Positions 1 to 64,000 of a stretch of 64,000 nt of DNA are shown here, in pieces. The notes under the pieces are model-generated. The model had not been told where the DNA came from. It was given only the letters and a program-made list of their open reading frames with translations, and did no database searches. Within the stretch, counting starts at the first letter, position 1. Each line of letters starts with the position of its first letter. Where the stretch lies: assembly GCF_000430545.1 (NCBI RefSeq), contig NZ_AUMF01000009.1, positions 62,001 to 126,000 on the forward strand. Reading direction: 5' to 3'. The position numbers were made by a program, and so were the translations under genes. Origin of the DNA: Tenacibaculum ovolyticum DSM 18103. Lineage in GTDB: Bacteria; Bacteroidota; Bacteroidia; Flavobacteriales; Flavobacteriaceae.

Positions 1-2
1 AC

Positions 3-620
3 TTAGGGATAGATGACAAATCTAAAACTAAAAATTTTGGCAATAAAGCAGGTATAAGTTTCAAAAGTAAAATAGATTTACTTTATGATATTAATGTTTT
101 ATCTCCGGAGGAACGCTTAAATATTGAATTACAAATGAATTTTAGAAATAAGTTTCTACACGATATTAATTGCGATACTTTTGTTGTAACGTTACAACAT
201 TTTGATAATGGAATAAAGAACAGGTTCTTTAAATTTTTAGACAATAAAGAGGCTTCTCAAGATGAAAATTCTTACAGAAAAGCTTATCAAAAATTATTTG
301 AGAATAACACTAAGGTTACTGAAAAGAAATTTAAAGAAAAAAGAGGTCAGATTATTAAAAATGGTGAGGTCATTAATTCTCTTATAGGAATAAGTAAACG
401 CTTATTTATATTATCTAATAAACCAATTCAGGAAGTAATTTTGGTGTTAGACAAAAGTGATTTAGAAAAACCTAAACAAGATGACACTTTAATTAAAATA
501 AGAAAAATCTGTGAAGACTACCCAAATAAGGTTCATTCAGATTCTGAATTAAAAATATTTAAAGATATAGTAGGAGATGCAATCAATAACAAAATTAATC
601 TAAAAAATTTATTGAGTTAA
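3..620 (+). CDS. Partial hypothetical protein, possibly HEPN-like (5' end outside window)
   Basis: The reading frame is open from base 3 with no stop before 620, so only the C-terminal 205 residues are visible. An ATG at 135 exists, but the residues before it (ending SPEERLNIELQ) read like a continuous helical protein, so I take the gene to start upstream of the window. An R-x4-H signature (RNKFLH, just after the ATG at 135) lies in a helical stretch and resembles the HEPN-fold motif of many RNases and toxin-like proteins. The rest is rich in Lys, Glu and Asn, with no family I recognise. It is convergent with thiF, leaving an 82-base spacer. The HEPN idea is tentative; the rest is unknown. 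Confidence 0.55.
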   Translation, partial: LGIDDKSKTKNFGNKAGISFKSKIDLLYDINVLSPEERLNIELQMNFRNKFLHDINCDTFVVTLQHFDNGIKNRFFKFLDNKEASQDENSYRKAYQKLFENNTKVTEKKFKEKRGQIIKNGEVINSLIGISKRLFILSNKPIQEVILVLDKSDLEKPKQDDTLIKIRKICEDYPNKVHSDSELKIFKDIVGDAINNKINLKNLLS

Positions 621-702
621 TTTGAAATTTATGCATTCTAATAAAAACGAAAAATACTTTTCTGTCTTGTAATAAGGCCTATAAAGAATGAATAAAAGAA
701 CT

Positions 703-1752
703 TCACATCCCTCCTTTTAAGTTTACGAAACTCATCCCTAAATTTTCGTCTTCTAAAAATGCTATAGCTCTCTTACTTCGCACACCTGATTTACAATATA
801 CTACGAGTGGTTTATCTGTTTTCAACTCTTTAAAACGTTGTTGTAATTCTCCTAAAGGAATATGTTGTCCGTTAATATGATTTTGTTCACGTTCCCAATT
901 TTCACGTACGTCTAATAAATTATACTTAGCTATATTATTTTGTAAATCATCAAGAGTAATTTCACTAGCTACAGCTTTTATACCACAGAAAAAGTCGTAA
1001 TCTTTTTCTAATTCAGTGATCTCTATATTTGCTGATTTTTCAAATTTCAATAGCATTTGACGCATACTTAAGGTATCATACATCAATAATTTATTTGCTA
1101 ACACCTCACCTATTTCTAAAATAATTTTAATCGCTTCGTTTGCTTGCAAGCTTCCTATAATTCCTGGTAACACACCTAAAACACCAATTTGTGAACAGTT
1201 TGGTGATTCATCTGATTTTGGTGGTGTTGGGTATAAACATCTGTACGTAGCACTTCCTTTATAATTAAAAACACTTACTTGTCCTTCAAATTTAAAGATG
1301 GCACCATACACCAATGGTTTGTTTGTTATTACCGCAGCATCATTTGTTAAGTATCTTGTGGAAAAATTATCACTTCCATCTACAATTACATCATATTTAT
1401 TGAATAATGAAATGGCATTTTTTCTCGTCAATTTTTCTTTATAAATAGAAAAATCTACAAACGGATTTAATTTTGATAAGCGTTTTGCTGCTGTTGCTGC
1501 TTTTGAAACGCCAATATCATCAATTGTGTATAAAATTTGACGTTGTAAGTTACTTTGATCAACTACATCATCATCTATAATTCCGATGTTTCCAATACCT
1601 GCTGCTGTTAAATATTGCAATACAGGGCAACCCAATCCACCAGCTCCTATAACCAAAACCTTCGCTTGTTTTAATTTTAATTGCCCTTTTTCTCCTATTT
1701 TATCTAAAATAAGATGACGGTTGTATTGTTTTTGTTCTTCGTTTGTTAACAT
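703..1752 (-). CDS. thiF: ThiF/MoeB-type adenylyltransferase with C-terminal rhodanese domain
   Basis: E1-like enzyme expected to adenylate the GlyGly C-terminus of ThiS and help load sulfur for thiazole synthesis. Residues 5-240 are the HesA/MoeB/ThiF fold: ATP loop GAGGLG (36-41), SNLQRQ (67-72), the DGSDNF segment (125-130) and the conserved Cys at 186 in PNCSQIGVLG. Residues 265-349 are a rhodanese domain with active Cys320 (VVYCKSGVRS). Two oddities are visible. The paired zinc cysteines of the family are each reduced to one (TYRC and FFCG). The rhodanese domain also stops at NLKGGM, a few residues short of the usual GGxxxW end. It is the last gene of the thiamine operon, 12 bases after the lipoprotein gene. 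Thiamine rather than molybdopterin use is inferred from context. Confidence 0.85.
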   Translation of the reverse strand: MLTNEEQKQYNRHLILDKIGEKGQLKLKQAKVLVIGAGGLGCPVLQYLTAAGIGNIGIIDDDVVDQSNLQRQILYTIDDIGVSKAATAAKRLSKLNPFVDFSIYKEKLTRKNAISLFNKYDVIVDGSDNFSTRYLTNDAAVITNKPLVYGAIFKFEGQVSVFNYKGSATYRCLYPTPPKSDESPNCSQIGVLGVLPGIIGSLQANEAIKIILEIGEVLANKLLMYDTLSMRQMLLKFEKSANIEITELEKDYDFFCGIKAVASEITLDDLQNNIAKYNLLDVRENWEREQNHINGQHIPLGELQQRFKELKTDKPLVVYCKSGVRSKRAIAFLEDENLGMSFVNLKGGM

Positions 1753-1764
1753 CTATAGAATAGT

Positions 1765-2424
1765 TTACTCTTTGTCTTTAAACTTAAATGTTTTTAATGT
1801 TTTCTCTAAAATTTCTTTTTGATTATCATCTACAAAAGACATGATTAGATTAATACTAAAACCATTACGAATGGTTGTAAAATATTTTTGCTTGATATTA
1901 ACCCCTGCATATTCTATACTAAGACTCATTACGTAAAAATTTTGTTTATTAATTTCTACTTCTTCAATTTCATTATCATAACCTTGGTATTCGATTTTCG
2001 ATTGTTTTAATAGCTTTTTTGCATTAAATAAATAATCAGCCCCTGTTTTTATACCTGGGGCAAAATCTAAATTTTCTACCAATAACATAAAACCAGGATT
2101 ATATTCAACCGCTGCACCAACTTCATGTTGAAATACTGTTAATAAATAAGCAGAATTAACTTCAGATGCCTTTACTATTGCTTCTAAATTTTTATCTTCT
2201 CCAATAACCACTTTTTTACCTATCTCTCTAATCTTATCTGTTTGCTCCTTTGTTTGAACAATCCAACCTGATGGTACTTCCATTTTAAAATCAAAGAAAG
2301 AATTGCTGTAGACATTATTTTCAACTTTTCCATAATCAAAATCTTTTTTATCTACTAGTTTAGTACATTGAGTACTTATTAAGCATGCCAATAATACTGT
2401 AATTAAGATGATTTTCTTTTTCAT
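1765..2424 (-). CDS. Putative lipoprotein/exported protein inside the thiamine operon
   Basis: A 219-residue protein with a hydrophobic N-terminus (residues 4-17) followed by Cys20. The lipobox is poor (STQC), so it may be a lipoprotein or a simply secreted protein. The body, with a FFDFKMEVPSGW start, alternating strands and a final helix (KEILEKTLKTFKF), resembles the PsbP/Mog1/DcrB-like fold used by many small exported proteins of unknown role. I recognise no catalytic motif. It lies between thiH and thiF with gaps of 23 and 12 bases and so is probably cotranscribed. A role in thiamine or precursor handling would be guilt by association only. Confidence 0.7.
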   Translation of the reverse strand: MKKKIILITVLLACLISTQCTKLVDKKDFDYGKVENNVYSNSFFDFKMEVPSGWIVQTKEQTDKIREIGKKVVIGEDKNLEAIVKASEVNSAYLLTVFQHEVGAAVEYNPGFMLLVENLDFAPGIKTGADYLFNAKKLLKQSKIEYQGYDNEIEEVEINKQNFYVMSLSIEYAGVNIKQKYFTTIRNGFSINLIMSFVDDNQKEILEKTLKTFKFKDKE

Positions 2425-2447
2425 AATTCTTTTTTTATTTTAATTCA

Positions 2448-3560
2448 CTAATTCTTAAAGGTTTCCCAATCCTTCCAAACCACTTCTAAACCTTGGTTTT
2501 TCAACATTTTAACAACTTCCTCTGTACTTCGTTCATCAGATATTTCAAATTGTTCTAACGATTGTGGTTCTACAACGTAACCTCCTGGATTTGTTTTAGA
2601 TTCCGCACTAATTGATGTGGCTCCTAAATTAACAATATTATTTCTAAAAACCTCGCTTTCTCTAGTTGACATTGACAATTCTACATCTTCATCAAATAAG
2701 CGAAAAGCACAAATTAATTGTACTAAATCAGCATCAGTCATTTCAACCTTTGGTTCTAGTCCACCTGAATGTGGTCGTAACCTTGGAAATGAAATAGAAT
2801 ACTTTGTTTTCCAATATGTTTTTTGTAAATATTTTAAATGCAATGCTGTAAAAAAACTATCGGCGCGCCAATCTTCTAATCCGAATAAAGCACCCAATCC
2901 TATTTTATGAATTCCTGCTTTCCCTAACCTATCTGGTGTATCTAAACGATAATTAAAATTAGATTTTTTTCCCTTCGGATGATGTTTCTTATACTCTTCT
3001 CTATGATACGTTTCTTGATATACCAATACTGCATACAACCCTGCTTCAATTAATGATTCGTATTCATCCTGATCTAAAGGTTGCACTTCAATCGTAACAT
3101 TTGAAAATTGAGAACGAATTAATTCGATTGCATTTTTTATATATGCAACACCAACTGTTCTATTAGCTTCACCTGTGACTAACAAAATATGATCATACCC
3201 TTTTTCTTTTAAAAAAGCGACTTCTTTTAATATTTCAGTATCAGTTAAAGTACGTCTAGGTATTTTATTCGTCATACTAAAACCACAATATGTACAGATA
3301 TTCTGGCATTCATTACTTAAATACATTGGCGCATACATTTGTATGGTATTACCAAATCGTTTTTTAGTAAGCAAACTGCTCTTCTGTGCCATTTGCTCGA
3401 TATATGGTCGAGCTGCTGGAGATATTAATGCCTTAAAATCTTCTAAATCAAGTTTATCTTTTGATAAAGCAAGCTCAACCTGAACAGTAGTTTTGTGAAA
3501 AATACTTTTTAAGGTATCATCCCAATTATAAGTATCAAAAAAATCTTTAAAATTACTCAT
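2448..3560 (-). CDS. thiH: 2-iminoacetate synthase (tyrosine lyase)
   Basis: Radical-SAM enzyme that splits tyrosine into dehydroglycine (2-iminoacetate) and p-cresol, giving the C-N unit of the thiazole ring. The CxxxCxxC cluster motif is at Cys85, Cys89 and Cys92 (CQNICTYC), followed by the barrel and the conserved RLRPHSGG and SMSTRES segments. Its 370 residues are normal for ThiH. ThiH rather than the oxygen-dependent glycine oxidase ThiO suggests a route that works without oxygen. It starts 3 bases after the thiG stop, consistent with coupled translation and a ThiG-ThiH complex. Confidence 0.96.
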   Translation of the reverse strand: MSNFKDFFDTYNWDDTLKSIFHKTTVQVELALSKDKLDLEDFKALISPAARPYIEQMAQKSSLLTKKRFGNTIQMYAPMYLSNECQNICTYCGFSMTNKIPRRTLTDTEILKEVAFLKEKGYDHILLVTGEANRTVGVAYIKNAIELIRSQFSNVTIEVQPLDQDEYESLIEAGLYAVLVYQETYHREEYKKHHPKGKKSNFNYRLDTPDRLGKAGIHKIGLGALFGLEDWRADSFFTALHLKYLQKTYWKTKYSISFPRLRPHSGGLEPKVEMTDADLVQLICAFRLFDEDVELSMSTRESEVFRNNIVNLGATSISAESKTNPGGYVVEPQSLEQFEISDERSTEEVVKMLKNQGLEVVWKDWETFKN

Positions 3561-3563
3561 TGT

Positions 3564-4334
3564 TTAATTTAAAAACGATGTTAACGGACTACTTGCTTCT
3601 GCCTCTTGTCTTATCGGTGCTAGTTTTGCTTCATACGCCATTCTACCAGCTTCTACTGCCATTTTAAACGCTTTTGCCATTGCTACTGGATTTTGAGATA
3701 CTGCAATAGCAGTATTTACCAATACAGCATCGGCTCCTAACTCCATTGCATAAGCTGCATGAGATGGTGCTCCAATACCTGCATCTACAATTACAGGAAC
3801 ATTAGATTGTTCTATAATTATTTCTAAAAAATCTTGTGTTTTTAATCCTTTATTACTTCCTATTGGCGCACCTAATGGCATTACACATTGTATTCCTACC
3901 TCTTCTAATCGCTTACATAAAACAGGGTCGGCATGAATATAAGGCATTACTACAAATCCTAATTTCACCAATTCTTCTGCCGCTTTTAAAGTTTCAATAG
4001 GATCGGGTAATAAATACCTAGGATCGGGATGTATTTCTAATTTTACCCAATTAGTTTCCAATGCTTCTCTTGATAATTCTGCTGCAAAAATTGCTTCTTT
4101 TGCTGTTCGAACACCCGATGTATTGGGTAATAAATTAATATGAGCATGATTTAAATGTGTTAAAATATCATCTTCTTTATTTTGAACATCTACTCTTTTT
4201 AAAGCTACAGTTATTAATTCACTTTCTGAAACTAGGAGTGCTTCTTTCATTAAAATTGAAGAACTAAATTTTCCTGTTCCTGTGAATAAACGCGATGTAA
4301 ATTCTTTATCTGCTATTTTTAATATATTATTCAT
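3564..4334 (-). CDS. thiG: Thiazole synthase
   Basis: Condenses deoxyxylulose-5-phosphate, dehydroglycine and ThiS-thiocarboxylate sulfur to form the thiazole phosphate. The protein is a 256-residue TIM barrel. The Schiff-base lysine is Lys96 in [10 protein letters not shown], and phosphate-binding loops are seen in [14 protein letters not shown] and [10 protein letters not shown]. The family hallmark [14 protein letters not shown] is present. It is flanked by thiH (3-base gap) and thiE; the 93-base thiE-thiG spacer contains a palindromic repeat. Confidence 0.97.
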
Positions 4335-4351
4335 CTTATTTCTTGTTAGGT

Positions 4352-4421
4352 TGATCGTAGTCGAGTCTTTTTAAATAATTTATGAAGCTAAAAAACCTTT
4401 CGACTGCGCTCGAGGAGACAC
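4352..4421. repeat. REP-like palindromic repeat in the thiE-thiG spacer
   Basis: The spacer contains CGTAGTCGAGTC and, about 35 bases later, TTTCGACTGCGCTCGAGGAG, which fold back around the CGACT/CTCGAG cores. The same cores recur at 5847-5871 and near 6794-6803, so I read it as a dispersed intergenic repeat and not as an operon-specific signal. Confidence 0.6.
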
Positions 4422-4427
4422 AAAAAA

Positions 4428-5075
4428 CTACTTGTCATCCATTTTGTATACTTGCTCTTGCATACTTGGTGTATTTAAAATTTTATGAAAAACAGGAATA
4501 CTAGTAAAATCTTTTGTTATTACACCCGATGCAGCTACACCGTAAACCTTTGTTTTTAAAACATCTGTAACATTATCTAAAGTAATACCTCCAATAGCTA
4601 TTATTGGCGTTTCTGTTTGTAATTCTTTAACAATCTGCTGGTATCCTTCAACTCCTAAAACTGGACTTAAATTCTTTTTAGTTTCAGTAAATTGAAAAGG
4701 GCCTAAACCAATATAATCAACTTTCTTTTCTAGTAATTTTTTACAATCTTCTAAAGTATTGGCTGTTCCCCCAACTGAATAGAATTTACCTAAATAAGCA
4801 CGTACTTTTATGGGACAAGCATCACTTTTTCCTAAATGAACGCCGTCTGCATTTACTTCTTTAGCTACTTTATAGTAATCGTTTATAATTAAACGGGTTT
4901 GAAAGTGCCCTGTTATTTCTCTTGCTTTTTTTGCCGTTTCTAAAATCGTTTTAGGATCAAAACCTTTTAATCGTAATTGTACCCATTCGGCTCCAGATGC
5001 ACAAGCATTTTGAATATTATCTAAATGTTCTTGTGCTGTTTTACCTTGTGTTATATAATGTAATTTACTTATCAT
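4428..5075 (-). CDS. thiE: Thiamine-phosphate synthase
   Basis: Couples HMP-PP with thiazole phosphate to give thiamine phosphate. The protein is a 215-residue TIM barrel with the family signatures EWVQLRLKG (30-38), LIINDYY, GVHLGKSD, YIGLGPFQFTETK (diphosphate-binding) and IIAIGGITLDNV. All main substrate-contacting segments are present, so this is the better candidate for the true synthase, compared with the second ThiE/TenI-like gene at 5985. It abuts thiD (1-base gap). Confidence 0.95.
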   Translation of the reverse strand: MISKLHYITQGKTAQEHLDNIQNACASGAEWVQLRLKGFDPKTILETAKKAREITGHFQTRLIINDYYKVAKEVNADGVHLGKSDACPIKVRAYLGKFYSVGGTANTLEDCKKLLEKKVDYIGLGPFQFTETKKNLSPVLGVEGYQQIVKELQTETPIIAIGGITLDNVTDVLKTKVYGVAASGVITKDFTSIPVFHKILNTPSMQEQVYKMDDK

Positions 5076-5076
5076 T

Positions 5077-5925
5077 TTATTTATAATTATGGGTTCCTAA
5101 AAGTGATTCGTTTGAATTTAAAAATTGTTCGGTATACCTTTTTGTATTTTTACAAGCATCTTCTAAAGAAAGCTCTAATGCTAAATTAGCTGCCAATGTT
5201 GATGATAAAACACATCCACTACCATGTTTCTCAAAAACAGTATCGGATATAGGCGGAATATTCATTTTTACTATCTTACTATAGTATACTTCATCCCATC
5301 CTTTTTTATCTGTTCTATGACCTCCTTTTAAATAAACATTTGTTTTTTCTGAAATAAAGGCTATAGTTTCTTCTATATCCTTATCTGGAAATAACGCTTT
5401 TATTTCGTTGTAATTTGGTGTTATAAAATCACAATTATCTAATACTTGTTCGAGTGTTTTTAAATTTTGATTTGTATGAAATTCAAATCCTGCACTTGCT
5501 TTTAAAATTGGATCTACTACAATTTGTATTGTTGGATTTAATTTTCTCAACGTTTGAATTATAGCTAACAAAACATTCCAAGATTGAATAATTCCTATTT
5601 TTACTACTGAGATAGGAAAACGTTCAAACAATGTTTCAATTTGTGCTATAATTATTTGTTCATCTATCCAAACACAATTTTTAAAATCAACATCATTTTG
5701 AACAGTAACCGCAGTACATACCGACACACCGTATAAACCATGTGCCTCAAATGTTTTAATATCTGAAGTAATTCCTGCTCCGCTTGACGGATCTAAACCT
5801 GCAATGGTTAGTATGTAATTTTTAGTATTCAAATTATTTTTATTTAGTTCTCGACTGCGCTTAAACTGATAATTACATTTTAATTTTCTGAATAACTTAG
5901 TTTTATAAACATATTCTCGATACAT
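5077..5925 (-). CDS. thiD: Hydroxymethylpyrimidine/phosphomethylpyrimidine kinase (start uncertain)
   Basis: Phosphorylates HMP and HMP-P for thiamine synthesis. Ribokinase-like fold: YILTIAGLDPSSGAGI opens the core, VVDPILKAS is in the middle, LKGGH follows, and HGSGCVLSSTLAANLA is the ATP/catalytic loop. The first ATG (5925) lies inside an intergenic repeat, and residues 1-27 are encoded by repeat DNA that has no counterpart in ThiD. No other Met precedes the conserved core. A TTG at 5832 (Leu32, seven codons before AGLDP) is the likely ancestral start. Either translation starts in the repeat, giving a tagged ThiD, or TTG is used. The enzyme assignment is firm and the N-terminus is not. Confidence 0.9.
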   Translation of the reverse strand: MYREYVYKTKLFRKLKCNYQFKRSRELNKNNLNTKNYILTIAGLDPSSGAGITSDIKTFEAHGLYGVSVCTAVTVQNDVDFKNCVWIDEQIIIAQIETLFERFPISVVKIGIIQSWNVLLAIIQTLRKLNPTIQIVVDPILKASAGFEFHTNQNLKTLEQVLDNCDFITPNYNEIKALFPDKDIEETIAFISEKTNVYLKGGHRTDKKGWDEVYYSKIVKMNIPPISDTVFEKHGSGCVLSSTLAANLALELSLEDACKNTKRYTEQFLNSNESLLGTHNYK

Positions 5926-5967
5926 TTTTATTCCGTTATCATTTCATAAAAACACTCGAACTGACAG
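5847..5967. repeat. Composite palindromic repeat covering the apparent thiD start
   Basis: Two blocks can be seen: TTCTCGACTGCGCTTAAACT (from 5848) and a second unit from ATTCTCGATACATTTTTATT (5913) to CACTCGAACTGACAG (5953-5967). The second is the reverse-complement relative of 6724-6772, sharing TTCTCGATA, the TTATT/CGTT centre, CATAAA and CACTCGAAC. It contains the ATG at 5925. Confidence 0.65.
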
Positions 5968-5984
5968 CTAGAATTTTCTTTTAA

Positions 5985-6581
5985 TCAAACTAAGGAATCA
6001 AACTTATCTTTTATCTTCTTAAAACTCTCTACAGGATTTTCTGTATTCCAAACACCTCCTAATACTCCAATACCTTTATAACCTAGTTGAATGGTTTCAG
6101 CTATGGTTTCTATATTAATTCCTCCCATTCCAACAATTGGTTTATCAATATTTGTTACATTAAAACCTCTTCCTTCATATCCTTCTTTTGAAATAGATGA
6201 AAAAACTGGACTTAATAAATGATAATCAAATTCGATATCGCAAGCGGCTAATTCTTCTGGTTCATGAAAAGAACTACTCATTGTTTTTCCTAACATATTT
6301 AATCCTATAAAATATCGACTTCCGTTTTCTAAAGCATCTCGTCTTTTTTGTTCTTGAAAATGGATTCCTTTTAAATTGAATTCATTTGTTAATTCATGAA
6401 AATAATGAACAACTATTTTAGTGTGATGTTTCTCTGATATTTGATTTAAATAAGATACATGTTCTTCATAACTCTTAAATGGTTTTCTAAGATGATAATA
6501 TGCTAATCCTGCTTCAAATAATTGGTGTAGAATTACAATTTCGTTTTCTACATCTTTTTCTGGGGCAATAAGTACAATCAT
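5985..6581 (-). CDS. tenI: Second ThiE/TenI-family protein
   Basis: A 198-residue TIM-barrel protein of the thiamine-phosphate-synthase/TenI superfamily: YYHLRKPFKSYEEH replaces the VQLR strand, and GIHFQEQKR, YHLLSPVFSSISKEGYEGRGF and IVGMGGINIETI are the phosphate-site loops. TenI of Bacillus is a thiazole tautomerase; the shift from QLR to HLR and the SPVFSS loop fit the TenI/ThiE2 group better than ThiE. A tautomerase role or a second coupling enzyme are both possible. It lies between thiD and thiC, with repeat elements in both flanking spacers. The symbol is by family. Confidence 0.75.
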   Translation of the reverse strand: MIVLIAPEKDVENEIVILHQLFEAGLAYYHLRKPFKSYEEHVSYLNQISEKHHTKIVVHYFHELTNEFNLKGIHFQEQKRRDALENGSRYFIGLNMLGKTMSSSFHEPEELAACDIEFDYHLLSPVFSSISKEGYEGRGFNVTNIDKPIVGMGGINIETIAETIQLGYKGIGVLGGVWNTENPVESFKKIKDKFDSLV

Positions 6582-6689
6582 ATTAGTTTGATTTTAATAG
6601 CTATTAATTTTATACAAAAATAATCTAATTTATTATTGAAATGCTAGATTACTTCGTCGTTTCCTCCTCGTAATAACAGGTGTTTTTTT

Positions 6690-6830
6690 AGGTTAGGGAT
6701 TGTAGTGGCATCCTTTTGCTGTCTGTTCGAGTGAATTTATGTAGTAAAACGAAATAAATTTATATCGAGAACAAGCAAAAGATATAACGGAAAGCTCGAC
6801 TACGCCTTTTTTTTAAAGGCGTAGGAACCT
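6690..6830. repeat. Nested inverted-repeat element between tenI-like gene and thiC
   Basis: Outer arms: GGATTGTAGTGGCATCCTTT and GCAAAAGATATAACGGAAAG, pairing through CCTTTTGCT and AGCAAAAG. Inside their loop sits a second palindrome, TGTTCGAGTGAATTTAT (from 6723) against ATAAATTTATATCGAGAACA (to 6773). After it comes CTCGACTACGCC and a perfect palindrome CTACGCCTTT/AAAGGCGTAG (6800-6824). I read this as a dispersed repeat, possibly one repeat inserted into another. It fills most of the 259-base gap; I see no gene there. Confidence 0.65.
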
Positions 6831-6840
6831 CCTAATTATT

Positions 6841-8935
<2,095 letters not shown>

Positions 8936-8971
8936 ATTTATATAATATTACTGTAAACCGAATGGTAGTAA

Positions 8972-8989
8972 CTCGATATAATTTTATCG
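8972..8989 (-). promoter_or_regulatory. Short palindrome between TPP aptamer and thiS
   Basis: The minus strand reads TCGATAAAATTATATCGA, a 6-bp stem immediately 3' of the aptamer. It has no T-run, so it is not a classical terminator. It could be part of the riboswitch expression platform, or a remnant of the CGA-rich repeats found elsewhere in this operon. Confidence 0.35.
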
Positions 8990-8992
8990 AAG

Positions 8993-9075
8993 ATAACTTT
9001 TCCCTACGCTGGTATTAACCAAATCAGGTTCTAAGGATTTTTCTCAAACTAATTTAATAGCTACTCCTAAAGTTT
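8993..9075 (-). promoter_or_regulatory. TPP riboswitch (THI-box)
   Basis: On the minus strand the aptamer core is clear: TTTAGGAGTAGCT, then TTTGAGAAA, AGAACCTGAT, and GGTTAATACCAGCGTAGGGA, which match the TPP-aptamer consensus in order and spacing. P1 can form between AACTTT at the 5' side and AAAGTT at the 3' side (8995-9000). It lies directly upstream of thiS and should turn down the whole thiamine operon when thiamine pyrophosphate is abundant. No terminator follows, so control is probably at translation. Confidence 0.93.
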
Positions 9076-9081
9076 ACGAGA

Positions 9082-9110
9082 CAAATGTATTCTTATTTTT
9101 TAAAAAACAA
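9082..9110 (-). promoter_or_regulatory. Promoter of the thiamine operon
   Basis: The minus strand shows TACATTTG (9082-9089), an exact TANNTTTG Bacteroidota -7 box, with TTG (9108-9110) 18 bases upstream as the -33 element. Transcription would begin close to the 5' edge of the TPP aptamer. Confidence 0.7.
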
Positions 9111-9114
9111 GTTT

Positions 9115-9605
9115 TTTATTCTTATTTTTTAATATTCCTTCTCAATTATCAATCGCTTATACCTGAAAAACAAACGATTAAAACCTTTTTATCTAAACAA
9201 CTATTTTTTAATTATACATTTAACATATAAAGTGAAGACATATAAATGGTGGAATGAAATCCACTTATAAACGTTTTTCTATAAGTTAAATTATAGAATA
9301 CGCGAACCAAAAAGCCTTATGAGTAGGTAAACTAACCAAACTTATTATAAATACTGAAACATAAGCAAAAAAGAAACATTTGAAGATGGATTGACTGCTT
9401 ACCTCTCTAATAGCAGAAAGTCGTAAAGTATTTAATGAAGCATTAAACGGATTGTAAACGTGATTTACACATCAAGTATAAGTTACCGTTTTAAGTGCGT
9501 TGCTTCAACATCTCCTTCTAAGGTTACTTGGTAAGCATCTTTTGAGATTTATCTTCCCTAAAATGATAAGTCTCAAATTAATTATACTAAATATATTTAG
9601 TGTAA
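9115..9605. other. Gene-free structured region, unexplained
   Basis: About 500 bases hold no convincing reading frame on either strand. Several hairpins are visible: GTGGAATGAAATCCAC (9249-9264) and TTCTATAAGTTAAATTATAGAA (9277-9298, 8-bp perfect stem). They are followed by a segment reading GCGAACC, then GAGTAGGTAAACTAACC, which loosely recalls domain I of group II introns. I found no domain V and no reverse transcriptase. It could be a decayed intron or mobile element, or an ncRNA. Nothing here is assigned with confidence. Confidence 0.25.
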
Positions 9606-9610
9606 TTAAT

Positions 9611-9645
9611 AAAGCCTGTCCTTTTGACTAAAAGAACAGGCTTTA
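9611..9645 (-). terminator. Terminator after the arginase gene
   Basis: AAAGCCTGTC and GACAGGCTTT-type arms (AAAGCCTGTCCTTTT / AAAAGAACAGGCTTT) form a stem of about 14 bp with A/T runs on both sides. It lies 20 bases beyond the arginase stop and can work in both directions. Confidence 0.8.
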
Positions 9646-9664
9646 TTTATATAAAAATATTTTT

Positions 9665-10624
9665 TTATAATTCTTTAATAGTTTTTGCAACTTCTTGAAG
9701 TACGTCAAAAGCTGTTTCTGCCATTTTATTTCCTTTAAAATCTAATAATGGATTTACTTCTACAAATTCAACACAGACTACCTTTTTACTTTCTAGTAAG
9801 CCATTTATAATTTTAACAATTTCTTTATCATCAAAACCTTTAGGAACTGGTGTACCTGTACCATAAGAAATCATGTCACAATCCATTGCATCAACATCAA
9901 AAGACACATAAATAATATCACAATCAGATAATTTATCCAATGCTTCATTTACACATACTTCTAACCCACGATAACGAACTTCTGCAACCATATAGTTTTT
10001 AATACCATATTTTTCCATTTGTTTTTCTTCAGGTTCTTCTGTATCACGAACTCCAAAAAAAACGATATCTTCAGGTAAAGCTTTTTGCCCAGGAACTCCA
10101 ATATTTTTCATTCGGTCCCACAACTCTGCTGTTTCTCTATTAACATCATTTACCTGACAATCTAAATTATCATCAGAAATAACGGCCCCTAATGGCATAC
10201 CATGTATGTTTCCAGAAGGAGAGGTATAAGGCGTGTGTAAATCTCCATGAGCATCAATCCAAACAACACCAACTCTTTTTGTTGGATTTGCTGCTTTAAC
10301 ACCACTTATAGTACCTAAAGCTGATGAATGATCTCCAGAAATAACTATAGGAAACTTACCTTCTTGTAAGTTTACTTTTACATGGTTACTTACTCTTTTA
10401 CATTGATTAAAAACACTTCTTATTTGCTTACCAAACGAATTGTTTTTTTTGTTATAAACAGATTCATTTTCTGTAATAACATCTTCAAATTCAAAACGAT
10501 TAAAAAAATCGTTATTTTGATTGATTGCAGCTATTTCAATAGCATCTATACCCATATCAGAACCACGTGTTCCTGCTCCGATATCTGACCTATTTTTGAT
10601 AATTTTAATTTCTTTCATCATCAA
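9665..10624 (-). CDS. rocF: Arginase (ureohydrolase family)
   Basis: Manganese enzyme expected to split arginine into ornithine and urea. Its 319 residues carry the ureohydrolase metal motifs in order: SGDHSSALG, WIDAHGDLHTP, and SFDVDAMD near residue 240, plus SGNIHGMPLG, which lines the arginine site in arginases. The DAHxD motif is followed by Leu-His where many arginases have Ile-Asn, so another guanidino substrate (agmatinase- or formiminoglutamase-like) cannot be excluded. It lies downstream of gltA with a 53-base gap holding a weak hairpin. Confidence 0.82.
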   Translation of the reverse strand: MMMKEIKIIKNRSDIGAGTRGSDMGIDAIEIAAINQNNDFFNRFEFEDVITENESVYNKKNNSFGKQIRSVFNQCKRVSNHVKVNLQEGKFPIVISGDHSSALGTISGVKAANPTKRVGVVWIDAHGDLHTPYTSPSGNIHGMPLGAVISDDNLDCQVNDVNRETAELWDRMKNIGVPGQKALPEDIVFFGVRDTEEPEEKQMEKYGIKNYMVAEVRYRGLEVCVNEALDKLSDCDIIYVSFDVDAMDCDMISYGTGTPVPKGFDDKEIVKIINGLLESKKVVCVEFVEVNPLLDFKGNKMAETAFDVLQEVAKTIKEL

Positions 10625-10635
10625 TTATATTTAAT

Positions 10636-10670
10636 AAAAAATGCCATCTAAATTTTAAATGACATTTTTT
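10636..10670 (-). terminator. Weak terminator between gltA and arginase gene
   Basis: AAAAAATGCCAT and ATGACATTTTTT form an imperfect hairpin with an A/T-rich stem and a T-run on the minus strand, directly after the gltA stop. It may give partial read-through into the arginase gene. Confidence 0.5.
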
Positions 10671-10677
10671 GTTTATT

Positions 10678-11964
10678 TTATCTTTTACTTACTTTTACGA
10701 ATGGTCTCTGGTTTTCTCCTGTATAAACTTGACGTGGACGTCCGATAGGCTCTTTTCCTAATCTCATTTCTTTCCATTGCGCAATCCAACCTGGTAAACG
10801 ACCTAATGCAAACATTACTGTAAACATTTCTACTGGAATACCCATAGCACGATAAATAATTCCTGAGTAAAAATCTACATTCGGATATAATTTACGTTTA
10901 ACGAAATACTCATCATTTAAAGCTTCTTGTTCTAATGATTTTGCAATTTCTAAAATTGGATCATCAATACCTAAATCAGCTAAAACTTCATCAGCAGCAA
11001 CTTTAATAATTTTTGCTCTTGGATCAAAGTTCTTATAAACACGGTGTCCGAATCCCATTAAACGGAAAGGATCGTTTTTATCTTTTGCTTTTGCCATGTA
11101 TTTTTTAGTATCTCCACCATCTTGTCTAATAGCTTCTAACATTTCTAATACAGCTTGGTTTGCTCCACCATGTAATGGTCCCCATAGTGCAGAAATCCCA
11201 GCAGAAAGCGATGCAAATAATCCAGCGTGAGAAGAACCTACAATTCTTACTGTAGATGTAGAACAATTTTGTTCGTGATCGGCATGTAATATTAATAATT
11301 TATCAAGAGCGTCTTTTACTATTGGGTTTATTACGTACTCTTCTGTTGGCTTTTCAAACATCATTTTCATAACATTCTCTACATAACCTAAATTATTACT
11401 TCCATAATTTAAAGGTAAACCTTGCTTCTTACGCATTGTCCAAGCTACTAAAACAGGAAATTTCGCTAATATTTTAACAATAGCATTGTACATCTCTTCT
11501 TCAGAATCTACATTTACAGAAGTAGGATTAAATGCTACTAATGCACTTGTTAAAGATGATAAAACACCCATCGGATGGGCCGTTCTAGGAAATGCTTCTA
11601 TAATTTTTTTTATATCTTCATCTACAATCGCTTTTTCTCTAATATCATTATGAAATTTCTCTAACTCAACTTTTGTAGGTAATTCTCCAAAAATCAACAA
11701 ATAAGCAACTTCTAAAAAATCAGCTTTTTCTGCTAATTCTTCAATAGAATAACCTCTATATCTTAAAATTCCTTCTTCTCCATTTAAAAATGTAATAGCA
11801 CTCTGGCAAGAGCCTGTATTCTTATATCCTGGATCAATAGTTATAACACCTTCGGTTGCACCTCTTAATGTTTTAATATCAATCGCAGTTTCATTTTCTG
11901 TTCCTTTTATTAATGGAAACTCATACGTGTTATCACCAATTTGTAGTTTTGCTATATCTGACAT
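10678..11964 (-). CDS. gltA: Citrate synthase (type II)
   Basis: Condenses acetyl-CoA and oxaloacetate into citrate at the entry of the TCA cycle. Its 428 residues match hexameric bacterial citrate synthases. Landmarks are the N-terminal beta domain with DPGYKNTGSCQSAITFLNG, HADHEQNCSTSTVR, the catalytic-histidine segment LHGGANQAVLEML, FGHRVYKNFDPRA, and the C-terminal ALGRLPGWIAQW. A possible promoter is TTTC-N19-TATCTTCG at 12001-12031 on the minus strand, which matches the flavobacterial consensus with one mismatch in each box. Confidence 0.97.
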   Translation of the reverse strand: MSDIAKLQIGDNTYEFPLIKGTENETAIDIKTLRGATEGVITIDPGYKNTGSCQSAITFLNGEEGILRYRGYSIEELAEKADFLEVAYLLIFGELPTKVELEKFHNDIREKAIVDEDIKKIIEAFPRTAHPMGVLSSLTSALVAFNPTSVNVDSEEEMYNAIVKILAKFPVLVAWTMRKKQGLPLNYGSNNLGYVENVMKMMFEKPTEEYVINPIVKDALDKLLILHADHEQNCSTSTVRIVGSSHAGLFASLSAGISALWGPLHGGANQAVLEMLEAIRQDGGDTKKYMAKAKDKNDPFRLMGFGHRVYKNFDPRAKIIKVAADEVLADLGIDDPILEIAKSLEQEALNDEYFVKRKLYPNVDFYSGIIYRAMGIPVEMFTVMFALGRLPGWIAQWKEMRLGKEPIGRPRQVYTGENQRPFVKVSKR

Positions 11965-12103
11965 TTTTATCTCTTAAATTTTAATGATTGTAGTTGATTG
12001 CGAAGATACCATTTTTTGTAGTATTTTGAAAGTTGGTTTTGATAGAATTTCATCATTAAAAGCGTAAAAAGGCAAAGCCTATTAATTAATTCTTATAAAC
12101 ATA

Positions 12104-12136
12104 AAAAACCTTGTTAGTAATTCTAACAAGGTTTTT
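12104..12136 (-). terminator. Terminator after enolase gene
   Basis: Perfect 14-bp stem AAAAACCTTGTTAG / CTAACAAGGTTTTT with a 5-base loop, 22 bases beyond the eno stop. It is A/T-flanked on both strands. Confidence 0.85.
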
Positions 12137-12158
12137 ATAACATACTTAAAGTATATGC

Positions 12159-13460
<1,302 letters not shown>

Positions 13461-13470
13461 TTAATATAGA

Positions 13471-13497
13471 TTCCCGTGATTTTTTAAGCCACGGGAA
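13471..13497 (-). terminator. Hairpin between carA and eno
   Basis: TTCCCGTG / CACGGGAA form an 8-bp GC-rich stem with an 11-base loop in the carA-eno spacer. The following bases on the minus strand are only weakly T-rich, so termination may be partial. Confidence 0.5.
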
Positions 13498-13573
13498 TGT
13501 TATTTTTATAATTGCTAATTTACAAATAGTAGTTGTTTTTTAATTAGTTAGAAAAAACTAATTACGAAAACGT

Positions 13574-14689
13574 TTACGCTTTTACTTTTGCTTTTTTGAT
13601 ATTTTCAATAAATTCATCAAACAAATATTCTGCGTCATGTGGTCCAGGACTTGCTTCTGGATGGTATTGAACAGAGAATACATTTTTTGATTTCATTCTA
13701 ATTCCAGCAACTGTATGGTCATTTAAATGTACATGAGTTATTTCAACATCAGTATGCGCTTCAGCTTCTTCTCTATTAATAGCAAATCCATGATTCTGAG
13801 AAGTTATTTCACCTTTTCCTGTAATTAGATTTTTTACAGGGTGATTAATTCCTCTATGTCCATTATGCATTTTGTAAGTAGAAATACCATTGGCTAATGC
13901 AATTACTTGATGTCCTAAACAAATACCAAATAAAGGTAAATCTTTTTTGATTATTTCTTTAGCTGTATTTTGGGCATCAACTAAAGGCTCAGGATCTCCA
14001 GGTCCATTAGATATGAAATAACCATCTGGATTAAAATCACTCATTTGGTCGAAAGTTGCGTTATAAGGGTAAACTTTTATATATGCGCCTCTTTTAACAA
14101 AATTTCTCAAAATATTCTTTTTAATACCGATATCTAAAGCTGATATTTTTATTGATGAATTTTCATCACCTACATAATAAGGCTCTTTAGTTGACACTTT
14201 AGAAGCTAACTCTAAACCAACCATATTTGGTGTATCAGCTAATTGTTTCTTTAGTGCATCAATATTATCTACATCAGTAGAAATAATTGCATTCATAGCT
14301 CCATTGTCTCTTATGTATGCAACTAGTGCTCTTGTATCTACATCAGAAATGGCTACTAAATTATGCTCTTTAAACCAATCAAATAAATTTCCATCTGAAT
14401 CTACTCGAGAATGCGTAAAACTGAAATTACGACAAATTAACCCTGAAATTTTAATACCTTCAGATTCAACTTCTTCATTGTTAATTCCATAATTACCAAT
14501 ATGAGCATTGGTTGTTACCATTAATTGACCAAAGTAAGAAGGATCTGTAAATACTTCTTGATAACCAGTCATTCCAGTATTGAAACAAATTTCTCCTGTT
14601 GAAGTTCCCTCAATTCCAATAGATTTCCCGTAGAAAATGGTTCCATCTGCTAAAAGAACTAATGCTTTTTTACGTTGTTGATATTTCAT
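13574..14689 (-). CDS. carA: Carbamoyl-phosphate synthase small (glutaminase) subunit
   Basis: Class I glutamine amidotransferase subunit that feeds ammonia to CarB for pyrimidine and arginine synthesis. In its 371 residues the N-terminal CPSase domain has GTSTGEICFNTGMTGYQE, the glutaminase domain has nucleophile Cys in FGICLGHQVIAL, and the catalytic His/Glu lie in VQYHPEASPGPHD. No carB is adjacent. Its -7 box lies beside the rplQ terminator. Confidence 0.97.
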   Translation of the reverse strand: MKYQQRKKALVLLADGTIFYGKSIGIEGTSTGEICFNTGMTGYQEVFTDPSYFGQLMVTTNAHIGNYGINNEEVESEGIKISGLICRNFSFTHSRVDSDGNLFDWFKEHNLVAISDVDTRALVAYIRDNGAMNAIISTDVDNIDALKKQLADTPNMVGLELASKVSTKEPYYVGDENSSIKISALDIGIKKNILRNFVKRGAYIKVYPYNATFDQMSDFNPDGYFISNGPGDPEPLVDAQNTAKEIIKKDLPLFGICLGHQVIALANGISTYKMHNGHRGINHPVKNLITGKGEITSQNHGFAINREEAEAHTDVEITHVHLNDHTVAGIRMKSKNVFSVQYHPEASPGPHDAEYLFDEFIENIKKAKVKA

Positions 14690-14716
14690 TTAGTGTATGT
14701 TGTGTCTTTTGAGTGC

Positions 14717-14724
14717 AAAAATAT
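14717..14724 (-). promoter_or_regulatory. Candidate carA -7 promoter box
   Basis: Minus strand TATTTTTG, an exact TANNTTTG match 27 bases before the carA start, sits just after the T-run of the rplQ terminator. I see no clean TTTG at the expected -33 distance, which falls inside the terminator stem. Confidence 0.45.
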
Positions 14725-14731
14725 AAAAAAA

Positions 14732-14762
14732 AAGGGATAAACATTAAATGTTTATCCCTTTG
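14732..14762 (-). terminator. Terminator of the alpha operon (after rplQ)
   Basis: Perfect 14-bp stem AAAGGGATAAACAT / ATGTTTATCCCTTT with a 3-base loop, followed on the minus strand by a T-run. It lies 26 bases after the rplQ stop. Confidence 0.9.
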
Positions 14763-14787
14763 ATATAATTTATAAAAATTTTCATTT

Positions 14788-15261
14788 TTATTCTTCTTCT
14801 TGTGAAGTTTGAGTTTCAACAGCTGCATCAGCAGTCTTTGCTCCACCACGACGACTACGACGAGTGTTCTTCTTAGCTTTGTTTCCTTTTGGATTGTATA
14901 ATTCGTTATAATCAACTAATTCTACCATTGCCATAGGAGCATTATCTCCCTGACGGTTTCCTAATTTGATGATACGTACATATCCTCCTGGTCTATCAGC
15001 TACTTTTACAGATATTTCTTTGAATAATTCGGTTACAGCTTCTTTGCTACGTAAATAACTGAATACTGTACGACGATTATGAGTCGTATCTGTTTTAGAC
15101 TTAGTAATTATAGGCTCAATAAACGTACGAAAAGCTTTTGCTTTAGCTACTGTTGTATTAATACGTTTATGTTCGATTAAAGAACATCCCATATTTGCTA
15201 ACATTGCTTTTCTGTGCGCTGTTTGTCTTCCTAAATGATTAAATTTCTTTCCGTGTCTCAT
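14788..15261 (-). CDS. rplQ: 50S ribosomal protein L17
   Basis: The first 115 residues are standard L17: [21 protein letters not shown], then the ITKSKTD and RPGGYVRI segments. At 157 residues it is about 30 longer than E. coli L17; the extra C-terminal tail is basic ([11 protein letters not shown]) and then acidic/Gln-rich, as in many Bacteroidota. It is the last gene of the ribosomal block, after rpoA. Confidence 0.97.
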
Positions 15262-15276
15262 GACATTTGGTTTTGG

Positions 15277-15320
15277 CTTTCATCTTGCATCAACCCTCTT
15301 TGGGGAGCAAAATATGAAAG
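15277..15320 (-). other. Stem-loop in the rpoA-rplQ spacer
   Basis: CTTTCATCTTGC pairs with GCAAAATATGAAAG, with an inner CCCTC/GGGG stem. It starts one base after the rpoA stop codon and fills most of the 60-base spacer. It has no T-run, so it is more likely a processing or stability element than a terminator. Confidence 0.5.
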
Positions 15321-15321
15321 G

Positions 15322-16314
15322 TTAATCTCTATCTAATTTGTATTTGCTTAAGTCCATTCCAAAATTAAGGCTTTTATTTGCCACTAACTCATCTAATTCA
15401 GTTAATGATTTTTTACCAAAATTTCTAAATTTCATTAAATCGCTTTTGTTGAAAGATACTAAATCTCCTAAAGTATCTACTTCTGCAGCTTTTAAACAGT
15501 TTAAAGCACGAACTGATAAATCCATATCAACTAATTTCGTCTTTAATAACTGACGCATATGTAATGATTCCTCATCATATGTTTCAGTTTGAGCAATTTC
15601 ATCTGCCTCTAAAGTGATACGCTCATCAGAGAATAACATAAAGTGGTGGATTAAAATTTTAGCTGCTTCTGTTAAGGCATCTTTAGGGTTTATAGAACCG
15701 TCAGTATCGATATCGAAAACTAATTTTTCGTAATCTGTCTTTTGCTCTACACGATAATTTTCAACAGCATATTTTACATTCTTTATTGGAGTGTAAATAG
15801 AATCTGTAAAAATTGTTCCTAATGGTGCACCTGCTCTTTTGTTTTCTTCTGCTGGTACGAAACCTCTACCTTTTTCGATAGTAATTTCAGCATTGAAATT
15901 TACAGATTTATCCATGTTACAAATTACTAAATCTGGATTTAGTACTTGAAAACCTGAAGTAAATTTTTGTAAATCTCCAGCAGTTAATTGCTCTTGACCT
16001 GATACTGCAATAGATACTGTTTCTCTATCAGTCTCTTCAATTTGTTTCTTAAAACGAACTTGTTTTAAGTTTAAGATGATTTCTGTTGCATCTTCTACTA
16101 CTCCTTGAATTGTTGAGAACTCATGATCTACACTGTCTACGCGTAATGATGTGATAGCAAACCCTTCTAATGAAGATAATAAAACTCTTCTTAAAGCGTT
16201 TCCAACCGTTAATCCAAAACCTGGTTCAAGAGGTCTGAATTCAAATCTACCTGTAAAGTCAGTAGATTCAATCATAATTACCTTGTCAGGCTTTTGAAAA
16301 TTTAAAATTGCCAT
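15322..16314 (-). CDS. rpoA: RNA polymerase alpha subunit
   Basis: Its 330 residues cover the N-terminal assembly domain (FEPGFG-like [25 protein letters not shown] at 27-51) and the C-terminal DNA/activator-binding domain with two helix-hairpin-helix parts ([32 protein letters not shown]). It nucleates polymerase assembly. It lies between rpsD and rplQ as usual in the alpha operon, with a large stem-loop in the spacer upstream. Confidence 0.98.
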
Positions 16315-16329
16315 TTTTCTTCGTTTTAA

Positions 16330-16395
16330 TTGTTACTTAGTTGCGCGGTTTGTTAGTTTGAAGAAATACAAACAGACCCTTTGGCTAAGTAACAA
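16330..16395 (-). other. Large stem-loop in the rpsD-rpoA spacer
   Basis: Perfect 11-bp outer stem TTGTTACTTAG / CTAAGTAACAA closing 44 bases, in which GGTTTGT...TTTG pairs imperfectly with CAAACAGACC. It occupies most of the 94-base spacer and has no T-run. It is a candidate mRNA processing site or ribosomal-protein regulatory structure. Confidence 0.6.
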
Positions 16396-16408
16396 TATAA
16401 ATAATTTA

Positions 16409-17014
16409 TTATTTAGAATATAATTCTACGATTAATTGTTCCTTGATATTTTCAGGGATCTGTAATCTCTCTGGAGCTTTAATGAAAGTTCCTGATTTTA
16501 AATCAGAATTCCAGCTTAACCATTCGAATACGTTACTATTGTTTGCTAATGCACTTTCAATAGCTACTAATGATTTAGATTTTTCTCTAACAGCAACAAC
16601 ATCACCAGCTTGTAAACTATAAGAAGGAATATTAACAATTTCTCCATTTACAGTAATGTGACGGTGAGATACTAATTGACGAGCTCCACTACGAGAGTTA
16701 GAAACTCCTAATCTGTACACTACATTGTCTAAACGAGACTCACATAATTGTAATAAAACCTCACCTGTAATTCCTTTAGAAGCAGAAGCGCTTTTAAATA
16801 AATTAGAGAATTGACGTTCTAAAATACCATACATGTATTTCGCTTTTTGCTTCTCCATTAACTGAGTAGAATACTCAGATTTTTTACCTCTTCTTCTAGC
16901 ATTTCCATGCTGTCCTGGTGGGTAGTTTCTTTTTTCGAAGTTTTTATCATCTCCAAAAATTGCTTCACCAAATTTACGAGAAATTTTAGTTTTTGGTCCT
17001 GTATATCTTGCCAT
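16409..17014 (-). CDS. rpsD: 30S ribosomal protein S4
   Basis: Primary 16S rRNA binder. Its 201 residues start with [17 protein letters not shown] and have the NYPPGQHG segment, the S4 RNA-binding domain ([18 protein letters not shown]...[13 protein letters not shown]) and the C-terminal [20 protein letters not shown]. The N-terminal zinc cysteines of some S4 proteins are absent. The 131-base spacer before it has a TACTTTTG box (17104-17111, minus) that might give an internal promoter. Confidence 0.97.
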
Positions 17015-17103
17015 TTCTTATTGTTTTAGTAGGGATTATGAATTAAGGCTTACTCCTTCGATAATCTTGTTCCTACCTTAGTTAAAATATTTTTAATTGC
17101 GCA

Positions 17104-17147
17104 CAAAAGTACGCTAAATAAAATATAAGTTGAAGTTAATTCAACTT
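17104..17147 (-). promoter_or_regulatory. Hairpin plus -7 box in the rpsK-rpsD spacer
   Basis: After the rpsK stop an 8-bp stem AAGTTGAA / TTCAACTT (about 17128-17147) is followed by ATATTTTATTT and then TACTTTTG (17104-17111), a TANNTTTG box. It could be a weak terminator with a secondary promoter for rpsD-rpoA-rplQ. The -33 box is poor. Confidence 0.35.
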
Positions 17148-17532
17148 ATACTCTTCTTCTTTTAGGAGGACGACATCCGTTGTGAGGAATAGGAGTAACA
17201 TCAATGATTTCAGTTACTTCAATTCCAGCATTATGGATAGATCTGATTGCAGATTCTCTACCGTTACCTGGTCCTTTAACGTACACTTTTACTTTACGTA
17301 ATCCTGCTTCTTTTGCAACGTTTGCACAATCTTCTGCTGCTAATTGAGCTGCGTATGGAGTATTCTTTTTAGAACCTCTAAAACCCATTTTACCTGCAGA
17401 TGACCAAGAAATAACGTCACCTTTTTTGTTTGTTAAAGAAATAATAATGTTGTTGAATGATGCAGTTACGTGAGCTTCACCTACTGATTCTATTACAACT
17501 TTACGTTTTTTTGTTATTTTAGACTTTGCCAT
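17146..17532 (-). CDS. rpsK: 30S ribosomal protein S11
   Basis: 128 residues, standard length. Family marks are [55 protein letters not shown] and the basic C-terminus [13 protein letters not shown]. It forms the mRNA/platform region of the 30S subunit and lies between rpsM and rpsD. Confidence 0.98.
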
Positions 17533-17611
17533 GATTATTATAGTTTTAGTAATTTAGTTTTCTAACTTTATAGTTTTACAGCTATTATTAGATCTTGATT
17601 ACTTATCTAAC

Positions 17612-17977
17612 TTATTTTTTCTTGTTAGCTACAGTTTTTCTCTTACCTTTTCTTGTACGAGAATTATTCTTAGTTCTTTGACCTCTTAATGGAAGACCTA
17701 GTCTGTGACGAATACCTCTTTGACATCCGATGTCCATTAAACGTTTAATACTAATTTGAACTTCTGAACGTAACTCTCCCTCAATAGTAAAAGTTCCTAC
17801 TTGCTCACGAATCGCTGCAATTTGATCATCGTTCCAATCTTGAACTTTGATACTTTCGTCAATTTTTGTTGCTGCTAAAACTTCTTTAGCTCTGCTGTTT
17901 CCTATACCAAAGATGTAAGTTAAAGCGATAACACCTCTTTTATTCTTTGGAATATCAATACCTGCTATTCTTGCCAT
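17612..17977 (-). CDS. rpsM: 30S ribosomal protein S13
   Basis: 121 residues. Starts [15 protein letters not shown], has the helix-two-turn-helix [14 protein letters not shown], and ends with the basic [22 protein letters not shown] tail that contacts tRNA and the subunit bridge. Its ATG shares one base with the rpmJ stop (TAATG), implying translational coupling. Confidence 0.98.
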
Positions 17978-18093
17978 TACCCTTGTCTTTGTTTAAATCT
18001 AGGATTCTTTTTGTTTATTACGTATAATCTGCCTTTTCTTCGTACAATCTTGCACTCGGCACTTCTTTTCTTTAATGATGCTCTTACTTTCAT
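17977..18093 (-). CDS. rpmJ: 50S ribosomal protein L36 (zinc-free form)
   Basis: A 38-codon gene between infA and rpsM: starts [20 protein letters not shown] and ends NPRFKQRQG, the universal L36 pattern. Of the zinc ligands known in E. coli L36 (Cys11, Cys14, Cys27, His33), only Cys14 remains; the others are Ser11, Asn27 and Phe33, so this is a C-minus variant. Its stop overlaps the rpsM start, and it begins 12 bases after the infA stop. Confidence 0.95.
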
Positions 18094-18105
18094 CAGTGTG
18101 TGTTT

Positions 18106-18321
18106 TTAGTATCTGTAAGTAATTCTTGCCTTTGATAAATCATACGGACTCATTTCTAATTTTACCTTATCTCCTGGTAATAGTTTGATATAATGCATAC
18201 GCATTTTACCTGAAATGTGAGCCGTAACAACATGTCCGTTTTCTAATTCTACACGAAACATTGCATTTGATAATGCTTCTGTAATCGTTCCGTCTTGTTG
18301 AATTGCTGGTTGTTTAGCCAT
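18106..18321 (-). CDS. infA: Translation initiation factor IF-1
   Basis: A 71-residue OB-fold protein ([57 protein letters not shown]) that occupies the A site during initiation. It has the usual Bacteroidota position between secY (1-base gap) and rpmJ. Confidence 0.97.
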
Positions 18322-18322
18322 A

Positions 18323-19645
18323 TTATTTTAATGATTTTCTGTTACTGTTACCTGTTTTCATTAAACCATCATAACGACTATTTAATAAATACGAGTTTAT
18401 TTGCTGAATAGTATCTATCGCAACTCCAACCATAATGATTAAAGATGTTCCTCCAAAAAACATTGCCCAGTTTTGAGTAACTCCAAACTTTACAATGATA
18501 GCAGGTAAAATTGATAAAGCTGCTAAAAATAGAGACCCTGGGAAAGTTATCTTAGATAACACAGCGTCTAAATAATTTGCAGTTTCTTCTCCTGGCTTAT
18601 ATCCTGGAACGAAACCATTACTTCTTTTTAAATCTTCAGCCATTTTATTAGTTGGGATCGTAATCGCCGTATAAAAATAACTAAAAATAATAATTAAGAC
18701 TGCAAATATAACGTTATACCACAATCCGAAGTTGTCGGTTAAACTGTTTAATGCTGGGAATTTTTGTCCTAAAGCTACAGGTAAAAACATAATAGCTTGT
18801 GCAAAAATAATTGGCATTACTCCAGATGCATTCAATTTTAAAGGAATGTACTGGCGTGCACCGTCAACATCTTTAATATCTGTAACGGCTGTACGACGTG
18901 CGTATTGAACTGCAACTTTACGTACTGCTGTAACTAATAATACGGTTAACAAAATTACTACAAACCAAACTATTAGTTCGATTAGAATCATCATAATACC
19001 TCCTGCTCCTGCTGAATTCTTAGAAACTAGTTCTTGAATAAAAGCCGCTGGGAAGTTAGCTATAATACCTACAGTAATTAATAATGATATTCCATTACCA
19101 ACTCCTTTATCTGTAATACGCTCTCCTAACCACATTGCAAAAATTGTTCCTGCAGCTAAAAGTATTATAGATGATACCCAAAATGTAGCTCCTGTTACTA
19201 AAAATGCTTCAGGTCCTAATCCCATTTGGTTTTGGATAATTCCAATATAGGTCGGTGCTTGAAACAAAGTAATAGCAATTGTAAGCCATCTTGTTATTTG
19301 TGTAATCTTCTTACGTCCACTTTCTCCATCTTTTTGTAACTTCTGTAAATATGGTACCGCGATACCCATTAACTGAACCACAATTGATGCAGAAATATAA
19401 GGCATTATACCAAGAGCCATTACTGACGCTCTAGCAAATGCCCCACCTGTAAATGCGTTTAATAAACCTAAAAGTCCACCAGAAGTACTGTCTTGTAAAG
19501 CTGATAACTGAGTTGGGTCAATTCCAGGTAATGGAACTGCCGCCATAAAACGGTAAACAGCAATTAAACCTAAAGTTAAAAGTAATTTCTCCTTTAACTC
19601 TTCTATCTTCCAAATGTCCTTTAATGTATTTATAAAATTCATCAT
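18323..19645 (-). CDS. secY: Protein translocase subunit SecY
   Basis: The 440-residue central channel of the Sec translocon. About ten membrane spans are visible; family marks are [13 protein letters not shown] in the first periplasmic loop, the plug region with [38 protein letters not shown], the cytoplasmic loop with [15 protein letters not shown], and [13 protein letters not shown] near the C-terminus. It is cotranscribed with rplO (9-base gap). Confidence 0.98.
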
Positions 19646-19654
19646 TTACAGTGA

Positions 19655-20104
19655 TTATAATGTAACTACTTCACCTCCTGCCGCTTCGATAGCCGCTTTT
19701 GCTGTTGCAGTAAATTTATGTACAGTTACGTTTAATTTAGCTTTTAACTCACCACCACCTAGTATTTTTACTAAATCGGTTTTACGAGCTAAACGGTTTT
19801 CTACTAAAACCTCTAAAGTAATTGTATCTGTAACTTTTCCGTTCTCTACTAATCCTTGTAACTTATCTAAATTAACACCAACATACTCTTTACGATTAAT
19901 GTTTGTGAAACCAAATTTAGGTACACGTCTTTGAAGTGGCATTTGACCTCCTTCAAATCCTATTTTACGAGAATAACCAGAACGAGATTTCTGACCGTTA
20001 TGACCTCTTGTAGAGGTACCTCCATGTCCAGAACCTTCTCCACGGGCGATTCTTTTACCGCTCTTTGTAGATCCTGCTGCAGGTTTTAAGTTGTGTAAAC
20101 TCAT
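19655..20104 (-). CDS. rplO: 50S ribosomal protein L15
   Basis: 149 residues. N-terminal Gly/Arg/Lys-rich tail (GSTKSGKRIARGEGSGHGGT, GHNGQKSRSGYSRKIGFEGGQ) that threads through 23S rRNA, then the globular domain with LPKFGF-like RRVPKFGF and a C-terminal FTATAKAAIEAAGGEV. It precedes secY, as in most bacteria. Confidence 0.98.
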   Translation of the reverse strand: MSLHNLKPAAGSTKSGKRIARGEGSGHGGTSTRGHNGQKSRSGYSRKIGFEGGQMPLQRRVPKFGFTNINRKEYVGVNLDKLQGLVENGKVTDTITLEVLVENRLARKTDLVKILGGGELKAKLNVTVHKFTATAKAAIEAAGGEVVTL

Positions 20105-20115
20105 CTTATATTGTC

Positions 20116-20298
20116 TTATTTAATTTCTTCAACAGAAACTAAGTGTGAAACTGTTTTTACCATACCCAAAATTGTAGCTGTTGCATTGTGCTCTACAGTT
20201 TGGTTTAATTTACGTAAACCTAATGCCTCTAACGTTGCTTTTTGACTTTTAAGGCGACCGATTTTACTTCTTACTTGTGTAACTTTAATTTTACTCAT
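20116..20298 (-). CDS. rpmD: 50S ribosomal protein L30
   Basis: 60 residues, standard length. The pattern is KIKVTQVRSKIGRLKSQKAT, LGLRKLNQTVEHNAT and a final VKTVSHLVSVEEI. It lies between rpsE and rplO with spacers of 11 bases. Confidence 0.97.
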   Translation of the reverse strand: MSKIKVTQVRSKIGRLKSQKATLEALGLRKLNQTVEHNATATILGMVKTVSHLVSVEEIK

Positions 20299-20309
20299 CG
20301 TCTTAAATT

Positions 20310-20831
20310 TTAACCGTTAAAAACTTTCTCTAAAGAAATACCTCTTTGCTTTGCAATAGTTGCTGCATTACGTAATTGTAATAAAGCATCAAAAGTTGCT
20401 TTAACTACGTTGTGAGGGTTTGATGATCCTTGAGATTTAGATAATACGTCTTTAATACCAACAGATTCAAGTACTGAACGTACTGCTCCACCGGCGATAA
20501 CTCCCGTACCATGTGAGGCTGGCTTGATAAATACTTTCGCACCACCAAACTTACCTTTTTGTTCGTGAGGTAAAGTTCCGTCTAAAATAGGAATACGTAC
20601 TAAACTTTTCTTAGCATCTTCTATTGCTTTAGCAATTGCAGAAGCTACATCTTTAGATTTTCCTAATCCATGACCTACAACTCCATTACCATCTCCAACT
20701 ATTACGATTGCAGAGAAACCAAATGCTCTACCCCCTTTAGTTACTTTGGTAACACGCTGTACACCTACTAATTTATCTACAAGCTCTAATCCGCTTGGTT
20801 TTACTCTTTCTACGTTTTTATATCCTAACAT
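20310..20831 (-). CDS. rpsE: 30S ribosomal protein S5
   Basis: 173 residues. The S5 N-terminal double-stranded-RNA-binding-like domain has [20 protein letters not shown] and [15 protein letters not shown], and the C-terminal domain has [19 protein letters not shown] and [12 protein letters not shown]. It contributes to decoding fidelity and mRNA entry. Confidence 0.98.
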
Positions 20832-20842
20832 AATATAATTTC

Positions 20843-21193
20843 TTAAAATTTTAAACCAGCTTCTCTAGCAGCTTCAGCTAATACCTTTACTCTACCGTGA
20901 TATAAAAACCCATTTCTATCAAAAGAAACAGTTTCAACACCATTTTTAGTAGCTCTTTCAGCTATTGCTTTACCTACTGCAACTGCAGCTTCTGATTTAG
21001 AACCAGATGTAATTTCTTTATCTCTAGATGATGCAGATGCTAATGTTACACCAGCAACGTCATCAATTAATTGAGCATAGATTTCTTTATTACTTCTAAA
21101 AACTGATAACCTAGGTTTTGCAGCTGTTCCTGTAACTATTTTTCTAATTCTATACTTAATTCGTTGTCTTCTTTCAAGCTTTGATAATGCCAT
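20843..21193 (-). CDS. rplR: 50S ribosomal protein L18
   Basis: 116 residues, standard length. [15 protein letters not shown] start, then [29 protein letters not shown] and [26 protein letters not shown]. It binds 5S rRNA. Confidence 0.98.
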
Positions 21194-21211
21194 AATAATT
21201 TCTCTTATTTA

Positions 21212-21757
21212 TTATGCAGATTTACCTGCTTTTCTTCTTAATACTTCACCTACAAACTTAATTCCTTTTCCTTTATATGGCTCTGGAGCACGGAAAGAAC
21301 GGATTTTAGCTGCAACTTGACCAACTAATTGCTTATCAAATGAAGATAACTTAATTATTGGGTTTTTACCTTTATCAGATACTGTTTCAACCTTTACTTC
21401 AGGAGCTAAGTTTAAAACAATGTTATGAGAGAAACCTAAAGCTAAATCTAATTTTTGCCCTTGATTAGATGCTCTATAACCTACACCCACTAATTCTAAT
21501 TCCTTAGTATAACCTTTAGAAACTCCTTCAATCATGTTATTGATTAAAGCACGATATAAACCGTGTGCTGCTCTATGATCTTTACTATCTGATGTTCTTT
21601 TAACTGTTAAAACACCATCTTCGATTTCTGCAGTAATTTCAGATTTTAACTCTTGAGTTAATTCTCCTAATTTACCTTTTACTGTAACCACATTTCCGTC
21701 TACTTTAACTTCAACACCTTGTGGTAATGCGATTGGATTTTTCCCTATTCTACTCAT
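21212..21757 (-). CDS. rplF: 50S ribosomal protein L6
   Basis: 181 residues, two repeated L6 domains. MSRIGKNPIALPQGVEV start; the C-terminal signature PEPYKGKGIKF is near the end. Located near the factor-binding site of the 50S subunit. Gene order rpsH-rplF-rplR is standard. Confidence 0.98.
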   Translation of the reverse strand: MSRIGKNPIALPQGVEVKVDGNVVTVKGKLGELTQELKSEITAEIEDGVLTVKRTSDSKDHRAAHGLYRALINNMIEGVSKGYTKELELVGVGYRASNQGQKLDLALGFSHNIVLNLAPEVKVETVSDKGKNPIIKLSSFDKQLVGQVAAKIRSFRAPEPYKGKGIKFVGEVLRRKAGKSA

Positions 21758-21769
21758 TGTACAAAGTGA

Positions 21770-22168
21770 TTAATAAACGTAACATAATACTTCACCACCA
21801 ACGTTTTCTTGTTTAGCTTTCTTGTTTGTCATTACACCTTTAGATGTAGAAACAATAGCAATACCTAAACCGTTTAATACTCTTGGCATCTCTTTAGAGC
21901 CAACGTATTTACGTAAACCTGGTGTTGAAATTCTTTGAATCTTTCTGATTACTGATTCTTTCGTGTCTCTGTCGTATTTTAAAGCTATCTTGATTGTTCC
22001 TTGAACTTTATCGTCATTGAACTGATAACTTAAAACATAACCTTGATCGAACAAAATTTTCGTCATTTCCTTCTTCAGTTTTGAAGCAGGAATCTCAACT
22101 ACTCGGTGATTTGCTGCAATAGCATTTCTCACTCGAGTAAGAAAATCCGCAATTGGATCTGTATACAT
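21770..22168 (-). CDS. rpsH: 30S ribosomal protein S8
   Basis: 132 residues. YTDPIADFLTRVRNA start, PASKLKKEMTKIL, and the C-terminal STSKGVMTNKKAKQENVGGEVLCYVY that binds 16S helix 21. In most bacteria it follows rpsN directly; here a lipoprotein gene and about 1.7 kb separate them. It therefore becomes the first gene of a transcription unit, with its own promoter candidate at 22347. Confidence 0.98.
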   Translation of the reverse strand: MYTDPIADFLTRVRNAIAANHRVVEIPASKLKKEMTKILFDQGYVLSYQFNDDKVQGTIKIALKYDRDTKESVIRKIQRISTPGLRKYVGSKEMPRVLNGLGIAIVSTSKGVMTNKKAKQENVGGEVLCYVY

Positions 22169-22450
22169 AATTAATTAAATTTCGGTTTTGGTTTTCAATA
22201 ATTCTTATTCCACTATGAAAATCGTAATTAATGAACCTGAAACCAGTTAATATTCATTTTTTGCTTTTTCTGATAAATCTCATAGGCATTATACTATTTA
22301 CTAGTATTTACCCACAAGGCATAATTTACCCCATAAAAACAGAATGCAAATATACATAAACTTTTGTAAAATAAAACCTTTTTAAGACTTATCATTTTGA
22401 GTCTTAAATTATTGGCTCTTTTAAGTCTTATTTTCATAATTTTATATATA
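22169..22450 (-). other. Leader region of the split rpsH unit
   Basis: About 380 bases without a gene lie between rpsH and the lipoprotein gene. They hold, in minus-strand order, the lipoprotein terminator, a TATATTTG box and a leader of about 170 bases before the rpsH start. The leader is A/T-rich with no obvious long stem. In E. coli S8 represses its own operon through an mRNA site, but I cannot identify such a site here. Confidence 0.4.
22347..22354 (-). promoter_or_regulatory. Candidate -7 box for the rpsH-rplQ unit
   Basis: Minus strand TATATTTG, an exact TANNTTTG match, about 180 bases before rpsH and downstream of the lipoprotein terminator. The -33 position carries a T-rich sequence (GTTTTA) and not TTTG. 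Some promoter is needed here if the terminators on either side of the lipoprotein gene work. Confidence 0.55.
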
Positions 22451-22480
22451 AAAAAAACAGGTAATTAAAATCACCTGTTT
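22451..22480 (-). terminator. Terminator after the inserted lipoprotein gene
   Basis: AAACAGGT / ACCTGTTT stem (8 bp, with ATT/AAT able to extend it) followed on the minus strand by seven T residues. It lies 70 bases after the lipoprotein stop. Confidence 0.75.
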
Positions 22481-22549
22481 CTTTTTAAATACTTTTAAAT
22501 CTACTTTATATCTAAGAATATATGATTTTTGAATATTATTATAATTTTA

Positions 22550-23740
22550 TTATTTTAGTTTTTCTGAAATGTATACAGCTTTATTAGCATCATAATACTC
22601 ATAAGGTACCCCATAAAAAGTCGCCCAACATTTATTGTTCTGGTCAATGGTATAAATATAAGGTGTAAACCTAGGTAATTTTTGGTTCCCATTTTCATCA
22701 CAAATATATCTTCTCTCTTCTTCATGACCAATAACAACATTAAATTTTTTTGTTCTAATTTTATTAGCGACTTCAGTTACTGTGCTTCCTTTAACTAAAA
22801 AAGCTCGATCTACAACATATTTTGTTTTTATTTTTAATAAGGCAAGGCTAGGTGATTTTAAACCTATATTCGCACCTAATAATGTTTTATATTGAGTATT
22901 ATCATTATATACTTTTCTCCCTATTGCATTATTGTGGTAATCCATTTCATGCGCATCTTCTTTATTATCTGTACTACATAACTCCCAAGCATCTGTAACT
23001 GCTTTAGCATACGCTAACTTAGGCGACTTAGATGAAACAGTAAGGTAATTATTACACAAAAGCGCACTCCAAAGAATATGTCTATAAGCATCTAGCTTAG
23101 TGTCTGACTCATCTAAACTTGAAAAAACTTGCTTTGCAATATTCTTAGCTATAGCCGCTTTTTTAAATGCATATAATGCCATAGCTTTTGACCCTAAATC
23201 ACCTCCATAATTTTTAAAAACACCATGCTTTTTATTAATACAATTAACTTGCTCATTACCATAGTCAGCACCTTTATAAGACTGACTACTTCCCCTTTGT
23301 TTTTTATCCAATAACCTGATGTAAACTAAATAGTCCAAGCTTTTATAATAATAATTTTCAATGATAGTTATATTCTCATCAATTTCTTCAGTAGACAATG
23401 TTGGAAAATCATTCATTAAAAATTTTCTTTTATCATCAGCTATACTTTTATCTGTAATAAAAGGAAATTTTACTAGTTCTTCTTTAACAGCCAACGCTAT
23501 TTCGTCTAAGCTAAATTCATCAAAACTTATCGGTTGCTCTTTTCTTTTTAATTCTGTTGTCTTTTTATAATCTACAATTGGTGTATTTAACCTGTTTAAT
23601 ACGGGTAATCCTTTATAAGTTGACAAGTTTTCACTTATACTTTGTTTCTCTTCATTTTCATTAGAAACTAAGGTTTCTTTATCTGAACAATTAAATAATA
23701 ATAAAATAATTGGTAGCAATAAATAATTAATTTTTCTCAT
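22550..23740 (-). CDS. Lipoprotein with DUF6973-like domain, inserted in the spc operon
   Basis: 396 residues. The N-terminus has a lipoprotein signal (INYLLLPIILLLFNC, Cys18 followed by SDKE). Residues about 210-275 hold a conserved-looking block, DAYRHILWSALLCNNY then HEMDYHNNAIGRKVYND; the D-x2-RH-x2-W and MDxHNNxxGR patterns match what I remember of the DUF6973 family. The His/Asp/Asn spacing hints at a metal site or hydrolase-like fold, but no activity is known to me. The N-terminal half is Glu/Lys-rich. It has its own promoter and terminators on both sides and sits between rpsN and rpsH, an unusual place for a non-ribosomal gene. Confidence 0.7.
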   Translation of the reverse strand: MRKINYLLLPIILLLFNCSDKETLVSNENEEKQSISENLSTYKGLPVLNRLNTPIVDYKKTTELKRKEQPISFDEFSLDEIALAVKEELVKFPFITDKSIADDKRKFLMNDFPTLSTEEIDENITIIENYYYKSLDYLVYIRLLDKKQRGSSQSYKGADYGNEQVNCINKKHGVFKNYGGDLGSKAMALYAFKKAAIAKNIAKQVFSSLDESDTKLDAYRHILWSALLCNNYLTVSSKSPKLAYAKAVTDAWELCSTDNKEDAHEMDYHNNAIGRKVYNDNTQYKTLLGANIGLKSPSLALLKIKTKYVVDRAFLVKGSTVTEVANKIRTKKFNVVIGHEEERRYICDENGNQKLPRFTPYIYTIDQNNKCWATFYGVPYEYYDANKAVYISEKLK

Positions 23741-23776
23741 AGTAATATAATTTAATAATTAGCATTTTTAAAACGG

Positions 23777-23805
23777 CAAAAATAAAAAAAAGGTTCATAC
23801 CACAA
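23777..23805 (-). promoter_or_regulatory. Promoter of the inserted lipoprotein gene, inside the rpsN terminator
   Basis: Minus strand TATTTTTG (23777-23784) with TTG (23803-23805) 18 bases upstream. The -33 element falls in the loop of the rpsN terminator hairpin and the -7 box follows its T-run, 36 bases before the lipoprotein start. Confidence 0.6.
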
Positions 23806-23821
23806 TGGGTATAAACCTTTT
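23785..23821 (-). terminator. Terminator after rpsN
   Basis: AAAGGTT-ATACC / GGTAT-AACCTTT stem with one mismatch and a short loop, T-run on the minus strand, 25 bases after the rpsN stop. It ends the S10-side ribosomal transcript ahead of the inserted lipoprotein gene. Confidence 0.8.
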
Positions 23822-23845
23822 TTTAAAAATAAAACTAGTTTTTGT

Positions 23846-24115
23846 TTACCAACTAGCTTTCTTAACTCCTGGAATTAATCCTTGGTTAGCCATTTCACGG
23901 AAAGTAACACGTGAAACACCGAACTGACGCATATATCCTTTCGGACGACCTGTTAATTTACAACGATTGTGCATTCTAACTGGTGATGCATTTTTAGGTA
24001 ACTTTTGTAACGCTTCGTAGTCTCCAGCTTCTTTTAAAGCTTTTCTCTTTTCAGCATACTTAGCAACCGTTTTAGCTCTTTTGCGCTCACGCGCTTTCAT
24101 TGATTCTTTAGCCAT
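23846..24115 (-). CDS. rpsN: 30S ribosomal protein S14
   Basis: 89 residues, the C-minus type (one cysteine, no CxxC pairs). [17 protein letters not shown] start and the universal end [19 protein letters not shown] and [17 protein letters not shown]. It follows rplE by 3 bases. Downstream, the expected rpsH is displaced. Confidence 0.98.
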
Positions 24116-24118
24116 CTT

Positions 24119-24670
24119 TTAGTTCTTTTTAAATGGTAAACCTAATTCTCCTAATAATGATTTAGCTTCTTTATCAGTGTTTGCAGATGTTACAAAAGTA
24201 ATATCCATACCACTAATTTTTTTAACTTGATCAATATTAATTTCAGGGTAGATGATTTGTTCAGTAATTCCTAAGTTATAATTACCTCTACCATCAAAAC
24301 CGTTCGCTTTAATTCCGTTAAAATCTCTTACACGTGGTAAAGAAGCTGTAACTAATCTGTCTAAAAACTCGTACATTTTAACTCCTCTTAACGTAACCTT
24401 CACACCAATTGGCATTCCTTTACGTAATTTAAAGTTTGCAACATCTTTCTTAGATATAGTTGAAACTGCTTTTTGACCTGTAATAGTAGTTAACTCGTCA
24501 ATAGCGTATTCTATTAATTTCTTATCTGCTATAGCTGCACCAACACCTTTACTTACAACAATCTTTTGTAATTTAGGTACTTGCATTACATTACTATAAC
24601 CGAACTCATCAGTAAGAGCTTTGATAACTCTGCTCTTGTACTCCTCTTTTAATCTTGGTACGTAACTCAT
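24119..24670 (-). CDS. rplE: 50S ribosomal protein L5
   Basis: 183 residues. [14 protein letters not shown] start, [27 protein letters not shown], the P-site loop, and [11 protein letters not shown] near the end. It binds 5S rRNA and P-site tRNA. It follows rplX by 2 bases. Confidence 0.98.
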
Positions 24671-24672
24671 TG

Positions 24673-24981
24673 CTATATTGCTTTATCTGATTTTTTTGAA
24701 AATCTAATTTTCTTATCTCCTTCTACTTTATAACCAACTTTTACTGCTTCACCGTTTTCGATTAATGCAAGGTTAGATATATGTAATGAAGCTTCTTTCT
24801 TTACAATTCCTCCTTGAGGATTAGCAGCACTTGGTTTAGTGTGTTTAGACACCATATTAACACCTTCTACTAATACTCTATCTTTATCCTTAAAGATTTG
24901 TAAAACCTTCCCTTCCGATCCTTTGTGATCTCCTGCCAATACTTTAACAGTATCTCCTGATTTTATTTTGAACTTCTTCAT
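24673..24981 (-). CDS. rplX: 50S ribosomal protein L24
   Basis: 102 residues with the N-terminal KOW motif ([24 protein letters not shown]) and the [24 protein letters not shown] segment. It starts 50S assembly and lies between rplN and rplE. Confidence 0.98.
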
Positions 24982-24993
24982 CTTAATGTCGAT

Positions 24994-25362
24994 TTAAAGC
25001 ACTTCAGGTGCTAATGATACTATCTTCATAAATTGCTTATCACGTAATTCACGGGCAACAGGACCAAATACACGTGTTCCTCTCATTTCCTCTGTAGGAT
25101 TTAAAAGTACACAAGCATTATCATCAAATCTGATATATGATCCGTCTTTACGTCTAATTTCCTTTTTAGTACGAACAACAACTGCACGAGATACTTGACC
25201 TTTTTTTACACTTCCGTTTGGAGTTGCAGACTTTACAGTTACTACAATTTTATCTCCAACGCTAGCATAACGCTTTCTTGTTCCTCCTAAAACTCTTATC
25301 ACTAAAACTTCTTTTGCTCCAGTGTTATCTGCGACTCTTAATCTTGATTCTGTCTGTAACAT
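24994..25362 (-). CDS. rplN: 50S ribosomal protein L14
   Basis: 122 residues. [20 protein letters not shown] start, then [33 protein letters not shown] and [15 protein letters not shown]. It makes an intersubunit bridge. It starts one base after the rpsQ stop. Confidence 0.98.
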
Positions 25363-25363
25363 A

Positions 25364-25621
25364 TTATTTAGCTCTTTCTAGGATTTCTACTAATCTCCAA
25401 CGTTTAGATTTACTCATAGGACGTGTTTCCATTATCCTTACAGTATCACCTTCGTTGCAATCGTTATTCTCGTCATGTGCAACGTACTTTTTCGTTTTTA
25501 ATACGAATTTACCGTACATTGGGTGCTTGGTTCTTTTTACCTCATTAACAACAATAGATTTCTCCATTTTGTTACTAGATACTACACCTATTCTCTCTTT
25601 TCTAAGATTTCTTTTTTCCAT
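25364..25621 (-). CDS. rpsQ: 30S ribosomal protein S17
   Basis: 85 residues, OB fold. [20 protein letters not shown] start and the conserved HPMYGKFV and [20 protein letters not shown]. It binds 16S rRNA early in assembly. Confidence 0.98.
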
Positions 25622-25639
25622 CTTTAAAACTGACTAGAA

Positions 25640-25831
25640 TTATTGTAATTCTCTTTTAGTTAACTCTGTAGCAATTCTTGCTACAGTTTTTCTTAAGCTT
25701 TTAATCTGCATTGGGTTTTCCAATGGAGTTATGGCGTGAGCCATCTTAAGATCCGTATAATTTTTCTTTAACGTCACTAACCTTCCTTGTAAGTCAGTAG
25801 TTGTTAATTCTTTAATTTCTGATTGTTTCAT
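25640..25831 (-). CDS. rpmC: 50S ribosomal protein L29
   Basis: 63 residues, two-helix hairpin (KQSEIKELTTTDLQGRL, NPMQIKSLRKTVARIATEL). It sits at the exit of the nascent-peptide tunnel. Standard order rplP-rpmC-rpsQ. Confidence 0.97.
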   Translation of the reverse strand: MKQSEIKELTTTDLQGRLVTLKKNYTDLKMAHAITPLENPMQIKSLRKTVARIATELTKRELQ

Positions 25832-25842
25832 TGTATATAGAA

Positions 25843-26274
25843 TTAAGCGTTAAAATCAAAATCTCTTGCAATAACAAACTTCGTTTTTACTGGAAGTTTT
25901 TGTGCTGCTAAACGTAAAGCTTCTTTTGCAACATCCATTGGTACTCCACCAACTTCAAACAAAATTCTTCCTGGTTTAATAACTGACACGAAATGATCAG
26001 GTGCACCTTTACCTTTACCCATACGTACTTCTAATGGCTTCTTTGTAATAGGCTTGTCTGGAAATATCTTAATCCAAAGCTGACCTTCTCTTTTCATATG
26101 ACGAGTTGCCGCAATACGAGCTGCCTCTATTTGACGAGAAGTTAGTAAGTTCTGATCTAATGATTTGATACCAAACATTCCGTTAGAAAGTTGAGCACCT
26201 CTACCAGAGTTACCTTTCATATTTCCTTTCGCCTTCTGTACCTTACGGTATTTTACTCTTTTTGGCTGTAACAT
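25843..26274 (-). CDS. rplP: 50S ribosomal protein L16
   Basis: 143 residues. [16 protein letters not shown] start, [19 protein letters not shown], the loop [19 protein letters not shown] near the peptidyl-transferase centre, and [18 protein letters not shown]. Confidence 0.98.
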
Positions 26275-26296
26275 TTTTAATTTCTAATTTTAAAAA

Positions 26297-27022
26297 TTAT
26301 TTTCTTCTGCGAGGTTGTTGTGGACGTTTATTACCACCACCTTTATTAGCACCACCTTTTTGTTTAGATAATCCTACTAATGGAGATAATTCGCGTTTTC
26401 CATAAACCTCACCTTTCATGATCCATACCTTAATACCTAATCTTCCGTATTGTGTATGTGCCTCAACAAGTGCGTAATCAATGTCTGCTCTAAAAGTAGA
26501 AAGAGGAATTCTTCCTTCTTTATAATGCTCAGAACGTGCCATTTCAGCTCCATTTAAACGACCAGAAATTTGAATTTTAATTCCTTCTGAATTCATTCTC
26601 ATTGCAGCAGTAATAGCCATTTTAGTAGCTCTCTTGTAAGAAATTCTATTTTCAATTTGACGTGCAACACTTGCTGCAACTAACTTAGCATCTAATTCTG
26701 GACGCTTAATTTCAAAAATGTTAATTTGAACTTCTTTTCCTGTAATTTTCTTAAGCTCTTCTTTTAACTTGTCTACCTCTTGACCTCCTTTACCAATAAT
26801 GATACCTGGACGTGCAGTAGTGATAGTAACGGTTACAAGTTTAAGTGTGCGCTCAATAATTACTCTTGATACACTTGCTTTAAATAATCTAGCATTAATA
26901 TACTTTCTTATTTTGTCATCTTCAGCTAATTTATCTCCGTAGTCATTTCCACCATACCAGTTAGATTCCCATCCTCTGATAATTCCTAAACGATTTCCTA
27001 TTGGATTTGTTTTTTGTCCCAT
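26297..27022 (-). CDS. rpsC: 30S ribosomal protein S3
   Basis: 241 residues. [14 protein letters not shown] start, the type-2 KH domain with GXXG motif ([10 protein letters not shown]), and the C-terminal domain with [18 protein letters not shown] and [16 protein letters not shown]. The final 25 residues are Gly/Lys/Arg-rich. It is part of the mRNA entry channel. Confidence 0.98.
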
Positions 27023-27033
27023 TTCTACTTTGA

Positions 27034-27438
27034 TTAATTACTTTTATTTTTAGCTCCTAACTCTAAAGTAACGTGATTAGAACGCTTACGAATTCTATGT
27101 GCACGACCTTGTGGAGCTGGTCTTAACCTTTTTAACATACCTGCGCTATCTACACAAATTGTTTTAACAAATAATCCAGCATCTTCGATACTAGCATCTT
27201 CATTCTTAGCTTGCCAGTTTGCAATTGCAGACATTAACAATTTCTCTAAGTTTCTTGATGCTTCTTTTGGACTAAATTTTAAAATTTGTAAAGCTTTTTC
27301 AACCTCTACTCCTCTTACTAAATCTGCTACCAAGCGCATTTTTCTCGGTGATGTAGGACAATTAGTTATTTTAGCAAAAGCTCTTGACTTTCTTGCTTCT
27401 TTTAACTGTAATGCCATGTTATGTTTACGACTTCCCAT
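27034..27438 (-). CDS. rplV: 50S ribosomal protein L22
   Basis: 134 residues, longer than the 110 of E. coli because of about 20 extra N-terminal residues ([19 protein letters not shown]). The core is standard: [21 protein letters not shown] and the tunnel loop [19 protein letters not shown]. An internal ATG eight codons in is an alternative start. Confidence 0.97.
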
Positions 27439-27447
27439 AATTTCCTA

Positions 27448-27726
27448 CTATTTTTTTCCTTTATTTTTTGCACCAGCGTGCCCTCTAAAAGAACGTGTTG
27501 GTGAAAATTCGCCTAATTTATGACCTACCATGTTTTCTGTAACGTAAACTGGTACAAACTGACGTCCATTATGAACAGCAATTGTTTGCCCTACGAAATC
27601 TGGAGTAATCATACTTGCTCTTGACCAAGTTTTGATAACTGATTTACTCTCAGTTTCAACGTTAGTTAACACTTTTTTCTCTAATTTATAGTGAACGAAA
27701 GGTCCTTTTTTTAATGATCTTGCCAT
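27448..27726 (-). CDS. rpsS: 30S ribosomal protein S19
   Basis: 92 residues, standard length. [19 protein letters not shown] start, [22 protein letters not shown] and the C-terminal [18 protein letters not shown]. It lies in the 30S head, between rplB (3-base gap) and rplV. Confidence 0.98.
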
Positions 27727-27729
27727 GGT

Positions 27730-28554
27730 TTATTTCTTTCTACGTTCTATAATATACTTATTACTAGCTTTAGTTTTAGATCTAGTCTTAAACCCTTTAG
27801 CTGGAATACCGTTTCTTGATCTTGGATGTCCTCCTGAAGAACGTCCTTCACCACCACCCATTGGGTGATCAACTGGATTCATACGAACAGCATTAGTTCT
27901 TGGTCTCTTACCTAACCATCTAGATCTACCTGCTTTACCAGAAACTAGTAATTGGTGATCTGAATTAGATACTACTCCAATAGTTGCCATACAAGTCAAC
28001 AAAATTAATCTTGTTTCACCTGATGGTAACTTTACCGTTGCATATTTACCATCTCTTGCCATTAATTGAGCAAATGAACCTGCAGAACGAGCCATAACAG
28101 CTCCTTGACCTGGGTGTAACTCAATACAAGAAATAGTAGTTCCTAAAGGAATTTCGCTTAAGTACATAGCATTTCCAATTTCTGGAGCTAAGTTCTTACC
28201 TGAAACGATTACCTGACCTACTGTTAAACCGTTTTGTGCAATTACATAACGCTTTTCACCATCAGCATAACTAAGTAAAGCAATAAATGCAGTACGATTC
28301 GGATCGTACTCTATAGTTTTAACTGTTGCAGGGATACCTTGTTTATCTCTTTTAAAATCGATAATACGGTATTTTTGTTTATGACCTCCACCGATGTTAC
28401 GTGTAGTCATTCTACCCTGATTGTTTCGACCTCCAGATCGTTTTTTCGGAGCAAGTAAACTTTTCTCCGGCTTATCAGTTGTTATGGTGTCGAACCCATT
28501 TACAACTCTAAAACGCTGACCTGGTGTTATTGGTTTTAATTTTCTAACTGACAT
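27730..28554 (-). CDS. rplB: 50S ribosomal protein L2
   Basis: 274 residues. [11 protein letters not shown] start, [20 protein letters not shown], and the peptidyl-transferase-centre loop [19 protein letters not shown] with the essential His. Standard length and position. Confidence 0.98.
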
Positions 28555-28565
28555 TTTGTCTTTTC

Positions 28566-28856
28566 TTAAAGATTGTTATAAAAATCAATAGTTTCTCCTT
28601 CAGATACCTGAACGATAGCTTTTTTGTATCCACTTGTTATTCCAGTAACTAAACCTTTCTTAGTGTGTTTAGTTTTTCTTTTAAGAGGATAATTCATTGT
28701 CTTAACAGACTTTATTGCTACACCATAAGCCGCTTCAACAGCACTTCTGATTTCCAATTTATTTGCCTGACTGTTTACAACAAATGCATAACGATTATTA
28801 ACTTCGCTATCGTTTGTTGCTTTTTCCGTAATAATAGGTTTTATTAAAATGCTCAT
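28566..28856 (-). CDS. rplW: 50S ribosomal protein L23
   Basis: 96 residues. [13 protein letters not shown] start, then [30 protein letters not shown]. It sits at the tunnel exit and docks trigger factor and SRP. Confidence 0.97.
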
Positions 28857-28864
28857 TTCTATGC

Positions 28865-29494
28865 CTATTTACTTAAGTTAGATTGAATTCCTTCTAAAGT
28901 GCTTTCAGAAATAATTACTTTATTAGCGTTTAAAACACTATATGTATTAATTCCTGTAGCATTTACTACTTTAGTTCCTTTTAAATTACGAGATGATAAG
29001 TAAACATTATTACTTTCTTCTCCTAAAACAAATAAAGACTTCTTAGAGTCTAATTCTAAAGCTTTTAAAACATTGATAAATTCTTTAGTTTTTGGAGACT
29101 CAAAATTAAAGTCTTCAACGATTACTAAATTACTATCTTTTGCTTGAATACTTAAAGCTGACTTACGTGCTAAACGCTTTAAGTTCTTATTTAACTTGAA
29201 AGAATAACTTCTTGGTCTTGGTCCAAACATACGTCCACCTCCTCTGAAAACTCCAGATTTAATAGATCCTGCACGTGCTGTACCAGTTCCTTTTTGTTTC
29301 TTAATCTTTCTTGTACTTCCAGTAATCTCAGCTCTTTCTTTAGCTTTGTGAGTTCCTTGTCTTTGATTAGCCAAGTACTGCTTAACATCTAAATAAATTG
29401 CATGATCATTTGGTTCAATACCGAATACCTCGTTAGAAAGTTCAACTTTTCTACCGGTATCTTTTCCTGTAATATCTAAAACTGCTACTTTCAT
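28865..29494 (-). CDS. rplD: 50S ribosomal protein L4
   Basis: 209 residues. The Arg/Gly-rich tunnel loop is clear ([33 protein letters not shown]), with the globular domain around it. Its start shares one base with the rplC stop. In E. coli L4 is the autoregulator of the S10 operon by attenuation, of interest given the terminator in the leader of this unit. Confidence 0.97.
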
Positions 29495-30111
29495 TATTTT
29501 TCGATAGTTACAAAAGTATTTTTGTGACCAGGAATTGCTCCTTTTACTACGATAAGATTCTTATCAGCAACCACTTTTAATACTTTTAAATTCTGAACTT
29601 TTACTTTGTCTCCACCCATACGACCTGCCATGCGCATTCCTTTGAATACTCTTGCAGGATAAGATGCAGCACCAATCGAACCTGGGGCTCTTAAACGGTT
29701 ATGTTGACCGTGAGTTGCTTGACCAACACCGGCAAACCCATGACGTTTAACAACACCTTGAAATCCTTTACCTTTAGAAACTCCAGAAACATCTACGAAT
29801 TCTCCTTCAGTAAAGTGCTCAACAGTAATTGAATCACCTAATTTATACTCTCCTTCAAACCCTTGAAATTCAATAACTTTTTTCTTAGCAGATGTACCAG
29901 CTTTTTTAAAGTGTCCATCTAAAGCTTTATTAGAGCTTTTTGCTTTTTTGTCATCGAAACCAAGTTGTAACGCACTATAGCCGTCAACCTCTTCGGTTCT
30001 GACTTGGGTAACCACGCATGGCCCTGCTTCGATAACAGTACAAGGAATATTCTTCCCGTTCTCATCGAATAAGCTGGTCATACCTACTTTTCTACCTATT
30101 AACCCAGACAT
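29494..30111 (-). CDS. rplC: 50S ribosomal protein L3
   Basis: 205 residues. [19 protein letters not shown] start, the long loop [19 protein letters not shown] reaching the peptidyl-transferase centre, and [18 protein letters not shown]. It is the first gene of the S10-type unit here, after a leader of about 225 bases. Confidence 0.98.
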
Positions 30112-30213
30112 ATTTGTTAATTTTAAGACGATAGATTATTTTTTATCCAGCGCGTCTATTAATAATAAATTGTTTGAAACAAATGTTTCAGTTTACTACC
30201 TTAAGTTTTCACA

Positions 30214-30244
30214 TAAAAAAAGAGCGAAAAACATCTCCACTCTT
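30214..30244 (-). terminator. Attenuator-like terminator in the rplC leader
   Basis: On the minus strand AAGAGTG and CGCTCTT form a 7-bp stem with an 11-base loop followed by seven T residues. It lies about 100 bases before the rplC start and about 95 bases after the predicted transcription start, so it is inside the leader of an operon that must be expressed. That position fits attenuation control. Confidence 0.65.
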
Positions 30245-30338
30245 GAATTTGTTTTTACCATTTTTCCCTTGCGAAACCCTCAGGACATGTTAAATTCTGA
30301 TTAAAATCAGAGTTTTTACACCACGAAACCTAAATTTC
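30245..30338 (-). promoter_or_regulatory. 5' part of the rplC-operon leader RNA
   Basis: Between the predicted start and the attenuator-like hairpin, the minus strand can fold CGAAA/TTTCG (30324-30339) and TCTGATTAAAATCAGA (30297-30312). It then has an unpaired stretch containing CATGTCCTGAGGGTTTCGCA. It is a candidate regulatory leader; the ligand or protein is unknown. Confidence 0.4.
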
Positions 30339-30344
30339 GGTGTG

Positions 30345-30375
30345 CAAAAATATAAAAAACTTTCGGTTTAACAAA
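30345..30375 (-). promoter_or_regulatory. Promoter of the rplC (S10) unit
   Basis: Exact flavobacterial promoter on the minus strand: TTTG (30372-30375), 19-base spacer, TATTTTTG (30345-30352). The TTTG is in the loop of the rpsJ terminator and the -7 box directly follows the terminator T-run. Confidence 0.8.
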
Positions 30376-30390
30376 ATTAAACCGAAAGTT
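30353..30390 (-). terminator. Terminator after rpsJ
   Basis: Perfect 14-bp stem AACTTTCGGTTTAA / TTAAACCGAAAGTT with a 5-base loop and a T-run on the minus strand, 10 bases past the rpsJ stop. It ends the str transcript (rpsL-rpsG-fusA-rpsJ). Confidence 0.9.
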
Positions 30391-30400
30391 AGTGTTTTAC

Positions 30401-30706
30401 TTATACTTTAATCTCAACTTCAACTCCACTAGGTAACTCAAGTTTCATTAAAGCATCAATAGTTTTAGAAGAAGAACTATAAATGTCTAATAATCTTTTG
30501 TAAGCAGATAATTGAAATTGCTCTCTAGATTTTTTATTTACGTGTGGTGAACGTAATACAGTAAAAATCTTTTTATTTGTTGGTAAAGGAATTGGACCGT
30601 TTACTACAGCACCAGTTGACTTTACTGTCTTTACGATTTTTTCAGCAGATTTATCTACTAAGTTATAATCGTAAGATTTTAATTTAATTCTAATTTTTTG
30701 GCTCAT
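30401..30706 (-). CDS. rpsJ: 30S ribosomal protein S10
   Basis: 101 residues. [21 protein letters not shown] start, [28 protein letters not shown] and [11 protein letters not shown]. It is the last gene of the str unit here, separated from rplC by a terminator and promoter, and may also serve as NusE in antitermination. Confidence 0.98.
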
Positions 30707-30718
30707 CTTAATATCTTA

Positions 30719-32836
30719 TTAACCTTTAGATTTTGCTATTACATCCTCAGAAACGTTCGATGGAGTTTCAGCATAGTGAGAAAATTCCATTGTAGAAGTT
30801 GCTCTACCAGAAGACATAGTTCTTAAAGCTGTAACATACCCGAACATTTCAGATAGTGGTACCAATGCTTTTACAACTTTAGCTCCGTTACGATCACTCA
30901 TATCGTTAACCTGACCTCTTCTTCTATTTAAATCACCAACGATATCACCCATGTTCTCCTCTGGAGTTAACACTTCTAATTTCATTAATGGCTCCATAAT
31001 TTTAGATTTAGCAGCTTTAGAAGCAGCTTTGAATCCCATTTTTGCAGCTAACTCAAAAGATAACTGATCAGAATCCACAGGGTGGAAAGATCCATCTTTT
31101 AAAGTTACTTTCATAGAATCCATTTCGTAACCTGCTAAAGGTCCGTTCTTCATAGCTTCTTTGAATCCTTTCTCTACAGAAGGGACGAATTCCTTAGGAA
31201 CGTTTCCACCTTTAATCGTAGAAGAAAACTGTAAACCTTGAACTCCTTCATCTGCAGGTTCCATAGTGAATACAATATCTGCAAATTTTCCACGACCACC
31301 TGATTGCTTCTTATAAACTTCTCTATGATCTGCAACAGCAGTAATAGCTTCTTTATATTCCACTTGAGGTTGACCTTCGTTAACTTCTACTTTGAATTCA
31401 CGCTTTAAACGATCAACAATAATATCTAAGTGTAACTCACCCATTCCAGAAATAATAGTCTGTCCTGAAGCTTCGTCTGTTCTAACTGTAAATGTAGGGT
31501 CTTCTTCTGCTAACTTAGCTAAAGACATTCCTAATTTATCAACATCTGCTTTAGTTTTAGGCTCAACCGCAATACCAATTACTGGGTCTGGGAAATCCAT
31601 AGATTCTAAAACAATAGGATGTTTTTCATCAGATAAAGTATCTCCAGTTTTAATAGATTTAAAACCTACTGCTGCACCAATATCTCCAGCTTCGATATAA
31701 TCGATAGCATTTTGCTTATTTGCATGCATTTGATAAATTCTAGAAATACGTTCTTTTTTACCTGAACGGTTATTTAAAACGTAAGATCCAGCATCTAATC
31801 TACCTGAATAAGATCTAAAGAATGCTAAACGACCTACGAAAGGATCAGTAGCAATTTTAAAAGCTAATGCTGCGAAAGGCTCCTTAACATCTGGTTTACG
31901 AGAAATTTCTTCACCGTTATCAGGATTAGTTCCAATAATAGCTTCTTTATCTAAAGGAGATGGTAAATAACGACATACAGCATCTAATAAGAACTGAACA
32001 CCTTTATTTTTAAATGCAGATCCACAAATCATAGGAATAATAGACATATCCATTACCGCAGCACGAAGTGCAGCATGCACCTCTTCTTCAGTAATTGAAT
32101 CTTCATCTTCCATATATTTTTCTAAAAGATTTTCGTCATAAGCAGCAACCTCTTCAATAAGTTTCCCTCTTAACTCGGCAGCTTCTTCTTTTAAATCTTC
32201 TGGAATATCGATGATATCGAATGTTGCTCCTTGTGTAGCATCATGCCATACAATAGCACGATTCTTAACTAAATCAACAATACCTTTAAATTCATCCTCA
32301 TCTCCAATATTCATTACAATTGGCACTGCATTAGATTTTAACATATCCTTTACCTGCTGACACACAGCCATAAAGTTAGACCCTTGACGGTCCATTTTGT
32401 TAACAAATCCAATACGAGGTACTTTATAGTTATCAGCAAGTCTCCAGTTAGTTTCTGATTGAGGCTCTACACCATCAACAGCACTAAATAAGAAAACTAA
32501 ACCATCAAGAACTCTTAATGAACGATTTACTTCTACTGTAAAATCAACGTGACCTGGAGTATCAATAATATTAAAGTGATATCCTTTAGTTTCATCAGTA
32601 GCTTCTCCATTATTTAATGGGAATTTCCATTCACAAGTTGTAGCAGCAGAAGTAATTGTAATACCTCTTTCTTGCTCTTGCTCCATCCAGTCCATAGTTG
32701 CGGCACCATCATGCACCTCACCTATTTTATGACTCACACCTGTATAATACAATACACGTTCTGTCGTAGTAGTTTTACCAGCATCAATATGTGCGGCAAT
32801 ACCAATATTTCTAGTAAATTTTAAATTTCTAGCCAT
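30719..32836 (-). CDS. fusA: Translation elongation factor G
   Basis: 705 residues, five domains. G1 [15 protein letters not shown]2 RGITI, G3 DTPGHVD, G4 NKMD, then domain II, and domains III-V with the domain IV tip segment GGRGKFADI. It drives translocation. Single-copy features ([20 protein letters not shown]) match canonical EF-G. Position rpsG-fusA-rpsJ is as in other Bacteroidota. Confidence 0.98.
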
Positions 32837-32839
32837 TTC

Positions 32840-33316
32840 TTAGAATCTAAAGTGTGAGAATGCTTTGTTTGCTTCAGCCATTTTATGCGTATCTGTACGC
32901 TTTTTAACAGCTGCTCCTTCTTCTTTAGCTGCTGCTAAGATTTCAGCTGCTAAACGCTGAGCCATTGTTTTTTCATTACGCTTACGTGTGTAAGTGATCA
33001 TCCATTTAATTGCCATAGACACTTTACGGTCTGGGCGAATTTGCATTGGAATTTGAAATGTTGCTCCACCTACACGACGAGAACGAACCTCTACATGTGG
33101 CATCACATTTGACAAACCATCTTTCCAAACTTCTAAGGCTGATTTTTCTTCGTCAGTCTTCTTTTCGTTTACGATATCCATTGCATCGTAAAATACTTTA
33201 AAAGCTACAGATTTTTTACCGTCCCACATTAAATTATTAACAAAACGTGTTACTAATTGGTCATTAAACCTTGGATCTGGTAAAAGAACTCTTTTTTTCG
33301 CTTTTCTTTTTCTCAT
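32840..33316 (-). CDS. rpsG: 30S ribosomal protein S7
   Basis: 158 residues. [20 protein letters not shown] start, the beta hairpin [17 protein letters not shown], and [11 protein letters not shown]-type end ([13 protein letters not shown]). It organises the 30S head. It follows rpsL by 32 bases. Confidence 0.98.
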
Positions 33317-33348
33317 GTCTTTACATTAAAAAAGTTAATTGATTAATT

Positions 33349-33723
33349 TTACTTCTTTGGGCGTTTTGCACCGTACTTAGACCTACGTTGAGTTCTACCC
33401 TCAACTCCTGCAGTATCTAACGCACCACGTACTACGTGATACTTAACTCCTGGCAAATCTTTTACCCTTCCACCTCTAACTAATACTATCGAGTGCTCTT
33501 GCAAGTTATGTCCTTCACCTGGGATATACGCGTTAATTTCGTTACCATTTGTTAATCTTACCCTTGCTACCTTACGCATTGCTGAGTTAGGTTTCTTAGG
33601 TGTAGTGGTATACACACGCGTACAAACTCCACGTCTCTGAGGACAAGCTTGTAATGCAGCCGATTTACTCTTCTTAGTTATTTTGGTTCTTCCTTTACGA
33701 ACTAATTGTTGAATAGTTGGCAT
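33349..33723 (-). CDS. rpsL: 30S ribosomal protein S12
   Basis: 124 residues. [12 protein letters not shown] start, [21 protein letters not shown] (Lys43-type decoding-site lysine present, i.e. the streptomycin-sensitive residue), and [16 protein letters not shown]. First gene of the str unit. Confidence 0.98.
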
Positions 33724-33779
33724 ACTATTATTACTTGTTTTTAATTTGTACTAAAAATTACTCTCTTCAAAAGAGTGTG

Positions 33780-33810
33780 CAAATGTACAATTTATTTCTA
33801 ATTATTCAAA
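33780..33810 (-). promoter_or_regulatory. Promoter of the str operon (rpsL)
   Basis: Exact consensus on the minus strand: TTTG (33807-33810), 19-base spacer, TACATTTG (33780-33787). A short hairpin ACTCTTTTGAAGAGAGT lies at the start of the transcript, about 40-50 bases before rpsL. Confidence 0.85.
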
Positions 33811-34021
33811 TATCAGTTGATTATTTTAAAAATAGCTTAAATATAATTAATTCAATAACGCTTTTTATGAGCAAACTACTTTTCACCTCCATTAATTAAC
33901 TAAGTACACATCTCTAAAAACAGACTAAATATACAAGCTTTATTGACACTTTACTTACTCTATAAAAGACAATACAAAACTTAAAACATTCTTAACATAT
34001 TAAGTTAATTACATTTTTTAC
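33811..34021. other. Divergent intergenic region rpsL / susC, no gene
   Basis: The 365-base gap between the rpsL start and the first susC holds the str promoter on one side and the conserved susC upstream block on the other. The A/T-rich middle has no supported gene or strong hairpin. Confidence 0.5.
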
Positions 34022-34088
34022 GTTAAAAAGTTGTCATTTTAATATAATTTTATGAATTTAGCAACCAATTAATTCAAATAATTACATA
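34022..34088 (+). promoter_or_regulatory. Conserved susC upstream block, copy 1
   Basis: These 67 bases align without gaps to the 67 bases before the second susC (38881-38947). Shared parts are GTTAAAAA, TTG, TTTTAATATAA, TTTAGC and TTAATTCAAATAATTACA just before ATG. It probably holds the promoter (TTG about 20 bases before a TTTAG box, not a perfect TANNTTTG) and the translation start region. Confidence 0.6.
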
Positions 34089-37000
34089 ATGAAAACAAAG
34101 TTTAATGGGATTTTAACGCTATTCCTAGCGTTATTTATGCAAATTTCCTTTGCACAAGACAGAGCGATTTCAGGAACCGTTACTGATGAATCAGGAGCAC
34201 TACCAGGAGTTACTGTATTAAAAAAAGGAACCACAAACGGTACAGAAACGGATTTTGATGGTAAATACACCATAAATGCTAAAACTGGCGACATACTTAT
34301 TTTTAGTTTTGTAGGTATGAAGACTATCCAAAAAACAATTACCGTTTCAAAAACGATTAATGTGACTATGTCTAGCGACAATGTTTTAGATGAAGTCGTA
34401 ATTACAGCACTAGGTATTAAAAGAGATAAAAAATCTTTAGGTTACGCTCAACAAACGGTAAAAGGTGAAGCAGTTAGCAGAACTCTAGAATCTGATGTTT
34501 CTAATGCATTAGCAGGAAAAGTAGCAGGTATTCAACTTGTTGGTGCTCCTGGCGCAGGGTTTAAAGCTGCTAAGGTTAGACTTAGGGGAAGCACCAATGT
34601 ACTATATATCGTTGACAATATCAAAATGAACGATTTAAGCAGTATAAATACTGAAGATATCCAAGAGATATCAACTCTTAAAGGGTTAGCAGCAACAGCT
34701 TTATATGGTCCTGATGGACAAAATGGTGTTGTCCTTGTTACTACGAAAAAAGCAAAAAATGGTCAAGCGCAAATCACTGTTAACTCAGGTTACGCAATGG
34801 ACCAGGTAACAAATTTAATGAAGACCCAAAACGAATATGGTGGTGGTTATTCTCAAGAATGGGATACTTTTAATTATAATCCTGCAATACATCCAGCTTC
34901 TTGGGCTAGTTTTAATGGGCAAAAAACTCCTTATTATGCAGCTGATGAATCTTGGGGCCCTAAATTAGACGGCACCCCGGTTAGACACTGGGACAGTTGG
35001 ATTGAAGGAGACCCTGAATTTGGTAAATTAAGACCTTGGTCTGCTCAGCCTGATAACATTAAAAATTTCTTTAGAATAGGAACTACTCAAAGAACAAGCA
35101 TAACCGCTTTAAAAGGAGGTGAAGACTATAATGTAAAAGCTCAAATTACACATACTAATAGAAAAAGTGTAATGCCAAATGCTGATAGAAAAACAACTCA
35201 AGCTGCATTTAATGTTGATTTCAATATTTCTGAAAAGCTAAATGTTTTTGGTAATTTTAATTACCAAAACAGAAAAACTAATAATGAATTAGCAGAGAAC
35301 TATGGAAATGTTTTCTCTAACATTAACCAATGGTGGCAAAGACAAATTGATATTGACAGAGTAAGAGACTACAAACGTAATGGTAAATTTATTTCATGGA
35401 ATATTAATGGACCTACTGACCCATCTCCAAAATATTGGGATTCTCCTTTCTTTGACGTATATGAAAACACCAATGCAAATGACAGAAATACCGCATTTGG
35501 AAAAATAGGCTTCAATTATAAAATTACTAATGACCTTTCAATTGTAGCAGAAGGTAGAACTCATTACACCTCATTTAAATCACACACACAAACAGGGTGG
35601 GGTAACCTTGATGGCCAGGCTGCATACGGAGAATATGAATATACAAGATCAAAAGATGAATACTTTGCTATGTTAAATTATCAAAAGAAAATTAATGATG
35701 ATTTTGATGTTACAGCTAATCTTGGTACAGAAATTTCTAATTACAAACTTGAAAGTTTAGATGTATCAAGTGTTGGTGGGTTAACAACTAAAGACTTCTA
35801 TAGTCTAAATACATCTGTTGATAAACCTACAATTGAAAACGTAAAGAATTTAACAAAAAACAAAGCTCTTTTCTTAAAAGGATCAGTAGGGTATAAAAAC
35901 ACACTTTATTTAGACAGTAGCTATAGACTTGATTGGAATTCTACAGCTAACCCAAACCTCAATGTTGTTAAAACTTTCTCTTTATCATCAAGTTTTATAT
36001 TCTCTAAAATAATTCCAAAAAACGATATTTTATCTTTTGGTAAACTTAGAGTTGGTTATTCTGAGGCTCCTGCATTTCCAAACGTATATAGCTTAGGGCA
36101 AACATATGATACTGGAATTAGTTACGGTAGTACTGGTACACAAGAAATACCTAATGCTTTAAACAACCCAATCTTAAATGGAGGTGTTAAAAATGAATTT
36201 GAAATTGGTACAGAATTACAATTCTTAAATAATAGAATAGGATTAGATGTATCATATTTTAGTAAAACAGATAAAGGTTTACCTGTTGAATTAGATTTAG
36301 ATGCATCTACAGGTAATACTTCTGTTTATGCTAACAGCGGTAAACAAACATATAAAGGTCTAGAAATAGCATTAAATGCGACTCCAATAACTAATGACTC
36401 TTTTACATGGAACACTAGTATTAATTTTGCTACTCTAGAAAGGAGAGTTGAAGCATTAGCTTTAGGTATAGATAATAAATACTTAGCTGCGTATAGTTTT
36501 AGAGAGAATTACTGGGGTAATGAATCTATGATTAACTTACAAGAACGTGTTGGTGAAGAATGGGGTGCTATATATGGTAGACGCATAAAAACAAATGCTG
36601 ATGGTAAAAAAGTTATTAATACTGACGGAACATATGTTACAGAAGAAAACCAATATTTAGGAAATTACTTACCTGACTTTACAGGTGGTTTTACAAATAC
36701 ATTTACTTACAAAAATTTTGATTTGTCTTTAGGTATAGACTTCCAAAAAGGGGGGAAATACTTTTCTATGACACAAATGTTTGGTAAAGCTTCAGGTAAT
36801 CATATAAGCACAATTGGGAACAATGCCTTAGGAAACCCAGTAAGAGACCCTCTTTTAGATAGCGCAGGTAATGCTCCAACAGGAAATGTGCTTTTAAATA
36901 ACAATACTAATTCAGTTTCTGGTGGACGATTAATTGACGGCGTAGATGCTACAACAGGTAATCCTGTATCATATTATAAAGACTTAAATTCAGATGGATG

Positions 37001-37295
37001 GGATAAATTTGCCATTGGTGACGAATTTCTTCACGATGCCTCATATATTAAACTTAGAAGTATTTCATTCTCTTATAACCTACCTAAATTAGCTCTAGAT
37101 AAACTAGGTTTTTCAAATGCGAAAATTGGTGTTTATGCCAATAATGTTTGGTTAATTTATTCTGATGTAGATTATATTGACCCTTCAGAATTAGAATCTC
37201 CTAATTCTACGGGTAATAACGGTTTTAGTTTCATTGAAGGAGGTCAAGCTCCAAGTTCAAGATCTATAGGTCTTAATTTCCAATTTTCTTTCTAA
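34089..37295 (+). CDS. SusC/RagA-family TonB-dependent outer-membrane transporter
   Basis: 1068 residues. Signal peptide (cleavage after SFA, residue 22), N-terminal carboxypeptidase-regulatory-like domain (ISGTVTDESGALPGVTV, DFDGKYTI), TonB-box region at DEVVITALGIKRDKKSLGYA, plug domain (VRLRGSTNVLYIVDNI, ALYGPDGQNGVVLVTTK), then a 22-strand barrel ending in NFQFSF with terminal Phe. It imports an unknown substrate together with the SusD-like protein 18 bases downstream. No enzyme, sensor or anti-sigma gene is nearby to reveal the substrate. Its first 80 residues resemble those of the SusC at 38948 closely; the barrels do not. Confidence 0.93.
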   Translation: MKTKFNGILTLFLALFMQISFAQDRAISGTVTDESGALPGVTVLKKGTTNGTETDFDGKYTINAKTGDILIFSFVGMKTIQKTITVSKTINVTMSSDNVLDEVVITALGIKRDKKSLGYAQQTVKGEAVSRTLESDVSNALAGKVAGIQLVGAPGAGFKAAKVRLRGSTNVLYIVDNIKMNDLSSINTEDIQEISTLKGLAATALYGPDGQNGVVLVTTKKAKNGQAQITVNSGYAMDQVTNLMKTQNEYGGGYSQEWDTFNYNPAIHPASWASFNGQKTPYYAADESWGPKLDGTPVRHWDSWIEGDPEFGKLRPWSAQPDNIKNFFRIGTTQRTSITALKGGEDYNVKAQITHTNRKSVMPNADRKTTQAAFNVDFNISEKLNVFGNFNYQNRKTNNELAENYGNVFSNINQWWQRQIDIDRVRDYKRNGKFISWNINGPTDPSPKYWDSPFFDVYENTNANDRNTAFGKIGFNYKITNDLSIVAEGRTHYTSFKSHTQTGWGNLDGQAAYGEYEYTRSKDEYFAMLNYQKKINDDFDVTANLGTEISNYKLESLDVSSVGGLTTKDFYSLNTSVDKPTIENVKNLTKNKALFLKGSVGYKNTLYLDSSYRLDWNSTANPNLNVVKTFSLSSSFIFSKIIPKNDILSFGKLRVGYSEAPAFPNVYSLGQTYDTGISYGSTGTQEIPNALNNPILNGGVKNEFEIGTELQFLNNRIGLDVSYFSKTDKGLPVELDLDASTGNTSVYANSGKQTYKGLEIALNATPITNDSFTWNTSINFATLERRVEALALGIDNKYLAAYSFRENYWGNESMINLQERVGEEWGAIYGRRIKTNADGKKVINTDGTYVTEENQYLGNYLPDFTGGFTNTFTYKNFDLSLGIDFQKGGKYFSMTQMFGKASGNHISTIGNNALGNPVRDPLLDSAGNAPTGNVLLNNNTNSVSGGRLIDGVDATTGNPVSYYKDLNSDGWDKFAIGDEFLHDASYIKLRSISFSYNLPKLALDKLGFSNAKIGVYANNVWLIYSDVDYIDPSELESPNSTGNNGFSFIEGGQAPSSRSIGLNFQFSF

Positions 37296-37313
37296 ATAAT
37301 AAAAAAACTAAAA

Positions 37314-38747
37314 ATGAAAAAAATTTTAAAAACAATAATTATAACTACAATAGTCGTAGCTATTACATCATGTAATAGTGTAGATTTTGAAGATATAAAT
37401 AACGACCCTACTAAAGCTTCTGTTGCATCAACATCTGCCTTATTAACAAGTGCAGAAAAGTACATAGGCACTTACACAACAGCTACGACACCAAACCTTT
37501 ATGTACAATATTTGGCAAATGGTGATTATAATGATGAATCGAGGTACTTAGGTTTAAATTTCAGTTACAACACTGAATATGCTGATGTTTTAACTAATTT
37601 AAATAAGATTATTGAACTATGTAATGATGCTTCAACAAGTACAGATGCTAGCGCTAATGGCTCATTAAATAATCAAAAAGCTGTTTCAATGTTAATGAGA
37701 TCATTTATGTTTTGGAGTATGACAGATAGATGGGGTATGCTACCATATACTGAATCTTTGAAAGGTATCAATAATAGCTTTCCTAAATATGACACTCAAG
37801 AAGAAATATACAAAGGATGTTTTTCTGAAATAGACCAAGCATTATCTCTTATCGACTCAGGAAATGGACCTACAGGAGATATATTACTTGGTGGTGATAT
37901 GAATAAATGGAGAAAATTTGCTAACACACTTAGAGTTATAATGTCTTTAAGAATATCAAAACAAGTTCCTTCTTCAACTGGATATGCCGCTGCAGAATTT
38001 AACAAAGGAATTTCAGGTGCTATTTCATCTAACAATGAAAATATTTATTATACATTCCTTACTGAAGATAGTAATGATAATCCATGGCAAGATAGATTTC
38101 AAAGTAGAAAAGACTATGTTTTAGCAGATACTTTTGTCAACTCTTTAATTGGCTCTGGAACTTCTACAGCTCCAGAAGACCCTAGACTAGAAAAATATGC
38201 TGAAAAATCAACAAATAATTTAGAATATGCCGGTGGTATTTATAGTGCTAAAAACATCACAGCTAACTTTTCTTTTATAACTGATGATATAATTAATAAT
38301 AGTGAAGCTCCTGGTATGCTTTTTACATATTCTCAAATTGAATTTGCAAAAGCAGAAGCAGTTACACTATCATGGTATAGCGGAAGCGCAAGTGCATTTT
38401 ACAAAAATGCTATACAAGCTTCAATGAATCAATGGGGAGTAGTTACTACTGATGCGACAACATATATAGACAATCACCCTTACACAGGTTTATCTGACAT
38501 TGCAGCTCAAAAACAAATTGCTCTTTATATGCAAGGTTATGAATCTTGGGCAGAATGGAGACGTTATAAATCTATTGGTGTAGCACCAATTTTAACAACC
38601 ATATCTAATGCAATCAATGGTTCAGATATACCTCAAAGACATGCTTATCCAGGAAGTGCACCAACCCTAAATGAAACTCAGTATAATGCTGCTGTTACAG
38701 CACAAGGAGCAGATAATTTAGACACAAAAATATGGTGGGCTAAATAA
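37314..38747 (+). CDS. SusD-like outer-membrane lipoprotein (SusD-like_2 type)
   Basis: 477 residues. Lipoprotein signal ending at Cys20 (VVAITSCNSVDFEDINNDP). The NNDPTKAS opening, TSAEKY segment, MRSFMFWSMTDRWGMLPYTE and the C-terminal YESWAEWRRYKSIG with IPQRHAYP match the SusD-like_2 group of surface nutrient-binding proteins. It works as the lid of the adjacent SusC. A strong terminator follows. Confidence 0.92.
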   Translation: MKKILKTIIITTIVVAITSCNSVDFEDINNDPTKASVASTSALLTSAEKYIGTYTTATTPNLYVQYLANGDYNDESRYLGLNFSYNTEYADVLTNLNKIIELCNDASTSTDASANGSLNNQKAVSMLMRSFMFWSMTDRWGMLPYTESLKGINNSFPKYDTQEEIYKGCFSEIDQALSLIDSGNGPTGDILLGGDMNKWRKFANTLRVIMSLRISKQVPSSTGYAAAEFNKGISGAISSNNENIYYTFLTEDSNDNPWQDRFQSRKDYVLADTFVNSLIGSGTSTAPEDPRLEKYAEKSTNNLEYAGGIYSAKNITANFSFITDDIINNSEAPGMLFTYSQIEFAKAEAVTLSWYSGSASAFYKNAIQASMNQWGVVTTDATTYIDNHPYTGLSDIAAQKQIALYMQGYESWAEWRRYKSIGVAPILTTISNAINGSDIPQRHAYPGSAPTLNETQYNAAVTAQGADNLDTKIWWAK

Positions 38748-38765
38748 AATAATATTTTAATCTTT

Positions 38766-38807
38766 AAAGGTGCTGCAGAAAGAAAATCTGCAGCACCTTT
38801 TTTTTTT
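38766..38807 (+). terminator. Terminator of the first susCD pair
   Basis: Perfect 14-bp stem AAAGGTGCTGCAGA / TCTGCAGCACCTTT with a 7-base loop and a run of ten T, 19 bases after the SusD stop. Confidence 0.93.
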
Positions 38808-38880
38808 GCAAAAACCATAAATCTTCTGTATATATTCTTTTGTTTCTTTAAACGGAATTAAAAATTATCAACTACTTTAT

Positions 38881-38947
38881 GTTAAAAAATTGTTTTTTTA
38901 ATATAAAATTAGGACTTTAGCGATTAATTAATTCAAATAATTACACA
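38881..38947 (+). promoter_or_regulatory. Conserved susC upstream block, copy 2
   Basis: Ungapped counterpart of 34022-34088, with the last 19 bases before ATG nearly identical. The distance from the block to the ATG is the same, supporting shared regulation or recent duplication. Confidence 0.6.
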
Positions 38948-41900
38948 ATGAGAACAAAGTTTAATGGAATTTTAACGCTACTACTGGCGTTATTTGTGCA
39001 AGTATCCTTTGCACAAGACAAAACAGTCTCAGGTACTGTTTCGGACGAATCAGGTCCCTTGCCTGGAGTTACTATATTAAAGAAAGGTACCACAAGTGGT
39101 ACAGAAACAGATTTTGATGGTAGATATTCTATCAAATCAAAAACAGGTGATGTACTTGTTTTTAGTTTTGTGGGTATGAAAACAATAGAAAAAACTGTTG
39201 GTCTTTCTAATCAAATAAATTTAGTCTTAGAAAACGATAATTTACTAGATGAGATAGTTGTTGTTGGTTATGGTACAACAACAAAAAAATCTTATGCTGG
39301 TACTGCCTCTGTAGTAAAAGCTGAGAATTTAGAGGCTAAATCTTTTTCAAACATATCACAAGCTTTAGCTGGTGAAGTTGCTGGTGTGACAGTAATTAAT
39401 ACTTCTGGACAACCAGGATCTATAGGTACTGTTCGTATTAGAGGTTACGGTTCTCCTCTTGGAAACCGATCTCCTTTATATGTGGTTGATGGAATACCTT
39501 TTGCAGGTAATTTTGATATCAATTCAATAAACCCGTCTGACGTAAAAAATACTACCATATTAAAAGATGCAACTGCAACTGCTATATATGGTTCTAGAGG
39601 TGCGAATGGTGTTATACTAATTACAACCAAAACTGGTAGTAAATCTTCTGACAATACATATGTAGAAGTAGATTTTAAAACAGGGGTTAACATGCAAGTT
39701 ATCCCTAGGTATGAAGTACTTACTTCTCCTGAAGAGTATATTGGATATACTTGGGAAGGATTATATAATGAAGCTGTTATTGGTGGTAGTGCTAATCCTG
39801 AAACTGATGCTAATGCTAATTTATTTACATCTGTTGGTGCGGGTAACGGCTATAATTTATGGAATGTACCTAACTCTGCTGCTTTAATAGATCCAGCAAC
39901 AAAATCTGTAAGAGCAGGTGTTCAACGTCTTTTTACTCCTGAGAAATATTCTGATTTTGCTTTTGGTAAAGGTATAAGACATGAAGCTAATTTACGTATG
40001 GGAGGCGGTTCTGAAAAATCTAAATATTTTGCTTCTTTTGGTTATCTTAATGATAGTGGATATTCTTTAAATTCAGATTATAAAAGATATACTACAAGAC
40101 TTAACCTTAATTCTGACATTAAAGATTGGTTAACTGTAGGTGTAAATGTTGGTTATGCTTATTCTGAAAGCACTAACAATGGTCAAATAGTTGGAGCTGA
40201 AAATGTTTTTGAATTTGCTGATAAAATGGCGCCTATTTACCCTGTTTATGCAAGATTCCCAAATACAGGTGATTTAATTCCTGACCCTATTTTTGGAGGC
40301 TCACAATATGATTATGGTGCTCCAACGGGTACAACAAATGGTTTTACAAGAGATAGACCTATTTCAAACTTATTAAACCCAATTGCTTCTGCTTTACTTG
40401 ATTCTAATCTTTTTGATACACATTCATTAAATGGAAGTTTTTCAGCTAATTTTAAATTAACTGATGAGTTAAGTTTTGAAACTCGATTTGGAGGACAGTA
40501 TTCAATAGAGCAAAGAAACAATATTACAAACCACGCATATGGTACTGCTGCAGGTACTAATGGAAACATTTTTGTTAGAAACCGTCTTAGATGGTCTCAA
40601 ACTTTTAATCAAATTTTACGTTATAAAAAAACGTTTGGTATTCATAATGTAGAAGCACTAGCAGGACACGAAACGTTTGAAAGAAGGTTTGAGCAAGATG
40701 CTGTAACTAAACAAAATGTTATTATTCCTGGTTTAGTTAATTTAAATAACTACTTAGAAGCTAGTGGAGCGGCTAGTGGTTATGCTAATGGTTCTGGAAT
40801 AGAATCTTATTTTGGTCAATTAAATTATAACTATGACGGAAAATACTTTTTTACAGGATCTTTAAGAACTGATGGTTCTTCTCGTTTTGTTAATGAAAAA
40901 TGGGGTACTTTTGGGTCTCTTGGTGCTGCTTGGATATTAAGTGAAGAAGACTTTTTACAAGATAGTTTTATTACTTATTTAAAAGCTAAAGCTTCTTGGG
41001 GTGTTACTGGAGATCAAGATGGAGCTACAACTACTTCAGGTGTTGATGCTTTTAACACAAACTTTGTTGGTGGTTTGGCTATTGATTTAAGTTTAGCTGG
41101 TGACCCTAATTTAACTTGGGAATCTACAACAATGATGCAAGCAGGTATCGAATTAAGTATTGGAAAGTACCTTGATGCTAATTTTGATTATTACCAAAGA
41201 AATACTGATAACTTATTTTTTAATCAACGATTAGGGCCTTCATCTGGACTTTCTTCTATTCGAGTAAACGATGGAGAAGTTAAGTATAATGGTTTTGAAT
41301 TTGACTTTACAGGTCATTTAATTAATAAAGAGAACTTTAAATTAGATTTAACTTTAAACGGAGAGGCATTAAGCAACGAAATGGTAACAATGCCTTTTGA
41401 TTCTACTACTGGTTTACAAAAAGTTCTTGATTCAAACTCAAGTACAGATGGTGGATATGCTTTTGCGAAAGGACGTTCTATGTTCGATTTTTATATGCAA
41501 GAATGGGCTGGTGTAGACCCTGCTGATGGTTCTCCTTTATGGAACCAATATTATAATGATGCAAACAATAATGATGTATTAGATGCTGGAGAAGAAGATT
41601 TTTCTACTTTAGAAAATGGAGATGCTAGTAGTACAAGTTCATTATATGAATATCAACAAAGTGCTTCTAATGCTAATATTAAAAAAACTGTTACAAAAAC
41701 ATATTCTGATGCTACTCAAGTTTTTCTTAATAAATCATTAATACCTGATTTAAGAGGTGCTTTTAGATTATCTGGTAAATTAAGTAATTTTGATTTTTCT
41801 ACTCAATTTACATATAGTGTAGGTGGTTATGCTTATGATAATACATACGCTGAATTAATGTCTGGTAATAATAACTACCATGTAGATATTAGAAATAGAT

Positions 41901-42226
41901 GGCAAAAACCTGGTGATATCACAAATGTCCCTGTTTTAGCTAATAATGATCCACTTGTAGCAAATATTGCATCTGCTTCTTCTCGTTTCATAACAAGTAC
42001 TGATTTTATAGCATTAAACAATGCAAGAATTGGTTATACTGTACCAAAAAACTTTATGTCTGGATCAGGAATTAATACATTAAGTTTTTGGATGTCTGGA
42101 GATAACCTTTTCAGTAATACAAAAAGAAATGGTTTTAATCCTGCTACTACAGAAACAGGTAGTTCTGCTCGTAGAATATACGCTCCAGCTACAACGGTAA
42201 CATTAGGAGTAAGAGTTAAATTTTAA
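38948..42226 (+). CDS. SusC/RagA-family TonB-dependent outer-membrane transporter
   Basis: 1092 residues. Signal peptide to SFA, regulatory-like domain (VSGTVSDESGPLPGVTI), TonB-box region DEIVVVGYGTTTKKSYAG, plug with VRIRGYGSPLGNRSPLYVVDG and ATAIYGSRGANGVILITTK, then a barrel ending VTLGVRVKF. It is a classic SusC with the VVGYGT box, in contrast to the ALGIKR box of the first pair. It pairs with the SusD-like gene 22 bases downstream. The substrate is unknown; no glycoside hydrolase or peptidase gene is adjacent. Confidence 0.94.
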   Translation: MRTKFNGILTLLLALFVQVSFAQDKTVSGTVSDESGPLPGVTILKKGTTSGTETDFDGRYSIKSKTGDVLVFSFVGMKTIEKTVGLSNQINLVLENDNLLDEIVVVGYGTTTKKSYAGTASVVKAENLEAKSFSNISQALAGEVAGVTVINTSGQPGSIGTVRIRGYGSPLGNRSPLYVVDGIPFAGNFDINSINPSDVKNTTILKDATATAIYGSRGANGVILITTKTGSKSSDNTYVEVDFKTGVNMQVIPRYEVLTSPEEYIGYTWEGLYNEAVIGGSANPETDANANLFTSVGAGNGYNLWNVPNSAALIDPATKSVRAGVQRLFTPEKYSDFAFGKGIRHEANLRMGGGSEKSKYFASFGYLNDSGYSLNSDYKRYTTRLNLNSDIKDWLTVGVNVGYAYSESTNNGQIVGAENVFEFADKMAPIYPVYARFPNTGDLIPDPIFGGSQYDYGAPTGTTNGFTRDRPISNLLNPIASALLDSNLFDTHSLNGSFSANFKLTDELSFETRFGGQYSIEQRNNITNHAYGTAAGTNGNIFVRNRLRWSQTFNQILRYKKTFGIHNVEALAGHETFERRFEQDAVTKQNVIIPGLVNLNNYLEASGAASGYANGSGIESYFGQLNYNYDGKYFFTGSLRTDGSSRFVNEKWGTFGSLGAAWILSEEDFLQDSFITYLKAKASWGVTGDQDGATTTSGVDAFNTNFVGGLAIDLSLAGDPNLTWESTTMMQAGIELSIGKYLDANFDYYQRNTDNLFFNQRLGPSSGLSSIRVNDGEVKYNGFEFDFTGHLINKENFKLDLTLNGEALSNEMVTMPFDSTTGLQKVLDSNSSTDGGYAFAKGRSMFDFYMQEWAGVDPADGSPLWNQYYNDANNNDVLDAGEEDFSTLENGDASSTSSLYEYQQSASNANIKKTVTKTYSDATQVFLNKSLIPDLRGAFRLSGKLSNFDFSTQFTYSVGGYAYDNTYAELMSGNNNYHVDIRNRWQKPGDITNVPVLANNDPLVANIASASSRFITSTDFIALNNARIGYTVPKNFMSGSGINTLSFWMSGDNLFSNTKRNGFNPATTETGSSARRIYAPATTVTLGVRVKF

Positions 42227-42248
42227 ATTTTATTAAATTAAATTAATC

Positions 42249-43769
42249 ATGAAAAAAATAATAAAAATTTCATTAGCACTAAGTGCTATGGCTTTATCTT
42301 ATAGCTGTGCTGATGAATTATTAGATAATAGTGGTACTACAGGAGAAAGTCAACCTACTCAGTTTGTTACTGCTTCTCAGTTGGCATTCGGTGCAAATAC
42401 AAACTCAGATATACCTACCGCATTTGTTAATGGTATGTATGCACAAATGATACAAGTAGGTAGTGGTGGTTCTGATTCACAAGCCGATTTCGGGCAAAAA
42501 TCTCATGATATTTATGGAGATATTACATCTGGAGATATGGCTTTGACAGCTTCAAATTTTCGTTGGTATAATCGTATAGCACAACTTGATGCAACACAAA
42601 ATTTCATTCGTGGTGAAAATAGAATAATATGGAGATATTATTATAGAATCATTAGATCTGCAAATACAATAATTGAAAGTTTAGGTGGTAACGATATCGT
42701 TCCTGAAAAAGCAGCTGATAAATATGCTATGGGGCAGGCTAAAGCAATGAGAGCACATTCATTCTTTTACTTAGCTCAATACTACCAAAAAGAATACAAT
42801 GCTGCTGAAGCTATTTTACCGATGCCAACCGCACCTGGTAAAAACTTACCAAAATCTACTGCTGCTGAAGTTTATGACTTGATGGAGAAAGATTTAACTG
42901 ATGCAATTAGCTTACTAGATGGTTTTAATCGCACAGCTAAGAACCAAGTAAATAAAGACATTGCACAAACTATTTATGCATATGTATTAGGAGCTAGAGG
43001 TACTGATTACCCTAAGATGGCTACAATGTCACAAAATGCTATTAATTCAGGAAATCATGCAATTAAACCTATTTCTGATCTTACAGATGGTTTTAATGAT
43101 GTTACTGATAACAGCTGGATGTGGGGAATTGATATTGTCGCTGAAAATAGCTTAGGATTAGTTTCTTGGTGGGGACAAATTGATGCTTTCTCATTCAGTT
43201 ATGGATGGGCTGGTGATTTCAAAGCTATGGACCTAAGTTTATATAATAAAATAGCTGCTAATGACGCAAGAAAAGGTCAGTTTCATGGTGATGCTACAAG
43301 TGGTAGATACTTACAACCATTAAGAAAATTTTATTGGGATATTGATGCTGCCAATGCTTTCGCCTATGGCTCTGGTCCTTCAACTGGTCTTACAGCAGAT
43401 TATGTATACATGCGTATTGAAGAGGCATATTTATTAAATGCTGAAGCAAATGCAAAATCAGGAAATGATGGAGCTGCAAGAACTAGTTTAAAAGCAGTAA
43501 TGCAAAACAGAATACCGGATGCATCTTATATCGATGCGTTATCTGGTCAAGCATTACAAGATGAAATTTACTTACAAACTCGTATTGAATTATGGGGTGA
43601 AGGAAAAAGTTATTTAGCTTTAAAACGTAATAAAGCTAATGTAAATAGAGGCTCTAACCATTTATTTTTAGCTAATGAATCGATGATGTATAATGAAGAA
43701 AAAATGACTTTTGAAATTCCACAAGATGAAATTCAGAACAATCCTTTCTTAAATGATCAAAATCAATAA
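42249..43769 (+). CDS. SusD/RagB-family outer-membrane lipoprotein
   Basis: 506 residues. Lipoprotein signal with Cys20 (SLALSAMALSYSC, then ADELLDN). TPR-like helical core with RYYYRIIRSANTIIES, AKAMRAHSFFYLAQYY, and the SusD C-terminal part VYMRIEEAYLLNAEANAKSG, RIELWGEGKSYLALKRNK, FEIPQDEIQNNP. Typical SusD_RagB architecture. It captures substrate at the surface for the SusC upstream. Confidence 0.94.
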   Translation: MKKIIKISLALSAMALSYSCADELLDNSGTTGESQPTQFVTASQLAFGANTNSDIPTAFVNGMYAQMIQVGSGGSDSQADFGQKSHDIYGDITSGDMALTASNFRWYNRIAQLDATQNFIRGENRIIWRYYYRIIRSANTIIESLGGNDIVPEKAADKYAMGQAKAMRAHSFFYLAQYYQKEYNAAEAILPMPTAPGKNLPKSTAAEVYDLMEKDLTDAISLLDGFNRTAKNQVNKDIAQTIYAYVLGARGTDYPKMATMSQNAINSGNHAIKPISDLTDGFNDVTDNSWMWGIDIVAENSLGLVSWWGQIDAFSFSYGWAGDFKAMDLSLYNKIAANDARKGQFHGDATSGRYLQPLRKFYWDIDAANAFAYGSGPSTGLTADYVYMRIEEAYLLNAEANAKSGNDGAARTSLKAVMQNRIPDASYIDALSGQALQDEIYLQTRIELWGEGKSYLALKRNKANVNRGSNHLFLANESMMYNEEKMTFEIPQDEIQNNPFLNDQNQ

Positions 43770-43835
43770 ATTCACTTTGTTTGTACCGTCCTGAAATAAT
43801 AACACTGTATTAGGAAGGACAATTTTAAATAAAGT

Positions 43836-43863
43836 AAACCACCTCTAACGAGGTGGTTTTTTT
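43836..43863 (+). terminator. Terminator of the second susCD pair
   Basis: Perfect 10-bp stem AAACCACCTC / GAGGTGGTTT with a 4-base loop and a T-run. Its T-run lies at the -33 distance of the rlmB promoter. Confidence 0.9.
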
Positions 43864-43879
43864 ATATCATAATTTCAAC

Positions 43880-43887
43880 TACATTTG
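43880..43887 (+). promoter_or_regulatory. rlmB -7 promoter box, implies a (nearly) leaderless mRNA
   Basis: TACATTTG, an exact -7 box, ends four bases before the rlmB ATG at 43892. With the normal 5-8 base distance to the start point, transcription would begin at or beside the ATG. The -33 position (43857-43860) is TTTT, part of the preceding terminator. Confidence 0.55.
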
Positions 43888-43891
43888 CAGC

Positions 43892-44629
43892 ATGGAAGAA
43901 AACACGACTATTTTTGGTATTAGAGCAATAATTGAAGCTATTGAAAGTGATGCTTCACTTAATAAAGTATATTTACAAAAAGGACTTAGAGGAGATTTAT
44001 TTTTTGAACTAGATAAATTATTAAAGAAAAATAAAATATCAACAAGTGTTGTACCTACTGAAAAATTAGATCGTTTATCTAAACATAGTAATCACCAAGG
44101 TGCGGTAGCTAAAATTTCTCCAATAAACTTTCATGATTTAGAAACATTAATTGAAACTACTTTAGAATCTGATAAAACACCTTTATTTTTATTATTAGAT
44201 CAAGTATCAGACGTAAGAAACTTTGGTGCTATTATTAGAACAGCAGAATGTACTGGTGTAGATGGTATAATTATTCAAAAAAGTGGTAGTGCTCCTGTAA
44301 ATGCAGAAACAATAAAAACTTCTGCTGGTGCAGCTTTTAAAATGCCTATTTGCAAGGTAGATCATATTAAAGATGCTATGTTTCAATTGCAAGCTGCAGG
44401 TGTTAAATTTGTTGCTGCTACTGAGAAAACCGAAGACAATGTGTATGATGTAGATTTTAATCAACCTATCGCTATTATAATGGGTTCTGAACATAAAGGA
44501 GTAAGTAACTCTGTCTTAAAAATGGCCGACTATAAAGCTAAACTTCCTTTATTAGGAGAAATTGAATCTTTAAATGTTTCGGTTGCTTGTGGTGTATTTT
44601 TATATGAGACAATAAGACAAAGACAATAA
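43892..44629 (+). CDS. rlmB: 23S rRNA (guanosine-2'-O-)-methyltransferase, TrmH/SpoU family
   Basis: 245 residues from the ATG at 43892. A GTG at 43853 would lie inside the susD terminator and add a hydrophobic stretch not seen in the family, so I reject it. N-terminal L30e-like substrate-binding domain (IFGIRAIIEAI...SNHQGAVAKI), then the knotted SpoU domain with motif 1 LDQVSDVRNFGAIIRTAEC, motif 2 IIMGSEHKGVSN and motif 3 LPLLGEIESLNVSVACGV. It methylates G2251 in E. coli; the exact target here is by homology. Confidence 0.93.
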   Translation: MEENTTIFGIRAIIEAIESDASLNKVYLQKGLRGDLFFELDKLLKKNKISTSVVPTEKLDRLSKHSNHQGAVAKISPINFHDLETLIETTLESDKTPLFLLLDQVSDVRNFGAIIRTAECTGVDGIIIQKSGSAPVNAETIKTSAGAAFKMPICKVDHIKDAMFQLQAAGVKFVAATEKTEDNVYDVDFNQPIAIIMGSEHKGVSNSVLKMADYKAKLPLLGEIESLNVSVACGVFLYETIRQRQ

Positions 44630-44640
44630 TATCTAAAATA

Positions 44641-44666
44641 AAATCCTGCTTTACGCAGGATTTTTT
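44641..44666. terminator. Bidirectional terminator between rlmB and rhomboid gene
   Basis: AAATCCTGC / GCAGGATTT stem (9 bp, 5-base loop) with A and T runs on both sides between convergent genes. Confidence 0.85.
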
Positions 44667-44667
44667 A

Positions 44668-45372
44668 TTACTCTTCTTTATAAAAATATTTATAATTTAA
44701 TTCAGGTAATTCATCTTCTTCCAATATTACTGGAGGCATATAATTACCGTTCTCATCAAACATTTCATCGAATTCTGTTTTTGAAAATTCATATTTCTCT
44801 TTTACAATTCCGTTTTTTCTATACAAGAAGGATAAAATAATACCTGTAATTAATCCTGACAAATGTCCCTCCCACGACATTCCCTCTTTTATTGGTAAAA
44901 CATACCAAATCATACTTCCGTATAAAAATATTGTAATTAAAGAAACGGAAACTAATCTATAATGTTTTTTAATCAAACCACTAAAAAAAACAAAACTAAA
45001 AAGCAAATATACAATTCCACTTGCACCAATATGATAAGACTCTCTTGCTATACACCAAGTTAAAACACCAGTAAGTAAACCACCGTATACCAAAACTTTA
45101 ACTGCTACCTTTTTATAAAAATAAAAAAGGCAAGTAGATAGTACAAATAAAGGGATAGAATTATTAAATAAATGATTTGTATCACCATGTATAAACGGCG
45201 AGCTAAACACTCCAAATATTCCACTTACTTTCCTCGGGGAAATCCCAAACTTATTAAAGTTAAATCCAAACTTAATTTCTACCCAATAAATAAACCATAT
45301 TAGGAAGACAGCAATGAATGGAAATAGAAAAATACTGTTCGAAAATTTTAATTGATTATTTGTTTTCATCAA
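44668..45372 (-). CDS. Rhomboid-family intramembrane serine protease
   Basis: 234 residues with six predicted membrane spans. The catalytic dyad is visible: Ser in GASGIVYLLF (span 4) and His in EGHLSGLITGI (span 6). The conserved HxxxN-type loop before span 2 is HGDTNHLFNNS. The C-terminal 45 residues are cytosolic and acidic. It cleaves membrane proteins within the bilayer; the substrate is unknown. It is divergent from rarA. Confidence 0.9.
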   Translation of the reverse strand: MMKTNNQLKFSNSIFLFPFIAVFLIWFIYWVEIKFGFNFNKFGISPRKVSGIFGVFSSPFIHGDTNHLFNNSIPLFVLSTCLFYFYKKVAVKVLVYGGLLTGVLTWCIARESYHIGASGIVYLLFSFVFFSGLIKKHYRLVSVSLITIFLYGSMIWYVLPIKEGMSWEGHLSGLITGIILSFLYRKNGIVKEKYEFSKTEFDEMFDENGNYMPPVILEEDELPELNYKYFYKEE

Positions 45373-45445
45373 TCATAAAATAACAAAAATAAATCCAAAC
45401 AATATTTTCGGAACATCTGTCATAAATCTTTTCTATTTTTACGGC

Positions 45446-46717
45446 ATGAATCAACCTTTGGCAGAAAGAATACGTCCTCTACATTTATCAGACTACATTA
45501 GTCAACAACACTTAGTGGGTGAAAACGGAATTTTAACGAATCACATAAAACAAGGAATAATTCCTTCTTTAATACTTTGGGGACCTCCAGGAATCGGAAA
45601 AACTACTTTAGCTAATATTATTGCTAATGAATCTGGCCGTCCATTTTATACTTTAAGCGCTATAAGTTCTGGGGTAAAAGATGTTCGTGAAGTAATTGAA
45701 AAAGCCAAGAAGAGTGGTGGATTGTTCACTCAAAAAAACCCAATTTTGTTTATTGATGAAATTCATCGTTTTAGCAAGTCGCAACAAGACTCCTTGTTAG
45801 GTGCAGTAGAAAAAGGTTGGGTAACTTTAATTGGTGCAACTACTGAAAACCCGAGTTTTGAGGTTATACCTGCCCTACTCTCTCGCTGTCAAGTGTACAT
45901 TTTAAATTCTTTTGATAAAAATGATTTAATAGCATTGTTACATAGAGCGATGAAGAAAGATGAGTTTATTTCAAAAAAAGAAATTAAATTAAAAGAAACT
46001 GATGCCTTACTACAAGTATCCGGTGGCGATGCTCGTAAACTATTAAACATTTTTGAACTTTTAGTAGCTGCGGATAATAAAATTGAAGTTACAAATGAGC
46101 TTGTACTATCAAAAATTCAGAATAACACAGTTCGTTATGATAAAACTGGAGAACAACACTATGATATTGTATCAGCTTTTATAAAATCAATTAGAGGTAG
46201 TGATCCCAATGCCGCAGTATACTGGTTAGCAAGAATGATTGAAGGTGGTGAAGATGTAAAATTTATTGCCAGGAGGATGCTTATTGCCGCTTCTGAAGAT
46301 ATAGGTAATGCAAACCCTACTGCTCTTATAATGGCTAATACTACATTTCAGTCAGTTGCTGTAATAGGAAATCCTGAATCTAGGATTATATTAAGTCAAT
46401 GTGCTATTTATTTAGCCAATTCTGCAAAAAGTAATGCTTCTTATATGGCTATTGGTGAAGCTCAAAATTTAGTAAGAACAACTGGTGATTTGTCAATACC
46501 ATTGCACTTGAGGAATGCTCCAACAAAATTAATGAAAGATTTAGATTACGGTAAAGATTACCAATATTCACATAATTACAAAGGTAATTTTGTGAATCAA
46601 GAATTTTTACCTGATGAAATTAAAAACACGAAATTATATGAGCCTGGTAACAATGCTCGTGAAAATCAGTTTAGAGATTTATTAAAACAACGTTGGAAGG
46701 ATAAATATAATTACTAA
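45446..46717 (+). CDS. rarA: Replication-associated recombination protein A (AAA+ ATPase)
   Basis: 423 residues of the RarA/MgsA/WRNIP1 family: Walker [14 protein letters not shown] (46-58), Walker [11 protein letters not shown], sensor 1 [11 protein letters not shown], then the C-terminal tetramerisation part with [39 protein letters not shown] and the SEDIGNANP segment. It acts at stalled or gapped replication forks. Confidence 0.95.
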
Positions 46718-46743
46718 AAAAGAGGGCTTATCACCCTCTTTTT
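46716..46743. terminator. Bidirectional terminator after rarA
   Basis: AAAAAGAGGG / CCCTCTTTTT stem with a 7-base loop overlaps the rarA stop and precedes the convergent gene ending at 46755. Confidence 0.85.
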
Positions 46744-46754
46744 AAATCTACTTT

Positions 46755-47501
46755 TTAAAATTTAATTTGATATTTTTCGATGAACTTAATACCTTTTGAA
46801 TAAAATTCTACAACCCAAATATTATTATCTTTATATAATATTCCTTTTTTATTTTTTAAAATAAAAACATCTTCAACACTCGTTTTTAATATTTGAAAAA
46901 CAACTTCTGGTTTTGTATTTACTAATTGAAATCCGTTTACAGTTGGCTGTGCATATAAACTAATTACATTTGCATCTTTTTTATTTTTAGTTATCTTTTT
47001 ACGATCACTAATAACCTTTAATTTTACAGCTTTATTTATGTTTTTAATCTCTTTTTTAATAGAAGTCCCCACAACAGGTTGATACTTATATTTTATTTTT
47101 TTTATAGACTCAAATGAGTTTCGGATTGCTTCATGATATGCTTTTTTGTAATCTTTTTCTTTACTCTTACCTTCTTTAGATGAGTATATTATTTTACCTG
47201 AACAGTTACGTAACTCTACAATTGTTTTTGTTGTAAATAAACTTGAATTATTCTTTACCGTTCCAAATAAAGCTAAACATTTATTGTTTACTAAATCTAC
47301 AGGTAAATTTTCATCTGCCAGAAAAGTATTAAAGCCATATTTATTAAATAAAAATTTGGTTAATGAACTTGTTTGATATTTATCTTTTTCTTTAACAAAA
47401 TCAAATTTATTAGGTACAATAACGTATTTATATTTATTCACCTGTTTTTGTGAAAATATTGATGTTGTTAACATCAATAAGACAAAAAATATTTTCTTCA
47501 T
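46755..47501 (-). CDS. Hypothetical exported protein
   Basis: 248 residues with a signal peptide (KKIFFVLLMLTTSIFSQ). Strongly basic (Lys-rich) periplasmic protein with a repeated strand pattern (NKYKYVIVPNKFDFVKEKDKYQ at the start, GTVKNNSSLFTTKTIVELRNC in the middle). I recognise no catalytic motif. It ends an apparent three-gene unit with an outer-membrane protein (1-base gap) and a lipoprotein, so an envelope role is likely. Confidence 0.7.
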   Translation of the reverse strand: MKKIFFVLLMLTTSIFSQKQVNKYKYVIVPNKFDFVKEKDKYQTSSLTKFLFNKYGFNTFLADENLPVDLVNNKCLALFGTVKNNSSLFTTKTIVELRNCSGKIIYSSKEGKSKEKDYKKAYHEAIRNSFESIKKIKYKYQPVVGTSIKKEIKNINKAVKLKVISDRKKITKNKKDANVISLYAQPTVNGFQLVNTKPEVVFQILKTSVEDVFILKNKKGILYKDNNIWVVEFYSKGIKFIEKYQIKF

Positions 47502-47502
47502 T

Positions 47503-48882
47503 TTAATTATATATTAAATTTATTCCAAATTGAAAAGACACACTGTTTGAGTTAGCAATATCGTTTATTTTAAGTAAATTATCTAACATGCCATAAACAT
47601 TCACTTTCCCTATTCTTGTTGATACCCCCACTCCAATATTAGCATATGAGAAATCATCTATAGTATACGTAAATTTTGTACTGAATTTATCTGATAATTT
47701 TCTTTCGTAAAAACTGGTTAAAGCCATTTTAGGTCCTGTAGGTCTAAAAACAGAAAACAATTGTACACCTAAAGCGTTATTATAAAAACTTTTATAACTC
47801 ATATCGCTACAACTCTCTTCATTTCTACTCTTCCCCCAACTATATTTATATGAACTATTAAGTTTTATTGGCCGCATAACACTATAAGATTCTCTGTTTT
47901 TAGTAGATGGTACTTTACTTTTAAAATCATCATTTAAATTTTGCCAATAATCATTAGTTACTCCATCATATTGAAAATCAATTCCAGAAAAAGTATAATC
48001 TCCATTTATTTCTGAATTTAAAACATCTTTAGAATAATTTATAAAACCAATATCTAATAAACTCGCTGTAATTTCAGTTTTACTATCTAATTTATATGTA
48101 AACCCTATATCAAAACCCAAACCCAAATTACCTCCTAAGAATGATCTCCCAATTAAATCGCTTCCCTTTAGTATTTTATCATTTTCATCATAAAATCCAG
48201 AACTTTGTATAGCTGCATTAATATTATTTAGATGATGAGTGTATTCATTATTATCATTTAAGGTTGTTCTAAAAGAACCTGTATTTTCTGTAAATGTGGC
48301 ATTAACGATTCCTGAATAGATTTTTATCCTAGCCCCTATTGTAAATTTTTCATTTATTGTTCTAGATATTCCTGCATGTAGAACACCAATAGCTTCAGTT
48401 TTAAGATTTGTTTCAGATAACAAAAAATTCCTATTTAAATGAGCACTATTACCATCTCTCAGTAAAATTAAAACATCCTTTGGCATACTCATAAAAGCAT
48501 CTAACTCTGTGTAAAAACCAAAACTTAAATAATCTCTTTTATTTAACTGATATCCTGCATTTAAAACTTCTATTTGTGAATGCACTTGTATATAATCATC
48601 TGTACTGGTTTTATCGATTATATTAAAAAGTTTTGTTGTAAAATCAATATTGTTATCTCTAAATAAATCTGCTATTGTAAACCCTGTAGCTCCCGCTTGA
48701 AAAGAAAGACCTGACAAAACAGGAATTCCGATATGAAATTTTTGATTCATATTTACACCTGGGTTTAACAACAAAGTTTGAGGTATTTCATCAAACCCAT
48801 ATAAAATTTGTTTATTTTGAGAAAAGCAGGTTTTTGGCAGAAAAAAACCTATAATAAATAAAAATGTAAAGTATTTTTTCAT
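47503..48882 (-). CDS. DUF5723-like outer-membrane beta-barrel protein
   Basis: 459 residues: signal peptide, then ILYGFDEIPQTLLLNPGVN, GIPVLSGLSFQAG and alternating amphipathic strands ending with SVSFQFGINLIYN, an outer-membrane barrel signature. The start and overall plan match the DUF5723 family found in Flavobacteriia, related in layout to PorP/SprF and OmpA-associated barrels. Function unknown. Its ATG overlaps the stop of the lipoprotein gene upstream (TAATG). Confidence 0.75.
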   Translation of the reverse strand: MKKYFTFLFIIGFFLPKTCFSQNKQILYGFDEIPQTLLLNPGVNMNQKFHIGIPVLSGLSFQAGATGFTIADLFRDNNIDFTTKLFNIIDKTSTDDYIQVHSQIEVLNAGYQLNKRDYLSFGFYTELDAFMSMPKDVLILLRDGNSAHLNRNFLLSETNLKTEAIGVLHAGISRTINEKFTIGARIKIYSGIVNATFTENTGSFRTTLNDNNEYTHHLNNINAAIQSSGFYDENDKILKGSDLIGRSFLGGNLGLGFDIGFTYKLDSKTEITASLLDIGFINYSKDVLNSEINGDYTFSGIDFQYDGVTNDYWQNLNDDFKSKVPSTKNRESYSVMRPIKLNSSYKYSWGKSRNEESCSDMSYKSFYNNALGVQLFSVFRPTGPKMALTSFYERKLSDKFSTKFTYTIDDFSYANIGVGVSTRIGKVNVYGMLDNLLKINDIANSNSVSFQFGINLIYN

Positions 48883-49427
48883 TAATTAATTTTAAAATAA
48901 AAAATCCCTGAAGAGTTAATTTTAAATGTTTTATTATCATTTATATCAATTATTGTCCCATCTATACTTGGCAATAACTTTATTGTTGAATTCAATTTCT
49001 TTGAACTTAATATCGATGATGAATTTGCTATAATGATTTCATGTGAAAACTCATAATTAGTAACATCTTTAGGTATTGTTATTAACGGAAATTGATAAGT
49101 AACAGCATCATTATCATCATAAAAAGTTAATAATAATGTGAAATTTCTATTAAATGGATTTGTAATATCAAAATTAACAACCATTCTTTCTACTTTTTCA
49201 AATACTGAGTTAGAAAAAATATCAAACCTTGATACATCAACAAATTCAGTATTCTCAACACCAATAGCATTAACAATAGACGATTGCTTAATATCTATAT
49301 TTACTAATGCTGATAACATAGTAGGTGTTAATTCGATATCTTCAACTTGATTAAAATCAAGATCTTTAACACAAGAAACACATAAAAAAACACTTAAAAA
49401 TAATATAAAAAAATGTTTATTGACCAT
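48882..49427 (-). CDS. Hypothetical lipoprotein
   Basis: 181 residues. Lipoprotein signal ending SVFLCVSC with Cys19 as acylation site. The remainder is beta-rich: VNIDIKQSSIVNAIGVEN, a MVVNFDITNPFNRNFTLLLTFYDD segment resembling Ig/LEA-type sandwiches, and a C-terminal strand. No family recognised. First gene of the envelope trio; translationally coupled to the barrel protein. Confidence 0.7.
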   Translation of the reverse strand: MVNKHFFILFLSVFLCVSCVKDLDFNQVEDIELTPTMLSALVNIDIKQSSIVNAIGVENTEFVDVSRFDIFSNSVFEKVERMVVNFDITNPFNRNFTLLLTFYDDNDAVTYQFPLITIPKDVTNYEFSHEIIIANSSSILSSKKLNSTIKLLPSIDGTIIDINDNKTFKINSSGIFYFKIN

Positions 49428-49448
49428 AAATATCCGAACGTTTAAATT

Positions 49449-50126
49449 TTACAAAAATTGCTTTAACTCTAGTAGTGATTGAATACTTAATACACCTGAT
49501 TGAGCTTTTACTTCATTTGAAAAATGAATTGCTAACATATTAGCATTTAATGCCCCTATAATGTCTGCTTCATAACTATCTCCTATCATTATAGAATTTT
49601 GTGGTATTGCTTTTGCCTTCATTAAAGCAAATTCAAAAATTTCTGGATTTGGTTTTTTACTCCCTAAAGATTCTGAAGTAATTATTTCGTTAAAATATGT
49701 ATCTATTCCTGAATTTTTAATCTTTAATTTTTGAACTTCCTCAAAACCATTTGTAATAATATGCAATTGATATTTATCTTTTAAATACCCTAAAACTTCA
49801 ATAGTCCCTTCAAACAAATAGTTATATTTTGGTAAATATTTAATATAATCTTCAGAAATTTTAATAATTAAATCATCAGATGCATTATAATTTAAAGCTA
49901 CAAAAACCTCTTTTAATCTATTAAATCTTAAATCGGATTTAGAGATTTTATCTTCTCTAAATAATCTCCAGTATTTAAGATTGATAGGCATGTAAACTTT
50001 TAAAAACTTATTTATTTCTAATTGAATTTTTTGTTCTTCGAAAATTTCTTGAAAAGTTAATTTCGAATTTTTGTCAAAATCCCAAAGAGTATGGTCTAAA
50101 TCAAAAAACACGTGTTTTATATTCAT
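49449..50126 (-). CDS. yjjG: YjjG-family HAD phosphatase (noncanonical pyrimidine nucleotidase)
   Basis: 225 residues. HAD motif I DLDHTLWDFDKN, motif II ITNGFEE, motif III KPNPEIF with Lys, motif IV IGDSYEADIIGA, and the helical C1 cap between. In E. coli YjjG removes phosphate from noncanonical pyrimidine nucleotides (house-cleaning); the length and the TLWDFD sequence fit that subgroup. Substrate by homology only. Confidence 0.85.
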   Translation of the reverse strand: MNIKHVFFDLDHTLWDFDKNSKLTFQEIFEEQKIQLEINKFLKVYMPINLKYWRLFREDKISKSDLRFNRLKEVFVALNYNASDDLIIKISEDYIKYLPKYNYLFEGTIEVLGYLKDKYQLHIITNGFEEVQKLKIKNSGIDTYFNEIITSESLGSKKPNPEIFEFALMKAKAIPQNSIMIGDSYEADIIGALNANMLAIHFSNEVKAQSGVLSIQSLLELKQFL

Positions 50127-50155
50127 TTTCTTATAATTTTATTAGTTTAAAAGAA

Positions 50156-51460
50156 TTAATTTCTAACAATTTTCAACATAGAACTATACACTCGCTTCCA
50201 CCCTTTCCATCGTTGATAATTACTTAAACTTTCGTTGTGAAAAACGGTTATAAAGGCTCCATTTACAGCCTTAACTTCGTTTCTTAAATCCCTAATTTTA
50301 CCTAAAGATTGCTTAGGTGTTAGTTTCATATAATCATTTAAAGTAGTATCAACTAATGCAAATGGAAATATCTTTAAAGGGGTTTGAATTTCAAAATCTA
50401 AATCATAAAAATAAAAAGGAGAACAAGTACTTGCTCTAAAACCTGTATGACTAGCATATCCCATAGAATAATCTTCTTCTATTTCTAAATCAATTAAATT
50501 CTGATATGTTTCAGGTAATGAAAATCTTAAATAGTGCTGCCTAGAACGTCTTATCGGCATATTAATAATATTCTCTAAACGTTCTTTTTCTTTTTTTAAT
50601 AATAAATTATTATGCATTGTATAGTATGACGGATGTAAACCTACTCGAGCATAATCTACCATATCTTTTATTAGTAGTTTAAACTTACTTTTAGAAGCAG
50701 ACACATTCGTATCAAAAGTAGTATAATCACCTATTAAAAAGAAAAAAATAGTTCTAACTTCATATATTTTTTTTAATTCAATAATAGATTTAAAAGTATT
50801 AAAAGGGTCTTTCTTTATATTAAAAAGCACTGCAAATCGATCCCAAACCGTTACTATTTTTAAATGCATTATATCTTTTAAAAAACCACCAATAGTTCGC
50901 ACAAAACTTTTGTATTTATAAGCAAAAGCATTGTCTACATCAATTGTAGAAATATATTGATATTTTCTTGTAGAATGCTCATAAGTCGGAAACTTAATTT
51001 TTAACGTTTCTAAAAACTTATATGCCCAAATATCAACTACTGGTTTCTCTAAAAAACCATTTTTAAAAGCAACACTTTCAGTAGCTGAGAATCGCTCATG
51101 ACTATCTTTTTTTTGCTGTAAATATTCCTCATATCTAGAGATCAAATAAAAACTTGCAGCAAAAATATCAAAAGGAATTTCTGATTGTTCTTCTATTTCA
51201 AAAAAACAAGGAACGCCATCCCACTTTTTAACATCAATCTGAAAGTCTTTAACCCCTTGCTCAAATAACAACTCATTACTTTTAACAAAGAATTCTTTTC
51301 CTAAAGCTACATTTGTATATGAAAACTTAGGCCCGTTATAAGCTACAAAGTCTTCAACTTTACCTGTAAATTTTATCTGAATTTGTAATATTCGTGTAAA
51401 CATATGTTTAAAAACATAACGAATACGAGGTGTAACTTTATGGGTGTAAATAAGTATCAT
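50156..51460 (-). CDS. Polysaccharide-deacetylase-like protein with DUF7033-type N-terminus
   Basis: 434 residues. The N-terminal 130 residues (ILIYTHKVTPRIRYVFKHMF, YTNVALGKEFFV) match the DUF7033 domain seen before NodB-like deacetylase domains in flavobacteria. The C-terminal part has ISTIDVDNAFAY (metal Asp), VGLHPSYYTM (His motif) and RRSRQHYLRF. Likely a carbohydrate esterase or an inactive relative; metal ligands are only partly recognisable. It follows radC on the same strand by 31 bases. Confidence 0.75.
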   Translation of the reverse strand: MILIYTHKVTPRIRYVFKHMFTRILQIQIKFTGKVEDFVAYNGPKFSYTNVALGKEFFVKSNELLFEQGVKDFQIDVKKWDGVPCFFEIEEQSEIPFDIFAASFYLISRYEEYLQQKKDSHERFSATESVAFKNGFLEKPVVDIWAYKFLETLKIKFPTYEHSTRKYQYISTIDVDNAFAYKYKSFVRTIGGFLKDIMHLKIVTVWDRFAVLFNIKKDPFNTFKSIIELKKIYEVRTIFFFLIGDYTTFDTNVSASKSKFKLLIKDMVDYARVGLHPSYYTMHNNLLLKKEKERLENIINMPIRRSRQHYLRFSLPETYQNLIDLEIEEDYSMGYASHTGFRASTCSPFYFYDLDFEIQTPLKIFPFALVDTTLNDYMKLTPKQSLGKIRDLRNEVKAVNGAFITVFHNESLSNYQRWKGWKRVYSSMLKIVRN

Positions 51461-51491
51461 AGGCTAAATAGTAGTTGCAAAATATAAACGA

Positions 51492-52178
51492 CTATAAAAT
51501 GCCTTTATCTGCAAAGCTAAAATACGATTTTTCGGTAATTATTAAATGATCTAGAAGTTTTATATCAAGTGTAACACCTGCTTTTTTTATTTTTTTTGTT
51601 AACTCGATATCTGAAGTGCTGGGTTCTAGTTTGCCAGATGGATGGTTATGGCACACTACAATACCTATTGCTGATAATTTTAAAGCTTCTTTATATAATA
51701 ATCTTATATCAACTACTGTTGCTGTAAAACCTCCTTTACTTAATTGTCGTTTTGCTAATACTTTATTCGAATTATTTAAATAGAGTACCCAAAACTCTTC
51801 ATGTTGCAAATCACCAATTAATGGTTGTATAATTTGTGAGACATCTAACGAGCTTTTTATTTTCGAAATTGCATTTCTTTCTTCATACTGCCTTCTTTTA
51901 CCAAATTCTAAAGCTGTAACTATCGAAATTGCTTTTGCTTCACCTATTCCTTTAAATTTCATTAACTCTTCTATAGATAATTTGGCTAGTTCATTCAAAT
52001 CATTATTTACTGATAATAAAACTCTCTTAGACAGGGCTACAGCACTTTCTTCTCTATTACCTGAACTAATAAGTATTGCTACTAATTCAGCATCAGACAA
52101 AGCTGTATTACCTTTAAGCATTAGTTTTTCTCGCGGTCTATCATCTAACGCCCACGTTTTAATTGATATCTTTTTCAT
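51492..52178 (-). CDS. radC: RadC-family JAB/MPN-domain protein
   Basis: 228 residues. N-terminal UPF0758 helix-hairpin-helix part (DRPREKLMLKGNTALSDAELVAIL, FKGIGEAKAISIV) and the C-terminal JAB/MPN metalloprotease-like domain with the zinc motif VVCHNHPSGKLEPSTSD. Historically linked to DNA repair, but the biochemical role is unclear. Divergent from trkA. Confidence 0.92.
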   Translation of the reverse strand: MKKISIKTWALDDRPREKLMLKGNTALSDAELVAILISSGNREESAVALSKRVLLSVNNDLNELAKLSIEELMKFKGIGEAKAISIVTALEFGKRRQYEERNAISKIKSSLDVSQIIQPLIGDLQHEEFWVLYLNNSNKVLAKRQLSKGGFTATVVDIRLLYKEALKLSAIGIVVCHNHPSGKLEPSTSDIELTKKIKKAGVTLDIKLLDHLIITEKSYFSFADKGIL

Positions 52179-52217
52179 AGCTTTTGTATCAAATTTTTAG
52201 ATAAATATAATTCATTT

Positions 52218-52249
52218 TTTGCACATCCCAAAGAAGGATAGTATCTTTG
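52218..52249 (+). promoter_or_regulatory. Promoter of trkA-trkH
   Basis: TTTG (52218-52221), 20-base spacer, TATCTTTG (52242-52249), close to the flavobacterial consensus; the ATG follows 25 bases later. Confidence 0.75.
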
Positions 52250-52274
52250 TACTCTATCATTTCCAACTTTAAAC

Positions 52275-53621
52275 ATGAAGATTATTATAGCCGGTGCTGG
52301 AGACGTAGGTTTTCATTTGGCTAAACTCCTTTCTTACGAGTCACAAGATACTTATGTGATCGATTTCGATGGCGAAAAGCTAAATTACATTAACAATCAC
52401 TTAGACGTTATTACTAAAAAAGGTGATGCTACTTCTATAAACTTGTTAAAAGAAATAGGTGTTGATTCTGCTGATTTATTATTAGCTGTTACTGAAAGTC
52501 AAAATACAAATTTCACAATATCAGTAATAGGAAAAGCTTTAGGTGTAAAAAAAACCATCGCAAGAATTAATAATCCAGAGTTTTTAAAGAATGATTGTAT
52601 TAATTTTAAAGATTTTGGAGTAGATTTCATGATTTCTCCTGAAGCCTTAGCTGCAGAAGAAATAAAATTACTTTTAAATCAATCTTCTTTTAATGATACT
52701 GTTGCTTTCGAAAACGGTGTATTTAATATTATGGGAACAACTCTCGGGTATAAATCTCCAATATTAGATTTAACAGTTAAGGAAGCTAAAGAAAAATTTA
52801 GTCTAGTCGATTTTATTACGATTGCAATAAAACGTGAAGGAATTGCTCAAACTATTATTCCTCGTGGAGACACAACCTATAAAATAAACGACCAAGTTTA
52901 TTTCTCTGTACCAAGTTATAGTATAGATAAATTACACCCCATTATTGGGAAAGAACAAGTAGAAATTAAGAATGTAATGATTCTTGGAGGTAGTAGTATT
53001 GGTCGAAAAACATCTAGAAGTCTTTGCAAAGATAATTTTAAAGTAAAATTAATTGAACGTAAAAGAGAAAAAGCATTAAATCTTGCTGAAGACCTAATAG
53101 ATACTTTAGTCATTCATGGCGATGGTAGAAACTTAGAGCTCTTAGAGGAAGAAAACATTAGAGAGATGGATGCCTTTATTGCTGTTACTGGCGATTCTGA
53201 AACAAATATTATGTCTTGTTTAGTTGCAAAATCGAAGGGTGTTAAAAAAACGGTTGCTTTAGTTGAAAATATGGATTACATTAATATTTCTCAAACTATT
53301 GGTATTGATACACTTATTAATAAAAAATTAATCGCTGCTAGTAATATTTTTCGCCATATACGTAAAGGAGAAATTTTAGCTTTAGCGAACTTACATAATA
53401 TTGATGCTGAAGTTTTTGAATTTGAGGTACAAGAAAGAGCTAAAGTAACATTAAAACCAATTAAAGAATTACGTTTTCCTAGAGAGGCTGTATTTGGTGG
53501 TGTTATAAGAGATGGAAAACCTCATATGTCTTTTGGTAATTTTCAATTACAAAGTGGTGACAAAGCAATTGTTTTTTGTTTACCTGAAGCAATATCAATT
53601 GTAGAAGATTTGTTCAACTAA
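52275..53621 (+). CDS. trkA: Trk potassium uptake regulatory subunit TrkA
   Basis: 448 residues, two RCK units. Rossmann N1 IIIAGAGDVGFHLAKLL (3-19) and N2 VMILGGSSIGRKTSRSL, each followed by a TrkA-C domain (about 145-225 and 365-448). It binds NAD(H)/nucleotides and gates the TrkH channel from the cytoplasmic side. Its stop shares one base with the trkH start. Confidence 0.96.
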   Translation: MKIIIAGAGDVGFHLAKLLSYESQDTYVIDFDGEKLNYINNHLDVITKKGDATSINLLKEIGVDSADLLLAVTESQNTNFTISVIGKALGVKKTIARINNPEFLKNDCINFKDFGVDFMISPEALAAEEIKLLLNQSSFNDTVAFENGVFNIMGTTLGYKSPILDLTVKEAKEKFSLVDFITIAIKREGIAQTIIPRGDTTYKINDQVYFSVPSYSIDKLHPIIGKEQVEIKNVMILGGSSIGRKTSRSLCKDNFKVKLIERKREKALNLAEDLIDTLVIHGDGRNLELLEEENIREMDAFIAVTGDSETNIMSCLVAKSKGVKKTVALVENMDYINISQTIGIDTLINKKLIAASNIFRHIRKGEILALANLHNIDAEVFEFEVQERAKVTLKPIKELRFPREAVFGGVIRDGKPHMSFGNFQLQSGDKAIVFCLPEAISIVEDLFN

Positions 53622-55120
53622 TGGAGAATCTTAATCTAAAACTAATTTATCGTTTTTTAGGAATAACAGCTATTCTTAATGGGCTATTTATGTGGCTTTC
53701 ATTACCTTTTAGCTTTTATTATGATGAACCTTCTAAATGGGGTATTTTAAGCGCAGGTATTATTACAATTGCTATAGGTTTAATTCTTTACTTTTTTAAT
53801 AAGCCTGATAATAAAAAAATTCAAAAAAAAGAAGGTTATCTTATTGTAACTTTAGGTTGGTTAATATTATCAATTACAGGAATGCTCCCATATCTTTTAT
53901 CTGGTAGTATTCCCTCAACAACAAATGCCTTTTTCGAAACTATTTCAGGTTATTCAACTACAGGATCATCTATCCTAACAGATATAGAGTCTATGCCTAA
54001 AGGAATTTTATTTTGGCGTAGCGCTACTCATTGGATTGGTGGTATGGGTATTATAGTACTTACCATAGCAATCTTACCTTTATTAGGTATTGGTGGAATG
54101 CAACTATTTATGGCTGAAGCTCCTGGGCCATCCACAGATAAATTACACCCGCGTATTACAGATACTGCTAAACGATTGTGGCAAATTTATGTATTACTAA
54201 CTATTGTTCAGTTTTTGCTATTAAAAGTAGCGGGTATGAACTGGTTTGATGCTCTTAATCATGCAATGGCTACTGTTAGTACTGGTGGTTTTTCGACTAA
54301 AAATGCAAGTGTTGCTCATTGGAATGGAGCTCCTATGATACAATATATTATCATATTTTTTATGTTTATTGCTGGTACAAACTTCGTACTTACTTACTTT
54401 GCTTTAAAAGGAAAAATAAGAAAAGTAATACAAAGTGAAGAGTTTAAATATTATTTATTTGGTACCTTAATTATATCAGCTGTTGTAGCGACAATGATTA
54501 TTTTTTATCAAGATCCTTTATTACACACCACTATTAAACACCCAATGGTTTATGGTAAAGTTGAAAGTGCTATAAGACATTCTCTTTTTTCTGTAATATC
54601 TGTAATTACCACTACTGGTTTTGTTACAGCCGATTTCACTATGTGGAGCTTTTTTGTAACCGCAATTTTCTTTTCTTTATTTTTCTTAGGTGGTTCAGCT
54701 GGTTCTACATCTGGTGGCGTAAAAATTGTTAGACACATTGTAATGCTAAAAAGCAGTTTTTTAGAATTTAAAAAATCATTACACCCTAATGCCATTATTC
54801 CTGTTCGTTATGATGGTAAAGCTGTAAAACAAACCATTATATTCAACATACTTTCTTTCTTTGTTTTATACATGTTAATTTTTGTTATAGGTACAGTAAC
54901 ACTTGCTTTTTTGGGATTAGACTTTTATTCTGCTCTAGGCGCTTGTGCCTCTTCTCTAGGTAATATTGGTCCTGCATTAGGTAGCGTAAGTCCTGTTAAT
55001 AATTTTAATCACTTATCTACAGGAGCTAAATGGTTTTGCTCTTTTTTAATGTTAATTGGTCGTTTAGAACTTTTTACAGTATTAATTTTATTCACTCCAT
55101 TTTTTTGGCGTAAAAATTAA
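53621..55120 (+). CDS. trkH: Trk potassium uptake channel subunit TrkH
   Basis: 499-residue membrane protein with four pore (M1-P-M2) units. Selectivity-loop segments can be seen as SGYSTTGSSIL, ATVSTGGFST, VITTTGFVTAD and ASSLGNIGPALG, and the intramembrane gate loop as GGSAGSTSGG. It imports potassium together with TrkA. The gene order trkA-trkH with a TAATG overlap implies coupled translation. Confidence 0.96.
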   Translation: MENLNLKLIYRFLGITAILNGLFMWLSLPFSFYYDEPSKWGILSAGIITIAIGLILYFFNKPDNKKIQKKEGYLIVTLGWLILSITGMLPYLLSGSIPSTTNAFFETISGYSTTGSSILTDIESMPKGILFWRSATHWIGGMGIIVLTIAILPLLGIGGMQLFMAEAPGPSTDKLHPRITDTAKRLWQIYVLLTIVQFLLLKVAGMNWFDALNHAMATVSTGGFSTKNASVAHWNGAPMIQYIIIFFMFIAGTNFVLTYFALKGKIRKVIQSEEFKYYLFGTLIISAVVATMIIFYQDPLLHTTIKHPMVYGKVESAIRHSLFSVISVITTTGFVTADFTMWSFFVTAIFFSLFFLGGSAGSTSGGVKIVRHIVMLKSSFLEFKKSLHPNAIIPVRYDGKAVKQTIIFNILSFFVLYMLIFVIGTVTLAFLGLDFYSALGACASSLGNIGPALGSVSPVNNFNHLSTGAKWFCSFLMLIGRLELFTVLILFTPFFWRKN

Positions 55121-55633
55121 CCTTCCTTTCCTTAAGTTTTTTAACTTCTCCTACCTCCATTTTACAGAAATCGTAAATACTTTACAGCGACTATATAATT
55201 TTAGGTGTTTTTTAGACAAAAAACAGAATACATTTATTCTAAAATAACTTTCTAGTAATGTTATATTTTATCTAATTTTTAGATGACTAAAAAATTAGAC
55301 AAAATTCAACTTCACAAAAAAAGCCTCAAACTTCACAAAAATTAAAATTAATCACTTAAAAAAATTTTCTTTGTATTGAGAACAAAATATAAGAGTCTAC
55401 ACCTATTCCTAAAAAAGAAACACTTAAACCTCAATCTCCCCCATTTAAGTGTTCTTTACAAGAAAAAACAAAGCCTCTTGTTATCTTTGAAAAGAGAACT
55501 TAATAAAAGTAAATATATTCAAATAGCCCGTAAGTAATTGATTTAAAGTTAAAAACAAATATTTACACTAATTGTTTAATGCTTTTTTTATTAAACTGTA
55601 AAACGAAACATTAACTACTAAACATTAACTACT
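55121..55633 (+). other. 513-base gene-free region upstream of the tail-collar gene
   Basis: Very A/T-rich. A perfect 10-bp stem AACACTTAAA / TTTAAGTGTT (55419-55453) may be a distant trkH terminator. A TATCTTTG box (55482-55489) without a clear -33 element is the best promoter candidate for the gene at 55634. Just before the start codon, CATTAACTACTAAA is followed by a second CATTAACTACT, a direct repeat. No gene seen. Confidence 0.45.
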
Positions 55634-56200
55634 ATGGATCCATTTTTAGGACAAATCGTATTATTCGGTGGGAATTTTGCACCAAGAGGCTGGGCATTAT
55701 GTGAAGGTCAATTATTACCAATTTCGCAATACTCTGCTTTATTTTCAATTTTAGGGACAATTTACGGAGGAGACGGAAGAACAACTTTTGCTTTACCAGA
55801 TTTACGTGGTAGAGCTGCAATTAGTTCAGGTCGTGGACCAGGATTATCTGATCGTAGGTTAGGATCAAGAAGCGGACAAGAAGTTCATACTCTAACAACT
55901 CTTGAAATGCCTTCACATAATCACCTTACTCAAAACAGCATGAAAGTAAGTTCACAAGATTCGACTAAAGCAACTGCAACGACAAATTCGTCAATTGCGA
56001 CTCCAGGCTCACCTGGAGGTAGAGGGTTTGATTCTACAATGGGGTTCAATGATGTTACACCAGATATTTCTTTAAACCCTACTTCAAACAGTGTTACTGT
56101 TTTAAATAACGGTGGTAATCAAGCGCATAATATTATGCAGCCTTATTTAACTACAAATTATATTATTGCTTTACAAGGAGTTTTCCCTTCAAGAAATTAA
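55634..56200 (+). CDS. Phage tail-collar domain protein (microcystin-dependent/Mdp-like)
   Basis: 188 residues. The N-terminal half is a clear tail-collar domain: MDPFLGQIVLFGGNFAPRGW, LCEGQLLPISQYSALFSILG, YGGDGRTTFALPDLRGR. The family ending is also present: MPSHNHL and QPYLTTNYIIALQGVFPS. Such proteins are common as chromosomal single genes (MdpB-like) outside prophages; the role is probably secreted or surface-bound but not established. No signal peptide and no other phage genes nearby. It is followed by a terminator and a convergent gene. Confidence 0.9.
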   Translation: MDPFLGQIVLFGGNFAPRGWALCEGQLLPISQYSALFSILGTIYGGDGRTTFALPDLRGRAAISSGRGPGLSDRRLGSRSGQEVHTLTTLEMPSHNHLTQNSMKVSSQDSTKATATTNSSIATPGSPGGRGFDSTMGFNDVTPDISLNPTSNSVTVLNNGGNQAHNIMQPYLTTNYIIALQGVFPSRN

Positions 56201-56216
56201 GATCTTAAATAATAAC

Positions 56217-56253
56217 AAAACACTCAATAATTTTAAAATTACTGAGTGTTTTT
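56217..56253. terminator. Bidirectional terminator at the 56.2-kb convergence
   Basis: ACACTCAATAATTTT / AAAATTACTGAGTGT stem (one mismatch) with A and T runs on both sides. It overlaps the last codons of the methyltransferase-like gene. Confidence 0.85.
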
Positions 56254-57237
56254 CACATTCCATTTAGGGATTTTTTTTGTGACATAACCTAACTTATATG
56301 ATGATTCATTCACTGAATATAAAGACTTAACGCAATAAGGATTTGTTATTAACGATTCTCCTTTACCAATATAAACATCATCAAAAACTCTTATTTCAGT
56401 ATAAATACAAATATCAGGAGTTTTTTCAAAATATTTATCAAAAACAATATAATCTGATTCAAAGCTAAATTCATTTTTAGTTTTTTTAATATTTTTGGTT
56501 ATCGAAAATAAACCTTTAAATTCTTTATCGTTAATATATTCTTCATCAAGAACTACATTATTACCAAAACAATTTTCTTTAGCTAAAAAAGAATTTCTAG
56601 TTGACAATTTAATTTCTTCAGGAACTAAAACACCTCCTTCAGATAGTTGTGCAACTAAGTTTTGTGTTATTGAAATTTGAGGTTCGTTAATTAAAGCTTT
56701 ATCCATTGTTTCAGTTATCACAACATGCAATGAGTCTTTTTTATTGTGTACATATTTCGTTGCATCTGTTAAGCAATACTCTTTTATATATTTTTCATAA
56801 TTTAAATACTTAATAATTTTCTTTACTGAAATCATTGACGCCTCATGTATATCAATTAATACAATTCTTATTTTTTTTGAATCATAATAAGACAATAAAG
56901 GTATTATTAAAGTCCCTAAAGGTCCACACCCCGCATACACAACCTCTAGTACTTCATCAACAAATTTCTCCTTCGTACTATTAATAGCTTTATAAACTCC
57001 TTTAATAAAACGAGCTGTTCTAATATAATCATACAAACAATCTTTAGCGTGTCTAGGCGATAGAGCAATCCCCCCATTAACTTCTAACTTTGTCTTATTT
57101 AATTCTTCGGATGAAACTTTTCTAAAAATGTTTTCATAAAAACAAGATAACAACTTAACCGAGTTAATTTCTTCTTTTTCAGTTTTTGATGCAAGTAACA
57201 ATTTAGTTATTTCATTTAAATTTTCTTTAATATTCAT
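56239..57237 (-). CDS. SAM-dependent methyltransferase-like protein
   Basis: 332 residues. A class I methyltransferase core is suggested by motif I VVYAGCGPLGTLIIPLL, an acidic post-I strand RIVLIDIHE, and motif IV VVITETMDKALINEPQ. The TETMD...NEPQ segment recalls the double-Glu loop of protein-arginine methyltransferases, and the C-terminal beta part (NNVVLDEE, SLITNPYC) could be their barrel. N-terminal helices precede the core. No close family recognised; the substrate may be a protein or peptide. It lies between the tail-collar gene and the T9SS protein. Confidence 0.6.
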   Translation of the reverse strand: MNIKENLNEITKLLLASKTEKEEINSVKLLSCFYENIFRKVSSEELNKTKLEVNGGIALSPRHAKDCLYDYIRTARFIKGVYKAINSTKEKFVDEVLEVVYAGCGPLGTLIIPLLSYYDSKKIRIVLIDIHEASMISVKKIIKYLNYEKYIKEYCLTDATKYVHNKKDSLHVVITETMDKALINEPQISITQNLVAQLSEGGVLVPEEIKLSTRNSFLAKENCFGNNVVLDEEYINDKEFKGLFSITKNIKKTKNEFSFESDYIVFDKYFEKTPDICIYTEIRVFDDVYIGKGESLITNPYCVKSLYSVNESSYKLGYVTKKIPKWNVKNTQ

Positions 57238-57430
57238 TATTAAAATTTAATTGACATTAATAATTTAGTCCACTTTTTTAAGACTACCTAAACAAAGTAT
57301 TAATAAAAGTTAACAAAAAAAATGTTTTAACTAAAAATAAAGTCTTTTTATACCTAAAAAATCAATGTAGAAAACGCTCATAACACCAAGAATCACATTT
57401 ATACCTCTTTTTATAACAAATATACATAAG

Positions 57431-57463
57431 TTTGAATTTTGATTAAATAAAAGCATATATTTG
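57431..57463 (+). promoter_or_regulatory. Promoter of the T9SS-sorted repeat protein
   Basis: TTTG (57431-57434), 21-base spacer, TATATTTG (57456-57463), followed by the ATG 28 bases later. The spacer is one or two bases longer than usual. The rest of the 254-base divergent gap shows no gene. Confidence 0.6.
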
Positions 57464-57491
57464 ACAGTTAACTACTTAAAAAACAAAGCAA

Positions 57492-60400
57492 ATGACACAA
57501 AAAACTACTTTTTTAACATTTAAACATCTTCCTGTATTTGCAGTGTTGTTGTTTTTAAGCTTAGTAAGCTTAAAAACAAGTGCACAAACTACAGAAGCTT
57601 TTGAAGATGAAACTGTTGGCCTAAAAACATTTTCAGATAACGGACAAGCTTTTACGATTATTGATGGCTCTGGTGAAACTACCTATGATATAGAAACTTT
57701 TGCTGGTGGTGGATGGAACGGAACTTCTGGTGACAATAATTTTATTGATAATACTGGAGGAAGCCCTGGAAATAATGATGGCTCTTCTTTCACAATTAAA
57801 ACTACCGACGGAACCGATATAACAATTAAAAGTTTGTATTTATTTGTTTCTAATAGAGCTGTCAATGGTCCTGCTTCAACAACGTTAACTTTTACTGGAA
57901 AAAAAGACGGAACTACCATTTACACAATAACAAAAAGTTCAGGAATTATTAATGGGGCGGATTTCACCCCTAATAATGGTTTTACTTTTATAGACTTTTC
58001 TTCTGAAGGAGGGACAGATAACTCTAATAATAATATTGATGAGTTAATTATTTCAGCAACAGGTAATGCTGATTATTTAGCATTAGATGCATTAACTTGG
58101 GCACTTGCTCCTGTTGATGCAACTGCACCTCGTATTACAAGTATTGTTCGTCAAACACCAGCTACAAGCCCAACTAATGCAGATGCATTAACATTTAGAA
58201 TTACCTTTGATGAAAATGTTCAAGGTGTAGGAGCTGCTGATTTTACTATTACTGGTGCTTCAGGAGTTTCAATAGGCGTAGTTGGTTCAAACGCAATATA
58301 TGATGTTACCCTTTCGGGAGGAGACCTTGCTTCAGTAAACAGTACAATTACCTTAGGATTTGCAGGCGGACAAAACATTACAGATATTTCAGGTAATGCA
58401 TTAACTAATTTAACACCAACAGGAACAAACAACAATACTTTCGTATTAGATAATCAAGCACCACTTATTAGTAGTATTGCTCGTCAAAGCCCTACAACAA
58501 GCCCAACAAATGCAGATGCTTTAGTATGGGATATGACTTTTGATCAAGCAGTAGCGAATGTGGATGCAGCTGATTTTGCAGTAATTGGAACTACAGGTAC
58601 AATTACTTCGGTAACTAACCCAAGTGGAAATGTCTATCGAGTAACTGCTTCAGGTGGAGATTTAGCTGGATTAAATGCAACTGTTACTTTAGGATTTGCT
58701 GGTGGTCAAAATATTGCGGATGCTTCAGGTAATACATTAACTAATTTAACGCCTACAGGTACAAATAACAATACTTTTGTAGTAAATAATACTGCACCAC
58801 GTATCAACAGTATAGCTCGCCAGAGCCCAACTACTAGCCCAACAAATGCAGATGCTTTGGTATGGGATGTTACTTTTGATCAAGCAGTAGCGAATGTGGA
58901 TGCAGCGGATTTTGCAGTAATTGGAACTACAGGTACAATTGCTTCGGTAACTAACCCAAGTGGAAATGTCTATCGAGTAACTGCTTCAGGTGGAGATTTA
59001 GCTGGATTAAATGCGACCGTTACTTTAGGATTTGCTGGTGGTCAAAACATTGCGGATGCTTCAGGCAATGCATTAACTAATTTAACGCCAACAGGTACCA
59101 ATAATAATACTTTTGTAATAGATAATACTCAACCACTTATTAATAGTATTGCTCGTCAGAGTCCTACAACAAGCCCAACAAATGCAGATGCTTTAGTATG
59201 GGATGTAACTTTTAATGGAGCAGTAGCGAATGTAGATGCTTCAGATTTCACTGTAAGTGGAACTACAGGAACAATTGCTTCGGTAACTAACCCAAGTGGA
59301 AATGTCTATCGAGTAACTGCTTCAGGTGGTGATTTAGCTGGATTAAATGCAACTGTTACTTTAGGATTTGCTGGTGGTCAAAACATTGCTGATGCTTCAG
59401 GTAATGCATTAACAAATTTAACACCAACAGGAACAAACAACAATACTTTTGTAGTAGACAATACACCTCCCGTTTATACTTGGACAGGAACCACTAACAA
59501 TGATTGGGGTACAACTTCAAATTGGGACTTAAATTCTGTACCTACTGCAACAGCTGATGTAGTTATTCCTAGTGGTTTAATGATGTATCCAACAGCTAGC
59601 TCTGCTGTAACATTTAATTCATTAACAATTAACTCTGGAGCAAGTTTTATTCCTAATAGTACAACAACAGGTGCTGTTACTTATAAAAGAAACTTACCTA
59701 CAACAGGTGATTGGTATTTAGTTTCTTCACCTATTGCAAATGAAACATTACAAAATGTAATAGCAAATAATACTTTTGCAACAGGTACTGCTCCTGGTAA
59801 TATCGGTATTGGTCTTTATGAAAATAGTAATGCTTCTCAATGGGCATATGTAAACGCAAGTAGTACAGGTAATATAATTCCAGGAATAGGAATATCGGTA
59901 CAATTAGCTACTGCAGGTGATATATCTTCTACAGGTACTGCTTTAAACACTTCTAACGTAATATTTGGTGTATCAACAGGAACTGTTACAAATTTCAACT
60001 TACTTGGTAATCCATTTACTGCCTTTATAAATTCTGCAACGTTTGCAACTACAAACACAGGAGTTTTAACTGAAGAAACTATTTGGTTATGGAATGGAAC
60101 AGCGTATGTAACATACAATAACGCTAGTCCTATAGAAGTTGCTCCAGGACAAGCATTTTTTATAGAAGCTTCAACTAACGGTGCTATAACCTTTGCAACT
60201 GCCAATAGAAGTCATCAAAATACTGACACATTTATGAGAGAAGCTCCAAAATCTACTTTTGAATTATCTGTAGAAGAAGGAACTAATAAGAGTGCTACTA
60301 AAGTATTTTATGCTGATAATAAAACTACTGGTTTTGATAATGGATACGATTCTAAGATGTTTGGAGGTACAGATTACAAATTCAAAGTATATACTGAATT

Positions 60401-60935
60401 AGTTTCTGATAGCAAAGGTAAAAAATTAGCGATTCAAACTTTACCGAATCAAAATCTTGAAACAATGGTTATACCTGTAGGTTTAATTGCTGAAGCTGGT
60501 AAGAAAATTACCTTTTCTGTAAAAGCACAAAATCTACCAGATAATACTAATGTATTTTTAGAAGATAAATTTAATAATACTTTAGTCAATATTTCTAAAG
60601 AAAATCATTCAGTAACTTTAAAAAGTGATTCTAAAGGTACTGGTCAATTCTACATTCACACAAGTGCAAAGAACTTAGAAGATATTGATATTACAAAAGA
60701 TTTACAAAATGTAAGCATTTATAAATCGGCTAATAATAGCTTAACTGTTGCTGGTTTACAAACAGATAAAGCTTCCGTAAATGTGTATTCAATTTTAGGT
60801 AAAAAAGTGATTAGTACTGAACTTAAATCAACAGGAGTTCATGTAATTCAGTTACCTAAAACTGCTGCAGGAGTTTACATTGTTGAATTAAACTCTAGTT
60901 TAGGTAAAATTAGTAAAAAAATTATTTTAGAATAA
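57492..60935 (+). CDS. Large secreted protein with Ig-like repeats and T9SS type A sorting domain
   Basis: 1147 residues. Signal peptide ending KTSA (about residue 31); residues 32-210 are a beta-rich domain with many Asn/Gly/Asp. Four tandem Ig-like repeats of about 112 residues (about 212-658) each read SPTNADAL, FTI/FAV, SGGDLA, TLGFAGGQNI and SGNALTNLTPTGTNNNTFV. A TWTGTTNNDWGTTSNWD module and a beta-sandwich region follow; the end (about 1070-1147) is a T9SS sorting domain, VNVYSILGKKVISTEL...GVYIVELNS...KKIILE. It should be exported by Sec and anchored or released through T9SS, probably acting in adhesion. The 56-residue gene follows 14 bases later on the same transcript. Confidence 0.88.
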   Translation: MTQKTTFLTFKHLPVFAVLLFLSLVSLKTSAQTTEAFEDETVGLKTFSDNGQAFTIIDGSGETTYDIETFAGGGWNGTSGDNNFIDNTGGSPGNNDGSSFTIKTTDGTDITIKSLYLFVSNRAVNGPASTTLTFTGKKDGTTIYTITKSSGIINGADFTPNNGFTFIDFSSEGGTDNSNNNIDELIISATGNADYLALDALTWALAPVDATAPRITSIVRQTPATSPTNADALTFRITFDENVQGVGAADFTITGASGVSIGVVGSNAIYDVTLSGGDLASVNSTITLGFAGGQNITDISGNALTNLTPTGTNNNTFVLDNQAPLISSIARQSPTTSPTNADALVWDMTFDQAVANVDAADFAVIGTTGTITSVTNPSGNVYRVTASGGDLAGLNATVTLGFAGGQNIADASGNTLTNLTPTGTNNNTFVVNNTAPRINSIARQSPTTSPTNADALVWDVTFDQAVANVDAADFAVIGTTGTIASVTNPSGNVYRVTASGGDLAGLNATVTLGFAGGQNIADASGNALTNLTPTGTNNNTFVIDNTQPLINSIARQSPTTSPTNADALVWDVTFNGAVANVDASDFTVSGTTGTIASVTNPSGNVYRVTASGGDLAGLNATVTLGFAGGQNIADASGNALTNLTPTGTNNNTFVVDNTPPVYTWTGTTNNDWGTTSNWDLNSVPTATADVVIPSGLMMYPTASSAVTFNSLTINSGASFIPNSTTTGAVTYKRNLPTTGDWYLVSSPIANETLQNVIANNTFATGTAPGNIGIGLYENSNASQWAYVNASSTGNIIPGIGISVQLATAGDISSTGTALNTSNVIFGVSTGTVTNFNLLGNPFTAFINSATFATTNTGVLTEETIWLWNGTAYVTYNNASPIEVAPGQAFFIEASTNGAITFATANRSHQNTDTFMREAPKSTFELSVEEGTNKSATKVFYADNKTTGFDNGYDSKMFGGTDYKFKVYTELVSDSKGKKLAIQTLPNQNLETMVIPVGLIAEAGKKITFSVKAQNLPDNTNVFLEDKFNNTLVNISKENHSVTLKSDSKGTGQFYIHTSAKNLEDIDITKDLQNVSIYKSANNSLTVAGLQTDKASVNVYSILGKKVISTELKSTGVHVIQLPKTAAGVYIVELNSSLGKISKKIILE
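58125..59465 (+). repeat. Four in-frame tandem repeats of about 336 bp
   Basis: Units begin near 58125, 58458, 58794 and 59130 (333, 336, 336 and 336 bases). Units 2-4 are nearly identical at the DNA level over long stretches (e.g. GTAACTAACCCAAGTGGAAA and GTAACTGCTTCAGGTGG recur unchanged), while unit 1 has diverged. The repeat is whole-codon, so copy number can change without frameshift. Confidence 0.93.
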
Positions 60936-60949
60936 TACAATATAGCTTT

Positions 60950-61120
60950 ATGAAAAAACAAACTCAAAATAAAAGTCAAGACATCTCTAGAAAAGAGGCG
61001 TTAAAAAAAATAGGAGGTTACGGTAAATACGCTGCATTAACAGCCCTAGGAACCTATTTAATTTTAAACCCACAAAAAGCGCAAGCACAAAGCCCTGCTG
61101 CTCCAGGTGGTGGATTTTAA
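60950..61120 (+). CDS. 56-residue exported mini-protein, candidate precursor peptide
   Basis: A short gene 14 bases after the T9SS protein. It starts MKKQTQNKSQDISRKEALKK, then a hydrophobic stretch YAALTALGTYLILN (27-40), a cleavage-like AQAQ (44-47) and a tiny tail SPAAPGGGF. The SRKEALK segment ahead of the hydrophobic core resembles a Tat signal (SRRxFLK) with Lys for the second Arg, though ordinary Sec export is possible. After cleavage only about ten residues would remain, ending in three Gly and Phe. It is the last gene before a strong terminator; the next genes are a PqqD/kinase fusion and a nucleotidyltransferase. A modified-peptide precursor is a hypothesis. Confidence 0.7.
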   Translation: MKKQTQNKSQDISRKEALKKIGGYGKYAALTALGTYLILNPQKAQAQSPAAPGGGF

Positions 61121-61140
61121 CATATAACTATTCTCTAACA

Positions 61141-61173
61141 ACAAACCCTCGGCCTCCCGAGGGTTTGTTATTT
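61141..61173 (+). terminator. Terminator after the mini-protein gene
   Basis: Perfect 12-bp stem ACAAACCCTCGG / CCGAGGGTTTGT with a 4-base loop and a T-rich tail, 20 bases after the mini-protein stop. Confidence 0.92.
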
Positions 61174-61270
61174 TAATGATGTTACAATACTATAAACACT
61201 TAAAAAACATATTTCAATTAAAAGATAAAAAAACAGTTTAAAGTATATTAATTATTTATTTTTACTGATT

Positions 61271-62377
61271 ATGATAATAAAACAAATAGGTAATAAAAAG
61301 GTTGTCTGGTTCAAAGACACCAATGAATATATAGTTATTGAACCACTCATAGCAGACGCACTATCGCTATTATATCACAAAACTGATAAACAAGAAATTA
61401 TCTCTAAGATATTTAGTCAAATAGATATACCTTATAAAGAAGCTGAAAACTTAATATCTGATATTGAAAACTTATTAAACACTCATAATTTCACAAAACA
61501 AGAATTAGCTCCTGTTTCAAAAGTGAAACATTTTGAATACGAAAAGTATTATAAAATAAATGACATCATTTTTAAAGTCTGTTATTTATCTGAATTTGAA
61601 TTTTCTTTAGTACATCCAAAATTTACACATTTAGAAGTTGAAGCCACATTAAGTAGCAACCACCTTTTTGAAGTTTATAGTAATACCGATTTAATTACCT
61701 TTTCAATTAACAATACTATTATTGGAACATGGGCTCTTAGTGATGTTCATTTTTTTCAAGGGAAGTTCTCTATGAAGATTACTGAATTAATGCACCACAA
61801 ACCTGAAGATGAATGGTTAGGTGTATTTCATGCCTCGGCTGTGAGCAATAATAAGGAATCAATATTATTCTTAGGAGATTCTGGTAATGGAAAAAGCACA
61901 TCTTTAGCTTTATTACAAGCAAATGGCTTTACCTGTTTAGCTGACGACTTTGTTCCTATTGATGCTAAAAAACAAGAAGTATATAGTTTTCCTTCAGCTA
62001 TTTCTATTAAAAAAAATAGTTTAGAAACTTTACTTCCTATATACCCTGAACTAAAAACTTCAGCTGAATATCATTTTAAAAGGTTAAATAAAATTGTAAG
62101 ATACCTACCTACAAACAACATCAATTATCAATCAAAAAAGCCTTGTAAAGCATTAGTTTTTATTAAATACAAAAAAGACAGTGATCTAGTTGTCGATAAA
62201 ATATCTAATATTAAAGCCTTTGAACAGTTAGTTCCTGACTCTTGGTTGTCTCCAATGCAAGAAAATGTTGAAGTTTTCTTAAATTGGTTCTCAAGCTTAC
62301 CTTGTTACCAACTTACCTATTCAGACAATTCTAAAATGATAACAACTGTTTCGAAAATCTTTAATGATGAACTATAA
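61271..62377 (+). CDS. PqqD-like / HPr-kinase-like fusion protein
   Basis: 368 residues. Residues 1-75 look like a PqqD domain, the RiPP precursor recognition fold (VWFKDTNEYIVIEPLIADALSL, a helix, then AENLISDIENLL). Residues about 180-345 are an HPr-kinase-like P-loop domain: FHASAV (His187), Walker A GDSGNGKST (202-210), and CLADDFVPID (Asp225-Asp226). HprK-type kinases of this kind occur in peptide clusters such as lasso-peptide loci. No HPr/PTS genes are nearby, so a sugar-PTS role is unlikely. It overlaps the next gene by 14 bases. Kinase activity and the peptide link are inferred. Confidence 0.8.
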   Translation: MIIKQIGNKKVVWFKDTNEYIVIEPLIADALSLLYHKTDKQEIISKIFSQIDIPYKEAENLISDIENLLNTHNFTKQELAPVSKVKHFEYEKYYKINDIIFKVCYLSEFEFSLVHPKFTHLEVEATLSSNHLFEVYSNTDLITFSINNTIIGTWALSDVHFFQGKFSMKITELMHHKPEDEWLGVFHASAVSNNKESILFLGDSGNGKSTSLALLQANGFTCLADDFVPIDAKKQEVYSFPSAISIKKNSLETLLPIYPELKTSAEYHFKRLNKIVRYLPTNNINYQSKKPCKALVFIKYKKDSDLVVDKISNIKAFEQLVPDSWLSPMQENVEVFLNWFSSLPCYQLTYSDNSKMITTVSKIFNDEL

Positions 62378-63440
62378 AGAAACTTTATTTTTTGTTGGGA
62401 AATGTTTAACAATTACTCATGAAAAACACAATCGTGACTTAGTTGAACAAGAATTAAAATCTAATACTGTAAACTGGGATAATGTTGTTAAATTAAGCAC
62501 TAGTCATTATGTTTTCCCTACACTATACTGCAATTTAAAACGAGCAAATTTTCTAGACTACTTACCCGAAGATTTGGTTACTTACATGCAACATATTACC
62601 GATTTAAATCGCGAAAGGAATGAGCAGATTATTAAAGAAGCAAAAGAGATAAATGAACTATTACTTTCTTATAATATAATCCCTATTTTTTTAAAAGGTA
62701 CAGGTAATTTACTCGAAGGTTTATATGAAGATGTAGCTGAAAGAATGGTTGGTGACATTGATCTTTTATTTGAACAAAAAAACTGTACAAGTGCTTTTAG
62801 AATACTTCAAGAAAATGGTTATACACATAAAGTCTCAGAGCTATTTAACGATCATAGGCATTTACCTAGAATAACACATGCCAAAAAAATAGCAGCTATT
62901 GAAATTCATAAACAAATGTTACGGATAGAAAAGTCTTCCTTTTTTAATCATAGCTCTATTAAAAACAAATTACAGACTATTAATAACACTACTTTTTTAT
63001 CTTTCTCTGATCAAATTAAACTAACAGTCTATTCCAAACTCATTAATGATGATGCATATTTAACTAAAAAAATAAACCTTAGAGCTGCTTACGATGTTTT
63101 TTTACTTGATAAAAAACTTGAAACAAATTCCATTATTCAAGATACCAAACTATTTAAAGAATTAAATGCTGGTTTAGAGCTATACAATACAATACTTCCT
63201 AGTTTTAAAAATATTGAATTCAAATCAACCAAGTCTAGTAAGAAATACTTAAAAAAATATTTAAAAAACTTAAACAATAGTTTTTATAAAAATATAAAAG
63301 CTACTTTTCTAAAGTATTACATTTTCTATAAAGACAGAATTGTAATAATATTTAAAGCTTTTTATAAAAAATCTTATTTATTATTTGTTTGGTCTAAAAT
63401 AACTGATTACAATTGGTACAAAAGAAAAATGGGGGGTTAA
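62364..63440 (+). CDS. NTP_transf_5-type nucleotidyltransferase-like protein
   Basis: 358 residues from the ATG at 62364 (a second ATG at 62367 is equally possible). Family marks of the uncharacterised nucleotidyltransferase group (PF14907 type) are IPIFLKGTGNLLEGLY (106-121), RMVGDIDLLF (128-137; metal-binding Asp131 and Asp133) and the later AIEIHKQM. The C-terminal 100 residues are basic and Lys/Tyr-rich. Such proteins sit beside PqqD and HprK-like genes in various peptide and surface-polymer clusters. The substrate is unknown. It overlaps the kinase gene, indicating coupled translation and joint function. Confidence 0.8.
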   Translation: MMNYKETLFFVGKCLTITHEKHNRDLVEQELKSNTVNWDNVVKLSTSHYVFPTLYCNLKRANFLDYLPEDLVTYMQHITDLNRERNEQIIKEAKEINELLLSYNIIPIFLKGTGNLLEGLYEDVAERMVGDIDLLFEQKNCTSAFRILQENGYTHKVSELFNDHRHLPRITHAKKIAAIEIHKQMLRIEKSSFFNHSSIKNKLQTINNTTFLSFSDQIKLTVYSKLINDDAYLTKKINLRAAYDVFLLDKKLETNSIIQDTKLFKELNAGLELYNTILPSFKNIEFKSTKSSKKYLKKYLKNLNNSFYKNIKATFLKYYIFYKDRIVIIFKAFYKKSYLLFVWSKITDYNWYKRKMGG

Positions 63441-64000
63441 ACTAAGTTTTTAACCTCATTAAAATCTAAACCTCCATAATTTCCAGAGCTCATTAATAAC
63501 AAAGCAGTACTATCTAAATTCTGATTAAATAAAAACTCTTTAAATGCTATTGGGTTTGTATAAATAATTAAATTATCACGTTCAAAAGCACTTGCTATCT
63601 GTGCTTCAGTGACTTCTTCTAACTGTTTTATTTTCACTGCATGCGGTGAATAAAATACTACTGCCTTATCAGCTTTATCTAAGGCTCCTTTATATTCAGC
63701 TAAGAACTCAGCATTTAAACTACTATATGTATGTAACTCTAAACAAGCTAAAACAGTTCTCTTATCGTATTGTTTTTTAACAGCAGTTGTTGTTGCTTCA
63801 ACTTTACTAGGACTATGAGCAAAATCTTTAAAAATCACAGTAGATTCATTTTCTGCAATTTTCTCTAAACGCTTACTTGCTCCCTTAAAACTAGCAATAG
63901 CTTCATAAAATTCATCTTCATCAATACCCATATGCTGACAAATCCACTTAGCACCTGCTAAATTCTGTAAGTTATGGTCTCCAAAAATTTCTAGAGGTAA
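63437..64000 (-). CDS. mpl: Murein tripeptide ligase Mpl, C-terminal part (5' end outside window)
   Basis: The frame is open to the window edge; the residues before the Met at 63931 (GDHNLQNLAGAKWICQH) are classic Mur-ligase sequence, so the gene begins beyond 64000. The visible 187 residues are the C-terminal Mur ligase domain: FKGASKRLEKI, VIFKDFAHSPSKVEATTTAVK (the DFAHSP signature of Mpl rather than MurC), and LELHTYSSLN. It recycles cell-wall L-Ala-D-Glu-meso-DAP onto UDP-MurNAc. Its stop and that of the convergent upstream gene share the palindrome TTAA at 63437-63440. Confidence 0.9.
   Translation of the reverse strand, partial: LPLEIFGDHNLQNLAGAKWICQHMGIDEDEFYEAIASFKGASKRLEKIAENESTVIFKDFAHSPSKVEATTTAVKKQYDKRTVLACLELHTYSSLNAEFLAEYKGALDKADKAVVFYSPHAVKIKQLEEVTEAQIASAFERDNLIIYTNPIAFKEFLFNQNLDSTALLLMSSGNYGGLDFNEVKNLV

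Follow-up and report, generated by a model that had tools for sequence, protein, structure and literature searches.

A candidate RiPP-like peptide cassette with a predicted RRE-kinase fusion accompanies one class of T9SS-secreted proteins in Flavobacteriaceae

Why should a peptide of 56 residues be encoded between the gene for a large T9SS cargo protein and the genes for a kinase and a nucleotidyltransferase-like enzyme? One locus raises this question in the window, by which we mean the whole stretch of 64,000 nucleotides from Tenacibaculum ovolyticum that was analysed. Its features, in window positions, are the following.

57492..60935, + strand: partner gene; its 1147-aa product is exported, contains repeats of ~112 aa and carries a T9SS type A sorting signal
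59979..60653, + strand: partner domain of ~230 aa, just before the sorting signal, placed by profile matches (A4/A5)
60950..61120, + strand: peptide gene, 56 aa, precursor-like; leader, residues 1-47; core, S48-F56 (61091-61117)
61140..61169, + strand: intrinsic terminator between the peptide and kinase genes, with 13 pairs, a 4-base loop and a T-rich tail
61271-62377, + strand: whole kinase gene, 368 aa
61271..61504, + strand: RRE domain as predicted by an AlphaFold2 model, kinase residues 1-78
61505..62377, + strand: kinase domain of HprK/PEPCK fold, residues 79-368, with P-loop G202-S209, H187, D225 and D226
62364..63440, + strand: PF14907 nucleotidyltransferase-like gene, 358 aa, with a KG...R..GDxD motif

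The peptide, kinase and PF14907 genes lie where a preliminary description of this DNA had placed them, and the last two overlap by 14 bases. That description had the kinase follow the peptide immediately, which is right insofar as it is the next gene along, but 150 bases and a strong terminator separate the two. Only 14 bases part the end of the partner gene from the peptide gene. Because the terminator falls within the 150-base gap, the partner gene would seem to form one unit with the peptide gene, separate from that of the enzymes. Two terminator-like sites occur in 400 bases where 0.1 would be expected, the second being weak and on the - strand, and hairpins resembling the one at 61140-61169 are also found 3' of the peptide in several relatives. 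Related loci are present in genomes of Tenacibaculum haliotis, T. soleae, Polaribacter and others; in a second group, seen at nine loci, the peptide gene lies upstream of the kinase with a spacing of -1 to 49 bases. The partner gene carries a tandem repeat of 336 bases (58348-59464). Its product scores 27.1 bits against the sorting-signal family Por_Secre_tail PF18962 (cut-off 27) and 33.4 bits against TIGR04183 (cut-off 23), which identifies it as T9SS cargo.

The peptide itself is conserved in an unusual pattern. Among 44 distinct peptides (46 less two truncated copies of one peptide), a serine stands directly after an AxA-like site in every one, mostly as AQAQS or AQASS, and a PG/GG-type element in the core and a downstream F or W are each kept in 42. 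Across 19 loci the leader, from I12 to Q47, is 72% identical and the core 55%, compared with 35% for the kinases and 33% for the nucleotidyltransferases of the same loci and 25% for 17 partner N-termini. The leader has the motif (S/T)RKEA...GKYAALTA..GT. Conservation of this degree is more than one would look for in an ordinary signal peptide, and the N-terminus looks, from its sequence, like a recognised leader. A Tat-like signal, as previously suggested, can be rejected, for a twin arginine is present in 0/44 peptides; TatC itself was found in 195/199 genomes and in 165/165 near-complete ones, and its presence is so nearly universal as to be uninformative on Tat export. Peptide dN/dS values of 0.06-0.35 (10 pairs from five genes) indicate purifying selection. 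One could still argue that the small ORF is a mere remnant of the T9SS gene resembling a signal peptide, and that the kinase is a housekeeping, HprK-like regulator, given that the ORF is short and signal-like and the kinase distantly similar to HprK. We find this hardly credible: the dN/dS values speak against it, as do a leader twice as conserved as the kinase and the RRE-like domain on the latter, and it is contradicted by the distribution of the genes across genomes, to which we now turn.

The sample comprised 199 Flavobacteriaceae genomes representing 198 genera, of which 165 are near-complete. Counting the kinase at E<1e-14 and the peptide at >20 bits, we found the peptide in 20 genomes, the kinase in 20 and both in 19. 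These counts leave out weak kinase matches in G084, G089 and G141 (E 9.7e-4 to 1.2e-8) and, in 8 genomes, peptide matches scoring <20 bits; a profile search of the 199 genomes did not add to those whose peptide exceeds 20 bits. PF14907 is present in 19/199 genomes, 18 of which have the kinase, the remaining one being G058 with a match of 31.1 bits. In the near-complete genomes, peptide, kinase and PF14907 occur in the identical 15/165, with the weak kinase matches of G084 and G141 left out; Fisher p for peptide against kinase is 1.4e-21, uncorrected for shared ancestry. The three-gene set is far from chance, and the genomic association that the preliminary description had set as a test of its reading is thus borne out. 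Fifteen of the 20 kinase genomes have the peptide directly upstream of the enzyme genes; in the other five it is unlinked, on another contig or, in G048, not found. A few genomes depart from the full set: G048 (82% complete) has kinase and partner without the peptide, G067 (87% complete) and G151 (82%) have the kinase without PF14907, G136 (84% complete) has the peptide without the kinase or any partner-domain match, and G121 (99% complete) has a partner of the strong class defined below without kinase, peptide or PF14907. Beyond the family, a kinase-profile search of 395 genomes from the phylum, with about four first-look candidates scored per genome, gave 5 full-length matches, all in Flavobacteriaceae, and 6 matches to the kinase domain only, all outside it. 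Family search placed two of these six in lasso sets and a third in a lasso-like one, all in Bacteroidota: beside the kinase-profile match stand PqqD, Transglut_core3 and Asn_synthase in the first (L213), PqqD and Asn_synthase in the second (L211), and PqqD, Transglut_core3 and PF14907 in the lasso-like set (L212).

What kind of enzyme is the kinase? Its model has a mean pLDDT of 88.4. Residues 79-368 take up a PEPCK/HprK fold in this model, with Z up to 14.4 for PEPCK and, for HprK (2qmh_A), Z 11.1 over 121 residues at 2.6 Å. A PDB sequence search with the kinase matched the P-loop half, HprK coming first, followed by ABC transporters and other P-loop proteins. H187, G202, K208, S209, D225 and D226 are invariant in 16/16 relatives. 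NCBIfam HprK_rel_A (TIGR04352), a family whose members share a cassette with a PqqD-like protein, is the best-matching family model for the kinase domain and matches 16/16 relatives among the matches listed; with 58.6 bits over residues 185-362 against a cut-off of 200, the kinase is not assigned to it.

The N-terminus of the kinase is where the preliminary description had proposed a PqqD/RRE fold, its second test. Residues 2-72 of the model form three strands and three helices. A fold search with the whole kinase was filled by PEPCK, and the N-terminal domain was therefore modelled alone (AlphaFold2, pLDDT 78, pTM 0.60). Foldseek ranks 1-6 for this domain are chains of three lasso B1-leader complexes, with a modest best E of 1.3e-3; the next ranks include ThcOx, a sactipeptide enzyme and PqqD, with unrelated chains mixed in at ranks 10 and 12. 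In the VIA comparison, lasso B1 (5v1u_A) aligned with Z 9.8 over 73 residues at 2.3 Å and the sactipeptide enzyme with Z 8.6 and 8.1, so that all RRE rows span Z 9.8-8.1; PqqD (5sxy, Z 7.1) scores level with two methyltransferases (Z 7.0), and ranks 9-19 are ribosomal proteins at Z 6.4-6.8. Family searches gave less. No PqqD family appeared for the window's kinase among the matches listed from Pfam and NCBIfam, nor for its 16 relatives among the best 25 of 38 and 25 of 88 families (Pfam and NCBIfam, respectively), and a single profile-profile comparison with four PqqD-like proteins gave no more than a hint (probability 49.6%, E 1.7e-4). We accept the PqqD-kinase fusion because of the structural evidence, the sequence evidence being weak: as modelled, the kinase N-terminus is an RRE/PqqD fold, with lasso B1 RREs as its best matches, fused to an HprK-type kinase. 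The third gene of the set is more straightforward. Its 358-aa product is a member of PF14907 (NTP_transf_5; E 1.5e-32, 113.6 bits, cut-off 31.2), in agreement with the earlier view of it as nucleotidyltransferase-like, and the GDxD-type motif (KG...R..GDxD) is kept in 25/25 relatives. The PF14907 gene lies away from the kinase in 5/30 loci whose sequence extends beyond the kinase.

If the peptide is indeed a substrate, one might ask what it is for, and here its neighbour on the other side is informative. A partner profile was built from the C-terminal 330 aa of 16 partners. It matches the T. ovolyticum genome in 23 places, only 4 of which have the full ~230 residues before the sorting signal, and the peptide directly follows 4/4 of these full partner-domain proteins. 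In seven further Tenacibaculum and Polaribacter genomes, where adjacency was judged by eye from coordinates and a fragment (G584) and six matches of the weak class (G583) were not counted, the peptide follows 19/20 full-length partners, giving 23/24 for the eight genomes together. Across the wider sample the profile is matched at E<=1e-6 in 121/199 genomes. A strong class, with at least about 0.73 bits per aligned position (a cut chosen after seeing the gap, the nearest match below it being 0.63 in G161), is present in 22/199 genomes among the matches listed: all 20 kinase genomes, G066 (80% complete) and G121; a short strong-class fragment could escape this count. Partners can also outnumber peptides, by 9:1 in G157, 6:1 in G045 and 3:1 in both G069 and G097 among the matches listed, and the DNA stretches examined around the extra partners of such genomes contained no additional peptide ORF. 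The peptide thus has the look of a factor that the partner-domain class shares and not of a by-product of one gene. The link to a T9SS domain class, the satellite peptide copies elsewhere in the genome and the genomes with one peptide and many partners all go beyond the preliminary description.

These observations can be read in more than one way. It might be that the peptide is not a product at all and acts as a membrane-anchored adaptor that docks the RRE-kinase, so that the kinase and nucleotidyltransferase modify the partner's ~230-aa domain before export. The pairing of partner domain and peptide would suit such an adaptor, as would the single peptide with many partners in some genomes. 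We nevertheless regard it as unlikely, because the core keeps an invariant serine, a PG/GG-type element and an aromatic residue, more than a mere anchor needs. RREs, moreover, normally serve short precursor peptides, and the partners have signal-peptide-like N-termini of their own (as judged by eye), such that modification would need an unfolded partner. Another possibility is a linear, LPP-like RiPP: the product of the cassette would be a phosphopeptide secreted for signalling or as an antimicrobial, and the T9SS neighbour a mere carrier gene. An RRE, an HprK-type kinase, a nucleotidyltransferase and a peptide are indeed combined in LPP and paeninodin-type clusters, according to the available part of the LPP report (PMC13381572). 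This reading seems improbable to us given that the peptide goes with one and the same partner-domain class even where the loci are unlinked, that its core is conserved and not diversified, and that no exporter or protease gene was seen to recur beside the cassette in the gene lists of fifteen loci, inspected by eye.

We favour, with moderate confidence, a RiPP-like phosphopeptide system that works for a single class of T9SS-secreted proteins. Two features of an RRE-dependent RiPP system are present, namely an RRE fold, here a modelled one, in the putative modifying enzyme and a linked short precursor with a conserved leader; the further ones, modification of the core and leader removal, are predicted. 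In the scheme we propose, the RRE of the kinase would bind the peptide leader, as the predicted fold and the observed conservation suggest, and the fused HprK-type kinase would phosphorylate the invariant Ser48 behind the AxA-like site, a step we infer from the intact catalytic residues and by analogy with LppK, PadeK and PsmK. The PF14907 enzyme may then add a sugar or nucleotide to the phosphate, by analogy with PsmN of pseudomycoidin. Export would proceed by way of the peptide's hydrophobic leader, and cleavage by a host signal peptidase at the AxA-like site would leave a product of ~10 residues with the form S-x-x-P-G-x-(F/W). This modified peptide, which is observed to be paired with the ~230-aa partner domain, would presumably contact that domain and serve it as ligand, cap or linker. 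One kinase would serve several peptide copies per genome, and in some genomes one peptide accompanies many partners.

RiPP enzymes are mostly known for diffusible natural products. We speculate, more tentatively than for the dedicated system as a whole and with real doubt, that a decapeptide decorated with phosphate, and with a sugar or nucleotide, might be a built-in part of the cell surface and not a diffusible product: an obligate partner, cap or linker of one T9SS domain class, perhaps even an acceptor for the attachment of these proteins. If this is true, phosphopeptide RiPPs would have their first concrete partner and T9SS protein display a new step. What makes the locus worth attention is a RiPP enzyme kit tied locus by locus to one T9SS domain class, with a conserved core peptide kept. 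In some marine flavobacteria, a tiny exported peptide, a fused kinase and a second transferase, nearly always found together and beside one class of secreted protein, point to an undescribed decorated-peptide route. To our knowledge, no step in the anchoring of T9SS cargo on A-LPS in Porphyromonas uses a ribosomal peptide. A link between the cassette and that process is speculation; their common theme, in the part of the source available, is the surface fate of T9SS cargo (PMC13086638).

How does the cassette compare with systems that have been described? Our literature search, with most subscription journals outside its scope, returned no description of this gene set. A survey of 2,680 Flavobacteriaceae and Weeksellaceae genomes names RRE-containing and Tenacibaculum lanthipeptide clusters, and the terms kinase and lasso are absent from its available portion (PMC10734526). 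As is proposed for the cassette, phosphorylated lasso peptides of the paeninodin and pseudomycoidin type have an HprK-type kinase and a nucleotidyltransferase acting on a precursor serine under the guidance of an RRE (B1); in pseudomycoidin, as far as the accessible text goes, PsmK phosphorylates and PsmN, annotated as a nucleotidyltransferase, adds a hexose to the phosphorylated serine (PMC9266682). The likeness of PsmN to the PF14907 protein is one of annotated nucleotidyltransferase role. The serine of the cassette, by contrast, is internal and not C-terminal. The preliminary description had taken the lack of a lasso cyclase and protease as the mark of a different class; the protease part holds, Transglut_core3 (the B2 lasso leader peptidase) being found in 0/15 system genomes, and for the cyclase the statement reaches as far as the window neighbours scanned, where no Asn_synthase-type gene was found, and the gene lists of fifteen loci, where none was recognised by eye.

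The nearest described system is LPP of Bacillota, for which we draw on the available part of PMC13381572. There, LppK adds phosphates to Ser3 of the core AQSNWK, an SpI-like peptidase removes the leader and acts poorly on unphosphorylated precursor, and deletion of the NTP transferase made no change in the host used; the authors call the biological roles of LPP unknown and state that neither LPP nor paeninodins occur outside Bacillota (PMC13381572). LPP and the cassette share a short precursor with a conserved leader, an RRE, an HprK-like kinase and an NTP transferase, with no macrolactam cyclase recognised in the gene set, although the two NTP transferases are likened by description and the PF14907 assignment is the cassette's own. 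In both, a serine follows shortly after a site of signal-peptidase type; the sequence is AQS in LPP and mostly AQAQS or AQASS here. They differ in that the RRE of the cassette is fused to the kinase, its precursor copies are scattered in the genome, its hosts are Flavobacteriaceae, and it sits beside T9SS cargo whereas LPP is often in capsule loci (PMC13381572). A YxxP-type leader motif is given for LPP and lasso precursors in that source; the motif YxxPxVLxHQxIxFETxxS is absent from the cassette peptides, which have (S/T)RKEA...GKYAALTA..GT instead. Neither a dedicated SpI-like (SipW-type) peptidase nor an MsbA-like transporter, both features of LPP, was recognised by eye in the gene lists of the window and the fifteen loci. 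The type of chemistry, peptide modification by RRE, HprK and nucleotidyltransferase, is therefore a known one, and what is new in the cassette is the fused RRE-kinase, the other leader motif, the scattered precursors and the tie to T9SS.

The order of a TrkA-like gene, a TrkH-like gene, the kinase modelled as an RRE joined to an HprK/PEPCK fold, and a Mur-ligase-like gene is common to the window (52275-63931) and to a locus in a Polaribacter MAG (L093:5960-11611) whose gene content we read by eye, and this common order suggests that the enzyme locus is old and has been inherited vertically. By the same reading, neither the T9SS-sorted partner nor the peptide lies between TrkH and the kinase at L093, and the nucleotidyltransferase-like PF14907 gene does not adjoin the kinase there. 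The PF14907 gene and the kinase of another genome, G055, are on different contigs; at its locus L077 (1270-2157) the kinase is followed, after 4 bases, by a gene whose N-terminus we judged by eye to be sugar nucleotidyltransferase-like. We also note that in G040, L046 and L053 the kinase gives two matches, the reading frame being broken near residue 290, by either a sequencing error or a real break.

The strong-class partner domain is present in G121 (C1:474734-475426, L173), a genome 99% complete in which peptide, kinase and PF14907 gene have no match. G136, 84% complete, holds an orphan peptide (C1:11099-11230, L078) with no T9SS gene immediately upstream and no kinase found in the genome. 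Weaker-scoring relatives of the partner domain form a broad family that reaches 121 of the 199 Flavobacteriaceae genomes, including many flavobacterial ones without the peptide system.

Three genes upstream of the peptide, at 55634-56200 in the window, lies a gene whose 188-residue product carries the phage tail collar domain PF07484. L069 (G013), at 5680-7456, has two long-tailed peptide genes, one with PGKPGKP repeats, in contrast to the usual ten-residue core.
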